The translations under genes and the position numbers were made by a program. Positions 1 through 64,000 of a stretch of DNA of 64,000 bases are shown piece after piece; within the stretch, counting starts at the first letter, position 1, and each line of letters starts with the position of its first letter. The notes beneath the pieces were generated by a model. That model saw nothing but the letters and a program-made list of their open reading frames with translations. It ran no database searches and had not been told where the DNA came from. The DNA lies in the NCBI GenBank assembly GCA_023511295.1, contig JAIMBT010000006.1, positions 1 to 64,000 of the forward strand. The letters run 5' to 3'. The stretch comes from Alicyclobacillus sp. Its GTDB lineage: Bacteria > Bacillota > Bacilli > Alicyclobacillales > Alicyclobacillaceae.

Positions 1-178
1 TCTGCGCGAAGTTCACCATGGTCGTTCCCGGTGTACACCCAATCTCCAGGTAGTCGCCGCCCTGCGGCAGGTAACGCCGCAGAAGGTCGTTGAATAAGTA
101 GTCGCGGGGATTGACCCACTTGGTCTCCTTGTCCCAGTAGTCCTCCCAAAAAGACTTCTCCGCCAGGCGCTCGTTCAC
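1..178 (-). CDS. Class I SAM-dependent methyltransferase, N-terminal part (runs off window)
   Basis: Only the first 59 or so codons are inside the window; the gene continues beyond base 1. Translation from the GTG at 178 gives a start like MNERLAEKSFWEDYWD, followed by YLEIGCTPGTT, which matches methyltransferase motif I (the glycine-rich S-adenosylmethionine loop). A run of G (AGGGGGG) lies about 8 bases upstream of the GTG as ribosome binding site. The substrate cannot be judged from this fragment. It is divergent from the histidine kinase at 440. Confidence 0.6.
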   Translation of the reverse strand, partial: MNERLAEKSFWEDYWDKETKWVNPRDYLFNDLLRRYLPQGGDYLEIGCTPGTTMVNFAQ

Positions 179-439
179 GGCCCGCCCCCCTCTATCGCCA
201 TCATACACCGAGGGTCAGACCGGCCTCCATCCCCCCCGCTGTCGCGACAGTCGAATCCGGTCGGCGACGGTTCGCGAAGAGGGTCGAAACGGATAAAAAG
301 GACCACCACGGCGCGGAGACCCCCCTTGCGTCTGGAACTCATCTGTCATAATATCGTGATAATTGGGACGAACGGCATGAGGAGAAGCACGTCATTGTGC
401 ACAATCTATGGAAAACGTAAACGGGAAAGGGTTGGACCT

Positions 440-2131
440 GTGAAACTGCGACCGTTTTCGGCTTCACCCGTGTGGATGCCATGGCGACCCTGGCAGAACC
501 GGTCCCGGTCGGTTGCCTTGCTCGGTGTTCTGCCGTCGGCGCTGTGGCTGGCGGCTTCCACCGCGTTCCTCCTGCACCTGAGTCACCGCCCCCTGGTCCT
601 CACCGGCATCCGCATCCTCGACTTCCTGTCCGTCACGTGGTTGCTCTCGGCGCTGTGGCAACGAGAGCGGGCGCTCGAACACCGCCGTGTGGACTACCAG
701 AATCTGCTCAAAACGCTGTTGGACCCCGTCCTGATACACGTCGACGGTGTGGTGGTGGACGCCAACGCACACGCCGTTCGCGTGCTGCAGGCGGGAAGCC
801 GGGAGAACCTCGTGGGGCGCTCCATCTACGAGTTTGTACGACCAGATGAGCACGAGCTCGTCCAAACGCGCGTGGAGCACTTGCGGCAGGGCCGTTCCAC
901 CGAGCTGCAGGAAGAGCACTTCATCACCTGCCAGGGCGAGGAGCGGGACGTCGAGGTCGCGGGCATTCCGGTTCAGCACCAGGGGCGGCACGCCGTCCTC
1001 GCGATTTTTCGCGACATCACGGAGCGCAAACGACATCAGCAGGCACTCGCGGACAGCGAGCGGCGGCTGCGCGCCCTCATCGACGGATTGCCGGACCTCA
1101 TCTGCTTGATTGACGAGGACGGGCGCTGGATTGAGGCCAACCAGACGCTGCTGCAGAGCGCGGGCATCCCGGAGAATCAGTTCCGGGGCAAGACCACGGC
1201 GGAGCTGGCCGACCTCTGCCACCCGTCCCACCGCGCGTCGTTCCTGCGCCTCGTCCGCCTGTCCGCCGGGTTGCCGGGCGAGGTCACGCACACCCCCTTT
1301 GCGTACGAGCGACCTCGCGGGGGAACGCAGCTCCTCGACATCGTCCGGGTGCCCATCTGGCACAGCGACGGGACGCCCATGGGACAGATCGTGATTGCAC
1401 GCGACGTGACCGACCAAAGAGCCGCCGAAGAGACGCTCATCCGCTCCGAGCGGTTGGCGGCGGTCGGGCAGCTGGCCGCGGGGTTCGCGCACGAGATCCG
1501 CAACCCGCTCACCGCGCTGAAGGGGTTCGTCGATCTGATTCGGGCCTCCGGGACCACCCGCGAATCGTACACCCGCGTGATGCGCGACGAGTTGGACCGG
1601 ATTGAGTCCATCGTCAACGAGCTGCTGGTGTTCTCACGCCCGACGACGGGGACCTTCGCGCGCACGGAGTGCGGCTGCCTGCTGGACGACGTGGTGGAAC
1701 TCATGTCGCACCAAGCCCTGTTGCGCAACGTCACCCTCGCTCGCGTCCACGGGGGAGACCCGTACGCGCTGGCCTGTGACCGTCAGCGTTTGAAGCAGGT
1801 CCTCGTCAACGCGGTCAAGAATGCCATGGAGGCGATGCCATCCGGCGGCACGGTGGTCCTCGGCGCCCGCCCGACGGAAGACGGCCGTGTGGCCCTCTAC
1901 GTCCGCGACAACGGCCCCGGGATTCCGCCGGACATCCTCGGCCGTATCGGTGAACCGTTCTTCACGACCAAAGAGGGCGGAACCGGGCTCGGCCTCTTGG
2001 TATCGCGGAAGATTGTAGAGGCCCACGGCGGGCAACTCCTCATCCACAGCGTACCGAATGGGGGGACCGAGATTGAGGTGGTCCTGCCACGCGATGTGAC
2101 GTACGCGGTGGAGGCGCATGCCGGGGTGTAG
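440..2131 (+). CDS. PAS-domain sensor histidine kinase (sporulation-kinase-like)
   Basis: About 563 residues from the GTG at 440, chosen because AAAGGG lies just upstream; the frame is open back to 326. Two hydrophobic segments (about residues 24-49 and 51-73) are followed by two PAS domains (about 85-195 and 207-325), a HisKA dimerisation domain with the phosphoacceptor His near residue 351 in the HEIRNPLTALKGF motif, and an HATPase domain with DNGPGIP near 490 and GGTGLGL near 513. This architecture is typical of KinA/KinE-type kinases that feed a phosphorelay, and of other orphan sensors. No response regulator gene is adjacent, which favours an orphan phosphorelay kinase. The sensed signal is unknown. 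Confidence 0.88.
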   Translation: MKLRPFSASPVWMPWRPWQNRSRSVALLGVLPSALWLAASTAFLLHLSHRPLVLTGIRILDFLSVTWLLSALWQRERALEHRRVDYQNLLKTLLDPVLIHVDGVVVDANAHAVRVLQAGSRENLVGRSIYEFVRPDEHELVQTRVEHLRQGRSTELQEEHFITCQGEERDVEVAGIPVQHQGRHAVLAIFRDITERKRHQQALADSERRLRALIDGLPDLICLIDEDGRWIEANQTLLQSAGIPENQFRGKTTAELADLCHPSHRASFLRLVRLSAGLPGEVTHTPFAYERPRGGTQLLDIVRVPIWHSDGTPMGQIVIARDVTDQRAAEETLIRSERLAAVGQLAAGFAHEIRNPLTALKGFVDLIRASGTTRESYTRVMRDELDRIESIVNELLVFSRPTTGTFARTECGCLLDDVVELMSHQALLRNVTLARVHGGDPYALACDRQRLKQVLVNAVKNAMEAMPSGGTVVLGARPTEDGRVALYVRDNGPGIPPDILGRIGEPFFTTKEGGTGLGLLVSRKIVEAHGGQLLIHSVPNGGTEIEVVLPRDVTYAVEAHAGV

Positions 2132-2141
2132 ACGGCCAGCG

Positions 2142-2969
2142 TTATCGGGCGCCCCTTGGAGGACCGTCTTGATGGACCGCCTCGACGGAGAACAACAGCG
2201 GCAGGAACGGCCGTTCGCGCAGGTGCCACCAGCCCTCGTCGTCCCGCACCATCCAGCCCGGAAACCGCTCGTAATCCATGAACGGGTACTCTTTCAGCGC
2301 TTCGATGCGCAGCCCGGCTCCGGCCAGCGCGTTGATGACGTCTGCCAAGGTGTGGTCCCACTGAAACGTCTTCGTGTTTTGAACCGGCGTGTCCGCATCC
2401 GCGTACGACCGGTCCGACTCACACGCAATCGGCTCCGCGTTGAAATACGGGTACGCGCGCACCAACTGCCCCTCTGCGTTGACGTCGTACACGTTCGTGA
2501 TGGGGTGGTGCTCCACCAGAACGAAGCGGCCGCCAGGCTTCAGCCGCCGAGCGATGATGGCGGCCCAGCGCGCCAAGTCCGGTAACCAGCAGAGGACGCC
2601 GTACGAGGTGAAGACGAGGTCAAACGTCTCGTCGAGCGCCTCGTCCAGCTCGTAGAGGTCGGCACACACAAAGCGCGCCTGCAAACCGGCCTCATCTCGA
2701 AGGCGCTCTGCCCAGCCGATGGCCCGCTCGGAAAAGTCGACACCCGTCACACGCGCTCCGAGCCGAGCCAGCGACAAGGTGTCGAGCCCAAAGTGACACT
2801 GCAGGTGTAACAGCGAGCGTTCGCGTACGTCGCCCAAAGCGCCCTGTTCCACTGAACGGAGCGTCGACGCCCCGCGCAAGAATTCCGTCACACCGTAAAA
2901 CGGCGACCGTACGTGGATTTCAGTGATCTCGTTCCAGCGCCTGCGATTCCAGTCCGCCCAATCGGACAT
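2142..2969 (-). CDS. Class I SAM-dependent methyltransferase
   Basis: 275 residues from the ATG at 2969 (MSDWADWNRRRWNEI), preceded by GGAGGG at good spacing; the longer upstream frame lacks such a site. The SAM-binding core is visible as LLHLQCHFGLDTLSLARLGARVTGVDFS followed by an acidic VCADLYEL motif and FDLVFTSYGVLCWLPDL. LKPGGRFVLVEHHP is the usual post-motif strand. Such proteins (often called YdaC/UbiE-like) methylate small molecules, but nothing here fixes the substrate. The gene converges on the kinase and ends 10 bases from it. Confidence 0.85.
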   Translation of the reverse strand: MSDWADWNRRRWNEITEIHVRSPFYGVTEFLRGASTLRSVEQGALGDVRERSLLHLQCHFGLDTLSLARLGARVTGVDFSERAIGWAERLRDEAGLQARFVCADLYELDEALDETFDLVFTSYGVLCWLPDLARWAAIIARRLKPGGRFVLVEHHPITNVYDVNAEGQLVRAYPYFNAEPIACESDRSYADADTPVQNTKTFQWDHTLADVINALAGAGLRIEALKEYPFMDYERFPGWMVRDDEGWWHLRERPFLPLLFSVEAVHQDGPPRGAR

Positions 2970-3142
2970 GTACCATCCCTCCAACAGCGCCACGTTCCCC
3001 GCTGAAGCGTCCGCAGCGCTGCAAGCCGTCGCTCGCCGCCGCCGGGTCCCCAGTGGGCCGCCGCCGTGAGTTTCCTCTATGGGTCTGCTATGATGGGGTC
3101 CAGACCGCCGACCGTTCAACCGGCAAAGGAGGCCCCATCTCC

Positions 3143-3919
3143 GTGCTGACATGTGTCGATCCCGATGGTCGCACCGTTGCATTCGACGTCGTCGGGGAAG
3201 GTCCTCCCGTGGTCCTCATCCCACCCGTGATGGTCGGCCAAACCGTGTACCGCGAGCTGGTGAGAGACCTGGCCCGCGACCACCAACTCATCCGGTTTGA
3301 ACTTCCCGGTCACCGGGGCAGTTCCCCGTGGCGCGAAGGCGTCTCCCTGGACGGCCTCGCCCAACAGGTGGCGAGCGTCCTCGACCATCTCGGCCACCGT
3401 CGGGCGACGCTGGTCGGCTATTCGCTTGGCAGCTGTATCAGCCTGCAGTTTGCCGGCCGCTTCCCGGAACGAACCCGGGCGGTCTTCGCCGTCGGCGCGT
3501 TTCCCCGCACGACGGCCGTGTTGCGTACCTGCGTGCGACTGGCCTGTTGGTCGACACGAACCATCCCGCGCACATCGGCGCTGGCCTTTGCCTTCGGCAA
3601 CGCCCGCCGCTGGAGCGACATCCCCGGGATGTTTCAGGCCGGGTGTCTGGCGGACCCAGCGACTTCGAGCGCGCTCTTCGCCAGCTTGTTGCCGCAGCCT
3701 TGTTTGACCCGACTGCCAGAGATCTCGGCCCCCGTCTTCCTCGTCTGCGGCCGTTGGGACGGGTATGCCGCACCGTATCAACGCGAGTTGCAACGGCGCA
3801 TCCCCGGCTCCACCTTGACCTGGGTCCCGCAAGTGGGCCACCAGGTCCCTCCCAAACAGCCGCGCGTGCTCGCGGCCATCATCCGCGCGCACTTCGCAAA
3901 CGACTCATCCCAATATTGA
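3143..3919 (+). CDS. Alpha/beta hydrolase
   Basis: 258 residues from the GTG at 3143, ten bases after AAAGGAGG. The fold is shown by the oxyanion strand PPVVLIPPVMVG, the nucleophile elbow GYSLGS, the acid loop PVFLVCGRWDGYAAPY and the terminal histidine in VPQVGHQVP, so Ser, Asp and His of the triad are all present in the usual order. Family members include esterases, lipases and haloperoxidase-like enzymes; the substrate is not predictable. The gene is divergent from the methyltransferase at 2969 and probably monocistronic, because a new promoter starts at its 3' end. Confidence 0.82.
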   Translation: MLTCVDPDGRTVAFDVVGEGPPVVLIPPVMVGQTVYRELVRDLARDHQLIRFELPGHRGSSPWREGVSLDGLAQQVASVLDHLGHRRATLVGYSLGSCISLQFAGRFPERTRAVFAVGAFPRTTAVLRTCVRLACWSTRTIPRTSALAFAFGNARRWSDIPGMFQAGCLADPATSSALFASLLPQPCLTRLPEISAPVFLVCGRWDGYAAPYQRELQRRIPGSTLTWVPQVGHQVPPKQPRVLAAIIRAHFANDSSQY

Positions 3920-3944
3920 TAATCGTCTGAACGAAAGGTACGAT
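3916..3944 (+). promoter_or_regulatory. Sigma-A type promoter for the permease/ligase/amidohydrolase operon
   Basis: TTGATA at 3916 and TACGAT at 3939 are separated by exactly 17 bases. The -35 box overlaps the last codons of the hydrolase gene, and the element lies about 90 bases ahead of the permease start at 4033. Confidence 0.5.
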
Positions 3945-4032
3945 GGAGCCACGGCGGATGTAACCCCTGCCTTCCCACGTGTGAATCCGCAAACTCGCTG
4001 CCCGTCCGCCGAAATCGCGTACGGAGGAGGAT

Positions 4033-5439
4033 GTGTCGTTGGCGGAGACGCAACTGCGCAAGAACTACCTCTCGCTCGTTGAGGTGTTGGCCCTGTCGGT
4101 GTCCATCGTGGCCCCGACCATGGCGATGGCGTTTAATACAGCGCCGACCGCCGGTGCGGCGGGCGCTGGCGTTCCACTGTCGTTCCTGATTGGGACCATC
4201 GCGATGCTGTTGGTGGGCGTATCGTTCTTCGAGTTTTCCAAGCGCATCTCCCACTCCGGCTCCGTGTACGCCTACAATACGCGCGGCCTCGGACCAAAGA
4301 CCGGTTTCGTCTCCGGCTGGGCACTGACTGCCACCTATTTCTGCTACGCCGCAGGGTGTGCTGCGCTGTTTGGAAACTTCGCGAGCGCGTTCCTGCAACA
4401 CTTCGGCATTCGGACGCCAGCATCCGTCTGGGTGGTCGTCGGCGTCCTCGTCGTGTGGTTCTTCTCCTACCGCGACATCCGGCTGTCCACGCGGTTTGCG
4501 CTCCTCCTCGAGCTCATCTCCATCGTCGTCGTCCTCATCCTCTGCTTGGTCATCGTCGGCAAGGGCGGGGCCAACGGCAACACGGCGACGCCGTTCACCT
4601 TCGCGGGCAGCGGTGCGTCGGGCGTCGGCGCAGGGATCATCTTCGCGGTGCTGTCGTTCGCGGGGTTTGAGGGAGCTGCGACCCTCGGCGAAGAAGCGAA
4701 AAACCCGCGGCGCGCTGTGCCCTTCGCCATTTACGGCACCGTGATTGCCGCTGGCATCTTCTACATCTTCGTTAGTTACGCGCAGGTAATCGGCTTTGGC
4801 ACCGGCCACGTTCAGGCGTTGGCGGCGTCGACGGCGCCGCTCGACACACTCGCTTCCCGGTACGTAGGGCACGCGATGGGCACCTTCGTCGACTTCGCGG
4901 CAACCATCAGCGCTTTTGCCTGTTCGCTCGGCTCTGCGAACGCGTGCTCACGAATGCTGTACGCACTGGGGCGCGACCGCACTGTCCCCTCGTTCGTCAG
5001 CCGCGTACACCCGCGACACGGGACACCGCATTACGCCGTTCACACCATCGGCATCCTGATGCTCGTGTGTTACCTCGCCTGCGGGCTTCATGCGGGCGCC
5101 GCCAACTTTTATTCATACTTCGGGACCATCGGCACGTTTACGCTCTTGGTCGCGTACCTGCTCATCAACGTCGCTGCCATTCGCTTCTTTCGCCGATTTC
5201 GCGCGGAGGGATATTCGCACACGCGCCACCTGGTCATTCCGGTGCTCGGCTTCCTCGCCTTGCTCTGGCCCATCTACGGCAACGTCTACCCTGTCCCAGC
5301 GCCGCCGTTCAACCTGTTTCCGTACATCGCAGCCGCATGGATCCTCCTCGGAATTGTGTTGATTCAAGTCTTGTCCGCCCGTGATCCATCCCTTCCCTCG
5401 CGCATTGTGGAAGACCTGAACGTCCACGCCGGGTCTTGA
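4033..5439 (+). CDS. APC-family amino acid/polyamine permease
   Basis: 468 residues, about 12 hydrophobic segments, starting at a GTG five bases after GGAGG. The first helix carries the APC signature region (LALSVSIVAPTMAMAFNTAPTAGAAGAGVPL), and FEGAATLGEEAKNPRRAVP is the conserved loop of amino acid permeases. It would import an amino acid or amine across the cytoplasmic membrane. Its stop overlaps the open frame of the next gene, and the glutamine-synthetase-like ligase start lies 39 bases downstream, so the transported compound is probably the substrate of that ligase (inference). Confidence 0.9.
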   Translation: MSLAETQLRKNYLSLVEVLALSVSIVAPTMAMAFNTAPTAGAAGAGVPLSFLIGTIAMLLVGVSFFEFSKRISHSGSVYAYNTRGLGPKTGFVSGWALTATYFCYAAGCAALFGNFASAFLQHFGIRTPASVWVVVGVLVVWFFSYRDIRLSTRFALLLELISIVVVLILCLVIVGKGGANGNTATPFTFAGSGASGVGAGIIFAVLSFAGFEGAATLGEEAKNPRRAVPFAIYGTVIAAGIFYIFVSYAQVIGFGTGHVQALAASTAPLDTLASRYVGHAMGTFVDFAATISAFACSLGSANACSRMLYALGRDRTVPSFVSRVHPRHGTPHYAVHTIGILMLVCYLACGLHAGAANFYSYFGTIGTFTLLVAYLLINVAAIRFFRRFRAEGYSHTRHLVIPVLGFLALLWPIYGNVYPVPAPPFNLFPYIAAAWILLGIVLIQVLSARDPSLPSRIVEDLNVHAGS

Positions 5440-5477
5440 TGCCGGCTTCGCAAAACCAAAAAGGAGGTCGCTTTCTC

Positions 5478-6830
5478 TTGCAGACAGAAGATGTGACGAG
5501 ACAGGCCCAAAACGCAGGCGTCGAACTGGTGGAGTTCCTGTACGTGGACAACGGCGGCACCATCCGCGGCAAGCTGACCCACGCTGACCACCTCGCGAGC
5601 CGGATGCAAGGCGGCATCGGGCTCACCACCGCGATGATGGCGATGAACATGCTCGACCAACTGCAGTCCGTCCCTGACATGGGTCCGGTCGGCGAAGTCC
5701 GGCTGATGCCGGACCCGGACAGCTTTCGTGTCCTGCCGTACCAGCCCCAGGTCGCTTCGATGATGTGTGACTTGCTCAGCTTGGACCGCGCCCCGTGGGC
5801 GGCCTGCCCGCGCAGTTTTCTCAAATCGGTCGTGGCTCAGGCGGAATCCCTCGGCATCCGAGTGATGACGACGTACGAAGACGAGTTCACCTTGGCTCGT
5901 ACGGCAGAGGACGGGTCGTATGTCCCGATTGACACCTCGCTCTGCTTCAGCTCCATCGGCATGGAGGCTGGCAATGCCGTCGCGATAGACATCATGCGGG
6001 CGCTGAAGGCCCAGGGTATCGAACCGGAGCAGTACTACCCTGAACTCGGCCACGGCCAACACGAACTCTCCATTGCACCGACGCACCCGCTGGCGGCCGC
6101 TGACAACCAGGTCCGGTACCGCGAGACCGTCCGCGCTGTGGCCAAGCAACACGGCCTCGTCGCCTCCTTCGCGCCAAAGCCCTTCGCGGACCAAGCCGGC
6201 AACGGAGCGCACATTCACTTCAGCCTGTGGAGCCGGGACGGATCGAAGAACCTGCTCTGGGACCCGACCGACCGCTACAAACTCAGTGAACTGGGATACC
6301 AGTTCGCGGCGGGCATTCTCCGGCACCTGCGCGGCCTCGTCGCCCTGACCTGCGCGAGCGTCAACTCCTACCGCCGACTCAACCCGCGGTCGTGGAGTTC
6401 CGCGTACACCGTGTTTGGGCCGGACAACCGCGAGGCCGCGGTCCGAATCGCGTCGCCCTTCTGGGGGAACGAAGAGCGGTCGATGAACATGGAGTTGAAA
6501 GCCAGCGATGCGTCTGCCAATCCGTACCTCGCCATTGGGGCGGTGGTGGCCGCCGGTCTCGACGGGATTGTGCACGGCTGGCACCCCGGCAGCGCCGTCG
6601 AGGTCGACCCAGACACGCTGTCCGAAGCGGATCGACAACGACTCGGCATCGTCCGCCTCCCCGCCAGCCTGACGGAGGCGCTGGACGCTCTCGAAGCGGA
6701 CCCGTTCTTCCGAGAGCTGCTCGGCGACCTGCGGCTTCGGTCCTACCTCGCAGTCAAGCGGTCCGAAGCGGCGGCGTTCGCGGAACGAGACACCGCGTTT
6801 GAGTTGCAGCACCACTTCTACAAGTTTTAG
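5478..6830 (+). CDS. Glutamine synthetase-like ligase (gamma-glutamyl-amine synthetase type)
   Basis: 450 residues from the TTG at 5478, nine bases after AAGGAGGT; an ATG at 5436 is in frame but has no such site. Glutamine synthetase landmarks are present: the beta-grasp N-terminus, YEDEFTL, GHGQHELSIAP, NGAHIHFSLW and GPDNREAAVRI. The C-terminal metal/glutamate motif reads ELKASDASANPYLA rather than the ERR/EVR-type sequence of housekeeping GlnA, as is common in gamma-glutamyl-polyamine or FluG-like ligases. It probably attaches glutamate to an amine using ATP. Position between a permease and an amidohydrolase supports a catabolic role and not nitrogen assimilation. Confidence 0.85.
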   Translation: MQTEDVTRQAQNAGVELVEFLYVDNGGTIRGKLTHADHLASRMQGGIGLTTAMMAMNMLDQLQSVPDMGPVGEVRLMPDPDSFRVLPYQPQVASMMCDLLSLDRAPWAACPRSFLKSVVAQAESLGIRVMTTYEDEFTLARTAEDGSYVPIDTSLCFSSIGMEAGNAVAIDIMRALKAQGIEPEQYYPELGHGQHELSIAPTHPLAAADNQVRYRETVRAVAKQHGLVASFAPKPFADQAGNGAHIHFSLWSRDGSKNLLWDPTDRYKLSELGYQFAAGILRHLRGLVALTCASVNSYRRLNPRSWSSAYTVFGPDNREAAVRIASPFWGNEERSMNMELKASDASANPYLAIGAVVAAGLDGIVHGWHPGSAVEVDPDTLSEADRQRLGIVRLPASLTEALDALEADPFFRELLGDLRLRSYLAVKRSEAAAFAERDTAFELQHHFYKF

Positions 6831-6896
6831 ACCGGGTGCCACACACATCAGCTCTCTGCCACAGCGTTGCAGAGCACATCTGAAGGGGGCGGCGAC

Positions 6897-8027
6897 GTGC
6901 ACGATTTCGTCCAGGATATTCCGCTGACAGACCATCACTGCCACGCCATCGTGGGGGAGGACCGGAAGGCGGACGTCGACGCGATGCTCCGAGCCACGTC
7001 GGAAGCGCCCGGCGACTATCCGCTGCTGGACCTGGCGGCGCGCCCCATCTGGCACGCCGTGCTGGAGGTGGTGCACCGCTATACCGGCCAACATTCAGCC
7101 GCGCTGGCGGATTGGCAAGCGCTCCGCGCCGTTTTGGGCCAGACAGACTACGCCGCATACACGCAACGACTCTTCCACGACGCGGGATATGAGGCCTTGT
7201 ATGTGGACACCGGCTTCGCACCGGAAGGCGCGCCCCGTCCGACGCAGTTGGCGGCGCTCACAGGCGTTCAGGTGCATCCCATCCTGCGGCTGGAGCGGCT
7301 GGCAGAGTTGGAGTTCCGAGCGGATCGGCCGTTTGACGACTGGTGGGAAGGGGTCTCGGAACACGTGCGCACAGCCCGCGCGGACGGCTACGTCGGCGGC
7401 AAATCGATTGCCGCGTACCGATGCGGCCTGCGGCTGCGCGCCGTCAGCTTGGCGGAAGCGCGTGCGGCGTACCGCGACTGGGCGGCGAGCCGCAAGCCGC
7501 GCCTGACGGACGAGCGTCTCATCCACTTCCTGGTCTGGAATGCGGCAGAATCTCTCACCGCACAGTCCCTCCCGCTGCAGTTTCACACGGGCTACGGCGA
7601 CCCAGACACGGACCTGCTGCTCGGCAACCCGCTGCACCTGCGCACCTTTATCGAAGCGTTCACGCCCCGCGGCCTGGCGGTCGTGCTGCTCCACACCTAC
7701 CCGTACCACCGCGAGGCCGGCTACCTCGCCAGCGTATACCCGAACGTGTACTTCGATACCTCGCTCATCGTCCCGCTCGGACTGACGGCTGCCCGCCGCG
7801 TCGTCGCCGAAGCGCTGGAATTGGCGCCGTACACCCGATTCCTGTTCGCGTCGGACGCGCACACGCGCCCTGAATTGTACTTCCTGGCAGCCGAGCTGTT
7901 CCGCGACGCGCTCGGGCATCACCTGGAAGACCCGCAACTCGGCCGATTCACAGGGGCACAGGTGCGGGAGCGGTGGGCGCAGCAGGTGCTGCGAGACAAC
8001 GCCCGCACGTTGTACGGACTGGCCTGA
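6897..8027 (+). CDS. Amidohydrolase_2 family metal hydrolase (FluG N-domain-like)
   Basis: 376 residues from the GTG at 6897 (AGGGGG about eight bases upstream). The N-terminal DHHCHAIV is the metal-binding HxH of the amidohydrolase superfamily; QFHTGYGDPD, LLHTYPYHREAGYLA and FASDAHTRPE supply the later His and the catalytic Asp. In fungal FluG and plant NodGS, a domain of this type is fused in front of a glutamine-synthetase domain; here the two are separate genes of one operon, 66 bases apart. A hydrolytic step on the gamma-glutamylated product, or on a related amide, is the likely role (inference). Confidence 0.8.
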   Translation: MHDFVQDIPLTDHHCHAIVGEDRKADVDAMLRATSEAPGDYPLLDLAARPIWHAVLEVVHRYTGQHSAALADWQALRAVLGQTDYAAYTQRLFHDAGYEALYVDTGFAPEGAPRPTQLAALTGVQVHPILRLERLAELEFRADRPFDDWWEGVSEHVRTARADGYVGGKSIAAYRCGLRLRAVSLAEARAAYRDWAASRKPRLTDERLIHFLVWNAAESLTAQSLPLQFHTGYGDPDTDLLLGNPLHLRTFIEAFTPRGLAVVLLHTYPYHREAGYLASVYPNVYFDTSLIVPLGLTAARRVVAEALELAPYTRFLFASDAHTRPELYFLAAELFRDALGHHLEDPQLGRFTGAQVRERWAQQVLRDNARTLYGLA

Positions 8028-8092
8028 CCGCATCGAGTCTCGGCAAACACACGATGCGGCCGGCCCCAGCCTCAGCCGACGGGGGCGGCCCG
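8028..8092. terminator. Hairpin between convergent genes, possible bidirectional terminator
   Basis: Perfect 8-base arms CCGCATCG and CGATGCGG (8028-8059) are followed by a second, imperfect GC-rich hairpin up to 8092. The element fills the gap between the amidohydrolase stop and the stop of the dioxygenase on the other strand. There is no clear T-run, so efficiency is uncertain. Confidence 0.35.
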
Positions 8093-8093
8093 G

Positions 8094-8882
8094 TTAGGAG
8101 AACTGAAAGACCGTGTTCGTCATGACGCCCATCAGCCAGCTCCGGTGCAGGGTCTCGACGGACGGGCGCGGTCCAGCCGCCCCCATGGCGTAGAACAGCG
8201 GTACAAAATGCTCCCGCGCCTGCGGCGGCACGGCCAGTTGGGCGTTCGGCGCGGCCTCCGCGTAGTTGAACAGTGCCGACAGGTCCCAAGCTTTCAAGTG
8301 CTCCTCGAGCCAGTCCTCAAACAGCTCGAGGGCTGATTGGACTTGGGCATCTCCCTGGTAGCGGAGCAGTCGAAAGTTGTGCACCGTCACCCCGCTGCCA
8401 ATCACGAGCACGTCCTCCGCTCGAAGCGGCGCCAGTGCAGCACCGATGGCATACTGTTCTCTCGGGGTCAGGTCCGGGTTGACGGACATCTCAATCACCG
8501 GCACGTCCGCATCGGGAAACAGGCGCCGGAGAATCGTCCACACACCGTGATCAAGCCCCCGCCGAGTCTCCGCGGCATAGGCAACGCCCGACGCCGTCAA
8601 CCGCTCCTGGATACGGCGCGACAGCGCCCGGTCGCCCACAGCCGGATACACCACCCGGTACAGCGCCTCTGGAAAGCCACTGAAGTCGTAGATCATCGAG
8701 TACGCATCCATCTCACTGACCTGCTGCACCCGGCTCTCCCAATGTGCGGAAAACACAACGACGGCCTTCGGCCGCGGAAACGCCGCGCCGAAAGCGTCCA
8801 GAAATCTCCCGTACGAGCTGTCCTCTATCGCAACCATCGGCGACCCATGCGCCACAAACAGGGCAGGTACCACTTCGCACAT
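8094..8882 (-). CDS. LigB/DODA-type extradiol dioxygenase (YgiD-like)
   Basis: 262 residues. The class III extradiol dioxygenase pattern is clear: LFVAHGSPM near the N-terminus, VVVFSAHWES, the RRGLDHGVWTILRRLFP motif, VPVIEMSVN, and VLVIGSGVTVHNFR. The histidines in these motifs are the usual metal ligands. Family members open catechol-type rings, for example DOPA 4,5-dioxygenase activity in YgiD; the physiological substrate in bacteria is mostly unknown. GGAGAGGGGG abuts the ATG; a GTG three codons later has better spacing and could be the true start. Confidence 0.85.
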   Translation of the reverse strand: MCEVVPALFVAHGSPMVAIEDSSYGRFLDAFGAAFPRPKAVVVFSAHWESRVQQVSEMDAYSMIYDFSGFPEALYRVVYPAVGDRALSRRIQERLTASGVAYAAETRRGLDHGVWTILRRLFPDADVPVIEMSVNPDLTPREQYAIGAALAPLRAEDVLVIGSGVTVHNFRLLRYQGDAQVQSALELFEDWLEEHLKAWDLSALFNYAEAAPNAQLAVPPQAREHFVPLFYAMGAAGPRPSVETLHRSWLMGVMTNTVFQFS

Positions 8883-9197
8883 CCCCCTCTCCGGGCGCGC
8901 GCCTGCGCGAGAGGCTGAAACGTGGCGCCCTCCCGCCGCCGCACGTCACAACCCCATTGTACACCGCCGTGGTACGGCCGTTGTCTCGCCGAGCCCCCCG
9001 CGGTCGACGAAGGTCTTGTCTGGACACCGCACGGTGGGAGCAGCGATGGCGCAGCGGGGACGACTCAGGCCGCGATTCCGCGCTGGATGGTCCCCCATCC
9101 GCAGTTTTTTGGGCGCGCGACCCGCATTCCGACAGACTCCGACGCGAACCCTGTGGTATCCTCGCGTAGTTGGGTATATCAGGAAGGGGCGGTTCCT
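8883..9197. other. 315-base stretch without a recognisable gene
   Basis: No frame here has both a ribosome binding site and protein-like composition. The region should contain the promoter of the dioxygenase (minus strand) and of the small gene at 9198, but no convincing -35/-10 pair was seen. It is unusually rich in GC runs. Confidence 0.4.
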
Positions 9198-9296
9198 GTG
9201 GGCGTGGCGTTCGTCATCCTGTTGGTGTTGCTCGGCGGACTTTGTCTCATCATGGCGCGTAGCGCGGAGGACGGACCGGAACCGCCGCGGGACTGA
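9198..9296 (+). CDS. Small single-pass membrane protein, 32 residues
   Basis: GTG start at 9198 behind AGGAAGGGG. The product starts MGVAFVILLVLLGG, one hydrophobic helix of about 18 residues, then a short charged tail with EDGPEPPRD. This is the layout of many small bacterial membrane proteins, but no family was recognised. It stands alone between the dioxygenase and the exporter, which is on the other strand. It could also be a chance frame. Confidence 0.4.
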   Translation: MGVAFVILLVLLGGLCLIMARSAEDGPEPPRD

Positions 9297-9399
9297 GCGC
9301 GTCAAGCCCTGTCAAACCTGGCGCGCTCGGACCGCACCCGAAGTCTGTCTCGCTCTCCCCTCCCAGCCCCGGCTCCTGCGGCCTGCGCCCGCCTGGGCC

Positions 9400-10692
9400 T
9401 CACACCTCCCCCCGTGCTCCGCCCAGTTCCCTGAGCCGCCGTGTCGGCGCCCCCACCAGCCACAGCGTGGACAAGACCATCCCCGCGGTCGCCCAGATGA
9501 GCGTATGCCGGATGCCGATAGCCTGTCCCACCACACCAGCGAGCAAGGACCCGAGGGCGGTGAGGCCGACGGTGAGCACGCGGATGGTCGCGTTGACGCG
9601 ACCGAGCATCGCGTCCGCGGTGCGTGTCTGGCGAAGCGTGGTGTCGAGGATCTCGTAGATCATCCCCGCCGTATCGCCGACGAGCTGCCAACCGAACAGG
9701 CACAGGACGGACCGCCACACCGGGCCGCCGGCTAAGATCCAAAAGACGCCGGACGCACCTTGAACCAGCATCGTGAGAAGCAGCGTCGGGCCCACGCCGA
9801 AGCGTCGAACAACCGGCCGCACCAACGCGGCGCCCGCGAGCGACCCGACGCCCCCCATCGTCACCGTCACGCCAAACCAGAAAGGCGTCAGGCCCAGCGT
9901 ACGCAGCGCGTACAAGGTGTCCAGCACGAACAGCGCGCTGCTCATCAAACCGAAGCTGCCCGCCGCCCCTGCGAGCGCGCGCAACACCGGGTCGCGGCGG
10001 ATGGCTCGAAGTCCGTCGGCCAACTCCGTCCGCCAGTTGGAGAGCGAAACCGCGACCGGTTCGCCGGATGGCTCCGAACGGTGCGCGGCTTGTCCGCTGC
10101 GGCGGCTGTGACGGCGGTGTTCGCGGCGGCCGATGGCCAGCAGAGACCCGGCAGAGAACAGGTACGACAGGGCGTCCAACCCGATGGCCAGCGGGATTGT
10201 CAGGAGTTGCACGAGGATGCCGGTCAGCCCCGGGCCCACCACTTCCGCCGCCGCCGACGTCACGCCGAGTTTCGCGTTCCCTTCGATGAGCCGCTCACGC
10301 CCTACCAGCCACGGCAAGTAGGCCTGATAGGAGACGTCGAACACGAGCGACAGGATGCCCGTACATCCGGCGATGACGAAGAACATCCAGAGGTGCAGGA
10401 CCCCCGCCAGGGCTGCCGCCGGGACGGCCAGCAACAGCAGCGCGCGGAGGACGTCCGCTGCCACCATGAGCGGCCGCCGCGCCAGCCGGTCCACGAAGAC
10501 ACCGATGAACAACCCCGCGAGGGATGCAGGAAGCTGTGTGACGAGGCTGAGACCGCTCATCGTGAGGGGCGAGATCCCCATCAGCAGGACGGCCCCCATC
10601 GGCAGGCCTTCGCGGGTGATGCGGGACCCTATCTCCGACACGGTCTGCCCGACCCACAGCTCCATGAAATCCCGGTTCCTCCAGAGACTCAT
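9400..10692 (-). CDS. MFS exporter (EntS/MFS_3-like)
   Basis: 430 residues from the ATG at 10692, which has GGGAG eight bases upstream; an ATG five codons earlier lacks a site. About 12 hydrophobic segments. The N-terminus NRDFMELWVGQTVSEIGSRITREGLP and the loop VDRLARRPLMVAADVLRALLL are characteristic of the major-facilitator subgroup that includes the enterobactin exporter EntS and macrolide efflux pumps. A polar loop rich in Arg and His separates the two halves. Role: efflux of a hydrophobic compound, identity unknown. No regulator is adjacent. Confidence 0.85.
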   Translation of the reverse strand: MSLWRNRDFMELWVGQTVSEIGSRITREGLPMGAVLLMGISPLTMSGLSLVTQLPASLAGLFIGVFVDRLARRPLMVAADVLRALLLLAVPAAALAGVLHLWMFFVIAGCTGILSLVFDVSYQAYLPWLVGRERLIEGNAKLGVTSAAAEVVGPGLTGILVQLLTIPLAIGLDALSYLFSAGSLLAIGRREHRRHSRRSGQAAHRSEPSGEPVAVSLSNWRTELADGLRAIRRDPVLRALAGAAGSFGLMSSALFVLDTLYALRTLGLTPFWFGVTVTMGGVGSLAGAALVRPVVRRFGVGPTLLLTMLVQGASGVFWILAGGPVWRSVLCLFGWQLVGDTAGMIYEILDTTLRQTRTADAMLGRVNATIRVLTVGLTALGSLLAGVVGQAIGIRHTLIWATAGMVLSTLWLVGAPTRRLRELGGARGEV

Positions 10693-10759
10693 CCCGTGCG
10701 CTCCCATCCACCGAATTCGCTGCGCCCAGTCTACACGATTTTCCGACAGCCCGCACGCA

Positions 10760-11473
10760 TCACCGCGCCGCGGCGGGGGCAGATACGAGTTCCGCCGTCA
10801 CGATGTAGCGATAAGGCGCGGGTCCGATAAACGTGAAAGGGTAGCACGTCTGCAGGGTGAGTGTATCCGCGGTCGTCGGCTTCATCACTGCGACGTCCGT
10901 CGCAGGCACCACGCGAAACGCCACCGCCCGGTAGACGAAGTTCCCGTAGGGCGTCCCAACGACAATCCGGTCGCCCTTTTGCAGATACCGCAGGCGCGTG
11001 AACACGGTGTCTCGGTGTCCGGCGAGGTACACGTTGCCCGGCTGGCCCGGCAATGCGGTACCGGGTTGGTGCCCGACCCCCTTCGCCAGATCTGCATCTG
11101 CTGTACCCTGCAGGATGGGCACGGTCAGGTCCAGGGATGGGATATCCAGCGTCCCAATCCGCATCCCATCGGCCGGGAGTGGAGTCCACAGCGGCTTCGT
11201 CCCCACAGCAGACGGACTCGTGTCCCCCTCGCGGGTGGCCCCGCCGGACAGGCCAACCCCTAAAGCCTCCGTGCCCCCAGGTGCCGTGGCATCGGCCGCG
11301 ATGGTCTGACCCGCCACGGCGCCCGTTTCAGGCTGGTACACAGGTACCGGCTGCCGGTTCAGCCAGATGGTCTCCGAGGCGTACTGATAACCGTACACCG
11401 CGAACACGGCCATTCCCGCGACCGCTGTGACCCCAGAGATCCACAATCCCATCCATCTCCATGCGCGTCGCAT
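10760..11473 (-). CDS. Class D sortase
   Basis: 237 residues: short cytoplasmic N-terminus, one membrane helix (about residues 9-28), a long linker, then the sortase beta-barrel. Catalytic residues are His153 in YLAGHRDTVF, Cys210 in TLTLQTCYPF and Arg222 in APYRYIVTAE. GTLDIPSLDLTVPILQGTADADLAKGVGH is the typical start of class D sortase domains. The enzyme acts on the outer face of the membrane, cleaving an LPxTx-type signal and joining the protein to the cell wall. The gene lies 21 bases downstream of a gene encoding exactly such a substrate, so the pair is probably dedicated. Confidence 0.93.
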   Translation of the reverse strand: MRRAWRWMGLWISGVTAVAGMAVFAVYGYQYASETIWLNRQPVPVYQPETGAVAGQTIAADATAPGGTEALGVGLSGGATREGDTSPSAVGTKPLWTPLPADGMRIGTLDIPSLDLTVPILQGTADADLAKGVGHQPGTALPGQPGNVYLAGHRDTVFTRLRYLQKGDRIVVGTPYGNFVYRAVAFRVVPATDVAVMKPTTADTLTLQTCYPFTFIGPAPYRYIVTAELVSAPAAAR

Positions 11474-11494
11474 CGCAAGCCCTCCTGTGTTCTG

Positions 11495-12295
11495 TCACGA
11501 CCGCCGCAGGCGCAGCCCAACCACCAGGCCCATGCCCCCCAACACCGCCAGCAAAGCACCCACGCCCATCCAGAGCGGCCCTCGGGTGGCAGTCTGGGGC
11601 AGCTTGTCGGCGGCCGGGCGGTTGGGGGCAGCGTGGGAAGAACCCATGCTCGTCGAAGACGACACGTGCCCGACGCTCGGCTGAGACACCGGCGCACCGG
11701 GCGAATGCGGGCTCGCGTGGCTCGGTCCGCCGCCCGAAACGGTGGTGACGACCTTCACCTCCACCTGTCCGCTGTCCGTCCCGTGGCTCGCCGCGGTCGA
11801 TCCGCTGCACACCTGGCCCACCCCCGCCTGGCCGTGCGCACTGGCGCTGCCGGCCGCACATCCGCCGGCGCTCGCGGTCCGGCTCGTTCCGACGACACAG
11901 GAGGTGGTTCCGGAGTGGGTCCGGTTCGTCGCGTTCCCACGCGGCACCGCTGTCACGCAGCCCACCGGATGCCACGTGAGCGTAGCCGGTTCACCGCACG
12001 AAACCCATCCAGACCAGCGCACGACTTGCCATCTCCGCACGTTGAGCTGGTTGTTGACGTGGCTGTTCAAATGCGCGTTCACGTGCTCGTTGACGTGGCT
12101 GTTCAAATGCGCGTTCACGTGCTCGTTGACGTGGCTGTTGACGTGCGCGTTCACGTGCTCGTTGACGTGGACATTGACGTGGGTGTGCCCGACCGCCGCA
12201 GGTGTGCAGGCGAGTGCCGACACCGGTGCGGCAGCCAGCATGCCGATACCAGCCAGAGCCGCGATGGACCCTTGGCGCAATCGAATTCCCCTCAT
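11495..12295 (-). CDS. LPXTG-type cell-wall protein with His-Val-Asn tetrad repeat
   Basis: 266 residues from the ATG at 12295 (GGAGG nine bases upstream; an ATG three codons earlier directly abuts that site). Order: signal peptide (about 1-30); twelve tetrads of form H[VL]N-x, the last reading QLNV (about 37-84); a Cys-containing middle region with scattered cysteines (CGEP, GC, SCVV, GCAAG, VCSG); a Ser/His/Gly/Pro-rich wall-spanning stretch; then a sorting signal LPQTA near 232, a hydrophobic helix and the tail RLRRS. No enzymatic family was recognised. Regularly spaced histidines suggest metal binding or a stacked beta structure (inference). The sortase gene follows by 21 bases. Confidence 0.85.
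   Translation of the reverse strand: MRGIRLRQGSIAALAGIGMLAAAPVSALACTPAAVGHTHVNVHVNEHVNAHVNSHVNEHVNAHLNSHVNEHVNAHLNSHVNNQLNVRRWQVVRWSGWVSCGEPATLTWHPVGCVTAVPRGNATNRTHSGTTSCVVGTSRTASAGGCAAGSASAHGQAGVGQVCSGSTAASHGTDSGQVEVKVVTTVSGGGPSHASPHSPGAPVSQPSVGHVSSSTSMGSSHAAPNRPAADKLPQTATRGPLWMGVGALLAVLGGMGLVVGLRLRRS
12060..12167 (-). repeat. Three tandem 36-base units inside the wall-protein gene
   Basis: The two units at 12060-12095 and 12096-12131 are identical; the third, 12132-12167, differs at a few positions. Each encodes twelve residues, i.e. three H-V/L-N-x tetrads. DNA-level identity shows recent tandem duplication, so copy number may vary between strains. Confidence 0.9.
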
Positions 12296-12327
12296 GGGCT
12301 TCATCCTCCGTGTCTATCGATGGCGAG

Positions 12328-12415
12328 GTCGATCCGGATCGACGATCACGGTCATAAGAGTCGAATGAAGCACCGTCATTTATGGGGTTGTCTACCTATT
12401 TTGGACATTTATGGG
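12328..12415 (-). promoter_or_regulatory. Promoter/operator region of the wall protein-sortase operon
   Basis: Contains a perfect 16-base palindrome (GTCGATCC/GGATCGAC, 12328-12343), a weak promoter on the minus strand (TGACGG at 12378-12373, TATGAC at 12356-12351, 16-base spacer), and two copies of CCCATAAATG on the minus strand (12377-12386 and 12406-12415), about three helical turns apart. The palindrome would sit at the transcription start, and the direct repeats overlap and precede the -35. This arrangement fits a repressor plus a direct-repeat-binding regulator (inference). Confidence 0.4.
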
Positions 12416-12460
12416 CTTCTCCGATGGTCCGTGTCAAAGTGTGATCAAACCAAGGGGGGA

Positions 12461-13063
12461 TTACCGTCCGGGCTGCGAGCGACCCTCGGGCGCGCCGGGG
12501 CGCCGGCGCAGCCGGGCACCGACCCACCACGCCGCCCCTCCGGTCGCCATTCCGTACAGAGACAGCCACGCCATGGTCCGCCAGAAATGCGTGGTCAGCT
12601 GTGCGCCTGCAACCGTGAAGACGACCATCGTCGGAAGTTTTCCGAGCAGGGTGGCCCAGACGAATGCGGAAATGGGGATCCCGGTCACCGCCCCCGCCGT
12701 GTTGACGACGGACGACGGAAAGACCGGGATGAGCCGCGTCATCAAGACGGCGTAGAACCCGTGCCGCTCCAACAGCGCGACGAGGGCCCGCCAGTGCCGG
12801 TACCGGCGTAACCACCGATTGACGGGGCGAAGCAAGATGGTCCGCTCCAGGAAGAACTTGAGCAGGGCGCCGAAGCAGGCGCCCAACCATGCAGCCAACA
12901 CCGCCGGGACGAGCGGCAGAACCGCGCCCATCGCGCCGGCAATCAGCGGGATGGGCAAAACAGGTACGAAGGATACGAACACAATCAGCCAGAACCCGAC
13001 CCACGCGGCGAGCGTACCGCCCTGGGCAACGAGCGCGTACCAGTGGTGGACGTGCGTCAACAA
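12461..13063 (-). CDS. VTT-domain (DedA/TVP38-like) membrane protein
   Basis: About 200 residues with five or six hydrophobic segments. The signature of the VTT family is present: LMTRLIPVFPSSVVNTAGAVTGIP, preceded by ALLERHGFYAV. Proteins of this family are linked to lipid scrambling and membrane homeostasis. The start is uncertain: the frame offers only two consecutive TTG codons (13063, 13060) without a strong ribosome binding site. It lies 81 bases downstream of the beta-propeller lipoprotein gene on the same strand and may be cotranscribed with it. Confidence 0.8.
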   Translation of the reverse strand: MLTHVHHWYALVAQGGTLAAWVGFWLIVFVSFVPVLPIPLIAGAMGAVLPLVPAVLAAWLGACFGALLKFFLERTILLRPVNRWLRRYRHWRALVALLERHGFYAVLMTRLIPVFPSSVVNTAGAVTGIPISAFVWATLLGKLPTMVVFTVAGAQLTTHFWRTMAWLSLYGMATGGAAWWVGARLRRRPGAPEGRSQPGR

Positions 13064-13144
13064 CGCGAGCGACCCGCCTGACCGGCGGACACCCGCCGCG
13101 CGCCGGCTCGATGTCTGGTCACCTCGTGCGCCTCCTCCATCCCC

Positions 13145-15151
13145 TTACGACGACGCCTGTGTCACGGCTTCGAGCGAATTCGCCACCCGCACCATCTGCC
13201 AGTCGCTGTACGGAGCGTTCGACTGCAGGTACTCCATGAGGACGTAGGTGCTGCCGCGCTTGAAGAACAGGAACTGGTTCACCTGACCGCGCTGGTTGGT
13301 CGTCTCGACGTAGCGCGCCGCAGACCCATCCGCGAGTTGCTCCTGGTACTGGACTTCTGGCTCACTCGGAATGTCGACAGGGTGCTTCGATTCAATCAGC
13401 CAGATGTGATTGTACACCAACCCGATAGATCCGTCGCCGTCTGTCTTGACGATGTGCAACGCGTCGTTGTCCAGGCCGAGGGTCGGCAGCCAGACCGGGA
13501 TGCCGTCGCGTTGGCCCGTCTGCCCGGCCTCCTGCAACTGGTTCGCGGTGTACGCAATCGGCGTCAAGCGACCGTTCTGCACGCCCTGTGGACTCAACAC
13601 GAACTGGTAGATCAGCGACCAATTGGCCCCGCCGTCCACCGTCGCAAAGACATCCGCAAACCGGTTGTCCGCGCGGGTGACCAACCAACCCTGCTGGTCG
13701 TTCACAAAGGAGATGGCGCCAAAGCTGCCTGGGAATCCGTCCGGTCCATTCTGCCAGTGCACCCCGTCCCCGGTTCGTCCGGTCGAGACAATCCCGTACG
13801 GCCCCGTCGGCAGAGACACCCCCGCCTCGAAGGCGTGTCCTTCATCCACCACGTCGATGTCGTCCGCCACCAGCCCTGGTCCGGCTGTTGCCGGCCCGGC
13901 GTTCGGCACGCCAGGAGCCGGTCCACCGCCAGCGGTGGCATTGGCGACCGGTGTGCTCCAGGTGGCCCCGGCGTCGGCCGAATGGAACAGGGTATACCCT
14001 TCCTGCATCATCCCGTAGCCACCAATCACCTGTACCCAGATGTCCCTTGGCGTGTCCATCCACACCTGCCCGGTCACGTCGTTCTGGGTCGACTTCTGCA
14101 ACACGGTCTGCCACGTCGCCCCGCCGTCGGATGTCCGCTCCATCTGAAACTGCGTGCCGCCGGACACCAGCGCGGTGCCGTGGCCTGCGTCTGCGTAAGC
14201 GACGGCGGTCGCACCTTTCGGAACCGGCAACGCGCGCCAGTGCTGGCCCCCGTCCGTCGTCTCATACGCCGCCGCAGGCACCGCTGACGCGCCGGTCATC
14301 TCCGCCGTGGTACCACTGAGAAAGACGAATCCGGTGCGCGCATCGAGGAACCGGATTTGTACCTGTTGCCCGGATTGCAGGGCCCCCGGGAGCGCGTCGG
14401 CAGCGCTGGCCGGCGTCACCTTCTGCCAGGAGCGTCCCCCGTCCGACGTTTGCCACAACGCCAAGCCGGATGCCCCGCTGCCGGCCGCCGTCATCAGGGC
14501 GAACCCCGTGTCGCGGTTGACGAAGTCGACCCGGAGGATGGTCTGTGCCGACGTCTGGTACACCTCTGCCCAACGGCGCCCACCGTCCGACGTGGCGTAG
14601 ATCTGGTTGGGGCCAACCAGCCACCCGTGCGCGGAATCGACGAACTGCACCGCATCCGGTGCGAATCCAGGAGCGTTCTGCAGCGGGTACGCCGCGGTCT
14701 GCCCGCCACCCGCCACGAGGCTCCAGCCAGCAGCTGGCGAGCGGGTTCCGCCCACCCCGTTTCCAGTCTCTCCTATGGAACCGGCCTCCGGGGTGTGGGT
14801 GGGATTCGATCCGCTCCCACGCCCATCCTGGCTACCGCTGGCGGCCGCTCCGCTGGTCCCACCCGCGGTGTTGGCGCCAGCCTGGTTCGCCGGCCCTGCC
14901 GTCGACGCCGCACCACCTCCGCGTCCCTCGCTGGTAGGACCGCTCTGTGCGTTGGCATCCGCCGAGCTGGCGGTCTGATGGGCCGGCGCCTCAGCGTTCG
15001 CCGTGTGACTGGCCCCGCAACCCGCAAGCAGCGCACTCCCCGTGAGTGCAAGGGTGGCCGTCCACCACGCTGCGCGGTGTCGAGGGCGCCGACGGCGCAT
15101 GCCCGTCCGGCGCTGTGAACGCGGTGTCTCCGTGTTGTCCGTTCGTCCCAT
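13145..15151 (-). CDS. Large lipoprotein with Ycf48/BNR-type beta-propeller repeats
   Basis: 668 residues from the ATG at 15151 (GGAGGGG eight bases upstream). A basic N-terminus leads to a lipobox, LTGSALLAGC, so the mature protein should be lipid-anchored outside the membrane. A low-complexity Ala/Gly/Ser linker follows, then repeated propeller strands marked by TSDGGRRW, TSDGGRSW, TTDGGQHW, TSDGGATW, SADAGATW and TVDGGANW, the pattern of sialidase-like BNR and Ycf48 propellers. The last 150 residues are not repetitive. The binding partner or function is unknown; a scaffold or sensor at the cell surface is plausible. Confidence 0.82.
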   Translation of the reverse strand: MGRTDNTETPRSQRRTGMRRRRPRHRAAWWTATLALTGSALLAGCGASHTANAEAPAHQTASSADANAQSGPTSEGRGGGAASTAGPANQAGANTAGGTSGAAASGSQDGRGSGSNPTHTPEAGSIGETGNGVGGTRSPAAGWSLVAGGGQTAAYPLQNAPGFAPDAVQFVDSAHGWLVGPNQIYATSDGGRRWAEVYQTSAQTILRVDFVNRDTGFALMTAAGSGASGLALWQTSDGGRSWQKVTPASAADALPGALQSGQQVQIRFLDARTGFVFLSGTTAEMTGASAVPAAAYETTDGGQHWRALPVPKGATAVAYADAGHGTALVSGGTQFQMERTSDGGATWQTVLQKSTQNDVTGQVWMDTPRDIWVQVIGGYGMMQEGYTLFHSADAGATWSTPVANATAGGGPAPGVPNAGPATAGPGLVADDIDVVDEGHAFEAGVSLPTGPYGIVSTGRTGDGVHWQNGPDGFPGSFGAISFVNDQQGWLVTRADNRFADVFATVDGGANWSLIYQFVLSPQGVQNGRLTPIAYTANQLQEAGQTGQRDGIPVWLPTLGLDNDALHIVKTDGDGSIGLVYNHIWLIESKHPVDIPSEPEVQYQEQLADGSAARYVETTNQRGQVNQFLFFKRGSTYVLMEYLQSNAPYSDWQMVRVANSLEAVTQASS

Positions 15152-15305
15152 TGGTTCGCCCCTCCATCGATGCATGACGATGACTCGTGGCCACGTCGTC
15201 TCGTATATCCCTTCTGACGTTGACGCGGTCCCTTTCGTTTCACCGAACAGACGGGACAGAGCCGCGGCGGCCAACCGGCGCATCTCGAAGGCCCCGTCGA
15301 CGGGG

Positions 15306-16409
15306 TCAGCGACGGCCGCCCCCGAGCAGGCCGATGACCACCGGGACCGCGACGATGCAGAGCAGCATCAGCCACGCCACAGGGTGGGCGAAGTTCACGG
15401 TCCACCCGACGCCGAAGCGCTTCGGCACAATGGGTGCTGGGTCGTGGCGATTCCAATAGAAGACACCGCCCACCCAGAACGAGTCGTCGTCGCGCTGCAC
15501 CCGCACGGACGCTCGAGCGCTATCGTCTACGCGCCGGGCAGTCTGCGCGGCGCGAACGAGGAGCACAAGCGTTATCAGCACCCCGAAGGCGATGGTACTG
15601 AGGCTGACGGCCACAGCCGTCGACACTCCCAGGGCCGCCACGCCCCAGACCGGCAGCAGCGCGAACAGTTGACCCAGCGCGACGAAGGCGAGCAACACCC
15701 ACACGCTCTGCAGCGTCGCACGCTGCAGAGCCGCGGCCCGGGCCTGGGAAGCTGCGGGACGGCTTGCATCCAGCCGGACCGGCAGTCGATGCACGTTCAG
15801 GTGCAGAGCCCCGAGGCCAACCGTCAGTGCCAGGACAATGAGAAACGGGCCGAACACGCTCCACAGAGACTTCGCCGCCCATCTATCTGGCTGCCCGTTC
15901 AAGCCGAAGTGGACCGCGACCTGCGCGGGCAGGCTCGCGTAGGCGCGCGCCCCAATGGCACACGCCGCCAGCGTCACAACGAGCGCCGGCAAAGCCCAGA
16001 GGAGGGATGGGGCCCGCACCGCGCGGCGGAAGGCTGTATCGGCCACAAGCGACTGCGTGTAGCCGGCATACCAGTTCTCGTCGCTCTTCGCCCGCAACAG
16101 CTTCCGCCGCGCGCCGTAGAAGTTGCCGAAGTGAAGCAGGAGCGAGGCCGCCATCAGACCGAAGAGGGCGCCTGGGTTCGCCCACCACCCCAGCACCAGT
16201 ACCGCCCCGCACGCAGCCAGGATACACGCGAAGATCACGCACCAGCGGACCCGGTAGGCGCGCTGGGCGGACCGGACGGACGGCGCATCCACGAAGGCTG
16301 GGGGCACGCGGACGCCAAACTGGACGGTCTGCTCGCTGAGTTCCGGAACCAACGCGAAGCTCACGTTGAGTAAGCCGATGGTGATGCAGTACACAATGAC
16401 GATGCTCAT
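15306..16409 (-). CDS. DUF1648/DUF5808 membrane protein (SdpI-like)
   Basis: 367 residues from the ATG at 16409. Several hydrophobic helices surround the DUF1648 signature LPAQVAVHFGLNGQPDRWAAKS, and the C-terminal SFWVGGVFYWNRHDP...VPKRFGVGWTVNF matches the DUF5808 pattern. Related proteins include SdpI-type immunity/signalling proteins of Bacillus. The start codon overlaps the stop of the GntR gene upstream (ATGA), so translation is coupled and the two genes form one operon. A role in resistance to a membrane-active compound is a reasonable guess. Confidence 0.82.
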   Translation of the reverse strand: MSIVIVYCITIGLLNVSFALVPELSEQTVQFGVRVPPAFVDAPSVRSAQRAYRVRWCVIFACILAACGAVLVLGWWANPGALFGLMAASLLLHFGNFYGARRKLLRAKSDENWYAGYTQSLVADTAFRRAVRAPSLLWALPALVVTLAACAIGARAYASLPAQVAVHFGLNGQPDRWAAKSLWSVFGPFLIVLALTVGLGALHLNVHRLPVRLDASRPAASQARAAALQRATLQSVWVLLAFVALGQLFALLPVWGVAALGVSTAVAVSLSTIAFGVLITLVLLVRAAQTARRVDDSARASVRVQRDDDSFWVGGVFYWNRHDPAPIVPKRFGVGWTVNFAHPVAWLMLLCIVAVPVVIGLLGGGRR

Positions 16410-16846
16410 CCCTCCGATACCTCCCCATGTGCGCCGGACGCACCCCCGGCCGAATCCGAAACCACCTGAGATCCCCGTTCGACGAACTGGTCCAAGATCT
16501 CCACACACCGCTGCAGGACCTGCTCGCGAGTCCACCCACGCAGCCACGCTTCCGCCAACCAGACGCGCGCCTGTTCGCGCCAGAGCTCGGGAAACCCAGG
16601 GGACGGAGGTTGGACAGACACCACTGCACCCGTCTTCCGGCTGACCCGAACCAAGCCGTCCTGCCGCAACAGGTCGTACGCCTTGTGGACCGTGTGAAAG
16701 TTGATGCCAAAGTCGGCCGCCAACTGGCGCGTGGGCGGCAGCGCTTCGCCATCCCGCAGGCGCCCCTCGGCGATACCCACCACCACCTGGTCGCGGATCT
16801 GCTGGTACAGGGGCGTTTCACTGCCCACATCCAAGAAGATCTCCAT
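16406..16846 (-). CDS. GntR-family transcriptional regulator, YtrA subfamily
   Basis: 146 residues. An N-terminal winged helix (TPLYQQIRDQVVVGIAEGRLRDGEALPPTRQLAADFGINFHTVHKAYDLLRQDGLV) is followed by a short helical dimerisation tail, which is the YtrA type and lacks the large ligand-binding domain of other GntR proteins. YtrA repressors usually control an adjacent membrane operon and respond to cell-envelope-active agents. Here the gene is coupled to a DUF1648 membrane protein and preceded by a perfect palindrome that is its likely binding site. Confidence 0.9.
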   Translation of the reverse strand: MEIFLDVGSETPLYQQIRDQVVVGIAEGRLRDGEALPPTRQLAADFGINFHTVHKAYDLLRQDGLVRVSRKTGAVVSVQPPSPGFPELWREQARVWLAEAWLRGWTREQVLQRCVEILDQFVERGSQVVSDSAGGASGAHGEVSEG

Positions 16847-16868
16847 CCCTTGTTCGCCATCCTCTGTT

Positions 16869-16889
16869 TGTTATATAACTTATATAACA
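16869..16889. promoter_or_regulatory. Perfect 21-base palindrome, probable GntR operator
   Basis: Arms TGTTATATAA and TTATATAACA flank one central base, 22 bases upstream of the GntR start codon. Its AT-rich content stands out in this GC-rich region and it would overlap the promoter. Autoregulation by the downstream YtrA-type repressor is the simplest reading. Confidence 0.65.
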
Positions 16890-16927
16890 CATGAACAAGA
16901 TCGATCACAAGCTGGTTTTCCGCCCAA

Positions 16928-16976
16928 ACACGAAACGGAACGCCAGGTCGTCCTGACCCAGCGTTCCGTTTCGTGT
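16928..16976. terminator. Strong hairpin terminator at the end of the riboflavin operon
   Basis: A perfect 16-base stem (ACACGAAACGGAACGC paired with its complement at 16961-16976) encloses a 17-base loop. It lies 24 bases beyond the ribH stop on the minus strand. The T-run after it is short (TTT). Confidence 0.65.
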
Positions 16977-17000
16977 CTGTGGGGGATGACGCGAAATCGC

Positions 17001-17468
17001 TCAGCCCATCTGTCGATTCAGGTTGGCCATCTCAATGGCCGTGACAGCCGCCTCCCAGCCCTTGTTACCGGCCTTCGTGCCCGCGCGCTCAATCGCCTGC
17101 TCAATCGTGTCCGTCGTGAGCACCCCGAAGATGGTCGGCGTCCCGGTCGAAAGGGAGATCTGCGCCACCCCCTTCGCCACCTCCGCGGCGACGTAGTCAA
17201 AGTGCGGCGTCGCGCCGCGGATGACCGCGCCGAGGCAGATCACCGCGTCGTACTGCCGAGATTCTGCCAGGCGTTTCGCCGCAAACGGGATCTCGAACGC
17301 CCCCGGCACCCACGCGACCGTCACCGCCGGCTCGTCCACGCCGTGCCGCCCGAGCGCGTCAAGCGCCCCGCTCAGCAGCTTCGACGTGATGAACTCGTTA
17401 AACCGCCCCACGACCACCCCAAACCGCAACCCTTGACCTATCAGGTGTCCTTCCAGTTTCTGTACCAC
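17001..17468 (-). CDS. ribH: 6,7-dimethyl-8-ribityllumazine synthase
   Basis: 155 residues from the GTG at 17468 (GGAGGGG just upstream), the usual family length; a longer frame to 17531 is less likely. Family motifs are present: [34 protein letters not shown], and [15 protein letters not shown] with the catalytic histidine. It condenses 5-amino-6-ribitylamino-uracil with 3,4-dihydroxy-2-butanone 4-phosphate, forming icosahedral or pentameric assemblies in the cytoplasm. It is the last gene of the ribD-ribE-ribBA-ribH operon, 98 bases after ribBA. Confidence 0.96.
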
Positions 17469-17566
17469 CTTGTCCCCTCCGTCTCCATATTCGATGGTTT
17501 GGCGCACCGACCGCGCCCGCGTTCCTTCCATCCGACCACACCCCTTGGCCGGCCCTCATCCCCGTG

Positions 17567-18760
<1,194 letters not shown>

Positions 18761-18812
18761 TGTCCATCCGCCCTTTCCCTCTGTCGGTCGGCTGGTCGAA
18801 ACCGCCGTTCAA

Positions 18813-19496
18813 TCACGCAAAGCCAAACCTCCGCAAGGTGTCCATGTCAATCCCGCCGGGATGCGCTGTCGGCTCGTTGTCAATCCCGGGCCCGAGGCTT
18901 GGCTGCGGCGCGCCCATCAACAGTCGCTCGACGTACTTCGCCAACACGTCGCACTCCAGGTTGACCCGGTCGCCGACACGCCGCTCGAGCAGCGTCGTCT
19001 TCTGCCCAGTATGGGGAATGACGGAGACCTCGAACCACTCGGATGCAGCGCCCATCACAGTCAGACTGACGCCGTCCACGCAAATGGACCCTTTCTCGGC
19101 GATGTACCGCGACAGTTCCGCTCCGACGGCGATGCGCAGAACGGTTGCCAACCCTTCGCCCTTCCGCTGCACCACGGTTCCGGTACCGTCCACGTGGCCA
19201 GACACCAGGTGTCCGCCGAGGCGATCTGTGAGGCGCAGCGCCCGTTCGAGGTTGACGGCATGACCCGGGGCGAGCGCGCCGAGCGTGGTCCGCCGCAACG
19301 TCTCCGGCACGGCGTCGGCGACGAAGCCCGCTGGATGAAAGCGCACCACGGTGAGGCACGCACCGTTCACGGCGATGCTGTCCCCGGCCCGGACGTCGGA
19401 AACCACGGTGCGCGCGGCGATGTGCAAGTGCGCACCGGACCCGGAACCCTCCAGCCGCTCGACGCGGCCCACTTCCTCAATCAGTCCCGTGAACAT
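18813..19496 (-). CDS. ribE: Riboflavin synthase, alpha subunit
   Basis: 227 residues with the canonical start MFTGLIEEVG and two lumazine-binding repeats: the first around AVNGACLTVV, the second around EKGSICVDGVSLTVM. The end of the first repeat, LERALRLTDRLGGHLVSGHVDGTG, is diagnostic. It dismutates two lumazine molecules to riboflavin. The start overlaps the end of ribD by 20 bases, consistent with coupled translation. Confidence 0.96.
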   Translation of the reverse strand: MFTGLIEEVGRVERLEGSGSGAHLHIAARTVVSDVRAGDSIAVNGACLTVVRFHPAGFVADAVPETLRRTTLGALAPGHAVNLERALRLTDRLGGHLVSGHVDGTGTVVQRKGEGLATVLRIAVGAELSRYIAEKGSICVDGVSLTVMGAASEWFEVSVIPHTGQKTTLLERRVGDRVNLECDVLAKYVERLLMGAPQPSLGPGIDNEPTAHPGGIDMDTLRRFGFA

Positions 19497-20646
19497 CGTT
19501 GGCCCTCCTCCCGGAGCTCACGTGGTTCGGGCAGGCGTACACCGGGTACCCCTCGACGCGCAGGTCCTCTCCGCAGGCGGCCCAGGTGACCTCGGCAAGC
19601 GGGATTGCCTGCTGCATGTGGTCGGTCGCCGGCCCGCGCAACGCCGGCACGCCGCTGCCGAGCAGCTTCGGTGCCACGTAGTACACGACCTTGTCGACGA
19701 GCTGCGCCTGCCAAAAAGCGGTCGCCAGGTGACTGCCGCCTTCGAGCAGGAGGTTGCAGACGCCGCGCTCCGCAAGGTCAGCCAAGGCGGCCCGCACGCT
19801 CACCCGCCCGTCGATGTCCGTCGCCACCCGCACGACCTCTGCACCGACTGCACGCAGGCGCGCTTCATCCTCCGCCGCCGCCTCTGCGGTCGTGTAGACC
19901 AGCGTCCGGCCGGGCTCGCGGAGCATCTGCAGGTGCGCGGGCAGCCGCAACCGCGCGTCGAACACCACCCGCAGCGGCTGGTGCGCTGTCTCCGCCTCAC
20001 CGTGGCGGCGTACCGTCAGCCGCGGGTCGTCTGCGATGGCGGTCTCGGCCCCCACGGCGATGGCGTCCACCGTCCGGCGCAGGTCCTGGACCGACGCCCG
20101 CGCGACAGCGCCTGTGACGTACTGACTGTGTCCCGAGTCCGCGGCAATCCGGCCGTCCAGGGTGGCCGCACACTTCCAGACGACAAACGGACGGTGGTGC
20201 AGAACCCACGTGCGAAACGCCTCGTTCTGTCGGAGGGCTTGTGCCTCACACACGCCCGTGCGAACCTCCACCCCAGCCGCACGCAGCCGCTCGATGCCGC
20301 GGCCGCCGACGGCAGGATTCACGTCCGCTGCCGCCACAACGACCCGGCGAATCCCAGCCGCAATCAGGGCGTCCGCGCACGGCGGCGTCCGTCCGAAGTG
20401 GCTGCACGGTTCGAGCGTCACGTAGGCCGTCGCACCGCGGGCGGCCTCTCCGGCCATGCGCAGGGCGTGCACTTCGGCGTGGGCCTCCCCTGCGCGGAGG
20501 TGCGCTCCCTGGCCGACGATGCGGCCGTCGCGCACCAGCAGGGCGCCGACCACCGGGTTGGGGCTCGTCTGCCCGCGGCCCAGCTCCGCCAGCTGCAGTG
20601 CCAGTTGCATGTAGTGGACGTCTTCGTCCGCGGTCGAATGCGTCAC
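19477..20646 (-). CDS. ribD: Diaminohydroxyphosphoribosylaminopyrimidine deaminase / reductase
   Basis: 389 residues from a GTG at 20646. The deaminase domain has the zinc site HAEVHAL and PCSHFGRTPPC; the reductase domain starts near FVVWKCAATLDGRIAADSGHSQYVTG and contains LLLEGGSHLATAFWQ. It performs the second and third steps of riboflavin synthesis. First gene of the operon; the FMN riboswitch and a terminator hairpin lie in its leader. Confidence 0.96.
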   Translation of the reverse strand: MTHSTADEDVHYMQLALQLAELGRGQTSPNPVVGALLVRDGRIVGQGAHLRAGEAHAEVHALRMAGEAARGATAYVTLEPCSHFGRTPPCADALIAAGIRRVVVAAADVNPAVGGRGIERLRAAGVEVRTGVCEAQALRQNEAFRTWVLHHRPFVVWKCAATLDGRIAADSGHSQYVTGAVARASVQDLRRTVDAIAVGAETAIADDPRLTVRRHGEAETAHQPLRVVFDARLRLPAHLQMLREPGRTLVYTTAEAAAEDEARLRAVGAEVVRVATDIDGRVSVRAALADLAERGVCNLLLEGGSHLATAFWQAQLVDKVVYYVAPKLLGSGVPALRGPATDHMQQAIPLAEVTWAACGEDLRVEGYPVYACPNHVSSGRRANDVHGTD

Positions 20647-20672
20647 CCCTGCTCCCCCCTGCTGTACGAACG

Positions 20673-20702
20673 AAGCCCCCTTTTCGTCGGAAAAGGGGGC
20701 TT
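20673..20702 (-). terminator. Terminator hairpin between FMN riboswitch and ribD
   Basis: Arms AAGCCCCCTTTT and AAAAGGGGGCTT (12 bases, perfect) enclose a six-base loop. The hairpin lies between the aptamer and the ribD start, where the expression platform of an FMN riboswitch is expected. The run of T after the stem is poor. Confidence 0.6.
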
Positions 20703-20838
20703 GGTGATGCGCCTTCGCTCAGAGACCCACCAGGCCCCTGTCGCCGACGCTTGTGTCAGAACACACACCCGCAGACGCAGCGGCTCGACGACCGCGGGCG
20801 TGCCCGCGACCGAAACCGTTCGTCGACTGCGGTGTTCC

Positions 20839-21008
20839 TTCTTTCATCCGGACTATACCGTCGGTACTGGATTCTCACCAGTTCCTGCCGCCCGCGGCGC
20901 AGCGCGCCCCGGTAGGCTCGTGGACTCGTGCGGTAGGCACTCACCACCGATCGGGAATTGGCCGCCCGCACCGTTTTGGGACCTGCGGCCTCACCCTGCC
21001 CCGAAGGA
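20839..21008 (-). ncRNA. FMN riboswitch (RFN element)
   Basis: On the minus strand the conserved RFN segments appear in order: CTTCGGGGCAGGGTGAG, TTCCCGATCGGTGGTGAGTGCC, CACGAGCC, CTGGTGAGAATCCAG, CCGACGGTATAGTCCGGATGAAAGAAG. The first and last segments pair to close the aptamer. The variable arm P3-type hairpin is long and GC-rich. Binding of FMN should favour the downstream terminator and switch off ribDEBAH. Confidence 0.93.
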
Positions 21009-21082
21009 AAAACAGCATTCAGTTGTCTGTCCCGCGTCCGCCACCGCGCTGGCAGGCGGATACGGGGCGGTCTTCTATGCGC

Positions 21083-21111
21083 ATCATACCGCTCGCAGAA
21101 GTCGGAATCAA
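21083..21111 (-). promoter_or_regulatory. Promoter of the riboflavin operon
   Basis: Minus-strand TTGATT (21111-21106) and TATGAT (21088-21083) are spaced by 17 bases. The -35 overlaps the stop codon of the upstream acetyltransferase gene, and transcription would begin about 70 bases before the FMN aptamer. Confidence 0.6.
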
Positions 21112-21998
21112 GTTGTCCCAAGGGCGGACCGGGGCGTCGCTTCTGCCGGCGGTTCCGGTCGATCTGCCGAGTACCGCACCTTCGAGTACGGCGGCACGCT
21201 CGACGTCACCCAGGCGTTGCTGCCAATCACGCTGTGGTGCCCAATCACCGTGTCCCCGCCGAGTACGGTCGCGTTCGAGTAGATGACGGCGAAATCCTCG
21301 ACCGTCGGGTGGCGGCGCGTGCGCCGAACCATCGACCCGTCCTCTGCCCGTGGAAAGTACAGCGCTCCGAGCGTCACACCTTGATACAGCTTGACGTGGT
21401 TTCCCACGACGGCCGTCTCGCCAATCACAATCCCGGTGCCGTGGTCAATCATGATGCCGCGGCCCAACTGCGCGCCGGGGTGGATGTCAATCCCGGTGCT
21501 TTTATGCGCGTGCTCCGTCATCATACGGGGCAACAGCGGAATCTGCAGCCGGTGCAAAACGTGCGCGGCTCGGTACACCATCAGCGCGAACAAACCCGGG
21601 TAGGTGAGGATGATCTCGTCGTACCCCGTAGCGGCAGGGTCCCCTTCGTAGGTCTCGAGGACGTCCTCGTGCAGCATCTGCTGCAGGGTCGGCAGCTCTT
21701 GCAACACCGCGTCTGCCAGAGCGTCGGTGTGTGCGCGCGACTCCGTCGTGCCATCCTTGTGCGGACAGCGCTTGTACATCGCGCGGTGGATCTGCTCCGA
21801 CATCAACGCGTGCAACTTCTCCATGCACGTCTCCACCGACGACGCGTCCGCCGGCCGGAAGTAGTTCGGCAGGAGGACGAATTGGATACCTTCAATCAAG
21901 CGGGAGATCTGCTCCGGTTCCGGATGACACGTCCGCCCTTGAAACCACTCTCGACTCTGTTCGTACAGCTCGCGCGCGATGTCCTGCCTGCTTCTCAC
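21108..21998 (-). CDS. epsC: Serine O-acetyltransferase, EpsC/SatA type
   Basis: 296 residues from a GTG at 21998 (AGGAGAG nine bases upstream). The N-terminal helical domain is followed by a left-handed beta-helix of hexapeptide repeats: GIDIHPGAQLGRGIMIDHGTGIVIGETAVVGNHVKLYQGVTLGAL, with the catalytic His in the IDHGTG motif. It makes O-acetylserine from serine and acetyl-CoA, the first step of cysteine synthesis. The longer N-terminus and ETCMEKLHALMSEQIHRAMY segment distinguish it from short CysE. No cysteine synthase gene is nearby. Confidence 0.88.
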   Translation of the reverse strand: MRSRQDIARELYEQSREWFQGRTCHPEPEQISRLIEGIQFVLLPNYFRPADASSVETCMEKLHALMSEQIHRAMYKRCPHKDGTTESRAHTDALADAVLQELPTLQQMLHEDVLETYEGDPAATGYDEIILTYPGLFALMVYRAAHVLHRLQIPLLPRMMTEHAHKSTGIDIHPGAQLGRGIMIDHGTGIVIGETAVVGNHVKLYQGVTLGALYFPRAEDGSMVRRTRRHPTVEDFAVIYSNATVLGGDTVIGHHSVIGSNAWVTSSVPPYSKVRYSADRPEPPAEATPRSALGTT

Positions 21999-22102
21999 AG
22001 CCGTTCACTCTCCTGACGGAACGTCACTCCCCTCAGCTTAGCACCTGTCGACCGCAGAGACAATGCAGAGCGCCTCGGGTGGCACGCAGACGCGACCGCG
22101 AC

Positions 22103-23392
<1,290 letters not shown>

Positions 23393-23504
23393 CGCGCTCC
23401 CTCCTCACTCGTCTACCGGACCGGGGCTCGCACCACCGCCCGCGCTTTTTTCCCAACGCCAACACTGTTGCCCAACTGAAACAGTGTGGCGAACCCGACA
23501 CGAT

Positions 23505-23520
23505 GTTTCCTTAAGGAAAC
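23505..23520 (-). promoter_or_regulatory. Probable MntR operator
   Basis: Perfect palindrome GTTTCCTTAAGGAAAC, closely matching the Bacillus MntR box with its CCTTAAGG core. It lies just downstream of the -10 box of the mntH promoter, where a bound repressor would block initiation. Confidence 0.7.
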
Positions 23521-23531
23521 TTTCTGCCCCT

Positions 23532-23560
23532 ATTATATTCCCGCCGTGTGAAAATGTGAA
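23532..23560 (-). promoter_or_regulatory. mntH promoter
   Basis: Minus-strand TTCACA (23560-23555) and perfect TATAAT (23537-23532) with a 17-base spacer. The leader of about 135 bases contains the MntR box and, at 23462-23487, a hairpin with 8-base arms ACACTGTT/AACAGTGT. Confidence 0.65.
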
Positions 23561-23659
23561 CCCGGGCGCGGGACAGATCCAGCACTTCCCGTCGGCATCC
23601 TGCACCACCGACGCGGGTGTACTATAATGTTTTCAGACCAATCAGATGGGAGGATCACG

Positions 23660-25039
23660 ATGGCCAACACCGACTTTGATACATACCTGACGGCGCACCG
23701 GGATGAACACCTGGAACAGCTGCGGACGTTGCTGCGGTATCCCAGCATCAGTACGCTGTCGGCCCATGCAGCGGACGTGCGCGACTGCGCACAGTTTCTC
23801 GGCGAGATGGCTGCTGGCATTGGGTTCGAACACGTGGAACTGATTCCGACGCCACGCCACCCGGTGCTCTACGCGGACTGGTTGCACGCGCCAGGCAAGC
23901 CGACCGTCCTCGTGTACGGGCACTACGACGTGCAACCGGTCGATCCGCTGGAATTATGGCAAACACCGCCGTTTGAACCGGACATTCGCGACGGGCGCAT
24001 CTACGCCCGCGGGGCCAGCGACGACAAGGGGCAGGTGTTCATGCACCTGAAATCGTTCGAGGCTCTGATGCAGACGACCGGTCAGCTGCCGGTCAACGTG
24101 AAGCTGTGCATCGAGGGCGAGGAAGAGATTGGCAGCCCGCACCTGCACGCCGTGCTCGAGGAGCGCCGCGAGCAGTTCGCCGCGGATGTCCTCGTCATCT
24201 CCGACACCACCATCCTCGGACCGAATCAGCCCAGCGTCTGCTACGGCCTGCGCGGATTGGCCGCGCTCGAAGTGCACGTGACGGGTGCCAACGGGGACCT
24301 GCACTCCGGACTGTACGGCGGTTCCATCCAGAATCCGCTGCACGCCCTCGTCGAACTATTGGCGTCGCTGCACCTGCCGGATGGCCGCGTCGCCGTGGAA
24401 GGGTTCTACGACCGCGTCGTGCCCCTGACCGCCGACGAGCGGGCCGCCTTTGCGGAACTGTCCCCGGACGACGCGCAACTCGCGGCGGACCTCGGCGTTC
24501 CCGAATTGTTCGGCGAGACCGGCTACACCACACTCGAGCGGCAGTGGGCCCGACCCACACTCGAGCTCAACGGCGTGTACGGCGGCTTTCAAGGGGAGGG
24601 GACCAAGACCGTCATCCCCAACCAAGCGCACGCCAAGATCACGTGTCGACTCGTTCCGAATCAAGATCCGCGGGAGATTCAGGACCAGATTGCGGCGCAC
24701 CTCTCGCGGCACTGCCCACCCGGTGTGCGCCTGGAGGTTGTTCGCCAGGACTGCGGGCAGCCGTACGTGACGCCGTTCGACCACCCGGCCATCCAGCTCG
24801 CTGCCCGCGCCTACGAGCAGGCCTACGGTGTGCCGGCGGCGTTCACGCGGATGGGCGGATCTATCCCGATTGTCGAGACCTTCACCCGCATCCTCGACGT
24901 TCCCGTGGTCCTGATGGGTTTCGGTCTCGCGACGGAGAACTTCCACGCCCCGAACGAGCACTTCTCCCTGGCGAACTTCGACCGGGGTCTGCGGACCCTG
25001 TGCCACTACTGGCTTGGTCTCGCCGAACAGGGCGTGTAA
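23660..25039 (+). CDS. M20-family dipeptidase
   Basis: 459 residues from the ATG at 23660 (GGGAGG seven bases upstream). Metal ligands and catalytic residues are seen in VYGHYDVQP, ARGASDDKGQVF, CIEGEEEIGSP and ISDTT; the dimerisation domain begins at LHSGLYGGSIQNP. EGTKTVIPNQAHAKITCRLVPNQDP and ATENFHAPNEHF complete the family pattern. It is a cytoplasmic di-zinc peptidase cleaving dipeptides or related amides. A TATAAT at 23623-23628 could be its -10 box, close to the start codon; the -35 is weak. Confidence 0.92.
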   Translation: MANTDFDTYLTAHRDEHLEQLRTLLRYPSISTLSAHAADVRDCAQFLGEMAAGIGFEHVELIPTPRHPVLYADWLHAPGKPTVLVYGHYDVQPVDPLELWQTPPFEPDIRDGRIYARGASDDKGQVFMHLKSFEALMQTTGQLPVNVKLCIEGEEEIGSPHLHAVLEERREQFAADVLVISDTTILGPNQPSVCYGLRGLAALEVHVTGANGDLHSGLYGGSIQNPLHALVELLASLHLPDGRVAVEGFYDRVVPLTADERAAFAELSPDDAQLAADLGVPELFGETGYTTLERQWARPTLELNGVYGGFQGEGTKTVIPNQAHAKITCRLVPNQDPREIQDQIAAHLSRHCPPGVRLEVVRQDCGQPYVTPFDHPAIQLAARAYEQAYGVPAAFTRMGGSIPIVETFTRILDVPVVLMGFGLATENFHAPNEHFSLANFDRGLRTLCHYWLGLAEQGV

Positions 25040-25068
25040 GTCCGCAGACAGCGCGTGCAACGACGAAA

Positions 25069-25111
25069 ACAGGGCGTCCAGCCAGCTGGAACAGCCGGCC
25101 GGGCGCCCTGT
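25069..25111. terminator. Hairpin between convergent dipeptidase and codY genes
   Basis: Arms ACAGGGCG and CGCCCTGT with internal GC-rich pairing (CAGCTGG region). It occupies the 125-base gap between two convergent stops. No clear T-run. Confidence 0.4.
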
Positions 25112-25164
25112 GTGCGTTGCCCGGTTCGTAAGGGGGTTGCGTCCCGCCCCCGCGCGACAGGAGC

Positions 25165-25968
25165 TCAGCGCTCGAACTGCCGCGCAATCTCATCCTCCAC
25201 GTACGGGTTGAGGATGCGCAGGTGCGTCCCCTTCATCCCGAGTGACCGGCTCTCGATGGTGCCTGCGCTCTCCAACTTGCGGATGCTGTTGACAATCACA
25301 GAGCGAGTGACGCCGTGGTCATCGGCAATCTGACTGCTGACGACGATGCCGTCCGGCGACTGCTTCACGGCCTCCATGAGGTAGTTGGCCGCCTGCAACT
25401 CGGAGAAGCTGAGCGACCCGACCGCGAGGTGCGCGAGGGCGCGGAGGCGGCTCTCTTCCTCCTTCCGCTGCTGGCGCGCGTGGACAATCTCCAGCGCCAC
25501 GATGGTTGCACTGTACTCCGCCAAGATGAGGTCTTCGTCCGTAAACGGCGTGGACGAGCGGGCGAGCAGCAACGTGCCCTGGCGCTCCCGCGAGCCGATG
25601 ACCGGCGTGATGCTGATGAACTTGCTGCGGAACGACTCGTTCTCCTCCGGTGAGAACACGTAAAACGGCTCCTTGTCCTCCACGTTGGCGACGGACTGCT
25701 CAATCCGAATCAGGTGCTTGTTGAAATCGCCGGGGAAGCGCTGCTCTTTCGTCATGATGTTGAGCCACTCTTCGGTGAGCGCGTGCTCATGGACGCCGTA
25801 TCCGAGGATCTTGCCTTTGCGCCCGACGATGTACACGTTGCAGGACATGACGCGACTCAAAAATTCGGCGACTTCGTGGAAGTCCACCTGCGTGTTCGAA
25901 CTCCGGAGAAGCTGCCCCAACTCCTGAACTTTGCTCAAAAGATTCCCTTGTTTGTTCATCAGGTCCAC
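25165..25968 (-). CDS. codY: GTP- and branched-chain amino acid-sensing pleiotropic repressor
   Basis: 267 residues from the GTG at 25968 (GGAG eight bases upstream; an ATG three codons later is an alternative). The N-terminal GAF domain is followed by ILAEYSATIVALEI and the winged helix SSQIADDHGVTRSVIVNSIRKLESAGTIESRSLGMKGTHLRIL, nearly identical in pattern to Bacillus CodY. It senses isoleucine/valine and GTP to control nitrogen and amino acid metabolism. In many Bacillota codY follows xerC-clpQ-clpY; here it stands alone between a dipeptidase and a methyltransferase. A branched-chain oxoacid dehydrogenase operon lies 3 kb away and is a natural target (inference). Confidence 0.95.
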   Translation of the reverse strand: MDLMNKQGNLLSKVQELGQLLRSSNTQVDFHEVAEFLSRVMSCNVYIVGRKGKILGYGVHEHALTEEWLNIMTKEQRFPGDFNKHLIRIEQSVANVEDKEPFYVFSPEENESFRSKFISITPVIGSRERQGTLLLARSSTPFTDEDLILAEYSATIVALEIVHARQQRKEEESRLRALAHLAVGSLSFSELQAANYLMEAVKQSPDGIVVSSQIADDHGVTRSVIVNSIRKLESAGTIESRSLGMKGTHLRILNPYVEDEIARQFER

Positions 25969-26201
25969 TTGACATTCTCCTAACCCAAACGAGATGTTGT
26001 ATGGAACGCCCACTGTCCAGTCTCCACCGAGACGAGGAGTTGCACGCGTTCGTTGGCACGAGCGGATGCGAGACCGGCGGAACAGGACGCGGCCCACTGT
26101 TCCGGGCGAACTCCATCAGATACTCTACCACATAACATTCTGATTACTGAACCGCAATTTTAAACATTTCGCAACAAAACTTCTGGTCCCTTCGACAACC
26201 T

Positions 26202-26969
26202 TCACCGCAGCTTGTCCCTGACGTCCCCTTCCGCTGCCTGCGAGGCCGAGTCATCGGGACGCATGCCCGGTGCCAGCTCTGCCGCAGCGTCGGTCCCCAC
26301 CCATGGGAAGCTGGCAACCCGCACCGGTTTCTCTCCAGGCTTGACCATCCGCACGAGGTCCAACAAGCCGTCCAAGACGTGCGACGTCTCAATCCGCTCA
26401 ATCCCCCACGCGTCCAACGCTGGCCCGAAGTCCACCTCGTGACTTCTGCGGTACCGCGCAGCCGCCGTGGCGAAGGAGAGAAAACTGTCTCGTTCAAAGT
26501 CTTCGGAGCGGTGTTCGAGACAGTATGTCTGGGCGGTCCACGGGTTCAGCCGCTCAGCGGGGTCCACCAGTATCACCTGGCCGCCCGGACGACAGACGCG
26601 GTACAACTCCTGAACCAGCGGGATGGGATGTTCAAACATGAAGAGCACATTGATACAAGTTACCACATCGAACGACGCGTCGGCAAACGGAAGGGCTTGA
26701 ATCGCCCCGACCACAACCTGCGCGTTGTCCGCGCGGTAGTCCCCGAGATTCAGCTCGGCCCGACTGACCATCGCTGGGTCGACATCCACGCCCACGACCC
26801 GGTTTGCCCGCTGCGCCAGCTGTGCCAAAAAGTGTCCGGCCCCGCAGCCCACGTCGAGCACTTCGTCGTGGATGTGAATCCCAATCCAGTGTACCAGTGT
26901 GCGGTACAAACTCTTGCCCCAATCCGTCTGGCCAATCATATCGAAGAAATCGATGGCGTTCTCGACCAT
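26202..26969 (-). CDS. Class I SAM-dependent methyltransferase (UbiE-like)
   Basis: 255 residues from the ATG at 26969; a TTG three codons upstream also has a site (GGAGG). Motifs: EVLDVGCGAGHFLAQLA (SAM loop), VVGVDVDPAMV, VVVGAIQALPFADASFDVVTCINVLFMFEHP and RVCRPGGQVILVDP. This is the Methyltransf_11 pattern used for small-molecule and lipid/quinone methylation. The final 30 residues are acidic and Ser/Ala-rich. Nothing nearby indicates the substrate. Confidence 0.85.
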   Translation of the reverse strand: MVENAIDFFDMIGQTDWGKSLYRTLVHWIGIHIHDEVLDVGCGAGHFLAQLAQRANRVVGVDVDPAMVSRAELNLGDYRADNAQVVVGAIQALPFADASFDVVTCINVLFMFEHPIPLVQELYRVCRPGGQVILVDPAERLNPWTAQTYCLEHRSEDFERDSFLSFATAAARYRRSHEVDFGPALDAWGIERIETSHVLDGLLDLVRMVKPGEKPVRVASFPWVGTDAAAELAPGMRPDDSASQAAEGDVRDKLR

Positions 26970-27095
26970 GCCTCTCAATCTCCGTCTCCTCCTCTACCGT
27001 GGCGTTCCGGCATAATGTCCGCGCGCCGTACATACCGTGTCTAGTGGGTTGTCCGCTTGCACCGCAAGCGGGCGGGCCCGTTTGGGGGGCTGAGC

Positions 27096-28283
27096 GTGAG
27101 CACCACCATCGAGATCTTCCTGCTGATTCTGAGTGCGTCCTTCGTCTTCACGACGCTGCTCAGTCGGGTTCCGTTGCTGCGCATCCCGTCCGCCGTCGGT
27201 TATCTGCTGTTCGGCGTCGTCCTACACCTGCACGTCTTTGCAAGTCGCCTCAGCGCCGAAGACCAGCAGTGGCTGACGCAACTCGGCTTCATCGGACTGC
27301 TGTTCCTCATGTTCATCTCGGGTCTCGAGGTCGACCTCAACTTGCTGCGCCTCCGTCGTGTGGCGGAAGGACAGCGACACCCGCTGTTGACTGCCGCAAA
27401 CGGCTTCCTCGCCACCCTGCTGATGTCCTACCTGGTGGCGTGGTTCATCGCTTGGCGGTCGCCGGAACCCGTCAACCCGTGGATGCTCACCTTGCTCTTC
27501 GCGACGACGTCACTCGGTGTGATTGTCCCCATCCTCGAGGAGTCGGACCGGCTGCACACGCCGTTCGGCCAAGTGCTGCTGCTCTACGCCCTCCTCGCCG
27601 ACATGTGCACCATGCTGCTGCTCAGCTTGTTTCTCAGCACCCGCCGGTCGGGCGACGCGACCGATTTTTTCCTGACGTTGGTCGTGTTGCCGCTGTCGCT
27701 CGCTGCGTACGCGGTCCTGCGCTGGCTTCGCCGATTCCCCCGCGCGCGCCGACTCGCTGGTGACGTCTCCAACCGAACCCGCGGCGCGGTCGCACTCGTG
27801 GCCGCGTTTGCGGCGGTGGCCGAATTCAGCGGTTCCGAGCCGATACTCGGCAGCTTCCTCGTCGGCATCATCGTGTCTGCCCTGCCCTTCGCCTGGAAGC
27901 GCCGGGTCAAAGAAACAGCGCACGGCATCGGCTACGGCCTGTTGATTCCCATTTTTTTCATCTCCGTCGGCATGAACTTCAACCTGGCGGTGCTGGAGCA
28001 GTTCCGCGCACTGTTGTGGGTTCCGGTCCTGCTCGGTGCGGCCTTCGTCACGAAACTGATTCCGGCGTGGCGCATGGCGCGCCCGTATGGGCGGCGAGCC
28101 GCGCTCGCCGGCGGTTTCCTGGTGTCGGCTCGACTCAGTCTGGTGGTAGCAGCGGCAGATATCGGGGTACGCGTCGGTGCGTTGCCGGAAGTGCTGTCGG
28201 AGGCGGTGGTCATCGTGGCGGTCATCACGTGCCTGTGTGCGCCCATCCTGTTTGTCTTTCTAGCCGACACCGCGGCCCACTGA
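27096..28283 (+). CDS. Monovalent cation:proton antiporter, CPA2 family
   Basis: 395 residues, 11-12 helices, from the GTG at 27096 (GGGGGG upstream). The family pattern includes PSAVGYLLFGVVLH, LGFIGLLFLMFISGLEVDL, a helix 5 region ATTSLGVIVPILEES and PIFFISVGMNFNL. Related proteins are KefB/GerN-type Na+ or K+/H+ antiporters. There is no C-terminal TrkA-N domain, so nucleotide regulation is not expected. Divergent from the methyltransferase at 26969. Confidence 0.88.
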   Translation: MSTTIEIFLLILSASFVFTTLLSRVPLLRIPSAVGYLLFGVVLHLHVFASRLSAEDQQWLTQLGFIGLLFLMFISGLEVDLNLLRLRRVAEGQRHPLLTAANGFLATLLMSYLVAWFIAWRSPEPVNPWMLTLLFATTSLGVIVPILEESDRLHTPFGQVLLLYALLADMCTMLLLSLFLSTRRSGDATDFFLTLVVLPLSLAAYAVLRWLRRFPRARRLAGDVSNRTRGAVALVAAFAAVAEFSGSEPILGSFLVGIIVSALPFAWKRRVKETAHGIGYGLLIPIFFISVGMNFNLAVLEQFRALLWVPVLLGAAFVTKLIPAWRMARPYGRRAALAGGFLVSARLSLVVAAADIGVRVGALPEVLSEAVVIVAVITCLCAPILFVFLADTAAH

Positions 28284-28370
28284 GGCGCCGTTTCGGAGAC
28301 CCTGCTGCGGCTTCTCTTCATCGGCTGCGCCGAGCGGAGCTGAAAGGGCAGTCCAACCAGCCCTCGCCCG

Positions 28371-28676
28371 TCAGGGCGCGCCTTCGCCGCGCTCCAAGCG
28401 GTCGAGGACGGTGGCGTACCCGTCCGACCCATAGTGCAGGCACCGCTTGACCCGGCTGATGGTGGCCGTACTCGCGCCGGTTTCCGCCTCAATCTGGTGA
28501 TAAGTGTAACCCTTTCTCAACATTCTCGCAACTTCCAATCGCTGTGCCAACGACCGCACCTCTCCGATGGTGCACAGGTCATCGAAAAAGCGAAAGCACT
28601 CCTCGACGCTCTGCAGTGACAACACAGCCGCAAACAGCCGCTCGAGCGCGGGGTCGCGCAACTTATCCAGCGGCAT
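28371..28676 (-). CDS. yerC: TrpR-like YerC/YecD family DNA-binding protein
   Basis: 101 residues from the ATG at 28676 (GAGGG upstream), typical family length. MPLDKLRDPALERLFAAVLSLQSVEECFRFFDDLCTIGEVRSLAQRLEVARML is the conserved helical part; YHQIEAETGASTATISRVKRCLHYG is the helix-turn-helix. The family resembles the tryptophan repressor fold; its target is poorly defined. The gene is 58 bases downstream of the E2 gene on the same strand and may share its transcript. Confidence 0.9.
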   Translation of the reverse strand: MPLDKLRDPALERLFAAVLSLQSVEECFRFFDDLCTIGEVRSLAQRLEVARMLRKGYTYHQIEAETGASTATISRVKRCLHYGSDGYATVLDRLERGEGAP

Positions 28677-28734
28677 CTTCCATCCCTCATTTCCGCGTTT
28701 CCGCGCGTGCGATGTCATCGGTTCCGGTACGCCC

Positions 28735-30129
28735 CTAACGCAACTCCAACATCAGGCGCTCGGGGTCTTCAATCAAGGCCTTTAAGTGGTTCAAGAAGCG
28801 AACCGACATGGCCCCGTCAATCACGCGGTGGTCAAACGACAGCGACAAGGTGAGCACGTCGCGAATGCGGATGTCGTCCCCAATCACGACCGGCTTGCGC
28901 TGTATCTGATGAACGCACAGGATGGCGACTTCTGGATAGTTGATGATGGGCGTCGCAAACAAGCTCCCGATGGGGCCCATGTTGGTGATGCTGAACGTGC
29001 TGCCCCGGAGGTCCTCCGGTTTCAGCGTCCGGGCCCGAGCTCCCGCCGACAGGCGGTAGATTTCTTCGCCAATCTCCTGTACGGTCAGCTCGTCCGCGTG
29101 GCGCAGGACGGGCACGAACAGGCCGTGTGGCGTATCGACCGCAATGCCAATGTGGTAGTTGGACAGCAGTTCAATCTCCTGCGCTTCCTCGTCAAGGCGG
29201 GCGTTGAAGTACGGGAACGCCTTCAGGGTCGACACCGTCGCCTTGATGAGAAACGGCAGGTAGCTGACGCGCTGCCCCACGGGTTCCAAGGCTTGATTCC
29301 ACTTTGCGCGCAGGCGCACCAGCTCTGTCGCGTCGCACTCGTCAAAGGCGGTGACGTGCGGCACCGTGAAAGCAGAGCGTTTGACCTGCTCCGCCGTAGC
29401 GCGGCGAATGCCCCGGAACGGCACCCGCGTCGACTGGCGACCCCGCTCCTCCGCCAAGCGATCCACCCGCTCCAGATATGGCTTGCGCACGGTATCCGCA
29501 TCGGGCTCAGCCGGAGGCTGCACGCGGGTATGCCGCTGCCGCTCCCGTTCTGCCTGGCGAACCGCACTCCACAGCAGGGACGTGTTCGCGTCATCCTGGG
29601 GGAGCGTCCGGCGGCGAACCGCCGGTTCAGCCGGCTCAGGCGGTTCCGCCGGTTCCGGGCGCGCGGCCGCTCTGGCAGCGAGGTCGACATCTTCCTTCCG
29701 GATGCGGCCGTCGCGGCCTGTCCCTTTCACGTTCGAGAGGTCGACACCGAGTTGGCGAGCGTAGTGGCGGACGCCGGGCGTCGCCTTCGGCCGGCGGGGC
29801 TCCTGCAGCCGCGCCACCTGGGCTTCACCGGGGGCATTCTCGGGGGCGGTCCGGGCGGGGTGCCCACTCGGCGTCGTCGGCTTCAATCCGCTGGACTTCA
29901 GGACGACGAGGACCTCGCCAACCCGAGCAATCGCCCCCGGCATCGCCAAGATGCGGGAGACGACCCCCGTCGCGGGTGCCGGCAGCTCCACCAGCGCCTT
30001 GTCCGTCTGTACTTCCACGAGTGGGTCCAGTTCATTGACCCGCTCGCCTTCCTCCACCAGCCAGCGGACAATCTCCGCTTCGTGAATCCCCTCGCCCACA
30101 TCCGGCAGGCGAAACTCCACCTCGGCCAC
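28735..30129 (-). CDS. bkdB: Dihydrolipoamide acyltransferase E2 of a branched-chain 2-oxoacid dehydrogenase
   Basis: 464 residues from the GTG at 30129 (AAGGAG eight bases upstream). Domains in order: one lipoyl domain with the lipoylated Lys near residue 44 in EVQTDKALVELPAP; a Pro/Arg-rich linker; a peripheral subunit-binding domain, RHYARQLGVDLSNVKGTGRDGRIRKEDV; a second linker with many Pro and Glu; and the acyltransferase core ending in SLSFDHRVIDGA, which holds the catalytic His and Asp. It moves the acyl group to CoA. Context with leucine dehydrogenase favours branched-chain substrates over pyruvate. Confidence 0.9.
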   Translation of the reverse strand: MAEVEFRLPDVGEGIHEAEIVRWLVEEGERVNELDPLVEVQTDKALVELPAPATGVVSRILAMPGAIARVGEVLVVLKSSGLKPTTPSGHPARTAPENAPGEAQVARLQEPRRPKATPGVRHYARQLGVDLSNVKGTGRDGRIRKEDVDLAARAAARPEPAEPPEPAEPAVRRRTLPQDDANTSLLWSAVRQAERERQRHTRVQPPAEPDADTVRKPYLERVDRLAEERGRQSTRVPFRGIRRATAEQVKRSAFTVPHVTAFDECDATELVRLRAKWNQALEPVGQRVSYLPFLIKATVSTLKAFPYFNARLDEEAQEIELLSNYHIGIAVDTPHGLFVPVLRHADELTVQEIGEEIYRLSAGARARTLKPEDLRGSTFSITNMGPIGSLFATPIINYPEVAILCVHQIQRKPVVIGDDIRIRDVLTLSLSFDHRVIDGAMSVRFLNHLKALIEDPERLMLELR

Positions 30130-30150
30130 GCGGTTCACTCCTTCTCGTAT

Positions 30151-31131
30151 TCAGAACGTCATCACGCGCTCGATACCTGCTCGGATGCGCGCTTCTGTCG
30201 GGACATGCCAATCCTCCAGGCGGAACAGCGGGGGCGGGACGTCCCAGGCCGCCACGCGGGTCACCGGAGCTTCCAAGTCCAGAATGCAAAACTCGCTGAT
30301 GCGCGCGGCGAGCTCTGCGCCAAGCCCAAGGGACTGGACGGCTTCGTGTACAATCACGGCGCGCCCTGTCCGTCTTACAGAAGCAAAGACCGTGTCTTCG
30401 TCAATCGGGGACAAGGTGCGCAAGTCAACCAATTCGACCGAAGGTCCCCCGCTTCCTTCCATCGCCTCGGCAATCTTTGCGACATCTCGCACCATGGAAC
30501 CCCAACTGATGACGGTTACATCTTTCCCCGGCTTCACCACCGCCGCCTGACCGAGCGGGACGGTGTACGGGTCGTCCGGGACCTCCTGCCGAAACGCGCG
30601 GTAGATGTGCATCGGTTCCAGAAAGATGACCGGGTCCGGAGACGCCGCCGCCGCCAGCAGGAGGCCCTTGGCGTCGTACGGGTTGGACGGTGTGACGACC
30701 GTCAATCCAGGTGTGTGGATGAAGTAGGTTTCCGTCGAGTCGGAGTGCAACTCCGGCGCCCGGATGCGCCCGCCGTACGGGACGCGCACCACCATCGGGG
30801 CGCTGTATCGGCCACGGGACCTCGTCCGCAGACGAGCGACGTGCGCCACCAGTTGTTCAAACCCTGGATAGATGAACCCCATAAACTGGATTTCCGCGAT
30901 GGGGATGAGGCCGTTTGCCGCGAGACCGACGGCTGTTCCCAGGATGCCCGCCTCGGAGAGCGGCGTATCCACCACGCGGTGTTCTCCGAACATCTCGAGC
31001 AGTCCCTCCGTGGCGCGGAACACGCCACCATTCACACCGATGTCTTCACCGAGCAACAGCACGCGCTCGTCGCCTGCCAGAGCATCTTGCAGGGCACTGT
31101 TGACGGCTTGAATCAGAGTGCGCTCTGTCAC
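30151..31131 (-). CDS. bkdAB: 2-oxoacid dehydrogenase E1 component, beta subunit
   Basis: 326 residues from a GTG at 31131. Transketolase-like pyrimidine domain: LLLGEDIGVNGGVFRATEGL (with the ThDP-contacting Glu), DTPLSEAGILGTAVGLA and EIQFMGFIYPGFEQLVAHVARLRTRSRG. C-terminal domain begins near GKDVTVISWGSMV. It pairs with the alpha subunit to decarboxylate the oxoacid and acylate lipoate. Its start overlaps the alpha-subunit stop (GTGA). Confidence 0.92.
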   Translation of the reverse strand: MTERTLIQAVNSALQDALAGDERVLLLGEDIGVNGGVFRATEGLLEMFGEHRVVDTPLSEAGILGTAVGLAANGLIPIAEIQFMGFIYPGFEQLVAHVARLRTRSRGRYSAPMVVRVPYGGRIRAPELHSDSTETYFIHTPGLTVVTPSNPYDAKGLLLAAAASPDPVIFLEPMHIYRAFRQEVPDDPYTVPLGQAAVVKPGKDVTVISWGSMVRDVAKIAEAMEGSGGPSVELVDLRTLSPIDEDTVFASVRRTGRAVIVHEAVQSLGLGAELAARISEFCILDLEAPVTRVAAWDVPPPLFRLEDWHVPTEARIRAGIERVMTF

Positions 31132-32171
31132 TGGTCGGTCCCCTCCCAGTCCTTCAACTCCGCGCGCAACGCGCGCCGCTGCCGTTCCAGGTGCGGCGAC
31201 AACTCCGCGTAGACGCAGTCAAACAGGTGATCTGGGTTCGGCGGCCCGAGCGCCTCCATCCGCGCCACCGCGGCCGTCACCTCCGACTCCAGCCGTTCGA
31301 GGAGCTCCGTTTCCGCTTCGTCGTCCCACAGCCCCCAACTGACGAGGGACTGGCGAAGCTGCACAATCGGATCTCGCTCCCGCCAAGCGTCTGCCTCCGA
31401 GGGGTCGCGGTACTTCGACGGATCATCCGAGGTGGTGTGCGCGCCGTAGCGGTAGGTCAGTGCCTCAATCAAGGTCGGTCCTCCACCCGCCGCCGCTTGC
31501 TCGACCGCCGAGCGCACTGCGCGGTACACCTCCAGAGCATCCTGTCCGTTAACGCGCACACCGCGCACACCGTAGGCCGCCGCCTTCTCCGCGATGGTCT
31601 GGGTCGCCGTCTGGCGCCGGAACGGCACGCTGATGGCGTACTGGTTGTTCTCACAGAAGAAGATGACCGGAATCTGGAACACCCCAGCGAAATTCAGCGC
31701 CTCGTGAAAATCGCCTTCCGAACTGGCTCCGTCGCCGAAGAATCCGAGTGCAACCTGGTCAATCCCGCGCAGTTTCGCAGCCCACGCCAATCCGGCGGCG
31801 TGGGGGAGTTGCGTGGCAATTGGCACCGCAATTGGAAAGACATTCACATCGTCCGGAATCTCGCACCCCTCGGCGCGCCCGTTCCAATACATGAGGATGT
31901 GTTCCATCGGGACCCCATGCACCATCATCGCGCCGTAGTCGCGGTACGTCGGGACGACGAAATCCTGCCGTCGAAGCGCCAGCGTGCTCGCCACTTGGCA
32001 AGCTTCCTGGCCTTCGAGCGGCGGATAGGTGCCGATGCGCCCCGCTCGCTGCAGCCGGACGCAACGGCGGTCAAACACGCGCAGCCGCACCATCTCGGTG
32101 TAGAGGTTCAGCAGCACGTCGTCCGTCACGTCGGACGGCTTACGCAGCATTGCTGTGTCTGCCACGCTCAC
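31128..32171 (-). CDS. bkdAA: 2-oxoacid dehydrogenase E1 component, alpha subunit
   Basis: 347 residues. The ThDP-binding motif is GDGASSEGDFHEALNFAGVFQIPVIFFCENNQYAIS, and the phosphorylation-loop region reads YRYGAHTTSDDPSKYR, closer to branched-chain enzymes (YRxGxHxTxDDxxxYR) than to a strict pyruvate E1. Start is a GTG overlapping the leucine dehydrogenase stop by four bases. Both overlaps show a tightly coupled operon. The complex lacks an E3 gene here, so a shared lipoamide dehydrogenase elsewhere is needed. Confidence 0.92.
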   Translation of the reverse strand: MSVADTAMLRKPSDVTDDVLLNLYTEMVRLRVFDRRCVRLQRAGRIGTYPPLEGQEACQVASTLALRRQDFVVPTYRDYGAMMVHGVPMEHILMYWNGRAEGCEIPDDVNVFPIAVPIATQLPHAAGLAWAAKLRGIDQVALGFFGDGASSEGDFHEALNFAGVFQIPVIFFCENNQYAISVPFRRQTATQTIAEKAAAYGVRGVRVNGQDALEVYRAVRSAVEQAAAGGGPTLIEALTYRYGAHTTSDDPSKYRDPSEADAWRERDPIVQLRQSLVSWGLWDDEAETELLERLESEVTAAVARMEALGPPNPDHLFDCVYAELSPHLERQRRALRAELKDWEGTDQ

Positions 32172-33256
32172 GCCTCCTTGACGCTGCCGACCGAAATCTG
32201 CTTGAGGTCGGCAACCATCTGCAGGCGGTGCTCCACCAACTGATTGGCGGCCACGCTCGTCGGAATGCCGCGGCTGACAGCGAGATCATAGACGCGGAGC
32301 AGGATGTCATAGATGGCGGTGGTCTTTGCCAACACGCGCTCTGGGTTCGCCCCGTGCAGCTCGTCCGCAACCTGAATCAGCCCGCCGGCGTTCACCAGGT
32401 AGTCCGGCGCATAGAGGATGCCGCGCTGCTGGAGCATGGCCCCGTGCCGTTCCTCGTCCTCCAACTGGTTGTTGGCCGAGCCAACGACGGCCCGGCAGCG
32501 TAGGCGCGGGATGGTGTGGTCGTTCAACACCGCGCCGAGCGCACAGGGAACGAAGATGTCGCATTCGACGCTGAAGATGGCGTCCGCCCCGACCACCTCC
32601 AGACCCGGCACACGGCTTCGGACTCGCTCGATGTTGTCCGCGACGACATCGGTCGCAATCACATGCGCGCCCTCTTCCGCCAAACTCACCGCGACCTTCG
32701 CCCCTACCTTGCCCAGGCCCTGGATGGCGAACGTCCGACCCTGCAAGTCCGTCTGGCCCCACAGCTTCTTCGCGGTGGCGCGGATGCCCTGCATCACGCC
32801 GAAGGCGGTCGGCACGGACGAATCCCCACTGCCGCCATATTCGACAGGAACGCCCACGATGTACGAACTCTCGCGCTTCGCGTGCACAAAGTCCTGCGGA
32901 TAGGTGCCGACGTCGGTCCCGGTGTAGAACCGGCCGCCCAAGCCTTCGACGAAACGGCCCAACGCGCGGAACATCTCCGGTGTCTTGTCCGTGTTCGGAT
33001 CTCCCCAAATCACGCACTTACCGCCCCCGTTGTCGACATCGGCAATCGCGCACTTGTACGTCATGCCGCGCGACAAGCGCAGGACGTCGAGGAGCATCTC
33101 CTCTTCACTTGCGTACGGCCGCATCCGGCATCCGCCAAGAGCCGGGCCGGCCGTGGTATCGTGAATGGCCACGATGGATTTCAGGCCGGTCGCCTTGTGC
33201 TGAAAGAAGATGACCTGTTCGTGGCCGTACGCTCTCATCTGTTCAAAAATCCCCAT
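32168..33256 (-). CDS. ldh: Leucine (branched-chain amino acid) dehydrogenase
   Basis: 362 residues starting MGIFEQMRAYGHEQV, typical of leucine dehydrogenase. Catalytic lysine is Lys80 in DVDNGGGKCVI, with Lys68 in MTYKCAIA; GTDVGT and IQGLGKVGAKVA (NAD-binding) follow. It converts Leu, Ile and Val to 2-oxoacids with NAD+, delivering substrates for the oxoacid dehydrogenase encoded directly downstream. NGGGKCVI has Cys where Ala is frequent; this is unlikely to matter for catalysis. Confidence 0.94.
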   Translation of the reverse strand: MGIFEQMRAYGHEQVIFFQHKATGLKSIVAIHDTTAGPALGGCRMRPYASEEEMLLDVLRLSRGMTYKCAIADVDNGGGKCVIWGDPNTDKTPEMFRALGRFVEGLGGRFYTGTDVGTYPQDFVHAKRESSYIVGVPVEYGGSGDSSVPTAFGVMQGIRATAKKLWGQTDLQGRTFAIQGLGKVGAKVAVSLAEEGAHVIATDVVADNIERVRSRVPGLEVVGADAIFSVECDIFVPCALGAVLNDHTIPRLRCRAVVGSANNQLEDEERHGAMLQQRGILYAPDYLVNAGGLIQVADELHGANPERVLAKTTAIYDILLRVYDLAVSRGIPTSVAANQLVEHRLQMVADLKQISVGSVKEA

Positions 33257-33293
33257 CTTTACACACTCCCTCTGGAACGTTCGGAACCCTGAC

Positions 33294-35162
33294 CTAGCAT
33301 TCCTCGCCGCCGGTCTTTGTCGGCCGATACCAAGCCGCGGCTGTTAACCCTGGCGACGGTTGGTACCGCGCATCGCCGAGCTCCCGCTGGAGCGCCGACA
33401 GCGCGTACCACACGCTGACCGGGCCGATCCCGTTCAACCACTCGACGGGCCCCGCCGGATAGTTGGTACCAAGGCGCATCCCCAGGTCGATGTCCGCCGC
33501 CGTCGCCGTCCCTTCGTGCAACACCACCTGTGCCTCGTTCAGCACCATCGACAAGATGCGCAGCGCGACGCCGCCCGGGCCGTCACGCAACAACCGCGGC
33601 GCAAACCCCAAAGCGGCCAAGGCCGACACACAGGCCTCGTCCACCGCATCCAGGGTCGCTTCGGTCGCGCCCCCAGCGCGGATGGCCTGCACTGGGCGAA
33701 ACCACTCGGCGAGCGGTTCCCCCAGAGACGTGCCAGGCAGTGTGCCGTCCGCTCGAAGGACGATGGAAAACCCGCGCAACCGCTTCGGCTCGGTCAGCCA
33801 CGCGGCTTGCCGCGAAGTCGACGGGCCCGCAACGGAGGTGAGCAGCACCGCGTCGCGGGCCACTGCCCGTTCCACTGCCTGCAGAATCTGCCGATGCGCC
33901 GTTTCATCCCCCGCCACGCTCACCATCACCACGCGGCTCGGGTGCGCGCGAAGGAACGCCTCCACTTCCTCGGCGCGCCACTGTTTCCCGGTCTCGTCCC
34001 AATGCGGTTGCGGTTGTGCAAACGCGAGACCGCAATCCGCCGGCGGCCGATTCCAGACCGTGGCGATGCGCGCGCGCAGGGCATTCGCCAGCGGTGTATC
34101 GCCGACAACCACCGGCGGATACGCTGTCCAGCGCTGCGCAGCCTGCACAGATACGCCCGGCGTATCCACCGAGGCGGTCGCCGTTGCACGTGTACCGGCC
34201 CCCTGTCCTGCGGACGACGGCCCGGCGACCGGACGGTCTGGGCTGGCGTTGGACACGCGCACGCCACCGTCATACCGGTAGAACCCTCGGCCTGTCTTGC
34301 GGCCGAGCTGTCCGGCCGCGACCTTTCGCGCCTGCAGCGGGTGCGGGCGAAAGCGCGGCTCCTGGTGAAACGCCGCATACACCGATTGCGTCACGTCGTA
34401 GTTCACATCGATGCCAATCAAGTCCATCAACTCGAACGGCCCCATGCGGAAGCCGGCCGCACCCTGCAGCAGTTCGTCCACCTGGCTGACGTCCGCCGTA
34501 CCTTCGCCGACGATGCGCAACGCCTCACCGTAAAAGTTTCGCGCCACACGATTGACGATGAATCCCGGCGTATCCTGACAAACAATCGCTTGCTTGCCAA
34601 AGGCCGCAACAATCTCGCGAACGCGTTCCACCACCGCGGGATCTGTGTCCTCACCCGCCACCACCTCGACCAGCCGCATGACCGGCGCTGGGTTGAAGAA
34701 ATGCATGCCGACGACGCGCTCGGCGTGTGTTAACCCGGCCCCGAGCACCGAGATTGGCAACGAGGAAGTGTTGCTCGCCAGCACGGCACTGGGCGGGCAA
34801 ATCGCCTCCAACTGGGCAAACACGCGCCGCTTCAGTTCCAACTTCTCGGGGACGGCCTCCACCACCAGTTCGGCGGCCGCGAGGTCCGACAGCTCGGTCG
34901 TCGTCGACAGTCGCTCCAGGCAACTCGCGGCATCCTCCGCCGTGCGCTGCCCCTTCTCGACCGAGCGCTGCAGTCGGTCCGTGAGCCCGGCGACGGCCCG
35001 CTCGAGCACCCGGGGCTCCACGTCGAAGAGGACGACGCGCGCACCGGAGGTCACCGCAACCTGCGCAATCCCGGCACCCATGGTGCCAGCACCCACCACG
35101 CCCACGACGGCAGGGACGGGGTTCGCCGAATGGACCCATCCGCTGTTACCACCAACCGGCAT
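33294..35162 (-). CDS. 3-hydroxyacyl-CoA dehydrogenase, PaaH/PaaC-like, two-module
   Basis: 622 residues. The N-terminal NAD domain has VGVVGAGTMGAGIAQVA and VVEAVPEKLELKR; MHFFNPAPVMRLVEVV and QDTPGFIVNRVARNFYGEALR are the catalytic and dimer regions. After a low-complexity linker (about residues 310-350) a second, degenerate Rossmann-like segment and another 3HCDH C-terminal domain follow (LRILSMVLNEAQVVLHEG, GTNYPAGPVEWLNGIG). This length and layout match PaaH-like enzymes of phenylacetate degradation (oxidation of 3-hydroxyadipyl-CoA), though a general beta-oxidation role is possible. It is 37 bases upstream of leucine dehydrogenase. Confidence 0.88.
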   Translation of the reverse strand: MPVGGNSGWVHSANPVPAVVGVVGAGTMGAGIAQVAVTSGARVVLFDVEPRVLERAVAGLTDRLQRSVEKGQRTAEDAASCLERLSTTTELSDLAAAELVVEAVPEKLELKRRVFAQLEAICPPSAVLASNTSSLPISVLGAGLTHAERVVGMHFFNPAPVMRLVEVVAGEDTDPAVVERVREIVAAFGKQAIVCQDTPGFIVNRVARNFYGEALRIVGEGTADVSQVDELLQGAAGFRMGPFELMDLIGIDVNYDVTQSVYAAFHQEPRFRPHPLQARKVAAGQLGRKTGRGFYRYDGGVRVSNASPDRPVAGPSSAGQGAGTRATATASVDTPGVSVQAAQRWTAYPPVVVGDTPLANALRARIATVWNRPPADCGLAFAQPQPHWDETGKQWRAEEVEAFLRAHPSRVVMVSVAGDETAHRQILQAVERAVARDAVLLTSVAGPSTSRQAAWLTEPKRLRGFSIVLRADGTLPGTSLGEPLAEWFRPVQAIRAGGATEATLDAVDEACVSALAALGFAPRLLRDGPGGVALRILSMVLNEAQVVLHEGTATAADIDLGMRLGTNYPAGPVEWLNGIGPVSVWYALSALQRELGDARYQPSPGLTAAAWYRPTKTGGEEC

Positions 35163-35183
35163 TCCTGCTGGCCCCCCTTGGTT

Positions 35184-35966
35184 TCATCGTCCGCGAAACG
35201 CGGGCGGACGTTTCTCCGCAAACGCGCGAACGCCCTCACGAAAGTCTTGTGACCGGCCCGCTTCGTCCTGCAGTTGCGCTTCCCGCTCAAGGGCAGCCGG
35301 CAGGGACGCTGTCATGTTTTGCGCCATCGCTTGCTTGGTGAGGCGATACGCGAGCGTCGGGCCGTCCGCCAGTCGCCGCGCCAAGGCCATGGTTTCCGCT
35401 TGCAGCGCATCGGCTGGCACGACGCGGTTGACGATGCCCAGCTGGTACGCCTCTGCAGCCGTCAGGACCTGGCCGGTCCACGCCAGTTCCAACGCTTTCG
35501 CGTAGCCGACGAGGCGCGGCAAGAAGTAACTCGTCCCGGAATCCGGCACCAGGCCAATCTTGCTGAACGCCATCGTGAACTTCGCGTCCTCCGCCGCGAC
35601 CCGTAAATCACAGGCGAGCGCCAAGCCCATTCCCGCCCCGGCACAGGCACCGTTGACCGCGGCCAGCAGCGGAACCCGAAGCGTTTGCATCTTTGTGATG
35701 AGGGGGTTGTAGCGCTCCCGCACACTGTCGGCGAGGCGCAACGTCTCGTCCACTGCCACGCGGTCTCCGAGGTCCTGACCAGAGCAGAAACCGCGTCCAG
35801 CGCCGGTGAGCACGACGGCCCGGACGTCCGGGTTTGCGTCGACGGCGCGGAAGGCTTCGTACAATGCGTCCCCCAACTCTTGGTTGATGGCGTTGATGAC
35901 CTGTGGCCGATTCAGCGTGATGCGGGCGACCCCCGCCTCGATGTCAACCCGAACGGTATCGCTCAT
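35184..35966 (-). CDS. Enoyl-CoA hydratase/isomerase, PaaG-like
   Basis: 260 residues of the crotonase fold: ITLNRPQVINAINQEL, the oxyanion hole segment GFCSGQDLGDR, and AAVNGACAGAGMGLALACDLRVA. The SVRERYNPLITKMQTLRVP segment and the acidic residue near PDSGTSYFLPR resemble PaaG, the ring-epoxide isomerase of phenylacetate degradation, but general enoyl-CoA hydratases are similar. It starts 4 bases inside the end of the EthD gene and is 21 bases upstream of the dehydrogenase gene. Confidence 0.87.
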   Translation of the reverse strand: MSDTVRVDIEAGVARITLNRPQVINAINQELGDALYEAFRAVDANPDVRAVVLTGAGRGFCSGQDLGDRVAVDETLRLADSVRERYNPLITKMQTLRVPLLAAVNGACAGAGMGLALACDLRVAAEDAKFTMAFSKIGLVPDSGTSYFLPRLVGYAKALELAWTGQVLTAAEAYQLGIVNRVVPADALQAETMALARRLADGPTLAYRLTKQAMAQNMTASLPAALEREAQLQDEAGRSQDFREGVRAFAEKRPPAFRGR

Positions 35967-36286
35967 GCGAAGTCCTCCACCTCCACGTCCGAGAAGTACA
36001 CCTGCACGTACTCGCCCGCAAACCGCTGCGCGTCTCGACCGCTCTCGCGCCCAGGCTCCGACTTCAACGCGGCGAGGAGGCTATCTCGGTCCGCGAAGTA
36101 CATGTCCGCCTGGAGGAACTGAACCGGCGTATCGCCGGTGAACGTGAACACCTTGCCGAGTTCCATGCGGAGCAACCCGGGTAGCCGGCGGATGATGGGC
36201 AAGTGCACGTTGTAGTAGTGGTCCATAAAACCTTCCACATCTGCCGGTTGACGGTACAGGGCAGTCATCTTCACCATGTGTGTCAT
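35963..36286 (-). CDS. EthD-domain family protein
   Basis: About 107 residues (a second ATG three codons later, 36277, has better spacing from AAAGG). MVKMTALYRQPADVEGFMDHYYNVHLPIIRRLPGLLRMELGKV is the EthD dimeric ferredoxin-like fold, with the HLPI(I)RR region conserved. EthD proteins occur in degradation operons of ethers, aromatics and in phenylacetate clusters; their reactions are mostly undefined. It overlaps the start of the PaaG-like gene by four bases. Confidence 0.8.
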   Translation of the reverse strand: MTHMVKMTALYRQPADVEGFMDHYYNVHLPIIRRLPGLLRMELGKVFTFTGDTPVQFLQADMYFADRDSLLAALKSEPGRESGRDAQRFAGEYVQVYFSDVEVEDFA

Positions 36287-36402
36287 TTCCTTTCCAGGGA
36301 CAATCATCCCTTCCGAATGTCCAGTCCCCGCCGGTTGCGCACGCTGCGGCGAGGGCGCCACGCGCGGGGCGAAACGCAGGCCGCCGTTTCAGGCACAGCG
36401 AC

Positions 36403-37713
36403 TCACACCGACCCCAGGGCGCGCTCGTCCACCACCCGCACCGCCTTCCCTTCACTGCGGGGCAGCGTTCCCGCTGGGTGGATATGAACCGCCCTCGGCC
36501 GAACCTGCAACCGTTCGCGCAAGCGCTCGGCGATGGTCTGCGACAGTTCGGCTGCGAACGCGTCGTTCACAGGCACACCGGCCGTCCACTCGACGTGGAC
36601 CTCGAGGTGATCTAGCGGCCCGTCGCGGACGACCGTCAGTTGATAGTGCGGCGCCAGCGTTTCAAACTGCATCAGTTCCAGTTCCACTTCCTGCGGGAAG
36701 ACGTTCACGCCGCGGATGATCAGCATGTCGTCCACGCGCCCCTTCACGCGGCTCATGCGGCGGTGTGTCCGTCCACACCGACACGGTTCCGAGAGCATGG
36801 CCGCTAAATCGCCGGTGCGGTATCGGATGACGGGGAACGCCTGCTTGGTCAGACTGGTGAACACCAGTTCCCCGACCGCGCCGTCCGGAAGTGGCGACCC
36901 CGTCTCCGGGTCCACCACTTCCACGAGGAAGTGGTCTTCCCACACGTGGAGACCCGCTTTTTCCTCCGGGCACTCCATCGCCACACCGGGACCCATCACC
37001 TCGCTCAACCCGTAGATGTTGAGCGCATCCATTCCGAACTGCTCCTCAATGCGTCGGCGCATGGCCTCGGTCCACGGTTCCGCGCCGAATATTCCGTAGC
37101 GCAGTTGGAGGGCGGAGCGATCCACCCCCATGTCCGCCATCGTCTCGGCGATGTTCAAGGCGTACGACGGCGTGCAGCACAGGCCGTTTGCTCCAAAATC
37201 CTGCAGGAGCGCGACCTGTCGGCGAGTGAAGCCGCCGGAGGCCGGCACAACGGTCACGCCGAGGCGCTCTGCCCCGGCGTGCAGTCCCAGGCCACCGGTG
37301 AAGAGTCCGTACCCGTAGGCGTTGTGCAGGATATCGCCGGGCCGCGCGCCCGCACAGGCGATGCTCCGGGCGACAACCTCGGCCCACACCTCGAGGTCCC
37401 CTCGCGTGTAACCGACGACCGTCGCCTTGCCCTTCGTGCCCGACGAGGCGTGAATCCGCGCCAACTCGCTGCGCGGAACGGCGAACATGCCAAACGGGTA
37501 GGTGTCGCGCAGGTCCTGCTTCACGGTGAACGGAAGACGGACAACATCCGTCAGGTCTCGAATGTCGTCTGGGTGAACGCCAAGCTCCTCGAACCGCCGT
37601 CGGTACAGCGGCACCCGGGCGTACGCGTGGGCAACCGTCGCCTGCAAACGGTCCAATTGCAAGCGCTGCAACTCGTCCCGCGGCATGGACTCCATGAGGG
37701 CATTCCACTGCAC
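36403..37713 (-). CDS. paaK: Phenylacetate-CoA ligase
   Basis: 436 residues from the GTG at 37713 (GGAGG upstream), the normal PaaK length; the frame extends to 37737. AMP-forming motifs: the phosphate loop ASSGTKGKATVVGYT, YGLSEVMGPG, IRYRTGDLA and the PaaK-specific RVKGRVDDMLIIRGVNVFPQEVE. It activates phenylacetate (or another aryl acid) with ATP and CoA. First gene of a minus-strand run that continues through the EthD, PaaG-like and PaaH-like genes. The ring-epoxidase genes paaABCDE are absent from the window. Confidence 0.93.
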   Translation of the reverse strand: MQWNALMESMPRDELQRLQLDRLQATVAHAYARVPLYRRRFEELGVHPDDIRDLTDVVRLPFTVKQDLRDTYPFGMFAVPRSELARIHASSGTKGKATVVGYTRGDLEVWAEVVARSIACAGARPGDILHNAYGYGLFTGGLGLHAGAERLGVTVVPASGGFTRRQVALLQDFGANGLCCTPSYALNIAETMADMGVDRSALQLRYGIFGAEPWTEAMRRRIEEQFGMDALNIYGLSEVMGPGVAMECPEEKAGLHVWEDHFLVEVVDPETGSPLPDGAVGELVFTSLTKQAFPVIRYRTGDLAAMLSEPCRCGRTHRRMSRVKGRVDDMLIIRGVNVFPQEVELELMQFETLAPHYQLTVVRDGPLDHLEVHVEWTAGVPVNDAFAAELSQTIAERLRERLQVRPRAVHIHPAGTLPRSEGKAVRVVDERALGSV

Positions 37714-37926
37714 GCCATTCACCTCCGAGATGGACACATCGCGGCGGGCCGTCGTTTGTACCCGCCGCGCACCGCCCGATGTATGCGGTTACATTCTATA
37801 TCAACTCTATTGTAGCACACTCTTGCCGCCTCGGGCGTGCGCGCTGCCTGCATACCCGAACGGCGCCAGGAGAAGCTATCCATGCTGCGGACTGCCGCAA
37901 CGCGTACGAGACGGTGGAGGGATTCG

Positions 37927-38784
37927 ATGAAGACAACCGGAGAGATCGTGATACAATCCATCACTGCCTTCGTCGTCCTGTTCATTCTCGCCCGCATCAT
38001 GGGCAAGCGCCAGGTGGCACAGCTGACCTTTTTCGACTACATCGTGGGCATCACCATCGGCAACATCGCGGCCACCTGGTCCTTGGACGATGCGACCAAC
38101 CTGCACGCCATCGTCACCCTCCTGCTCTGGACGGCGCTCAGCTTGATTGTCGCCTGGATTCAGCGCAAGTCTTTTCGCGGGCGACATCTGTTTGACGGGA
38201 AGCCAGAGCTGCTGGTGGAAAACGGACACGTCCTCGAACGCAACCTCCGCAAAGCAAACCTGACGGTCGAAGAGCTGATGACCATGCTCCGGCAAAAGGA
38301 CGTCTTCAAGCTTTCCGACGTCGAAACCGCCGTGTTCGAGAACAACGGGACGCTCAGCGTGATGAAGAAAAAAGCGGTCAGTCCCGCGACGCCGCAAGAT
38401 CTCCACCTCTCCGTGCTCGAGGAAAAGGCGCCGCGCATCGTGATCGTGAACGGGCACGTCTTGGGAAAGTCTCTCGCGGCGACCGGTTACACGGAGGAGT
38501 GGCTGCTCGAGGAAGTGCGAAAACAGGGGGCGGCGTCGTTCACAGACGTGTTTGTCGCGCAAATTGACTCCGAAGGCAGCGTGTACGTGGACCTGTTTGC
38601 AGACACGCTGCACACGCCGGCCATTCCCGAGAAGCCGCTGTTGCGGGCGAAGTTGAAGGGCCTGCAGGCAGACCTGGAGACGTTCGCACTCGAAACACAC
38701 AACCCAGAAGCGAAGGAGAGCTACCGTCAGATGGCTCAGCGCTTGTCGGAGGTCATCCGGCGCGTCTCGCCGTACCTCCAGTGA
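37927..38784 (+). CDS. DUF421 membrane protein (YetF/YrbG-like)
   Basis: 285 residues from the ATG at 37927 (GGAGGG seven bases upstream). Three N-terminal helices contain the family signature ARIMGKRQVAQLTFFDYIVGITIGNIAA. Two alpha/beta cytoplasmic repeats follow, with VIVNGHVL-type strands (PELLVENGHVLERNL and PRIVIVNGHVLGKSL). The family is widespread in spore-forming Bacillota; its function is not settled. A charged C-terminal helix is an addition to the usual length. Divergent from the paaK operon. Confidence 0.9.
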   Translation: MKTTGEIVIQSITAFVVLFILARIMGKRQVAQLTFFDYIVGITIGNIAATWSLDDATNLHAIVTLLLWTALSLIVAWIQRKSFRGRHLFDGKPELLVENGHVLERNLRKANLTVEELMTMLRQKDVFKLSDVETAVFENNGTLSVMKKKAVSPATPQDLHLSVLEEKAPRIVIVNGHVLGKSLAATGYTEEWLLEEVRKQGAASFTDVFVAQIDSEGSVYVDLFADTLHTPAIPEKPLLRAKLKGLQADLETFALETHNPEAKESYRQMAQRLSEVIRRVSPYLQ

Positions 38785-38890
38785 ATCGACCGCACCCGGG
38801 TTCGCCGTGTCCCACGGCGCGCGCCAATTCCGGCCGGCGGACGGCAGACGCTGCGTTCGGTTTCGCCGCCGGCACAACCAGAACTCCCGT

Positions 38891-39079
38891 TTACCGATGC
38901 AGAGACTGGACGACGCCGATGAGGTGCTCCACCTCCGCCTTACGCGCCTGAAGCAGCGCGAGTTGCTCCTCGGAAGCGTCCGCTTCCATTTCCTCCAACG
39001 CCTTCGCTCGGCGGCGCAGTGCGCGTTCCACCTGACGCATGGCGTCCTGATAGCCCAGTTCTTCACCGGTCATCGACAT
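38891..39079 (-). CDS. Alternative: separate 62-residue charged coiled-coil protein
   Basis: In frame with the XRE gene, the ATG at 39079 has GGGGGAGGGG eight bases upstream and a TATACT box on the minus strand shortly before that. The product is MSMTGEELGYQDAMRQVERAL then long charged helices (ALEEMEADASEEQLALLQARKAEVEHLIGVVQSLHR), typical of an independent small cytoplasmic protein. Either it is translated on its own or it is the tail of the regulator. Confidence 0.45.
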   Translation of the reverse strand: MSMTGEELGYQDAMRQVERALRRRAKALEEMEADASEEQLALLQARKAEVEHLIGVVQSLHR

Positions 39080-39775
39080 TGTGGCACCCCTCCCCCCGGG
39101 TCCTGAGATCTCGTTGGCCTCAGTATAGCATCCGCGCCGCCTGGCCCGTGTATCCCAGTAGGCGGCTGCATGCGTTCGGCCACTTTGCCGCGCAATCTCG
39201 GCCAAGCACAGGGCCTCTGCGCGCTCGAGCGCCCGGACCTCGGCGGCCGTTCCTGGCCAAGTAACCTCCGGGCGAGGCGCGTCCTCCGCAAACCACGCGG
39301 CTTGTAACGACCCGGACGCAGACGACGTATCGCCTCTTGCTGCGTGCAGAAGCGCGCCGTAGAGGTGCCGTTCGAAACGCGTCAGCACGCCCCAAGCGTC
39401 CGCCAGGGTGGACGCCACGTTCGCCCAGTCACCCGCGGACGTCGCCCGTGCCAGCGTCTTTCGAACCTGCGCTCTGCGACGCCAAGGAGCCCAGTCCGCC
39501 TTCCACTTCGCCACGTCCACCTGCAGCCGCTGCCCCAGCTGTTCCAGGACGGTTTCAGAGGGAATCGCGCGGCCGGCCTCGATATGACTGATGGCGCTCG
39601 CTCCGACGATACCGCGAGCCAAGTCGCTCCGCGACAGCCCCAACCGGGTGCGTGCCATTTGCAATTGCTGCCAAGGCAGGACGCCGACGCCGGTTAGACC
39701 TGCGCCGTGAACCGCGGAGCGGCTCTGTACCGGAGACGGCTCCCAACCGGTCAAGTCTCCGAATCCTCGTCCCAC
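38891..39775 (-). CDS. XRE-family regulator with long C-terminal helical region (possible read-in to a second gene)
   Basis: 294 residues in one frame. An N-terminal helix-turn-helix reads QLQMARTRLGLSRSDLARGIVGASAISHIEAGRAIP, followed by Arg/Ala-rich helices that may be TPR-like. The last 62 residues are preceded by an excellent internal ribosome binding site and could be a separate small gene, in which case the regulator would be a fused or read-through frame. The GTG at 39775 overlaps the end of the upstream XRE gene; the true start is uncertain. Confidence 0.6.
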   Translation of the reverse strand: MGRGFGDLTGWEPSPVQSRSAVHGAGLTGVGVLPWQQLQMARTRLGLSRSDLARGIVGASAISHIEAGRAIPSETVLEQLGQRLQVDVAKWKADWAPWRRRAQVRKTLARATSAGDWANVASTLADAWGVLTRFERHLYGALLHAARGDTSSASGSLQAAWFAEDAPRPEVTWPGTAAEVRALERAEALCLAEIARQSGRTHAAAYWDTRARRRGCYTEANEISGPGGRGATMSMTGEELGYQDAMRQVERALRRRAKALEEMEADASEEQLALLQARKAEVEHLIGVVQSLHR

Positions 39776-39960
39776 AGTTGGCTCAGCGGAACGCCCAGCG
39801 CGCGCGCAATCTGGTTTAGTTTCGTGAGGTTGCTGCCGCGCTCTCCGTTCTCAATGGCGTACACGTAACTGACCGAAACATCCGCTCGCTCTGCCAACTG
39901 GCGAACGCTGAGCCCGCGCTCCTTTCGCATCTGACGGAGACGCGCTGCCATGTCGCGCAT
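39751..39960 (-). CDS. Small XRE-family regulator
   Basis: 69 residues from the ATG at 39960 (GGGGGA six bases upstream). Nearly the whole protein is a Cro/CI-type helix-turn-helix: RQMRKERGLSVRQLAERADVSVSYVYAIENGERGSNLTKLNQIARALGVPLSQL. No sensor domain. It overlaps the next XRE gene by 25 bases, so the two are probably cotranscribed. A TATAAT lies upstream on the minus strand near 40000. Confidence 0.85.
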   Translation of the reverse strand: MRDMAARLRQMRKERGLSVRQLAERADVSVSYVYAIENGERGSNLTKLNQIARALGVPLSQLWDEDSET

Positions 39961-40125
39961 GTCCACTCCCCCAAAAATTACTCTATTGAGGAATTATAGC
40001 CGATTTTGAACGCATTCTCGACCGTTCAATATTCGATTGTAGAATGCCCTGCGTGGTGATGCCTGCTGGCATGCGGTAGACTGTAGGCGCAATCTCATGA
40101 GCTAGGTGCGAGGAGCGGATGCGCG

Positions 40126-40719
40126 GTGCTGTTGAACCCCGCGGCGTGGGTCACATTGACGGCCGATGCGAGCGCAAAGCGGCTTGCTCGCTCCGTGTGG
40201 ATGCAGGCGCGGTTCGACCCTGCTTGGCCGCTCGCCGACGGACGCGAGCGGACCTGGTGCGAGTGGCTCAGCCAGCGGCAGGCCGAAGCCGCGATGAGCT
40301 GGAGCGGTTTCCGGTTCCTCGTACGGCCGTCTGGTCAGCCCGTCGGTTTCCTGACCCTGAACCGCATCGAGCCGCATTGGTTGCCAGATGGCATCACAGC
40401 GGTCGAAGCTGGCACCTATCTGGTCCCGCGCTGGCGCGGCTCTGGGTGGAACTTGGTCGCGAAACAGGTGGCTGTACACCTGTCGGGACAACTGTATCGT
40501 CCGGATTGGCTGGTTTACGCGGTGCCGGCCGCCAACGACCGCGCTATCCGAGGTCTCGTGCAGATTCAACCCGCGCTTCCCAGGGTCGCTGGGTCGGTGC
40601 TCTCGAGGTGGACAAGGTACCTCGCCTGGAAGCACAGCCAACCCGTCTGCCTGTTTGCATTTGCCCAAGACAGCCCCGCATGGCATGCGCTGGCGGAGGC
40701 GCCCATTCACGCACCGTGA
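40126..40719 (+). CDS. GNAT-like acetyltransferase
   Basis: 197 residues from a GTG at 40126 (AGGAG ten bases upstream). The pattern SGQPVGFLTLNRIEP, AGTYLVPRWRGSGWNLVAKQVAV and YAVPAANDRAIRG fits the central strands and the acetyl-CoA pyrophosphate loop (R-G-S-G-W-N) of GNAT proteins. Conservation is moderate and the substrate is unknown. Divergent from the small XRE gene. Confidence 0.65.
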   Translation: MLLNPAAWVTLTADASAKRLARSVWMQARFDPAWPLADGRERTWCEWLSQRQAEAAMSWSGFRFLVRPSGQPVGFLTLNRIEPHWLPDGITAVEAGTYLVPRWRGSGWNLVAKQVAVHLSGQLYRPDWLVYAVPAANDRAIRGLVQIQPALPRVAGSVLSRWTRYLAWKHSQPVCLFAFAQDSPAWHALAEAPIHAP

Positions 40720-40765
40720 GAACCGCCCGCCGGCCACAGGCCAGCCGCGTCTTCTTCGACTCGTG

Positions 40766-40791
40766 CACAAGTGTCCACATTTGTGTAAAAT
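40766..40791 (+). promoter_or_regulatory. Candidate promoter/operator of the XRE gene at 40866
   Basis: An imperfect 20-base palindrome (outer arms CACAA/TTGTG, 40766-40785; 8 of 10 pairs match) directly abuts TAAAAT at 40786-40791. TGCACA, 16 bases upstream of TAAAAT, overlaps it as a possible -35. The layout fits autorepression by the XRE protein. Confidence 0.4.
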
Positions 40792-40865
40792 GAAGACACA
40801 GACAGAAGGGCAGCGCGCCAGGACGCGCGGCCGGCGGATGCGGCACTGGGAACGGAGGCGCGAAC

Positions 40866-41279
40866 ATGGGGACGGTAGGAGAGAAACTGCGAGCGTTGCG
40901 GACCGAGCGAGGGTGGACGCTGCGTGAGCTCTCAGAGCGCAGTGGTGTCTCCCTGAGCCATCTCAGCGCAATCGAGAACCACACCCGACCAACGCCGTCA
41001 CTCGACAGCGTTCGGCGAATCGCCAAGGCATTCGGTGTGTCGTTGAGCGTGTTCGACGACGAGCCGCGAACGCCGGATAGCTGGCTCGAACGAGCTCGGA
41101 GCTTGTACGAACCGGAAACGTTGGCGTTCCTGTTGCGCGAGGACGCGCGGCCGTATGTCGACTTGGCAAAATCTTTGGCCGAGTCGAGCACGGACGACCC
41201 ATCCGCGTTCCTGCAGCGGATTGCCCAGTTTATCCAAGATCGCAAGGCGGCCTACAGCGGTCACTCGGATGAGGCCTAG
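40866..41279 (+). CDS. XRE-family regulator with C-terminal domain
   Basis: 137 residues. GEKLRALRTERGWTLRELSERSGVSLSHLSAIENHTRPTPSLDSVRRIAKAFGVSLSVF is a clear helix-turn-helix of the SinR/Cro type; the remaining 70 residues are helical (RARSLYEPETLAFLLREDARPYVDLAKSLAESS) without a known fold. Its stop overlaps the stop of the convergent cupredoxin gene by four bases. It may control itself through the palindrome at 40766. Confidence 0.87.
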   Translation: MGTVGEKLRALRTERGWTLRELSERSGVSLSHLSAIENHTRPTPSLDSVRRIAKAFGVSLSVFDDEPRTPDSWLERARSLYEPETLAFLLREDARPYVDLAKSLAESSTDDPSAFLQRIAQFIQDRKAAYSGHSDEA

Positions 41280-41665
41280 GCACCGGGTTGCACGTGGAAC
41301 GTACCGCGAAACTCCGGCCGGTCTTTGCCGCTGGGGTCGGATACCATCTCAAAGGACCCCGTTTGCCACGGTGAAAATTCAATCTGCTGCGTCTGACCGG
41401 GTGCGAGGTTTTCCGAGTAAATCCGGTAGTATGGGATGGAAAATTGGTGGGTCGTCGTGCCGCGATTCGCCACGGTAATACGGATAGACTGGTCGACCGT
41501 CGCCGTGACTTGGTTCGGTTGAAACCCGGTGTCCGTAATCTGGATGTCGACGTGGCGCCCCTGGGCAAGTGCGAGTGGTGTCCCAAACGCCCACCCGGCG
41601 GTAGCTGCAACAGCCACTGCAACCGCGCAAATGGCGCGGCCGCCGCGCGCATGGTTTCCGTCCAT
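41276..41665 (-). CDS. Secreted cupredoxin-domain protein
   Basis: 129 residues from the ATG at 41665 (GGAGGAGGAG upstream). A signal peptide (about 1-36, cleavage near ALAQG) precedes a single cupredoxin-like beta barrel: VDIQITDTGFQPNQVTATVDQSIRITVANRGTTTHQFSIP, with further strands PGQTQQIEFSPWQTGSFEMVSDP. The histidine in TTHQF is in the position of a copper ligand, but the Cys-x-x-His-x-x-Met loop near the C-terminus is absent, so tight type-1 copper binding is doubtful. Confidence 0.8.
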   Translation of the reverse strand: MDGNHARGGRAICAVAVAVAATAGWAFGTPLALAQGRHVDIQITDTGFQPNQVTATVDQSIRITVANRGTTTHQFSIPYYRIYSENLAPGQTQQIEFSPWQTGSFEMVSDPSGKDRPEFRGTFHVQPGA

Positions 41666-41877
41666 GCTCCTCCTCCTCACAGGCCGCCGAACATCGAGAT
41701 GAGGAAAGGCGAAGCCTGCTCTGGTAAAATACCCCTCACCAAGCGTTTGTATGCATGCCATAGTGGCACCAAGACGCGTCCACGGTCGGCTGACCACATA
41801 GCCCGGGACATGATGGCCCATCCTAGGGCGTGATGCGCCTCAAGTCGGCGCTCGATTCGATTGGGAGGAGAACCCAC

Positions 41878-43332
41878 GTGAGCCTGGCCCTTTGGATATG
41901 TCTCGCAGTCGTGGCCGTGCTCGTGCTAAACGCCGTCGGCGTATTGATGGTGGCCGTTCGGGAAGCCCAAACACCGGCGTTCGCACTGACCTGGTTGGTG
42001 GCCTGCATCGCCCTGCCGGTCGTCGGACTGTGGGTGTACAGGCGTGTCGCCCGCCGCGTGCCGCCGCGCCGGCCGATTCACTGGCACGCTCCCACCAGCG
42101 GCGCAAGCGTCGGGGGCGAAGGCAGTCCGCTCGTCTCCAATCTGTCGAAGTGTCTGAGGGGGGTCGCCAGCCCCATCGAACGGGCGGACGTCACCGTGTA
42201 CTTCGACGGGAGCGCCTTTTACCAACAACTGCTGACGGACATCCAGTCGGCTCGCACCACCATCGACATGGAGTTCTACATCTTTCGCTGGGACGAGGTC
42301 GGTCAGGCTGTGGTGGCCGCATTGCTCGAGCGCGCAGCCGCTGGCGTGCACATTCGTTTCCTGCGCGACGGGTTTGGGAGCCTCACGTTCCCTCCCGCTG
42401 TGATTGCACAGATGCAAGCCGCTGGTATTGAAACGCGCGCGTTCTTTCCGTTGCGCGCAGGTTTTTTGAACCCAACGCTGAACCACCGGGACCACTGCAA
42501 GATTGTCCACATCGATACCGCGACAGCGTATGTCGGCGGCATGAACGTCGGCCTCGAATACACGGGCCAGAAGCCGCAAAACGGGCCGTGGCACGACGCG
42601 CAGGTCCGCATCCTCGGGCCTGCTGCGCGGCAGGCACAGGCCATCTTCGAGTCCGACTGGAGCGTGTCGACGCCAGATGTGTTGCCACGCCAAGCGCCCC
42701 AGTCGGCGCTGGCCCCGCCGACCGCACCTCCCTTTCCGTGGCGGGTTCAAGCGGCCCCCAAGGAAACCGTTTTTCGCCACGCGGACGTGCCGGTCCAGTT
42801 CTTCGACAGCGGCCCGGACCACAAACGGGCCATCGTCCGGGAGACGTATTTTGTCTGTCTGACGCAGGCGGAGCACACCGTGGACCTGATGACGCCGTAC
42901 TTCGCTCCAGGCGAAGACCTGATGATGGCCTTAAAGACGGCCGCTGCACGGGGGGTCCGCGTCCGCTTGCTGCTACCCGAGAAGGTGGACCACCGGTTGA
43001 TTGGATACGCATGCCAGACGTATTTTCGGGATCTCGTGGACGCCGGAGTCGAACTTTACCTGTGGCGGCCTGGTGTCCTGCACGCGAAGGTCGCCGTGGT
43101 GGACGGGTGCGTCAGCGTGATTGGAGCCGCGAACTTCGACCTGCGCAGTTTTCACTTGAATTACGAACTGTGTATGATCTCCTACGGTCAGCCACTCGCC
43201 GCATCGCTCTCGCAACGCTTTGAGCTCGACCTCGCGTCGGCGCGACCGGTCACCCGTTCCGAACTGGACCGCATCCCCTGGAGGCGGCAGGTGTTGCACC
43301 AGTCGGCGCGTCTGCTGGCCCCGTTGCTTTGA
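41878..43332 (+). CDS. cls: Cardiolipin synthase (phospholipase D family)
   Basis: 484 residues from the GTG at 41878 (GGGAGGAG nine bases upstream), the usual length. Two N-terminal helices anchor it in the membrane. Two PLD motifs: HRDHCKIVHIDTATAYVGGMN and LHAKVAVVDGCVSVIGAANFD, each with His, Lys and Asp; FYIFRWDEVGQ and TPYFAPGEDLMMALKTAA are also family-specific. It condenses two phosphatidylglycerol molecules to cardiolipin. Confidence 0.94.
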   Translation: MSLALWICLAVVAVLVLNAVGVLMVAVREAQTPAFALTWLVACIALPVVGLWVYRRVARRVPPRRPIHWHAPTSGASVGGEGSPLVSNLSKCLRGVASPIERADVTVYFDGSAFYQQLLTDIQSARTTIDMEFYIFRWDEVGQAVVAALLERAAAGVHIRFLRDGFGSLTFPPAVIAQMQAAGIETRAFFPLRAGFLNPTLNHRDHCKIVHIDTATAYVGGMNVGLEYTGQKPQNGPWHDAQVRILGPAARQAQAIFESDWSVSTPDVLPRQAPQSALAPPTAPPFPWRVQAAPKETVFRHADVPVQFFDSGPDHKRAIVRETYFVCLTQAEHTVDLMTPYFAPGEDLMMALKTAAARGVRVRLLLPEKVDHRLIGYACQTYFRDLVDAGVELYLWRPGVLHAKVAVVDGCVSVIGAANFDLRSFHLNYELCMISYGQPLAASLSQRFELDLASARPVTRSELDRIPWRRQVLHQSARLLAPLL

Positions 43333-43357
43333 ACGGCACCACGGCCGTGGGCGGGTG

Positions 43358-43383
43358 TTGACAGCCGCGCAGTTCGGTATAAT
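43358..43383 (+). promoter_or_regulatory. Promoter of coaA
   Basis: Perfect TTGACA (43358) and perfect TATAAT (43378) but with only 14 bases between them, shorter than the normal 16-18. It lies about 120 bases upstream of coaA. Confidence 0.45.
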
Positions 43384-43502
43384 AGCCAGGATGGCACGGC
43401 GCCGGGTACCGTGTGCCGCTGTGCTCCCGCCGCCCCGCGCGCGATGCAGCCAGGACCGATGCGGGTTTGCGACGCCGTCAGTGAGGAGAGGATTAGACAG
43501 CG

Positions 43503-44456
43503 ATGCATCCAACAACGACCACGTCGGAGCGCTTGTCACCGTTCGTCACGTTCACCCGGGAGGCTTGGGGGGCCCTTCGGTCCGCCACGCCGCTGCCGCT
43601 CACAGAAGCGGAGGTGCGCCGACTGCATGGGTTGAACGTACCCATCTCGCTCGACGAAGTGGAGGTCGTGTACCTGCCTCTATCGCGTCTCCTGAATTTG
43701 TACGTGGCCGCGACGCAAAACCTCTACCAGGCCACCAACCTGTTTCTCGGGAACCGTACCGCCAAAGTCCCGTACATCATCGGGATTGCGGGAAGTGTCG
43801 CCGTCGGCAAGAGCACCACGGCCCGGCTGATTCAAGCCCTGCTCGCTCGCTGGCCCAATCATCCGAAAGTGGACCTCATCACCACGGACGGCTTTCTGTT
43901 CCCAAATGCAACCCTGGAAGCCCGCGGCATCCTCGACCGCAAAGGCTTTCCGGAAAGTTACGACGTGCGCCGGCTCATTCGCTTCCTGCGGGATGTCAAG
44001 TCTGGGAAGCCTGAAGTGGCGGCGCCGGTGTACTCGCATTTGACGTACGACATCGTCCCCAACCAGATGGAGCTGGTCCGGCAACCGGATATTCTCATCG
44101 TCGAAGGGCTGAACGTCCTGCAGACCCACACCGCGGATGTGCGGGCACAGCTGTTTGTCTCGGACTTCTTCGACTTCTCCATCTTTGTCGACGCGCCGGA
44201 GGCGTTCATCCGGACGTGGTACGTCGAGCGGTTTGAAGCCCTGCGGCGCACAGCGTTCCAAGACCCGACGTCGTACTTTCACCGGTACGCCAATCTGACG
44301 CCCGGCGACGCGGAGCAATTGGCGCTCTCCATTTGGAGCCGCATCAACGCGCCCAACCTGGTCGAAAATATTTTGCCCACCCGCCACCGAGCCGACTTGA
44401 TTCTCCAAAAGGGTGCAGACCACCGCGTGGAACGCGTCCACTTGCGCAAGCTTTAA
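43503..44456 (+). CDS. coaA: Pantothenate kinase, type I
   Basis: 317 residues, starting at ATG 43503 behind AGGAGAGG. P-loop [12 protein letters not shown] at residues 94-105; [17 protein letters not shown] and [16 protein letters not shown] are the pantothenate site; [12 protein letters not shown] is typical of CoaA. It phosphorylates pantothenate, the first and feedback-regulated step of CoA synthesis. Alone between cls and a membrane protein gene on the other strand. Confidence 0.96.
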
Positions 44457-44553
44457 ATCGTCAAGGACCGCGATGGCGACACAGGGCGTGCGCCGAATTT
44501 CGCACAGACGCACGCCCAGGCGACACATCGGCGGCGGGTTGAGGCGACCGCAG

Positions 44554-45153
44554 TCAGCCCATCACAAGGCGTGCCATAATGAGGATGATGACGACTTGCA
44601 GCACGCCCTGAACGCCCGCCAACCGGTTGTTGTTGCGATTGAGCCGCAGCACCTTTTCGATGTTCGGGGGTTTGCGCTGCAGTTCCAAATACGTGCGAAT
44701 CGAATTGGGCAACAGGATGCCAAAGCCGCTGACAGCCAGCAAGGTGATGACCGTCAGGGCCGCGAAAATCCATGGGCGCGTGGGATTCCCTGGGTCCAGC
44801 ATGTGAAGCCAGTTCGCCATGAACCACCCGGCGGTTCCCGTGGTGAACGCGAGCACCGGCAGGTACAGCATGGTCCTTGGCACAAGCCAGGTGATGACGG
44901 CCTTGCGCTGGTCTGGGTTCAGACGGCGCAGTACTGGGCCGACAAAGAAACCCATGAAGATGTCCGCCCCTGTCCAGAGGACACCCGAGATGACGTGCGC
45001 GAAGTTGAGCCAGTACAGACTGTGCATGGCCAAGGCGACGAACAGGAGAATTGGCAGCGCAACCACCCACCACGTCAGCTTGCGAAACAACGGTTTCGGC
45101 GCTGGATCTGGCACGGGCGGAACGGCACCGGCAGGTGGAATCTCGATGGTCAC
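44554..45153 (-). CDS. Five-helix membrane protein (CopD/DUF2269-like), function unknown
   Basis: 199 residues from the GTG at 45153 (GGAGGTG eight bases upstream). Five hydrophobic segments; FAHVISGVLWTGADIFMGFFVGPVLRRLNPDQR in the second carries a histidine and the pattern seen in CopD/DUF2269-type proteins, which are thought to bind haem or copper. Asn-rich loop RLNRNNNRLAG before the last helix. The assignment is tentative. Convergent with coaA. Confidence 0.65.
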   Translation of the reverse strand: MTIEIPPAGAVPPVPDPAPKPLFRKLTWWVVALPILLFVALAMHSLYWLNFAHVISGVLWTGADIFMGFFVGPVLRRLNPDQRKAVITWLVPRTMLYLPVLAFTTGTAGWFMANWLHMLDPGNPTRPWIFAALTVITLLAVSGFGILLPNSIRTYLELQRKPPNIEKVLRLNRNNNRLAGVQGVLQVVIILIMARLVMG

Positions 45154-45323
45154 AGGCGGACACCTCCAACCAGGGCATCGCAACCGGAGTCGTCGCGCCG
45201 GTCCGGCGAGCCACGTAGGAATGCGCTAATTCGTTTTCCCGAAGATCCGTTTCATGAAGATTCGCTTTTGATGGAACGTTTTCCTGCCGACGGAAGGAAG
45301 ATTAGTGCAAGGGAGGACGCCCG

Positions 45324-46238
45324 ATGCAGGTGGTCGTATTTGGCGGCACAGGACTCGTTGGCCAAGCGCTCGCGCGGCACGCGGCAGCCGCGGGGCACCA
45401 GGTGTTCGTCCCGTCCCGCACTCCGCGTGCGATACCGTACGGTCAGACCATCCCATACACCCTGTCCACCATCCCAGCGCTGTTCCCGGCGTCCGGCGAA
45501 CCGTATGCGGTCGTCAACCTTGCCGGTGAATCGCTGCAGAGCGGGCGTTGGACGGCGGAACGGAAGCGACGCATCCTTGACAGCCGCGTCGAACTGACCG
45601 CCGCCATCGCAGAGGCTGTTCGAGCGACCCCGGTGCCGCCGGTGTGTTTTGTCAGCGGATCGGCCGTCGGATACTACGGCACGTCCGACACCAGGACCTT
45701 CGTGGAGACGGATGGGCCGGGAGAAGGATTCCTCGCCGATGTCTGCCGAGCATGGGAAGCGGCTGCGGCTCCGGCCTGCGAGCGAACGCGCGTGGTGCGG
45801 TTGCGCATTGGCCTCGTGCTCAGCTCACGCGGCGGGGCGTTCCCGAAGCTGGCGATGCCATACCGGTTGGGCCTCGGCGGGCCTCTGGGGAGTGGTCGGC
45901 AGTGGGTGTCCTGGATTCACGAGGATGATCTCGCACGGCTGGCGCTGTGGTGCCTCGACCGAAACATTGCCGGACCGGTCAACGGGACCGCGCCAGACCC
46001 GTTGACGATGGATGATCTCGGTCGCACGGTGGCCGCCGCCATGCGCAAGCCGCACTGGCTTCCAGTTCCGTCCGCTGCCCTCCGGCTCGTTCTCGGCGAA
46101 ACAGCGGAGATGCTCCTGTCCGGACAACGGGTGCTGCCGGAGGTCGCACTGGATGGTGGGTTCACATTTCAATACCCTGCGGCGGCTGCGGCAGTCCGGG
46201 CTGTTGCGAGCGGCCGTAAGGTACGTCAGGAGCCGTGA
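45324..46238 (+). CDS. TIGR01777-family NAD(P)-dependent epimerase (YfcH/SulA-like)
   Basis: 304 residues, ATG at 45324 behind GGGAGG. Rossmann motif VVVFGGTGLVGQALARHA at the N-terminus; AVVNLAGESLQSGRWTAERKRRILDSRV and FVSGSAVGYYGTSDTRTFVETD are diagnostic of this family; DUF1731 C-terminal tail (RLVLGETAEMLLSGQRVLPEVALDGGFTFQYP). The family is widespread but its substrate is unknown; some members affect cell division in cyanobacteria. Last gene before the CRISPR array. Confidence 0.93.
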   Translation: MQVVVFGGTGLVGQALARHAAAAGHQVFVPSRTPRAIPYGQTIPYTLSTIPALFPASGEPYAVVNLAGESLQSGRWTAERKRRILDSRVELTAAIAEAVRATPVPPVCFVSGSAVGYYGTSDTRTFVETDGPGEGFLADVCRAWEAAAAPACERTRVVRLRIGLVLSSRGGAFPKLAMPYRLGLGGPLGSGRQWVSWIHEDDLARLALWCLDRNIAGPVNGTAPDPLTMDDLGRTVAAAMRKPHWLPVPSAALRLVLGETAEMLLSGQRVLPEVALDGGFTFQYPAAAAAVRAVASGRKVRQEP

Positions 46239-46336
46239 GTTGCGGAGAGGGGGGCGCGGTTCATACGCGACACTACGTTGCTGTGACAGCGGCGGTCCAC
46301 ATCACGCCACTCTGTCGGTTTCCTGTTTTTGAGCCA

Positions 46337-49300
46337 GTCTTAGTCCACGCCCGCGCACGGCGGGCGACGTTAGCGCGGGTAACGTCTTTAGTCCTAGGAG
46401 TACGGGTTTCAATCCACGCCCGCGCACGGCGGGCGACCACCAAAAAGGACAAAAGTCCTAGGCAACCAAGACCGTTTCAATCCACGCCCGCGCACGGCGG
46501 GCGACCTCAGCGAGGATGGATGCTTCTTCGGCCTCTGTGATGTTTCAATCCACGCCCGCGCACGGCGGGCGACCCGGCGGGTGAGGATCAGGTGCTCAAG
46601 CTCGCCGAGTTTCAATCCACGCCCGCGCACGGCGGGCGACTCCGGCGGCATCCGGATTCTCAGCAAGCACATGGGAGTTTCAATCCACGCCCGCGCACGG
46701 CGGGCGACGGTGTCCGTGTTGTGGTGCCCGATCACGGTGTCCATGTTTCAATCCACGCCCGCGCACGGCGGGCGACGCAGTTGTCGGCCCGAGCTAGGTC
46801 ACACATACTGGTTTCAATCCACGCCCGCGCACGGCGGGCGACAACGCCCGTAGAATTCGCCGACGAAATGCATGTGTTTCAATCCACGCCCGCGCACGGC
46901 GGGCGACCGCCCACAATTGTTTAGCGTCCATCCCGCATACCTGTTTCAATCCACGCCCGCGCACGGCGGGCGACGAGGGAAAGCCGGTTACGAATAACCA
47001 CCCACCGGAAATGTTTCAATCCACGCCCGCGCACGGCGGGCGACACGCCGACTGACTGTCGCCCGGGGCCGGGTCGCTGTTTCAATCCACGCCCGCGCAC
47101 GGCGGGCGACATGGACGTATGACTTTGTCAACATACACATGCAAGTTTCAATCCACGCCCGCGCACGGCGGGCGACGAGTGCTTTTTGCATACAAGAACT
47201 ACCTCCCAAAGTTTCAATCCACGCCCGCGCACGGCGGGCGACGAATCGCCGGCCCGAAAAGTGGCGCGACAAGCAGGTTTCAATCCACGCCCGCGCACGG
47301 CGGGCGACGAATCGCCGGCCCGACAAGTGGCGCGACAAGCAGGTTTCAATCCACGCCCGCGCACGGCGGGCGACACTGCGTGGTTCGTATTCGATAGTAC
47401 AGGGCGACGTTTCAATCCACGCCCGCGCACGGCGGGCGACGTAGATACTGCGATTAAGATCGCGCGTGTGCTAGGTTTCAATCCACGCCCGCGCACGGCG
47501 GGCGACCGTTGGTGCGATGGGGGCAGGTGTCTACGACGAGGTGTTTCAATCCACGCCCGCGCACGGCGGGCGACTGTGACCGTCGCCAACAACTTTCGTC
47601 TCTCCTGTGTTTCAATCCACGCCCGCGCACGGCGGGCGACTTGTAGACACGTTCGACCCACGCCCAAAGCTCTGGTTTCAATCCACGCCCGCGCACGGCG
47701 GGCGACCAAGGCGTCCGTGATCTGCAGGCTTTGGTCCGTGTTTCAATCCACGCCCGCGCACGGCGGGCGACTGTTGTCGCCGACGATGGGTTGCCCATTC
47801 TTTGTGTTTCAATCCACGCCCGCGCACGGCGGGCGACGCTTTTGGCAGGTATCAATCGGGTTCACGTTTTGGGTTTCAATCCACGCCCGCGCACGGCGGG
47901 CGACGCGCGACGAAGGCGGCTGCGTCGTCTACGACATGTTTCAATCCACGCCCGCGCACGGCGGGCGACATCTTGATCGCGCTTTGTATCTGGGGGATCA
48001 CAGCAAAGTTTCAATCCACGCCCGCGCACGGCGGGCGACCGTGGCGCGTTCGTTCATCCTCGCGGGTATCGACGTTTCAATCCACGCCCGCGCACGGCGG
48101 GCGACTGGACCATCGAGCCACAGCGACCCGTAGCCGCCCGTTTCAATCCACGCCCGCGCACGGCGGGCGACGGCTGCTACATATATACGACGCCACAAGG
48201 GGGGCACGTTTCAATCCACGCCCGCGCACGGCGGGCGACTACCCACCGAGACATCTCTGTCGACCCTGCTAATGTTTCAATCCACGCCCGCGCACGGCGG
48301 GCGACCTTCAGAGCGTCAGCAGTGGGCGGGACTGATACAGTTTCAATCCACGCCCGCGCACGGCGGGCGACAGACATGAGTGGCGTAGGCAATAAACGCA
48401 CACGAGTTTCAATCCACGCCCGCGCACGGCGGGCGACGATGGACCGGACGATCCTTGTCCGCGTGGAGTCGGGGTTTCAATCCACGCCCGCGCACGGCGG
48501 GCGACAAGGCCCGGATCGCACAGGCACGAGCACAGGCAGTTTCAATCCACGCCCGCGCACGGCGGGCGACGCCTGAAGCACCAGTCGGTAGTGGTCGTCA
48601 TCGAGTTTCAATCCACGCCCGCGCACGGCGGGCGACAGTGGATGTGCCGAAACTCATCTTGGTCGTACTCGTTTCAATCCACGCCCGCGCACGGCGGGCG
48701 ACGGCTGTCCTTCATAACTGTCTCAATACGGGTCTTTGAGTTTCAATCCACGCCCGCGCACGGCGGGCGACTAGTGGTACGCCCTTATAGCTTGCCAGCA
48801 GGTGGTTTCAATCCACGCCCGCGCACGGCGGGCGACCTTGACGGCAACGGGCGCAACCGTCTTCGTCGATGTTTCAATCCACGCCCGCGCACGGCGGGCG
48901 ACGCGCGTATTGCTCGCACTGGCCGACCAGATCAACGAGTTTCAATCCACGCCCGCGCACGGCGGGCGACCGGTCCGCCGGATGAGTCCGTCGCGTTCTG
49001 GATGTTTCAATCCACGCCCGCGCACGGCGGGCGACGGAGGTGCGAGGAGATGTTCTGTAAGGTCTGCGGGTTTCAATCCACGCCCGCGCACGGCGGGCGA
49101 CCATCCACGACCTCACGTTTCCGGTGTGGGTGGCGCAGTTTCAATCCACGCCCGCGCACGGCGGGCGACGTTTGAACGCGGAAGCGACCGGGGATGTTGG
49201 TCTTGTTTCAATCCACGCCCGCGCACGGCGGGCGACGTCGGTAGCGGGCCGTCCGCAGACGTTGCGCCGGGTTTCAATCCACGCCCGCGCACGGCGGGCG

Positions 49301-50033
49301 ACCGCCGTCACAGTAAGATTAGCGCTGGACGCATTTTGTTTCAATCCACGCCCGCGCACGGCGGGCGACTTTCCATTTTCGCGCACCAACCGGGGATACC
49401 ACGGTTTCAATCCACGCCCGCGCACGGCGGGCGACTGGGGACAGGGACAGGCACAAAGACAGGGATAGGTTTCAATCCACGCCCGCGCACGGCGGGCGAC
49501 GTCATTTCTTGCATACAGATCCGTTACATATTCTGGGTTTCAATCCACGCCCGCGCACGGCGGGCGACTTGTGGGTGTAACTGGTGGCGTGGCCGTGATG
49601 TGTTTCAATCCACGCCCGCGCACGGCGGGCGACCGAAACGATGACGATTGGCGTCACTACTTTACGTCGTTTCAATCCACGCCCGCGCACGGCGGGCGAC
49701 CACCGTCGCATCGTCTGACTGGAGTAGCTGCACCTGTTTCAATCCACGCCCGCGCACGGCGGGCGACTTTCTTGCGGTCGTGGGTGCGCAGCGTTGCGTG
49801 GTTTCAATCCACGCCCGCGCACGGCGGGCGACCAGGTACGCCTGACCCGCAGCGCTACGATAGGCCCGTTTCAATCCACGCCCGCGCACGGCGGGCGACG
49901 TTAACTAGAAGACTCACCCGACACACACGTGGCGTTTCAATCCACGCCCGCGCACGGCGGGCGACTGCGTGGGTGTATAGTCGCGCTACCATTGGTTCGC
50001 CGTTTCAATCCACGCCCGCGCACGGCGGGCGAC
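46337..50033 (-). CRISPR. Type I-C CRISPR array, 56 repeats and 55 spacers
   Basis: The repeat is 32 bases; on the transcribed (minus) strand it begins GTCGCCCGCC and ends GTGGATTGAAAC, the type I-C consensus, with a 6-base GC stem (GCCCGC/GCGGGC) around a 5-base loop. All inspected copies are identical except the last, 46337-46368, which has three changes at the spacer-proximal end (GTCTTAGTCC on the plus strand), marking the leader-distal terminus. Spacers are 33-38 bases, mostly 34. The newest spacers are at the 50,033 end, next to cas2. Spacers 47243-47276 and 47309-47342 differ by one base. Confidence 0.99.
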
Positions 50034-50214
50034 TGCATGGTCTGCGAATCCGTTAACCACGCGGAATTTCACGCCAAATCCCGCGAACCATGGTTTAAGC
50101 CGCTGGACCCGTTCCTCCAAAACCGCACCGAGCTGCATTACAGCCACTGTGGACGCCATTCGCGAAAGACCGCGGTCTCGAATGGGCACCATAGGTTCGC
50201 GCGGGTCCGTAAAG
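50034..50214 (-). promoter_or_regulatory. CRISPR leader between cas2 and array
   Basis: 181 bases separate the cas2 stop from the first repeat; transcription of the array must start here or upstream. It is less AT-rich than most leaders. Seen in it: palindromes AGACCGCGGTCT (50168-50179) and AACCATGGTT (50086-50095). No firm promoter could be identified. Confidence 0.7.
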
Positions 50215-50505
50215 CTATATCATCAGGAACCCTTCCGGGTCGTACGATTGCTTAGCCCCGATATGCTCCACCCGTCCTCTCCACTTCGCGCCTAGGAGAT
50301 AGAACCGAAGACTGTCCCTATCCTTGTCAATCAATTGGACCAGTTTGTGCTTCAACTCAGCAAATTGTTCGGGATCGACAAGACACTCGAAGACGGAGCA
50401 TTGCACGCGTTGGCCGAAATTTTCACACACCTGAGCGACCTTCCTTAGTCGACGCCGTCCTAGAGCCGTCGTGGTATTCACGTCATACGTGATCAACACC
50501 AGCAC
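50215..50505 (-). CDS. cas2: CRISPR adaptation protein Cas2
   Basis: 96 residues: MLVLITYDVNTTTALGRRRLRKVAQVCENFGQRVQCSVFECLVDPEQFAEL is the type I-C Cas2 pattern, with the metal-site Asp8 in TYDVN. It forms the dimeric core of the Cas1-Cas2 integrase. It lies 13 bases after cas1 and is the last cas gene before the leader. Confidence 0.98.
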   Translation of the reverse strand: MLVLITYDVNTTTALGRRRLRKVAQVCENFGQRVQCSVFECLVDPEQFAELKHKLVQLIDKDRDSLRFYLLGAKWRGRVEHIGAKQSYDPEGFLMI

Positions 50506-50518
50506 ACCTCATGACCTC

Positions 50519-51550
50519 CTATTTCCAAAAGAACGGGGGGTAGTCATCGAGATCCCCACGCATATGCCGGGCTAACAACATTGCCTGGGCATAGGGCAAC
50601 AATCCGATAGGAATTTTTTCGTCAAGAAACGGATGGCGAATGAGTTCCCGTTTGCGCTGTTGCCATTCCGTAAGGACTGTCTTACGCCCCGAATCAGTTA
50701 ACAGCCACACACCTGTCTCCTTTCTGGTGAAATCGCCAGGTAGTAATTGGCGCCGATTGATGAGTGACAGTGCCGTCCGGTCCGCCAGGTAGACGCGAAA
50801 CTCTTCCATCATGTCCAGTGCTAGACTGTTTCTCCCTGACCTGTCGCGATGAAGAAAGCCTACTTGCGCGTCTAGCCCCACGGACTCCAAGGCATGTGCC
50901 ACGTCGCTTGCCAGTAACGTATATAAGAATGACAGTAGTGAATTCAGGCGGTCCGCCGGAGGCCTCTTGACTCTTCCAGAAAACGCAAACGCATCCTTGT
51001 TGGTCAGGACCTGATCTGAAAGAACGGAGAAATAGTGACGGGCGGCAAGTCCTTCGACTCCTCGCAACTCATCGAGGGATGCGCTCGCCTTGGCGCCGGA
51101 AATCTGGCTATTTAGTTCTTCGATGATGGATACCAATTTCGACTGGTCTATCCTCTCCGAATGATCCCGTACTGTTCTCTGCACTGACGCCCGTGCGTTG
51201 TAAATCTTTGCGTACAAAAACCTCTTCGCCAGCCGGAGTGAATGAGTCGGGTCATCACTCCATCGATATTGCGTTTTCCTAAGATGCACATTGCCCTTGG
51301 TTTCACCAGTCACGCGCGCCTTGAACTGCCCGTTAGGTGTTAAAAAAATCAATGCTACGTCGTTCTCGATGCAAAGATGCATGGCCTCCGGACTTACACC
51401 TTGATATCCGAATACGACAACCGATTCCAGATTCAAGATCGGAACCTGCAGCTCCTTAACTCCATGGGACCGGACCGTTAGCGTATCGCCCTTGGCACCT
51501 AGATACGCATCGGGCAAAGTCACATACAGCGTATTCAGCAGTCGCTTGAT
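50519..51550 (-). CDS. cas1: CRISPR integrase Cas1, type I-C (apparent ATC start)
   Basis: Taken from the ATC at 51550 the product is 343 residues, the standard length of I-C Cas1, and begins (M)KRLLNTLYVTLPDAYLG, which aligns exactly with family N-termini. GGAGG lies nine bases before the ATC. The nearest ATG codons in frame are 26 and 32 codons upstream, deep inside cas4. Metal ligands are Glu166 (GVEGLA), His234 (GFLHRD) and Glu249 (LALDMMEEFR). It overlaps the cas4 end by 16 bases. Cas1 cuts and joins the repeat during spacer acquisition. Confidence 0.93.
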   Translation of the reverse strand: MKRLLNTLYVTLPDAYLGAKGDTLTVRSHGVKELQVPILNLESVVVFGYQGVSPEAMHLCIENDVALIFLTPNGQFKARVTGETKGNVHLRKTQYRWSDDPTHSLRLAKRFLYAKIYNARASVQRTVRDHSERIDQSKLVSIIEELNSQISGAKASASLDELRGVEGLAARHYFSVLSDQVLTNKDAFAFSGRVKRPPADRLNSLLSFLYTLLASDVAHALESVGLDAQVGFLHRDRSGRNSLALDMMEEFRVYLADRTALSLINRRQLLPGDFTRKETGVWLLTDSGRKTVLTEWQQRKRELIRHPFLDEKIPIGLLPYAQAMLLARHMRGDLDDYPPFFWK

Positions 51551-52230
51551 AGAGCCTCGCCTCCCACGTGCTCCAGTACGTAACCGCTCGCGGAACGCGC
51601 CTTTGGAACGCTCAGTTTCGGCTGGCATATTTCGAATAACGAACAACTCTTGCAGTGCGATTTATACACTGCTCTCGGAGTCAACGCTGCGCGGAGGAAA
51701 TCATGCATCCTCTCGCAAAGCGCTTTTACGCGAGCGCGATCCATTTCCGTAAATTCCACATATTCGCGTTTGCGAGTTTGCGCGTAGAAGAACGTACCCC
51801 GACGTACGCTCACCCCAAGCATTTCCTCCAAGCACATCGCCTGTGCGCAAAGCTGCACGATGTCGCGGTCATCCGGCTTGGGTTTGCCACGCTTATACTC
51901 GACGGGCGTGACCGTCCAAAATCCTTGTCGCCCATCCAACGACATGGTTTCATCCGTTGCCGAGCGTACCCTCCGAAACTCAACCATGTCGGCGATGCCT
52001 CGTAATCCCAAACTGTGCGAGACAATCGGTACCGAACGAACGACTCGGAGATCCCTCCGCGTCTCGTCGAACTGGACCTCGTCAACGCGTTCATGAACGT
52101 GCTGACCCTCGGTGGTCAGCACGTTCTCCCGCCATTGCTGCTCTACATGGATGAGCGCCCACTGCCGCTCACAAAAGGCGAAATGTTGAATGCCCGACAG
52201 CGCCAGATATTCGTCATCCTCCCAAACCAC
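51535..52230 (-). CDS. cas4: CRISPR-associated exonuclease Cas4, type I-C
   Basis: 231 residues. Four cysteines for the 4Fe-4S cluster: Cys20 (FAFCERQ) and Cys193, Cys196, Cys202 (HCKSCSLFEIC). The RecB-like nuclease motif is GIADMVE (Asp81) and VEYKRGKPK (Glu111, Lys113), then QLCAQAMCLEEM. Cas4 selects PAM-containing fragments and trims prespacers with Cas1. It starts 11 bases after cas7, and its last codons overlap cas1 in another frame, so translation of cas1 probably depends on cas4 translation. Confidence 0.97.
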   Translation of the reverse strand: MVWEDDEYLALSGIQHFAFCERQWALIHVEQQWRENVLTTEGQHVHERVDEVQFDETRRDLRVVRSVPIVSHSLGLRGIADMVEFRRVRSATDETMSLDGRQGFWTVTPVEYKRGKPKPDDRDIVQLCAQAMCLEEMLGVSVRRGTFFYAQTRKREYVEFTEMDRARVKALCERMHDFLRAALTPRAVYKSHCKSCSLFEICQPKLSVPKARSASGYVLEHVGGEALSSDC

Positions 52231-52241
52231 CCACGCCCCAC

Positions 52242-53122
52242 CTACCGAAACTCGATGAGCCGAACGCCACTGGGCGAACTCTCCACGGCAATCTCGTAGT
52301 CCTCAAACGATCTTGCTACGTCGACGCCTGGTCTCCTGTTCACTCGAATCCGTTCGAAAAGTTCATGTGCTGGGGCGTTGCCCAGTGGGGACGAATGCTC
52401 GAAGATGTAGAGTTTGCGGGTGGCCATCGAACCACGTGAGGCAGAGCGGTCATGTTCGAACATGTTGAGCAGTGCCTCCCAAAGCACATCCAGGTCCCGT
52501 GAATTGAAACCCGTACGGTTTGAAAGAGGCGCAGACACATAGCCCTCCATACGATAAAGCCCGTACGGGACGATACTCTTTCTCCCCATCGTGCGCTCCT
52601 TGTCTGCATCCCTCTCATTCGTGACCGCCATCCTGGTGATGGTGACCTCTTGCGGCGAGATTGGGTCGATGCTGGTCGCAAAGCTGAACTGTACCGGGCC
52701 ACGTACTTGCCCGCAGTTGATCCCGGTGGTCATCACAGCCCCAAATGCCCGGATGTCGTAGTACTTTGCGCACATCCAGCGTGCGAGGCTTTCTTGGTCC
52801 TCCCGACGCTTGGCTTCCATCTTGTCGGCCTTTTTTTCCTTCAACTCAATGCCCGGATTGGCAGCAAACGCCTCCTTGTTCAGGTTGTTAAGCACCACGC
52901 CCTCCTTCACATAGATATCAAAAGACGGCTCTCCGGCCCGTGCCAGCTCCACGTAGTTACGGATCTTCCGCTTGATACACACGTCTGTAACCAAACCGCA
53001 ACCTGTCTCAGCGTCTATCCGCGGCAAGTTCCCTGCGTCCGGATCCCCATTTGGGTTGCCATTCTTCACATCAAACAACACCACAAACTCGTATCGGCGA
53101 TCCAACCCCGTCTCAACGTGTG

Positions 53123-53126
<4 letters not shown>
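52242..53126 (-). CDS. cas7: Cascade backbone protein Cas7, type I-C (Csd2)
   Basis: 294 residues starting [38 protein letters not shown], the typical Csd2 beginning with the RRM fold and NGDPD loop; MTTGINCGQVRGPVQFSFATSIDPI is conserved. Several copies coat the crRNA spacer in the interference complex. Start overlaps the cas8c stop by four bases (ATGA). Confidence 0.97.
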
Positions 53127-55626
<2,500 letters not shown>

Positions 55627-57879
55627 TCAAAATATAAGATCCTCCATCTCCGGGACGTCGGCGGCTGACAAAAGCCCCAGCTGGCTTTTGTCGTAATACG
55701 CTTTGTCGACGAGTAGCGCGACGCCGCCCAAACTCCGAATGAGTCCGAGTCGTCCAAACTCCATGAACTCGGGATGATAGACCTGGACCACATACGGCTG
55801 TAATTTTCGGAGTACCCGAAGAGGATACGGACTTGACGCTAGCTCTTTCACCAAATTCGTTACCAAATCGTCGTACGGAATCACGATGCTCCACATATTT
55901 TCGTCAATAAGCCGGAAGCGCTCGGACACCTCCTCGTATGGGATTTCGAGGTTACGACTCTTGCTCCTCAAGAGCGGAAGCAGGCCTGCGCAATCCGTAA
56001 CGGAGTCTACTCGGCCGGTCCGGATGCCATGCAGTCTCTCAAAATAATCGCGAAGTGCAGATGGAGACAAGGGCGACCCTGGCGAATACGCCAGCGTGTT
56101 TTGGGCTTCGACGGCCGTCTCCTTCATCCATCCCGCAGACGGCATCCCGTGCGATTCCGGATAAAACACCATCACCTCCCCTCGTTGCAAACGCCCCTCT
56201 CGGTTGCAACGTCCTGCGGCCTGGGCAATCGAATCGAGGCCCGCGTAGGCGCGAAGAACCAGGGGAAAGTCCACATCCACTCCCGCTTCAATCAGCTGGG
56301 TTGAAACCACGCGGCAAGGCAGTCGCGCGGCAAGGCGTTGACGGATCTTGGAGATTACGTCGGAACGGTGCTTTGCACACAGTCGTCCGCTGAGGTGGTA
56401 TACGTCCTCAACTTCCAGACTTTTTAGGATTGCGAACAGTGACTGGGCATGCTTACGAGTATTGACGATACAAAGTACCTGCTCCGCGCTGGCTATCCAG
56501 CCAGCCACTTGCTCGTCTCTCGTCACATGCGAACTGTCACCGTGAACCGACACCGACACCCGCTCAAACGTCCGCACCAATTCGTCGGGTGTCGGGGAAT
56601 CCATAATCTCGGTCGGCATCACGCCCAACCCCCGCCAGGCCGGCTGGGTCGCGGTGCACAGTACCGCCGTGCACCCGTAATTAGAAACGAGCTCGTTTAG
56701 AGCTTGCAGACACGGTGATATGTAGCCTCGCGGAATACTTTGGGCCTCATCCACGATGATGACGGACCTGGCGATATTGTGAAGTTTGCGGCACTGACTC
56801 CTCTTGTTCGAAAAGAGTGATTCAAAGAATTGAACAGAGGTCGTGACCACCACCGGAGTGTCCCAGTTTTCTGCGGACAGCTTGAGGCGAGCGGCCTCAT
56901 CGGGCCCGTAATTCTCCCCGTACTCCTCGTAGTTAAAGTTGCTATGGTGTTCCAACACTGCGTCCGGCCCGAGGGCCTGGCGAAAGACGCGGGCGTTTTG
57001 CTCAATGATACTCGTGAACGGGATGACGTAGATGACCCGCCTCATGCCGTGTTGCGTCGCGTGCCGCAACGCAAAGGCGAGCGAAGAAAGCGTTTTCCCG
57101 CCGCCGGTCGGAACCGTCAGGGAGAACATTCCTGGGCTCAACGCAGCTCGGCGTTCACAGGTCTCACGTATTCGTTCGCGCATTCGATTGATGTCTGTAT
57201 CGGGTACACTTGAAAACCGGGTGTCCAAATAGGTCTGAAATCGATCCATGAGTCCGGATATGGATGGCACTGCATCGAGCCGAAGATCTGGGTCCAAACC
57301 GCTGCAGTAGTTCCGGGTGTCGATAGAGTCCGCATCGACCAGGCACGAGTACAGCATGCGACCCAAGAAACTGTAGCTCCAGGCCAGGCGCTCCGACGTC
57401 CAGTACCTCGTTAGCCGCGTCCTTTGCGGCCCCCAATCGTCCGGCTGCACCTGCAACTCCTTCCAAGCTTCGTGCCAATCTGGAATGCCTTGTTTCTCCA
57501 GTCTATTTTTTAACGAACCCTCCTCGTCCATGGTTCCATAGTTCTGAAGGCCGCCGTGATGCCCAGCGATGGCGTGTGCCACCATCACGGCGAAATGAAA
57601 GTCGAACCGCGTCTTGCCCAACAGATGCCGGGCGACATCGGGCCGCACAATCCATTGCGCGCCCGCACTGGAATGGTCTACACGTATGGATTCCCCACGA
57701 ACACGCCGCTGGAATTCGGCAGAGTACTTGCCGACGTCATGGAGGATACCAGCGAGGTATCCGAGGTACCCGGCTCCGAACACGTCGGCAAAAGCCAGGC
57801 AGAGACTGGCGACATTCGTCAAGTGTTCCTTCAAGGGCTGATACTGCCCGTCGTCTCGACTGTGTGCATAGAATTCCAT
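55627..57879 (-). CDS. cas3: CRISPR helicase-nuclease Cas3, type I-C
   Basis: 750 residues. The N-terminal HD nuclease domain includes HSRDDGQYQPLKEHL and LAGILHDVGKYSAEF (His47-Asp48), then HSSAGAQWI and AHAIAGHHGG. The superfamily 2 helicase has Walker A TVPTGGGKT (about 255-263), DEAQ (376-379), TQLIEAGVDVDFPLV and QAAGRCNREG. Cas3 unwinds and degrades the target strand after Cascade binding. First gene of the cas operon; 12 bases from cas5. Confidence 0.97.
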   Translation of the reverse strand: MEFYAHSRDDGQYQPLKEHLTNVASLCLAFADVFGAGYLGYLAGILHDVGKYSAEFQRRVRGESIRVDHSSAGAQWIVRPDVARHLLGKTRFDFHFAVMVAHAIAGHHGGLQNYGTMDEEGSLKNRLEKQGIPDWHEAWKELQVQPDDWGPQRTRLTRYWTSERLAWSYSFLGRMLYSCLVDADSIDTRNYCSGLDPDLRLDAVPSISGLMDRFQTYLDTRFSSVPDTDINRMRERIRETCERRAALSPGMFSLTVPTGGGKTLSSLAFALRHATQHGMRRVIYVIPFTSIIEQNARVFRQALGPDAVLEHHSNFNYEEYGENYGPDEAARLKLSAENWDTPVVVTTSVQFFESLFSNKRSQCRKLHNIARSVIIVDEAQSIPRGYISPCLQALNELVSNYGCTAVLCTATQPAWRGLGVMPTEIMDSPTPDELVRTFERVSVSVHGDSSHVTRDEQVAGWIASAEQVLCIVNTRKHAQSLFAILKSLEVEDVYHLSGRLCAKHRSDVISKIRQRLAARLPCRVVSTQLIEAGVDVDFPLVLRAYAGLDSIAQAAGRCNREGRLQRGEVMVFYPESHGMPSAGWMKETAVEAQNTLAYSPGSPLSPSALRDYFERLHGIRTGRVDSVTDCAGLLPLLRSKSRNLEIPYEEVSERFRLIDENMWSIVIPYDDLVTNLVKELASSPYPLRVLRKLQPYVVQVYHPEFMEFGRLGLIRSLGGVALLVDKAYYDKSQLGLLSAADVPEMEDLIF

Positions 57880-58074
57880 CCCGACAAAATCACTCCAATG
57901 GACAACCTCACCACCATTTTACACAATTCCGGAAAAATGTGTAGAATGATGCGTAGACCACCCTGAACCCAAGCGGCGCAAAGACGCCGCATCCCGCAAA
58001 TTTTCGCGCGTAGGTTTTACCGTTAGCAGCAAAGCGAAACAAACTGTGCGACTCGCCACAAGGGGGTCTGTGTC
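57880..58074 (-). promoter_or_regulatory. Upstream region of the cas operon
   Basis: 195 bases between divergent cas3 and the CocE-like hydrolase. On the minus strand TAAAAT lies about 40 bases before the cas3 start with a weak CTACAC 17 bases ahead; it overlaps an imperfect inverted repeat with core TTCCGGAA and outer arms ACACA/TGTGT (57921-57942). No regulator is known for this site. Confidence 0.35.
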
Positions 58075-59799
58075 TTGACGGTACGCTTTGACCGCAACGT
58101 CCCTTGCCCGATGCGCGACGGCGTCACACTCCGCGCGAACGTGTTCCGGCCGGAAGGCGGCGGGCCGTACCCTGTAATCGTGTCGCGGCTGCCGTACGGC
58201 AAGGACACGCACTTTGCCTACCTCGTAGTAGATCCCGTTCGGCTCGCGGAGGCAGGTTACATCGTCGTCATCCAGGACGTCCGCGGGCGCTTCGCCTCCG
58301 AGGGGACGTACACATCCATGACCCAGGAGTTCACGGACGGCTACGACACGGTCGAGTGGGCGTCGAAATTGCCGGGCTCCGACGGCCAGGTGGGCATGTT
58401 CGGCGCGTCCTACTTCGCCTTCACCCAGTTGACGGCCGCCGCGAGCGGCCACCCGGCGCTGCGAGCCATCGTGCCCACCGTCCCGTTTGACGATCCGTTC
58501 GACGGCGTCTCCTTCCGCGGCGGCGCGTTGGAATGGGGCCTGCAGGCGGCTTGGTACATGCAGATGGCCCCGGCTGAGCTGCTGCGACCGGATCGGTCAG
58601 GACCTGATCTCCCGACGCGCATCGGCCGTCTGGTCCACGACCTCAACCACCTGGCGGACGACGGGTACCTGCAACTGCCCCTCACACGGTTTGAACCGCT
58701 GCGCCGCGCTGGCGTACTCGACGAATTCCTCGCCAACTTGGAGGCGGGACCTGAGTCCCCGTACTGGAACGGCCTGTCAATCCGCCGCCACTACCCGGCC
58801 ATGCAAACGGCGGCATACCTGGTCGGAGGTTGGTACGACGTGTTCCTCCAGTGCACCCTGAAGAGCTACGAGCACCTCCGGCGCACTGGTCAACCGACGC
58901 GGCTCCTGATTGGACCGTGGACGCACGGCAACCACGGACACGGCGTCGGCGAGGTCAACTTCGGGCTGGCCGCCGGGAGCGCGATGCTGGAATTGAAGGG
59001 AGACGCCACAGCGCGGCACATCCGCTGGTTTGACGCGGTGTTGAAGGGGGTGGAGAACGGAATGGCCGGGGAGCCGCCGGTGCAGGTGTTCGTCATGGGC
59101 GCCAACCGCTGGCGCCACGAATCGGCCTGGCCGCTGCCGCAGACGGTCTACACGCCCTTCTACCTGCGGGCAGACGCACCGGCCAACACAGCCCGAGGCG
59201 CCGGTCGGTTGAGCGCTGAACCACCGCTGGCAGAGCCGGCGGATGCGTACATCTACGACCCAGCCAACCCTGTGCGCACCCACGGCGGGAACATCCTGAT
59301 GACGCCGGAATTCGCGGCGGGGCCGGTGGACCAGGCGCGGACCGAAGCGCGGCCCGACGTCCTCGTCTACACGTCCGATCCGCTGACCGCCCCCCTCGAG
59401 GTGACAGGGCCTGTCCAGGCGAAGTTGTGGGTGGCAAGCTCTGCGCCGGATACCGACTTTGTCGTGCGCTTGACGGACGTGTACCCAGACGGGCGATCCA
59501 TCCACCTTGCGGACGGCATCTTGCGGATGCGCTATCGACACGGCCGTACAGAGGCGCCGCCGATGCGGGCGGGGGAAGTGTATCCCATCGAGATCGACCT
59601 GTGGGCGACGAGCAACGTGTTCCTGCCGGGGCACCGCATCCGGGTGCAGGTGACGAGCAGCAATTTCCCTCGCTGGAACCGCAACCTGAACACCGGTGCG
59701 TCGAACGAAACCACCGCGGAGTTCGCAACTGCACAGCAGACCATCTACCACGACGCGGACCACCCGTCGCACATCCTGCTGCCCGTCATCCCAAGTTAG
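58075..59799 (+). CDS. CocE/NonD-family hydrolase (X-Pro dipeptidyl-peptidase S15 domain)
   Basis: 574 residues from a TTG at 58075 (AAGGGGG upstream). MRDGVTLRANVFRPEGGGPYPVIVSRLPYGK and VVIQDVRGRFASEGTYTSM start the catalytic domain; the nucleophile is Ser in MFGASYFAF; the C-terminal jelly-roll (PLEVTGPVQAKLWVASSAPDTDFVVRLTDVYPDG) is present. Enzymes of this class cleave acyl esters or amides such as cocaine, glutaryl-7-ACA or X-Pro peptides; no signal peptide is visible. Divergent from the cas operon. Confidence 0.92.
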   Translation: MTVRFDRNVPCPMRDGVTLRANVFRPEGGGPYPVIVSRLPYGKDTHFAYLVVDPVRLAEAGYIVVIQDVRGRFASEGTYTSMTQEFTDGYDTVEWASKLPGSDGQVGMFGASYFAFTQLTAAASGHPALRAIVPTVPFDDPFDGVSFRGGALEWGLQAAWYMQMAPAELLRPDRSGPDLPTRIGRLVHDLNHLADDGYLQLPLTRFEPLRRAGVLDEFLANLEAGPESPYWNGLSIRRHYPAMQTAAYLVGGWYDVFLQCTLKSYEHLRRTGQPTRLLIGPWTHGNHGHGVGEVNFGLAAGSAMLELKGDATARHIRWFDAVLKGVENGMAGEPPVQVFVMGANRWRHESAWPLPQTVYTPFYLRADAPANTARGAGRLSAEPPLAEPADAYIYDPANPVRTHGGNILMTPEFAAGPVDQARTEARPDVLVYTSDPLTAPLEVTGPVQAKLWVASSAPDTDFVVRLTDVYPDGRSIHLADGILRMRYRHGRTEAPPMRAGEVYPIEIDLWATSNVFLPGHRIRVQVTSSNFPRWNRNLNTGASNETTAEFATAQQTIYHDADHPSHILLPVIPS

Positions 59800-59831
59800 G
59801 CCGACATCCAGCCGCCTGACAGCGCTACGCG

Positions 59832-59869
59832 TAAAAAACGGCGAGCCGCGCGCAGATGCGCAGCTCGCC
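59832..59869 (-). terminator. Rho-independent terminator of the M29 aminopeptidase gene
   Basis: On the minus strand a GC-rich hairpin with arms GGCGAGC/GGCTCGCC (59840-59869) is followed by GTTTTTTAC. It lies 13 bases after the stop codon and could also serve the convergent hydrolase gene. Confidence 0.75.
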
Positions 59870-59882
59870 TGCTGTCGATGGG

Positions 59883-61127
59883 TCAGTACTCGCCGACCCA
59901 CAGCCCCTTGCGGAGGATGGGTACGGTCCGGCCGTCGGTCGTCTCCGCGTCCACGTCCAGCTCTGCCGAGCCAATCATGAAGTCGACGTGAACCATGCTG
60001 TCGTTCAATCCCTTGCTCTCCCACTCGGCGCGCGGTAACGTGCGGCCGCCCTTGACGAGCGGGTAGGCCATGCCGATGGCGAGGTGGCAGGAGGCGTTCT
60101 CGTCAAACAGCGTGTTGTAGAAGAGGATGCCCTGCTGGGCGATGGGAGAATCCACTGGGACCAGGGCAATCTCCCCGAGATAATGGCTCCCCTCGTCGGT
60201 CTCCACGATGCTTCGGAGGGCGTCCTCCCCTTGGTCTGCCCGGTACTTCACAATCCGGCCGTTCTCAAACGTCAGCTCAATCCCGTCAATCAAGCTTCCG
60301 CCGTGGTTGAGCGGCAGGGTGCTGCGGACGGTGCCGTTCACGCCGGTCTTGAGGGGCGACGCGTACACTTCTTCCGTCGGCATGTTGGGCACGAAGCGCA
60401 CGCCCTCCGGGGTTTCCGTCGAGGCGACGTGCCAATAGTGGTCGGGGTGGAATTCCACGTGCAGGTCCGTCCCGGGTGCAGTGTAGTGCAGGGCACGGAT
60501 ACCGAGGTTCGTCATCCACTCGGCGCGCTTCCCGAGACGGGCGAGGTGATCTTGCCAGGCGCCGAACGGATCTTCCAAGTTCGCCCGAGTACACGCAAAG
60601 ATGGCCTCCCACAGCGCCTCAACGCGCTCCTCCTTCGGCAATTGCGGGAACACCTTGTCCGCCCACGCCTGCGTCGGAACCGACAGGAGCGACCAGCTGT
60701 ATTCGTCGCTCGTGCGGTGCTGGGTGAACGACTGATAGATGGACCGCTGCATGCGTTCCGCGCGGGCCACACGGCTCCCGTCGATACCCTGGTACAAGTC
60801 CGGGTTGGATGCAGGCAGGGCCAGGTAGGCAGCGCCCTCCTTCGCCAGCTGTTCCACCCATTGCACCTGCCAGCGGTAGCGCGCCTCCAACAGGTCCAAG
60901 TCTGCGTGCGCCACGGTAGATCTCATCCACGCCTCGTCGCCCCAGTCCACCTGCACAAAGCGGGCTCCCATCTCGTACGCGGCCTCCGTCGCAACCCGCG
61001 CGAACTCGAATTGCTCCGGCCACACCTGCCGATTTCCGTAGCCAATCACGAGCACCTGCCCGGGCTGCAGGTTGACACCCACCCGCAGCGCAATCTCGGC
61101 GTATTTTTTCAAGCTGTCCGCATCCAC
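59883..61127 (-). CDS. M29-family thermostable aminopeptidase (AmpS/PepS-like)
   Basis: 414 residues from the GTG at 61127 (AAAGGGG upstream), the standard length; the frame is open further but without a better start. LQPGQVLVIGYGNRQVWPEQFEFAR begins the N-terminal domain. Metal ligands: VEFHPDHYWH region, PTEEVYASP (Glu), FENGRIVKY, DEGSHYLGEIALVP (His and Glu) and NTLFDENASCHLAIGMAYP; VHVDFMIGS ends the family pattern. It is a cytoplasmic dimeric exopeptidase. A TGGACA/TATATT pair with a 15-base spacer (61269-61243) could be its promoter. Confidence 0.92.
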   Translation of the reverse strand: MDADSLKKYAEIALRVGVNLQPGQVLVIGYGNRQVWPEQFEFARVATEAAYEMGARFVQVDWGDEAWMRSTVAHADLDLLEARYRWQVQWVEQLAKEGAAYLALPASNPDLYQGIDGSRVARAERMQRSIYQSFTQHRTSDEYSWSLLSVPTQAWADKVFPQLPKEERVEALWEAIFACTRANLEDPFGAWQDHLARLGKRAEWMTNLGIRALHYTAPGTDLHVEFHPDHYWHVASTETPEGVRFVPNMPTEEVYASPLKTGVNGTVRSTLPLNHGGSLIDGIELTFENGRIVKYRADQGEDALRSIVETDEGSHYLGEIALVPVDSPIAQQGILFYNTLFDENASCHLAIGMAYPLVKGGRTLPRAEWESKGLNDSMVHVDFMIGSAELDVDAETTDGRTVPILRKGLWVGEY

Positions 61128-61321
61128 GTCGTTGTCGCCCCTTTCATGCTTGCGCGCCAGGCGGCGCGATGGCGAGCGCTCCGCGCGGCATCGATGCCGC
61201 GGGCTCCGCCTTGGTTTCGCCGCTTTACGCGCTATCTCTGCCAATATAGCACAGTGGGGACTGTGTCCACACCGCCGTCCCCGCGTAGCCGCGCCCGGGC
61301 TGCGCCGCACCGCCTCGCCCC

Positions 61322-63472
61322 TCACACCACCTCGGTGCGCTCGCGCGCCCCCGCTTCCGCCAGGAGCGGCGACGGATTGTCATTCGTCAACACGGCCAAT
61401 CGGTGCAACGCCCGCGTACAGCCGACGTACAGCAGCTTCGCAGACAGCGGACTCCGGTCGTAGTGCGCCGCGTCGACGTCGACGAGGACCACTGCGTCGA
61501 ACTCCAGCCCCTTCGCCAGGTACACCGGCAACACCGAAATCCCGCCTTCATACCGTTCCTGGCCCGCCGTAATCTGGTGCGCCGGCATGCCGGCGGCGAC
61601 GAGCGCGGCGTGCACGGGGCCTGCCTCCGCTTGCGTCCGCGTGAGTACCGCGACCGTATCCGCTCCGTCCACCAGGTCCCGCACCATCTCGACCATGCGC
61701 GTGGTTCGATCCGCTGCCGCACAGGACACCACCGCCACGGGCTCACCGCTGCGAAACACCGGCACCGCTTGCGTGAACTGCTCGAACGGACGGATGACCT
61801 CGTTCGCGAACTCGATGATCTCCATCGTGGACCGGTAGCTCACGTCCAGCCGGAAGAACTGGCCGACGCCGTCCGGGAATTGCTCGAGAAATTCTTCCCA
61901 CCGCGAGATGCCTTGGTAGGCGTGGATGCTTTGCGAAAGGTCGCCGAGGATGGTGAACGAGTCCGAGGGGCAGTACATGCGCAGGACCGCCAACTGCAAC
62001 GGGGAGAAATCCTGCGCCTCATCAATCACGACGTGGTCAAACGTTTCCGTGCCGTCCACGCCGAACAGCCGCGTGTGCAGGTACACCAGCGGCGCCAGGT
62101 CCTCTGGTTGTACCACCGGCCGCCCCCCGCGCGACTTCGGCTTCGCCGGGCCGCTGACGAGTTGGCGGTACACCGCGTACGCGTCCAACTCAGGCCAACG
62201 CTTCGCGTAGGCTCGGTAGCGCGCGCCCGACGACTTCTTCTTGGCGCCACCTCTGTCCTCCGCCTTGACGTCCCGGTAGGCCGTCTCCATCCACCGTTTG
62301 ACCCGAGCGAGCACCCGCTCGCGCCGCTTTGCGAGCGGATAGTGTCGGTACTCCTCGAAGAACCAGCGGCGGATGGTCTCCTCATCCAGCACCGCCCCGT
62401 CCCACGGTTCAAACGGCCCTTCGGGCACCAGGCCCCGCTCCAAGTCCGCCAGCTGCCGCTCCATGTCTTCCGCGAACGCCAGCGCACCCTGCCCTCGCAC
62501 CTGTGCGAACAGCGCGTCCGCGCGGCTTTGCCGGTGGACCGAGAACCAGGTCTCCATCCGATCTGCCGCATCGTCCAACACCACCCGAAACCCGAGTCGC
62601 TCCAGCGCCCACTTCGCGAAGGTCGTCTGGCGGATACCGCCGACCCCCAGCTCCGGCAGCACCTCCGATATGTAGTCCACAAACATCGCGTTCGGCGCGA
62701 AGATGACCATCCGATCTGTCCGCATACGGTCCTTGTGCTGGTAGAGCAGGTAGGCAATCCGGTGCAGCGCCACGGTGGTCTTCCCGCTTCCGGCCACACC
62801 CTGGATGACGATGGCGAGGTTCCGGTCGGCGCGGATGATGCGGTCCTGCTCCGCCTGAATGGTGGAGACGATGTCGCGCAGGCGGTTGTCCTTGTTTTCC
62901 GTGAGTCGATACAACAGGAACTCGTCGGTCACATTCAGGTTTTCCCGGCCTTTGACGTAGCTGTCCACCACCCGTTGCAGCTGCCCGCCGCGGATGGCCA
63001 GGTTCCGTTTGCGGTGAACGTCCACCTCGAGCACGCCATCCGGCGCTTCGTAACGCGCGAGCCCCTGGCCGCTGAAAGAGTAGAAGACACTCGCCAGCGG
63101 GGCGCGCCAGTCCAGCACCAGCCGGTCGCCGGTCGCGCTGTCCTCAATCCCGCGCTTTCCGATGTAGTACGGCACCACGTCCACCGAGTCCATGTCCTGG
63201 ATGTCGATTCGTCCGAAGTACGGCTCGGACGCAGCCCGGCGCAAAGCGTCCATCTGCTCTTCCCGCAACAACTCGACAGCCTGTTGCGCCACCTCGTCTG
63301 CCGTCTGCGGTTCGGACGGGTCATCCGTAAACTGCCGCGGTATTCCCTCGAGCCGCCCCAGCATCGCGCGGACCTGGCGGAGCGTCGTTTGCAACCTGTG
63401 CTGTTCTTCAGCAAACGCCGGGTCGCGCTCCGACTCGTCGCGGTTCGGATTCCGTTCGTCCGTTGCGTCCAT
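61322..63472 (-). CDS. helD: HelD, RNA polymerase recycling helicase-like ATPase
   Basis: 716 residues, starting at ATG 63472 (GGGGGA upstream). An N-terminal coiled coil (residues about 20-110) contains LLREEQMDALRRAASEPYFGRIDI, typical of HelD; then YYIGKRGI, VLDWRAPLASVFY, Walker A QGVAGSGKTTVALHRIAYLLY, DEAQDFSPLQL and the C-terminal UvrD-like motif KGLEFDAVVLVD. HelD releases stalled RNA polymerase from nucleic acid in Bacillota. It has its own promoter. Confidence 0.93.
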   Translation of the reverse strand: MDATDERNPNRDESERDPAFAEEQHRLQTTLRQVRAMLGRLEGIPRQFTDDPSEPQTADEVAQQAVELLREEQMDALRRAASEPYFGRIDIQDMDSVDVVPYYIGKRGIEDSATGDRLVLDWRAPLASVFYSFSGQGLARYEAPDGVLEVDVHRKRNLAIRGGQLQRVVDSYVKGRENLNVTDEFLLYRLTENKDNRLRDIVSTIQAEQDRIIRADRNLAIVIQGVAGSGKTTVALHRIAYLLYQHKDRMRTDRMVIFAPNAMFVDYISEVLPELGVGGIRQTTFAKWALERLGFRVVLDDAADRMETWFSVHRQSRADALFAQVRGQGALAFAEDMERQLADLERGLVPEGPFEPWDGAVLDEETIRRWFFEEYRHYPLAKRRERVLARVKRWMETAYRDVKAEDRGGAKKKSSGARYRAYAKRWPELDAYAVYRQLVSGPAKPKSRGGRPVVQPEDLAPLVYLHTRLFGVDGTETFDHVVIDEAQDFSPLQLAVLRMYCPSDSFTILGDLSQSIHAYQGISRWEEFLEQFPDGVGQFFRLDVSYRSTMEIIEFANEVIRPFEQFTQAVPVFRSGEPVAVVSCAAADRTTRMVEMVRDLVDGADTVAVLTRTQAEAGPVHAALVAAGMPAHQITAGQERYEGGISVLPVYLAKGLEFDAVVLVDVDAAHYDRSPLSAKLLYVGCTRALHRLAVLTNDNPSPLLAEAGARERTEVV

Positions 63473-63558
63473 GGGTCGTCCCCCATCCCGTTCGATTCTT
63501 CACCGCCTGTGACCGGCTGGCAACAAAACGCCATCTGCACACCGTGAGAAAGGCTTAT

Positions 63559-63587
63559 ATTTTACTCGATTACCTTAACCTGTGCAA
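63559..63587 (-). promoter_or_regulatory. Promoter of helD
   Basis: Minus-strand TTGCAC (63587-63582) and TAAAAT (63564-63559) with a 17-base spacer, about 85 bases upstream of the helD start codon. Confidence 0.6.
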
Positions 63588-63649
63588 CACCTAATTTGGC
63601 ACGGCGCTCGCAGCATCGGGCGTGCCGCCATCCGTCGCGCCGCCCATAC

Positions 63650-63684
63650 AAAAGAGAGCCGAAGGAGGACCCTTCGACTCTCTC
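63650..63684 (-). terminator. Rho-independent terminator of the MFS gene
   Basis: On the minus strand the arms GAGAGTCGAAGG and CCTTCGGCTCTC (one mismatch) are followed by TTTTGT. The hairpin is 21 bases beyond the stop of the partial transporter gene. Confidence 0.65.
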
Positions 63685-63705
63685 ACCCGCGCTGCGAACG
63701 CGGCA

Positions 63706-64000
63706 TCACGAGCGCTCCGGCGACGGCTTCCACTCCGTTTGCCGTTCCGTCGATCCCGTCGCTGACTCATTCACCTGCGCCTGTTGCGCGAGCACGGTTC
63801 GGTGCCGCGGCAGTACCAGAATGGCGAGGAAGGTCAGCACGGCCGTGACGAGCACCGCGAGGAAAACGTCGTGGATGCTGCTCGCGAGGAGTTTGTGGAC
63901 CTCGTCGGCAATCGCGGCTGGAATGTGCACCGTCGCACCTGGCGTGAGCATCTGCGCCAGGTTGCCGGGCGGCCGTTTGCCACCGAACGCCGACGCCGCG
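63706..64000 (-). CDS. MFS transporter, C-terminal part (runs off window)
   Basis: About 98 residues are visible, starting AASAFGGKRPPGNLAQMLTPGATVHIPAAIADEVHKLL in the upstream direction and ending with the last membrane helix VFLAVLVTAVLTFLAILVLP and a polar tail rich in Gln and Glu. This is the usual end of a DHA2/EmrB-type 14-helix exporter. The rest lies beyond base 64000. Confidence 0.65.
   Translation of the reverse strand, partial: AASAFGGKRPPGNLAQMLTPGATVHIPAAIADEVHKLLASSIHDVFLAVLVTAVLTFLAILVLPRHRTVLAQQAQVNESATGSTERQTEWKPSPERS

Follow-up and report, generated by a model that had tools for sequence, protein, structure and literature searches.

LPxTA-bearing substrates of adjoining class D sortases have been described (PMC3617157; PMC3297441), and those known are mostly enzymes, adhesin-like proteins or small acidic proteins; none of the substrates covered in the papers cited here is described as having repeats of His-Val-Asn (HVN) tetrads (PMC3617157, PMC3297441, PMC4498605). 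The locus analyzed here, in a genome of the family Alicyclobacillaceae, resembles the pairs known from B. cellulosilyticus (LPXTA proteins) and Bacillus anthracis (BasI-SrtC) in the adjacency of the two genes, the LPxTAT-type signal, and the membrane segment and basic tail. The form LPXTATR is listed for Bcell_0381 (PMC4498605/PMC3617157/PMC3297441).

The substrate gene and its class D sortase

The window (the whole stretch of DNA analyzed, 64,000 nucleotides) carries the gene for the HVN-repeat protein at 11495..12295 on the reverse strand, where all features of the pair described below also lie. It encodes 266 aa plus a stop codon, and its GC content by codon position fits a coding sequence. 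Because a Shine-Dalgarno sequence, GGAGG (12305..12309), sits 9 nt before the ATG at 12295, this start is preferred to that of a longer ORF at 12304. The predicted signal peptide (12209..12295) has, by eye, a basic start, a hydrophobic core and a cleavage site between SALA and C that follows the AxA rule, with a poor lipobox. Next come the repeat region (12038..12181), a segment containing five Cys (11801..12037; a sixth Cys is the predicted first residue of the mature protein), a low-complexity Ser/Thr/Gly/Pro/His linker (11603..11800), the LPQTA sorting motif (LPQTATR, 11588..11602), and a hydrophobic membrane segment with an RLRR tail (11498..11587), where AlphaFold places a helix at residues 243-265. 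Re-reading of the sequence upheld the ORF, coordinates and layout given in the initial annotation, including the Cys-containing segment and LPQTA anchor downstream of the repeat.

The gene for the sortase, SrtD (10760..11473), begins 21 bases past the substrate stop codon, and its assignment to class D is supported by a score of 163.5 bits to NF058671, the model for LPxTATN-specific class D sortases (cut-off 140); the score to the generic class D model NF033746 is 153.3 bits, under the cut-off of 165. The Sortase domain is full length, the catalytic motifs AGHRDT (His), LTLQTC (Cys) and APYRY (Arg) are all present, and the solved structure closest in sequence is sortase 2ln7. In the substrate, the LPxTx motif, hydrophobic segment and basic tail (LPQTATR...RLRRS) are complete, and matches to curated models are weak: 17.6 bits to Gram_pos_anchor (cut-off 20) and, for the LPxTATN model NF058670 (cut-off 32), 15.3 bits, or 19.6 in the genome search. 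When the whole genome was scanned for LPxTATN signals, the HVN-repeat gene gave the one credible site (E 0.006), all others being at 0.55 or worse, so the sortase can fairly be called dedicated, as originally proposed; the conservation of the substrate-SrtD pair in the family agrees with this. From adjacency and motif, SrtD is predicted to act on the LPxTA substrate, and anchoring of the HVN-repeat protein to the wall by SrtD appears well supported.

Upstream of the substrate gene, the direct repeat CCCATAAATG occurs on the reverse strand at 12406..12415 and, 29 nt from this first copy, at 12377..12386. The pair (12377-12415) is a possible operator, and the repeats were absent from the upstream regions of the ten relatives checked. 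A simple consensus search upstream of the gene found neither sporulation nor sigma-A promoter sequences. A 712-aa YCF48-like/BNR-repeat protein is encoded on the same strand at 13145-15283, beside a VTT-domain gene, and a large CRISPR-like array with the 32-base repeat GTTTCAATCCACGCCCGCGCACGGCGGGCGAC occupies 46474-49899. A second sortase-like protein, of 426 aa, is encoded on contig C12 of the genome (L197, G000:C12:16500-26500) and lies beside a secreted protein that by eye is SGNH-like and ends in LPVRM and a hydrophobic tail.

The HVN tetrad repeat

The tetrads run in the order HVNV, HVNE, HVNA, HVNS, HVNE, HVNA, HLNS, HVNE, HVNA, HLNS, HVNN, QLNV, so that the twelve His-Val-Asn tetrads reported initially were a slight overcount: eleven are exact to the pattern H[VL]N-x and the last, QLNV, is degenerate. 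The recent 36-base tandem duplications said to encode them were recovered by Tandem Repeats Finder as a 36-base unit at 12053-12170 (3.3 copies, 96% matches, score 215). Among the tetrads, the codons for H, V and N vary mostly at silent positions (CAC/CAT, GTC/GTG, AAC/AAT), the non-silent changes being one V-to-L change and the Q of the last tetrad, and the fourth codon varies freely (GTC, GAG, GCG, AGC, AAC). This pattern suggests that the repeat is maintained as protein and is not a chance DNA repeat.

No family for the repeat was found in Pfam or NCBIfam, and Pfam matches at E-values up to 1 consisted of Gram_pos_anchor alone. A DNA pattern of four tetrads retrieved at least 116 stretches in 85,000 species. 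The idea that HVN tetrads form a widespread family was rejected, as the stretches listed, when read in frame, appear to be unrelated proteins or shadow frames of simple repeats in the DNA, and no SrtD-linked wall protein was recognized among the tetrad matches listed from these species. Apart from LPxT anchor tails, a protein search of 151 genomes returned low-complexity matches, which were likewise set aside. The only PDB sequence to match the repeat was the pyridoxal kinase 6su9, with long HMNG tetrads. The claim that the repeat belongs to no described family thus holds across Pfam, NCBIfam and the 85,000-species DNA-pattern search, but the type of tetrad is not unique, given the HMNG stretch in this solved kinase.

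Substrates of SrtD in the Alicyclobacillaceae

About 15 of the 40 other Alicyclobacillaceae genomes have a close SrtD gene, several genomes being without one, and in the tree these close SrtDs form a clade separate from those of other families in the class. When the DNA ahead of SrtD is intact, the preceding gene mostly encodes a secreted protein that ends in LPxT(A/S)T, a transmembrane segment and an Arg tail; G013 is without such a gene immediately upstream of SrtD, and several of the family SrtDs lie at contig edges. The exposed parts of these substrates are wholly different, while the anchor and SrtD are retained. The substrate-SrtD pair is, then, conserved in the family while the repeat turns over, and the exposed part has the appearance of a quickly evolving tandem-repeat array. 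Most intact substrates are built from repeats of Gly and Ser (VN-x-LSSGGSASG, GST, GTT); they lack Cys and contain hardly any His. Those of G032 and G026 (L192, L193) contain very long stretches of GST/GTT triplet repeats, and the substrate ORF of G006 has just 94 aa, with almost nothing ahead of the anchor. Outside the Alicyclobacillaceae, the readable substrates next to SrtD have few His.

Two substrates, in G021 and G039, are of a His/Asn-rich type like the HVN-repeat protein. In G021, SNAHSE hexads precede a His-rich stretch containing HVN, and in G039 the hexads are SNTHTT. Composition was counted in seven substrates: the mature part of the three His-type proteins contains 7.4-10% His and 4-5 Cys as counted, whereas the four Gly/Ser-type proteins lack Cys and do not exceed 0.7% His. 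The pair N-x-H occurs 10, 11 and 8 times in the HVN-repeat protein, G021 and G039, respectively, compared with 1.4-2.1 expected (0/2000 shuffles), and this common core sits in repeats of even period, 4 in the former and 6 in G021 and G039. Across 398 genomes of the class, N-[AT]-H hexads were confined to the genes paired with SrtD in G021 and G039 and to one 9-base simple repeat in G036, and relaxing the N-x-H pattern within the family added only unrelated repeats. Outside the anchor, no significant similarity was detected between the HVN-repeat protein and the G021 substrate. The three His-type SrtDs could not be shown to form a single clade (p-AU 0.0125 against one, with the untypable G012 included, the G012 substrate lying off the contig and the group having been chosen after seeing the data). 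On both counts, the shared N-x-H core may be convergent, although it may also be ancestral. The SrtD gene of G039 (L183:5834-6439) breaks off just ahead of the codon for the catalytic Cys, overlapping a convergent gene that by eye is TatC-like; its shortening may be natural or may stem from an error in assembly.

Possible roles of the exposed repeat and comparison with known systems

Four readings of the exposed part were weighed, and these are not all mutually exclusive. The one preferred here, though tentatively, is a SrtD-anchored wall protein in which the N-x-H repeats and Cys act as binding sites for metal ions or protons. By analogy with known sortase biology, the signal peptide would direct export, and SrtD would cleave LPQTA between Thr and Ala and join the product to peptidoglycan. 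Held out by the linker, the His/Asn repeat at the N-terminus and the Cys segment would then reach the wall surface or extend past it. In this genus and two others, the exposed array would have become rich in His, Asn and Cys around the N-x-H core, and its His and Cys could serve to bind or buffer protons or ions of transition metals (Zn, Cu, Ni). The ligand, expression and physiological role of the protein are matters we can only infer. Metal binding, which the initial annotation also suggested, is favored by the co-occurrence of His and Cys in all three His-type substrates. None of the genes adjoining the pair (MFS, VTT/DedA, YCF48-like BNR) is a metal gene, and as a clue to metals the neighbors were discarded, not being conserved in G021 or G039. 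Alicyclobacillaceae are largely acidophiles, and His is protonated at low pH and is then a poor metal binder, which would favor a proton or charge role over metal. A broader proposal, that the exposed end switches between inert Gly/Ser repeats and a His/Asn/Cys form whose N-x-H code is either ancient or convergent, constituting a previously undescribed wall-bound metal or proton buffer, we regard as somewhat unlikely. If the His/Asn repeats do bind metal or sense pH, they would represent a small coat, genetically encoded and active toward metal or pH, on bacteria whose family is noted for tolerating acid and heat, and would provide a natural set of even-period His repeats for comparison. Even otherwise, the locus presents a sortase D substrate whose exposed part is rewritten fast while the anchor and enzyme stay.

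The complete turnover of the repeat between genera, around an anchor and SrtD that stay, would also be expected of a passive spacer, that is, a neutral low-complexity stalk arising from tandem duplication, like the Gly/Ser of relatives, with its His and Asn incidental. The 94-aa ORF of G006, nearly without an exposed part, fits this, as do the tetrad-like arrays that many genomes contain as chance shadow frames in tandem DNA and the HMNG tetrads in an unrelated kinase. However, H and N are held through silent changes while position four varies, N-x-H recurs beside SrtD in three lineages, and His accompanies Cys, which together make a mere stalk doubtful.

The repeat could also form a beta-strand or amyloid-like surface layer, with H and N on one face, V and the variable residue on the other, and repeats of different molecules stacking into a coat in the manner of the wall-anchored chaplins of Streptomyces. 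An extended strand is favored by the strict polar/nonpolar alternation (the hydrophobic moment has its maximum, 2.55, at 180 degrees and a low value, 0.19, at 100 degrees) and by the periods of 4 and 6, both even, which in all three lineages place N and H on the same face of a strand. The variable face carries Glu and Ser, however, and so is not fully hydrophobic, and no chaplin domain was matched in Pfam at E up to 1. In place of the beta surface suggested in the initial annotation, AlphaFold without an alignment, a mode unreliable for repeats, gave a single helix across the repeat (pLDDT about 74-89). Outside this helix the model was poor (mean pLDDT 48-49), and it was left unused for fold searches. 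A layer of this kind is a serious contender, if a less likely one.

The Alicyclobacillaceae form spores, and SrtD might attach the protein to mother-cell or forespore peptidoglycan as a sporulation-stage envelope protein. This reading, which draws on the anchoring of BasI and BasH of B. anthracis during sporulation by a class D sortase with LPxTA specificity (PMC3297441, PMC4498605), is improbable, as the simple consensus search gave no sporulation sigma-factor promoter pattern upstream of the gene, class D sortases elsewhere act on enzymes of vegetative cells (PMC3617157), and a close SrtD is absent from several genomes of the family.

Compared with known systems, the proposed metal- or proton-binding wall protein recalls the poly-histidine triad (Pht) proteins of streptococci, which are displayed on the surface, carry a His motif, bind Zn and aid its uptake and, to our knowledge, are not anchored by a SrtD. 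In the kinase 6su9, which we take to be a malaria parasite protein, the H-hydrophobic-N-x tetrads are alike (best stretch i-Evalue 8.8e-6, with strong composition bias), but this enzyme is unrelated to the HVN-repeat protein and the likeness is evidently one of convergent low complexity. The Pht motif is HxxHxH (PMC9331361), which differs from the HxxxH spacing of the HVN repeat (H-H distance 4); the sequences are unrelated, and no Pfam or NCBIfam match places the HVN-repeat protein with the triad proteins. Long chaplins are sortase-anchored and have Cys pairs and beta domains (PMC13251363). Within the family, the Gly/Ser-repeat substrates (for example those of G026, G007 and G016) share the operon position, the anchor and the orthologous SrtD clade and differ in their repeats and in having almost no His and no Cys. 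The substrates of G021 and G039 share a Cys close to the start of the mature protein, repeats with N-x-H, additional Cys, an LPxTAT anchor and an adjoining SrtD, and differ in carrying SNAHSE and SNTHTT hexads in place of HVNx.
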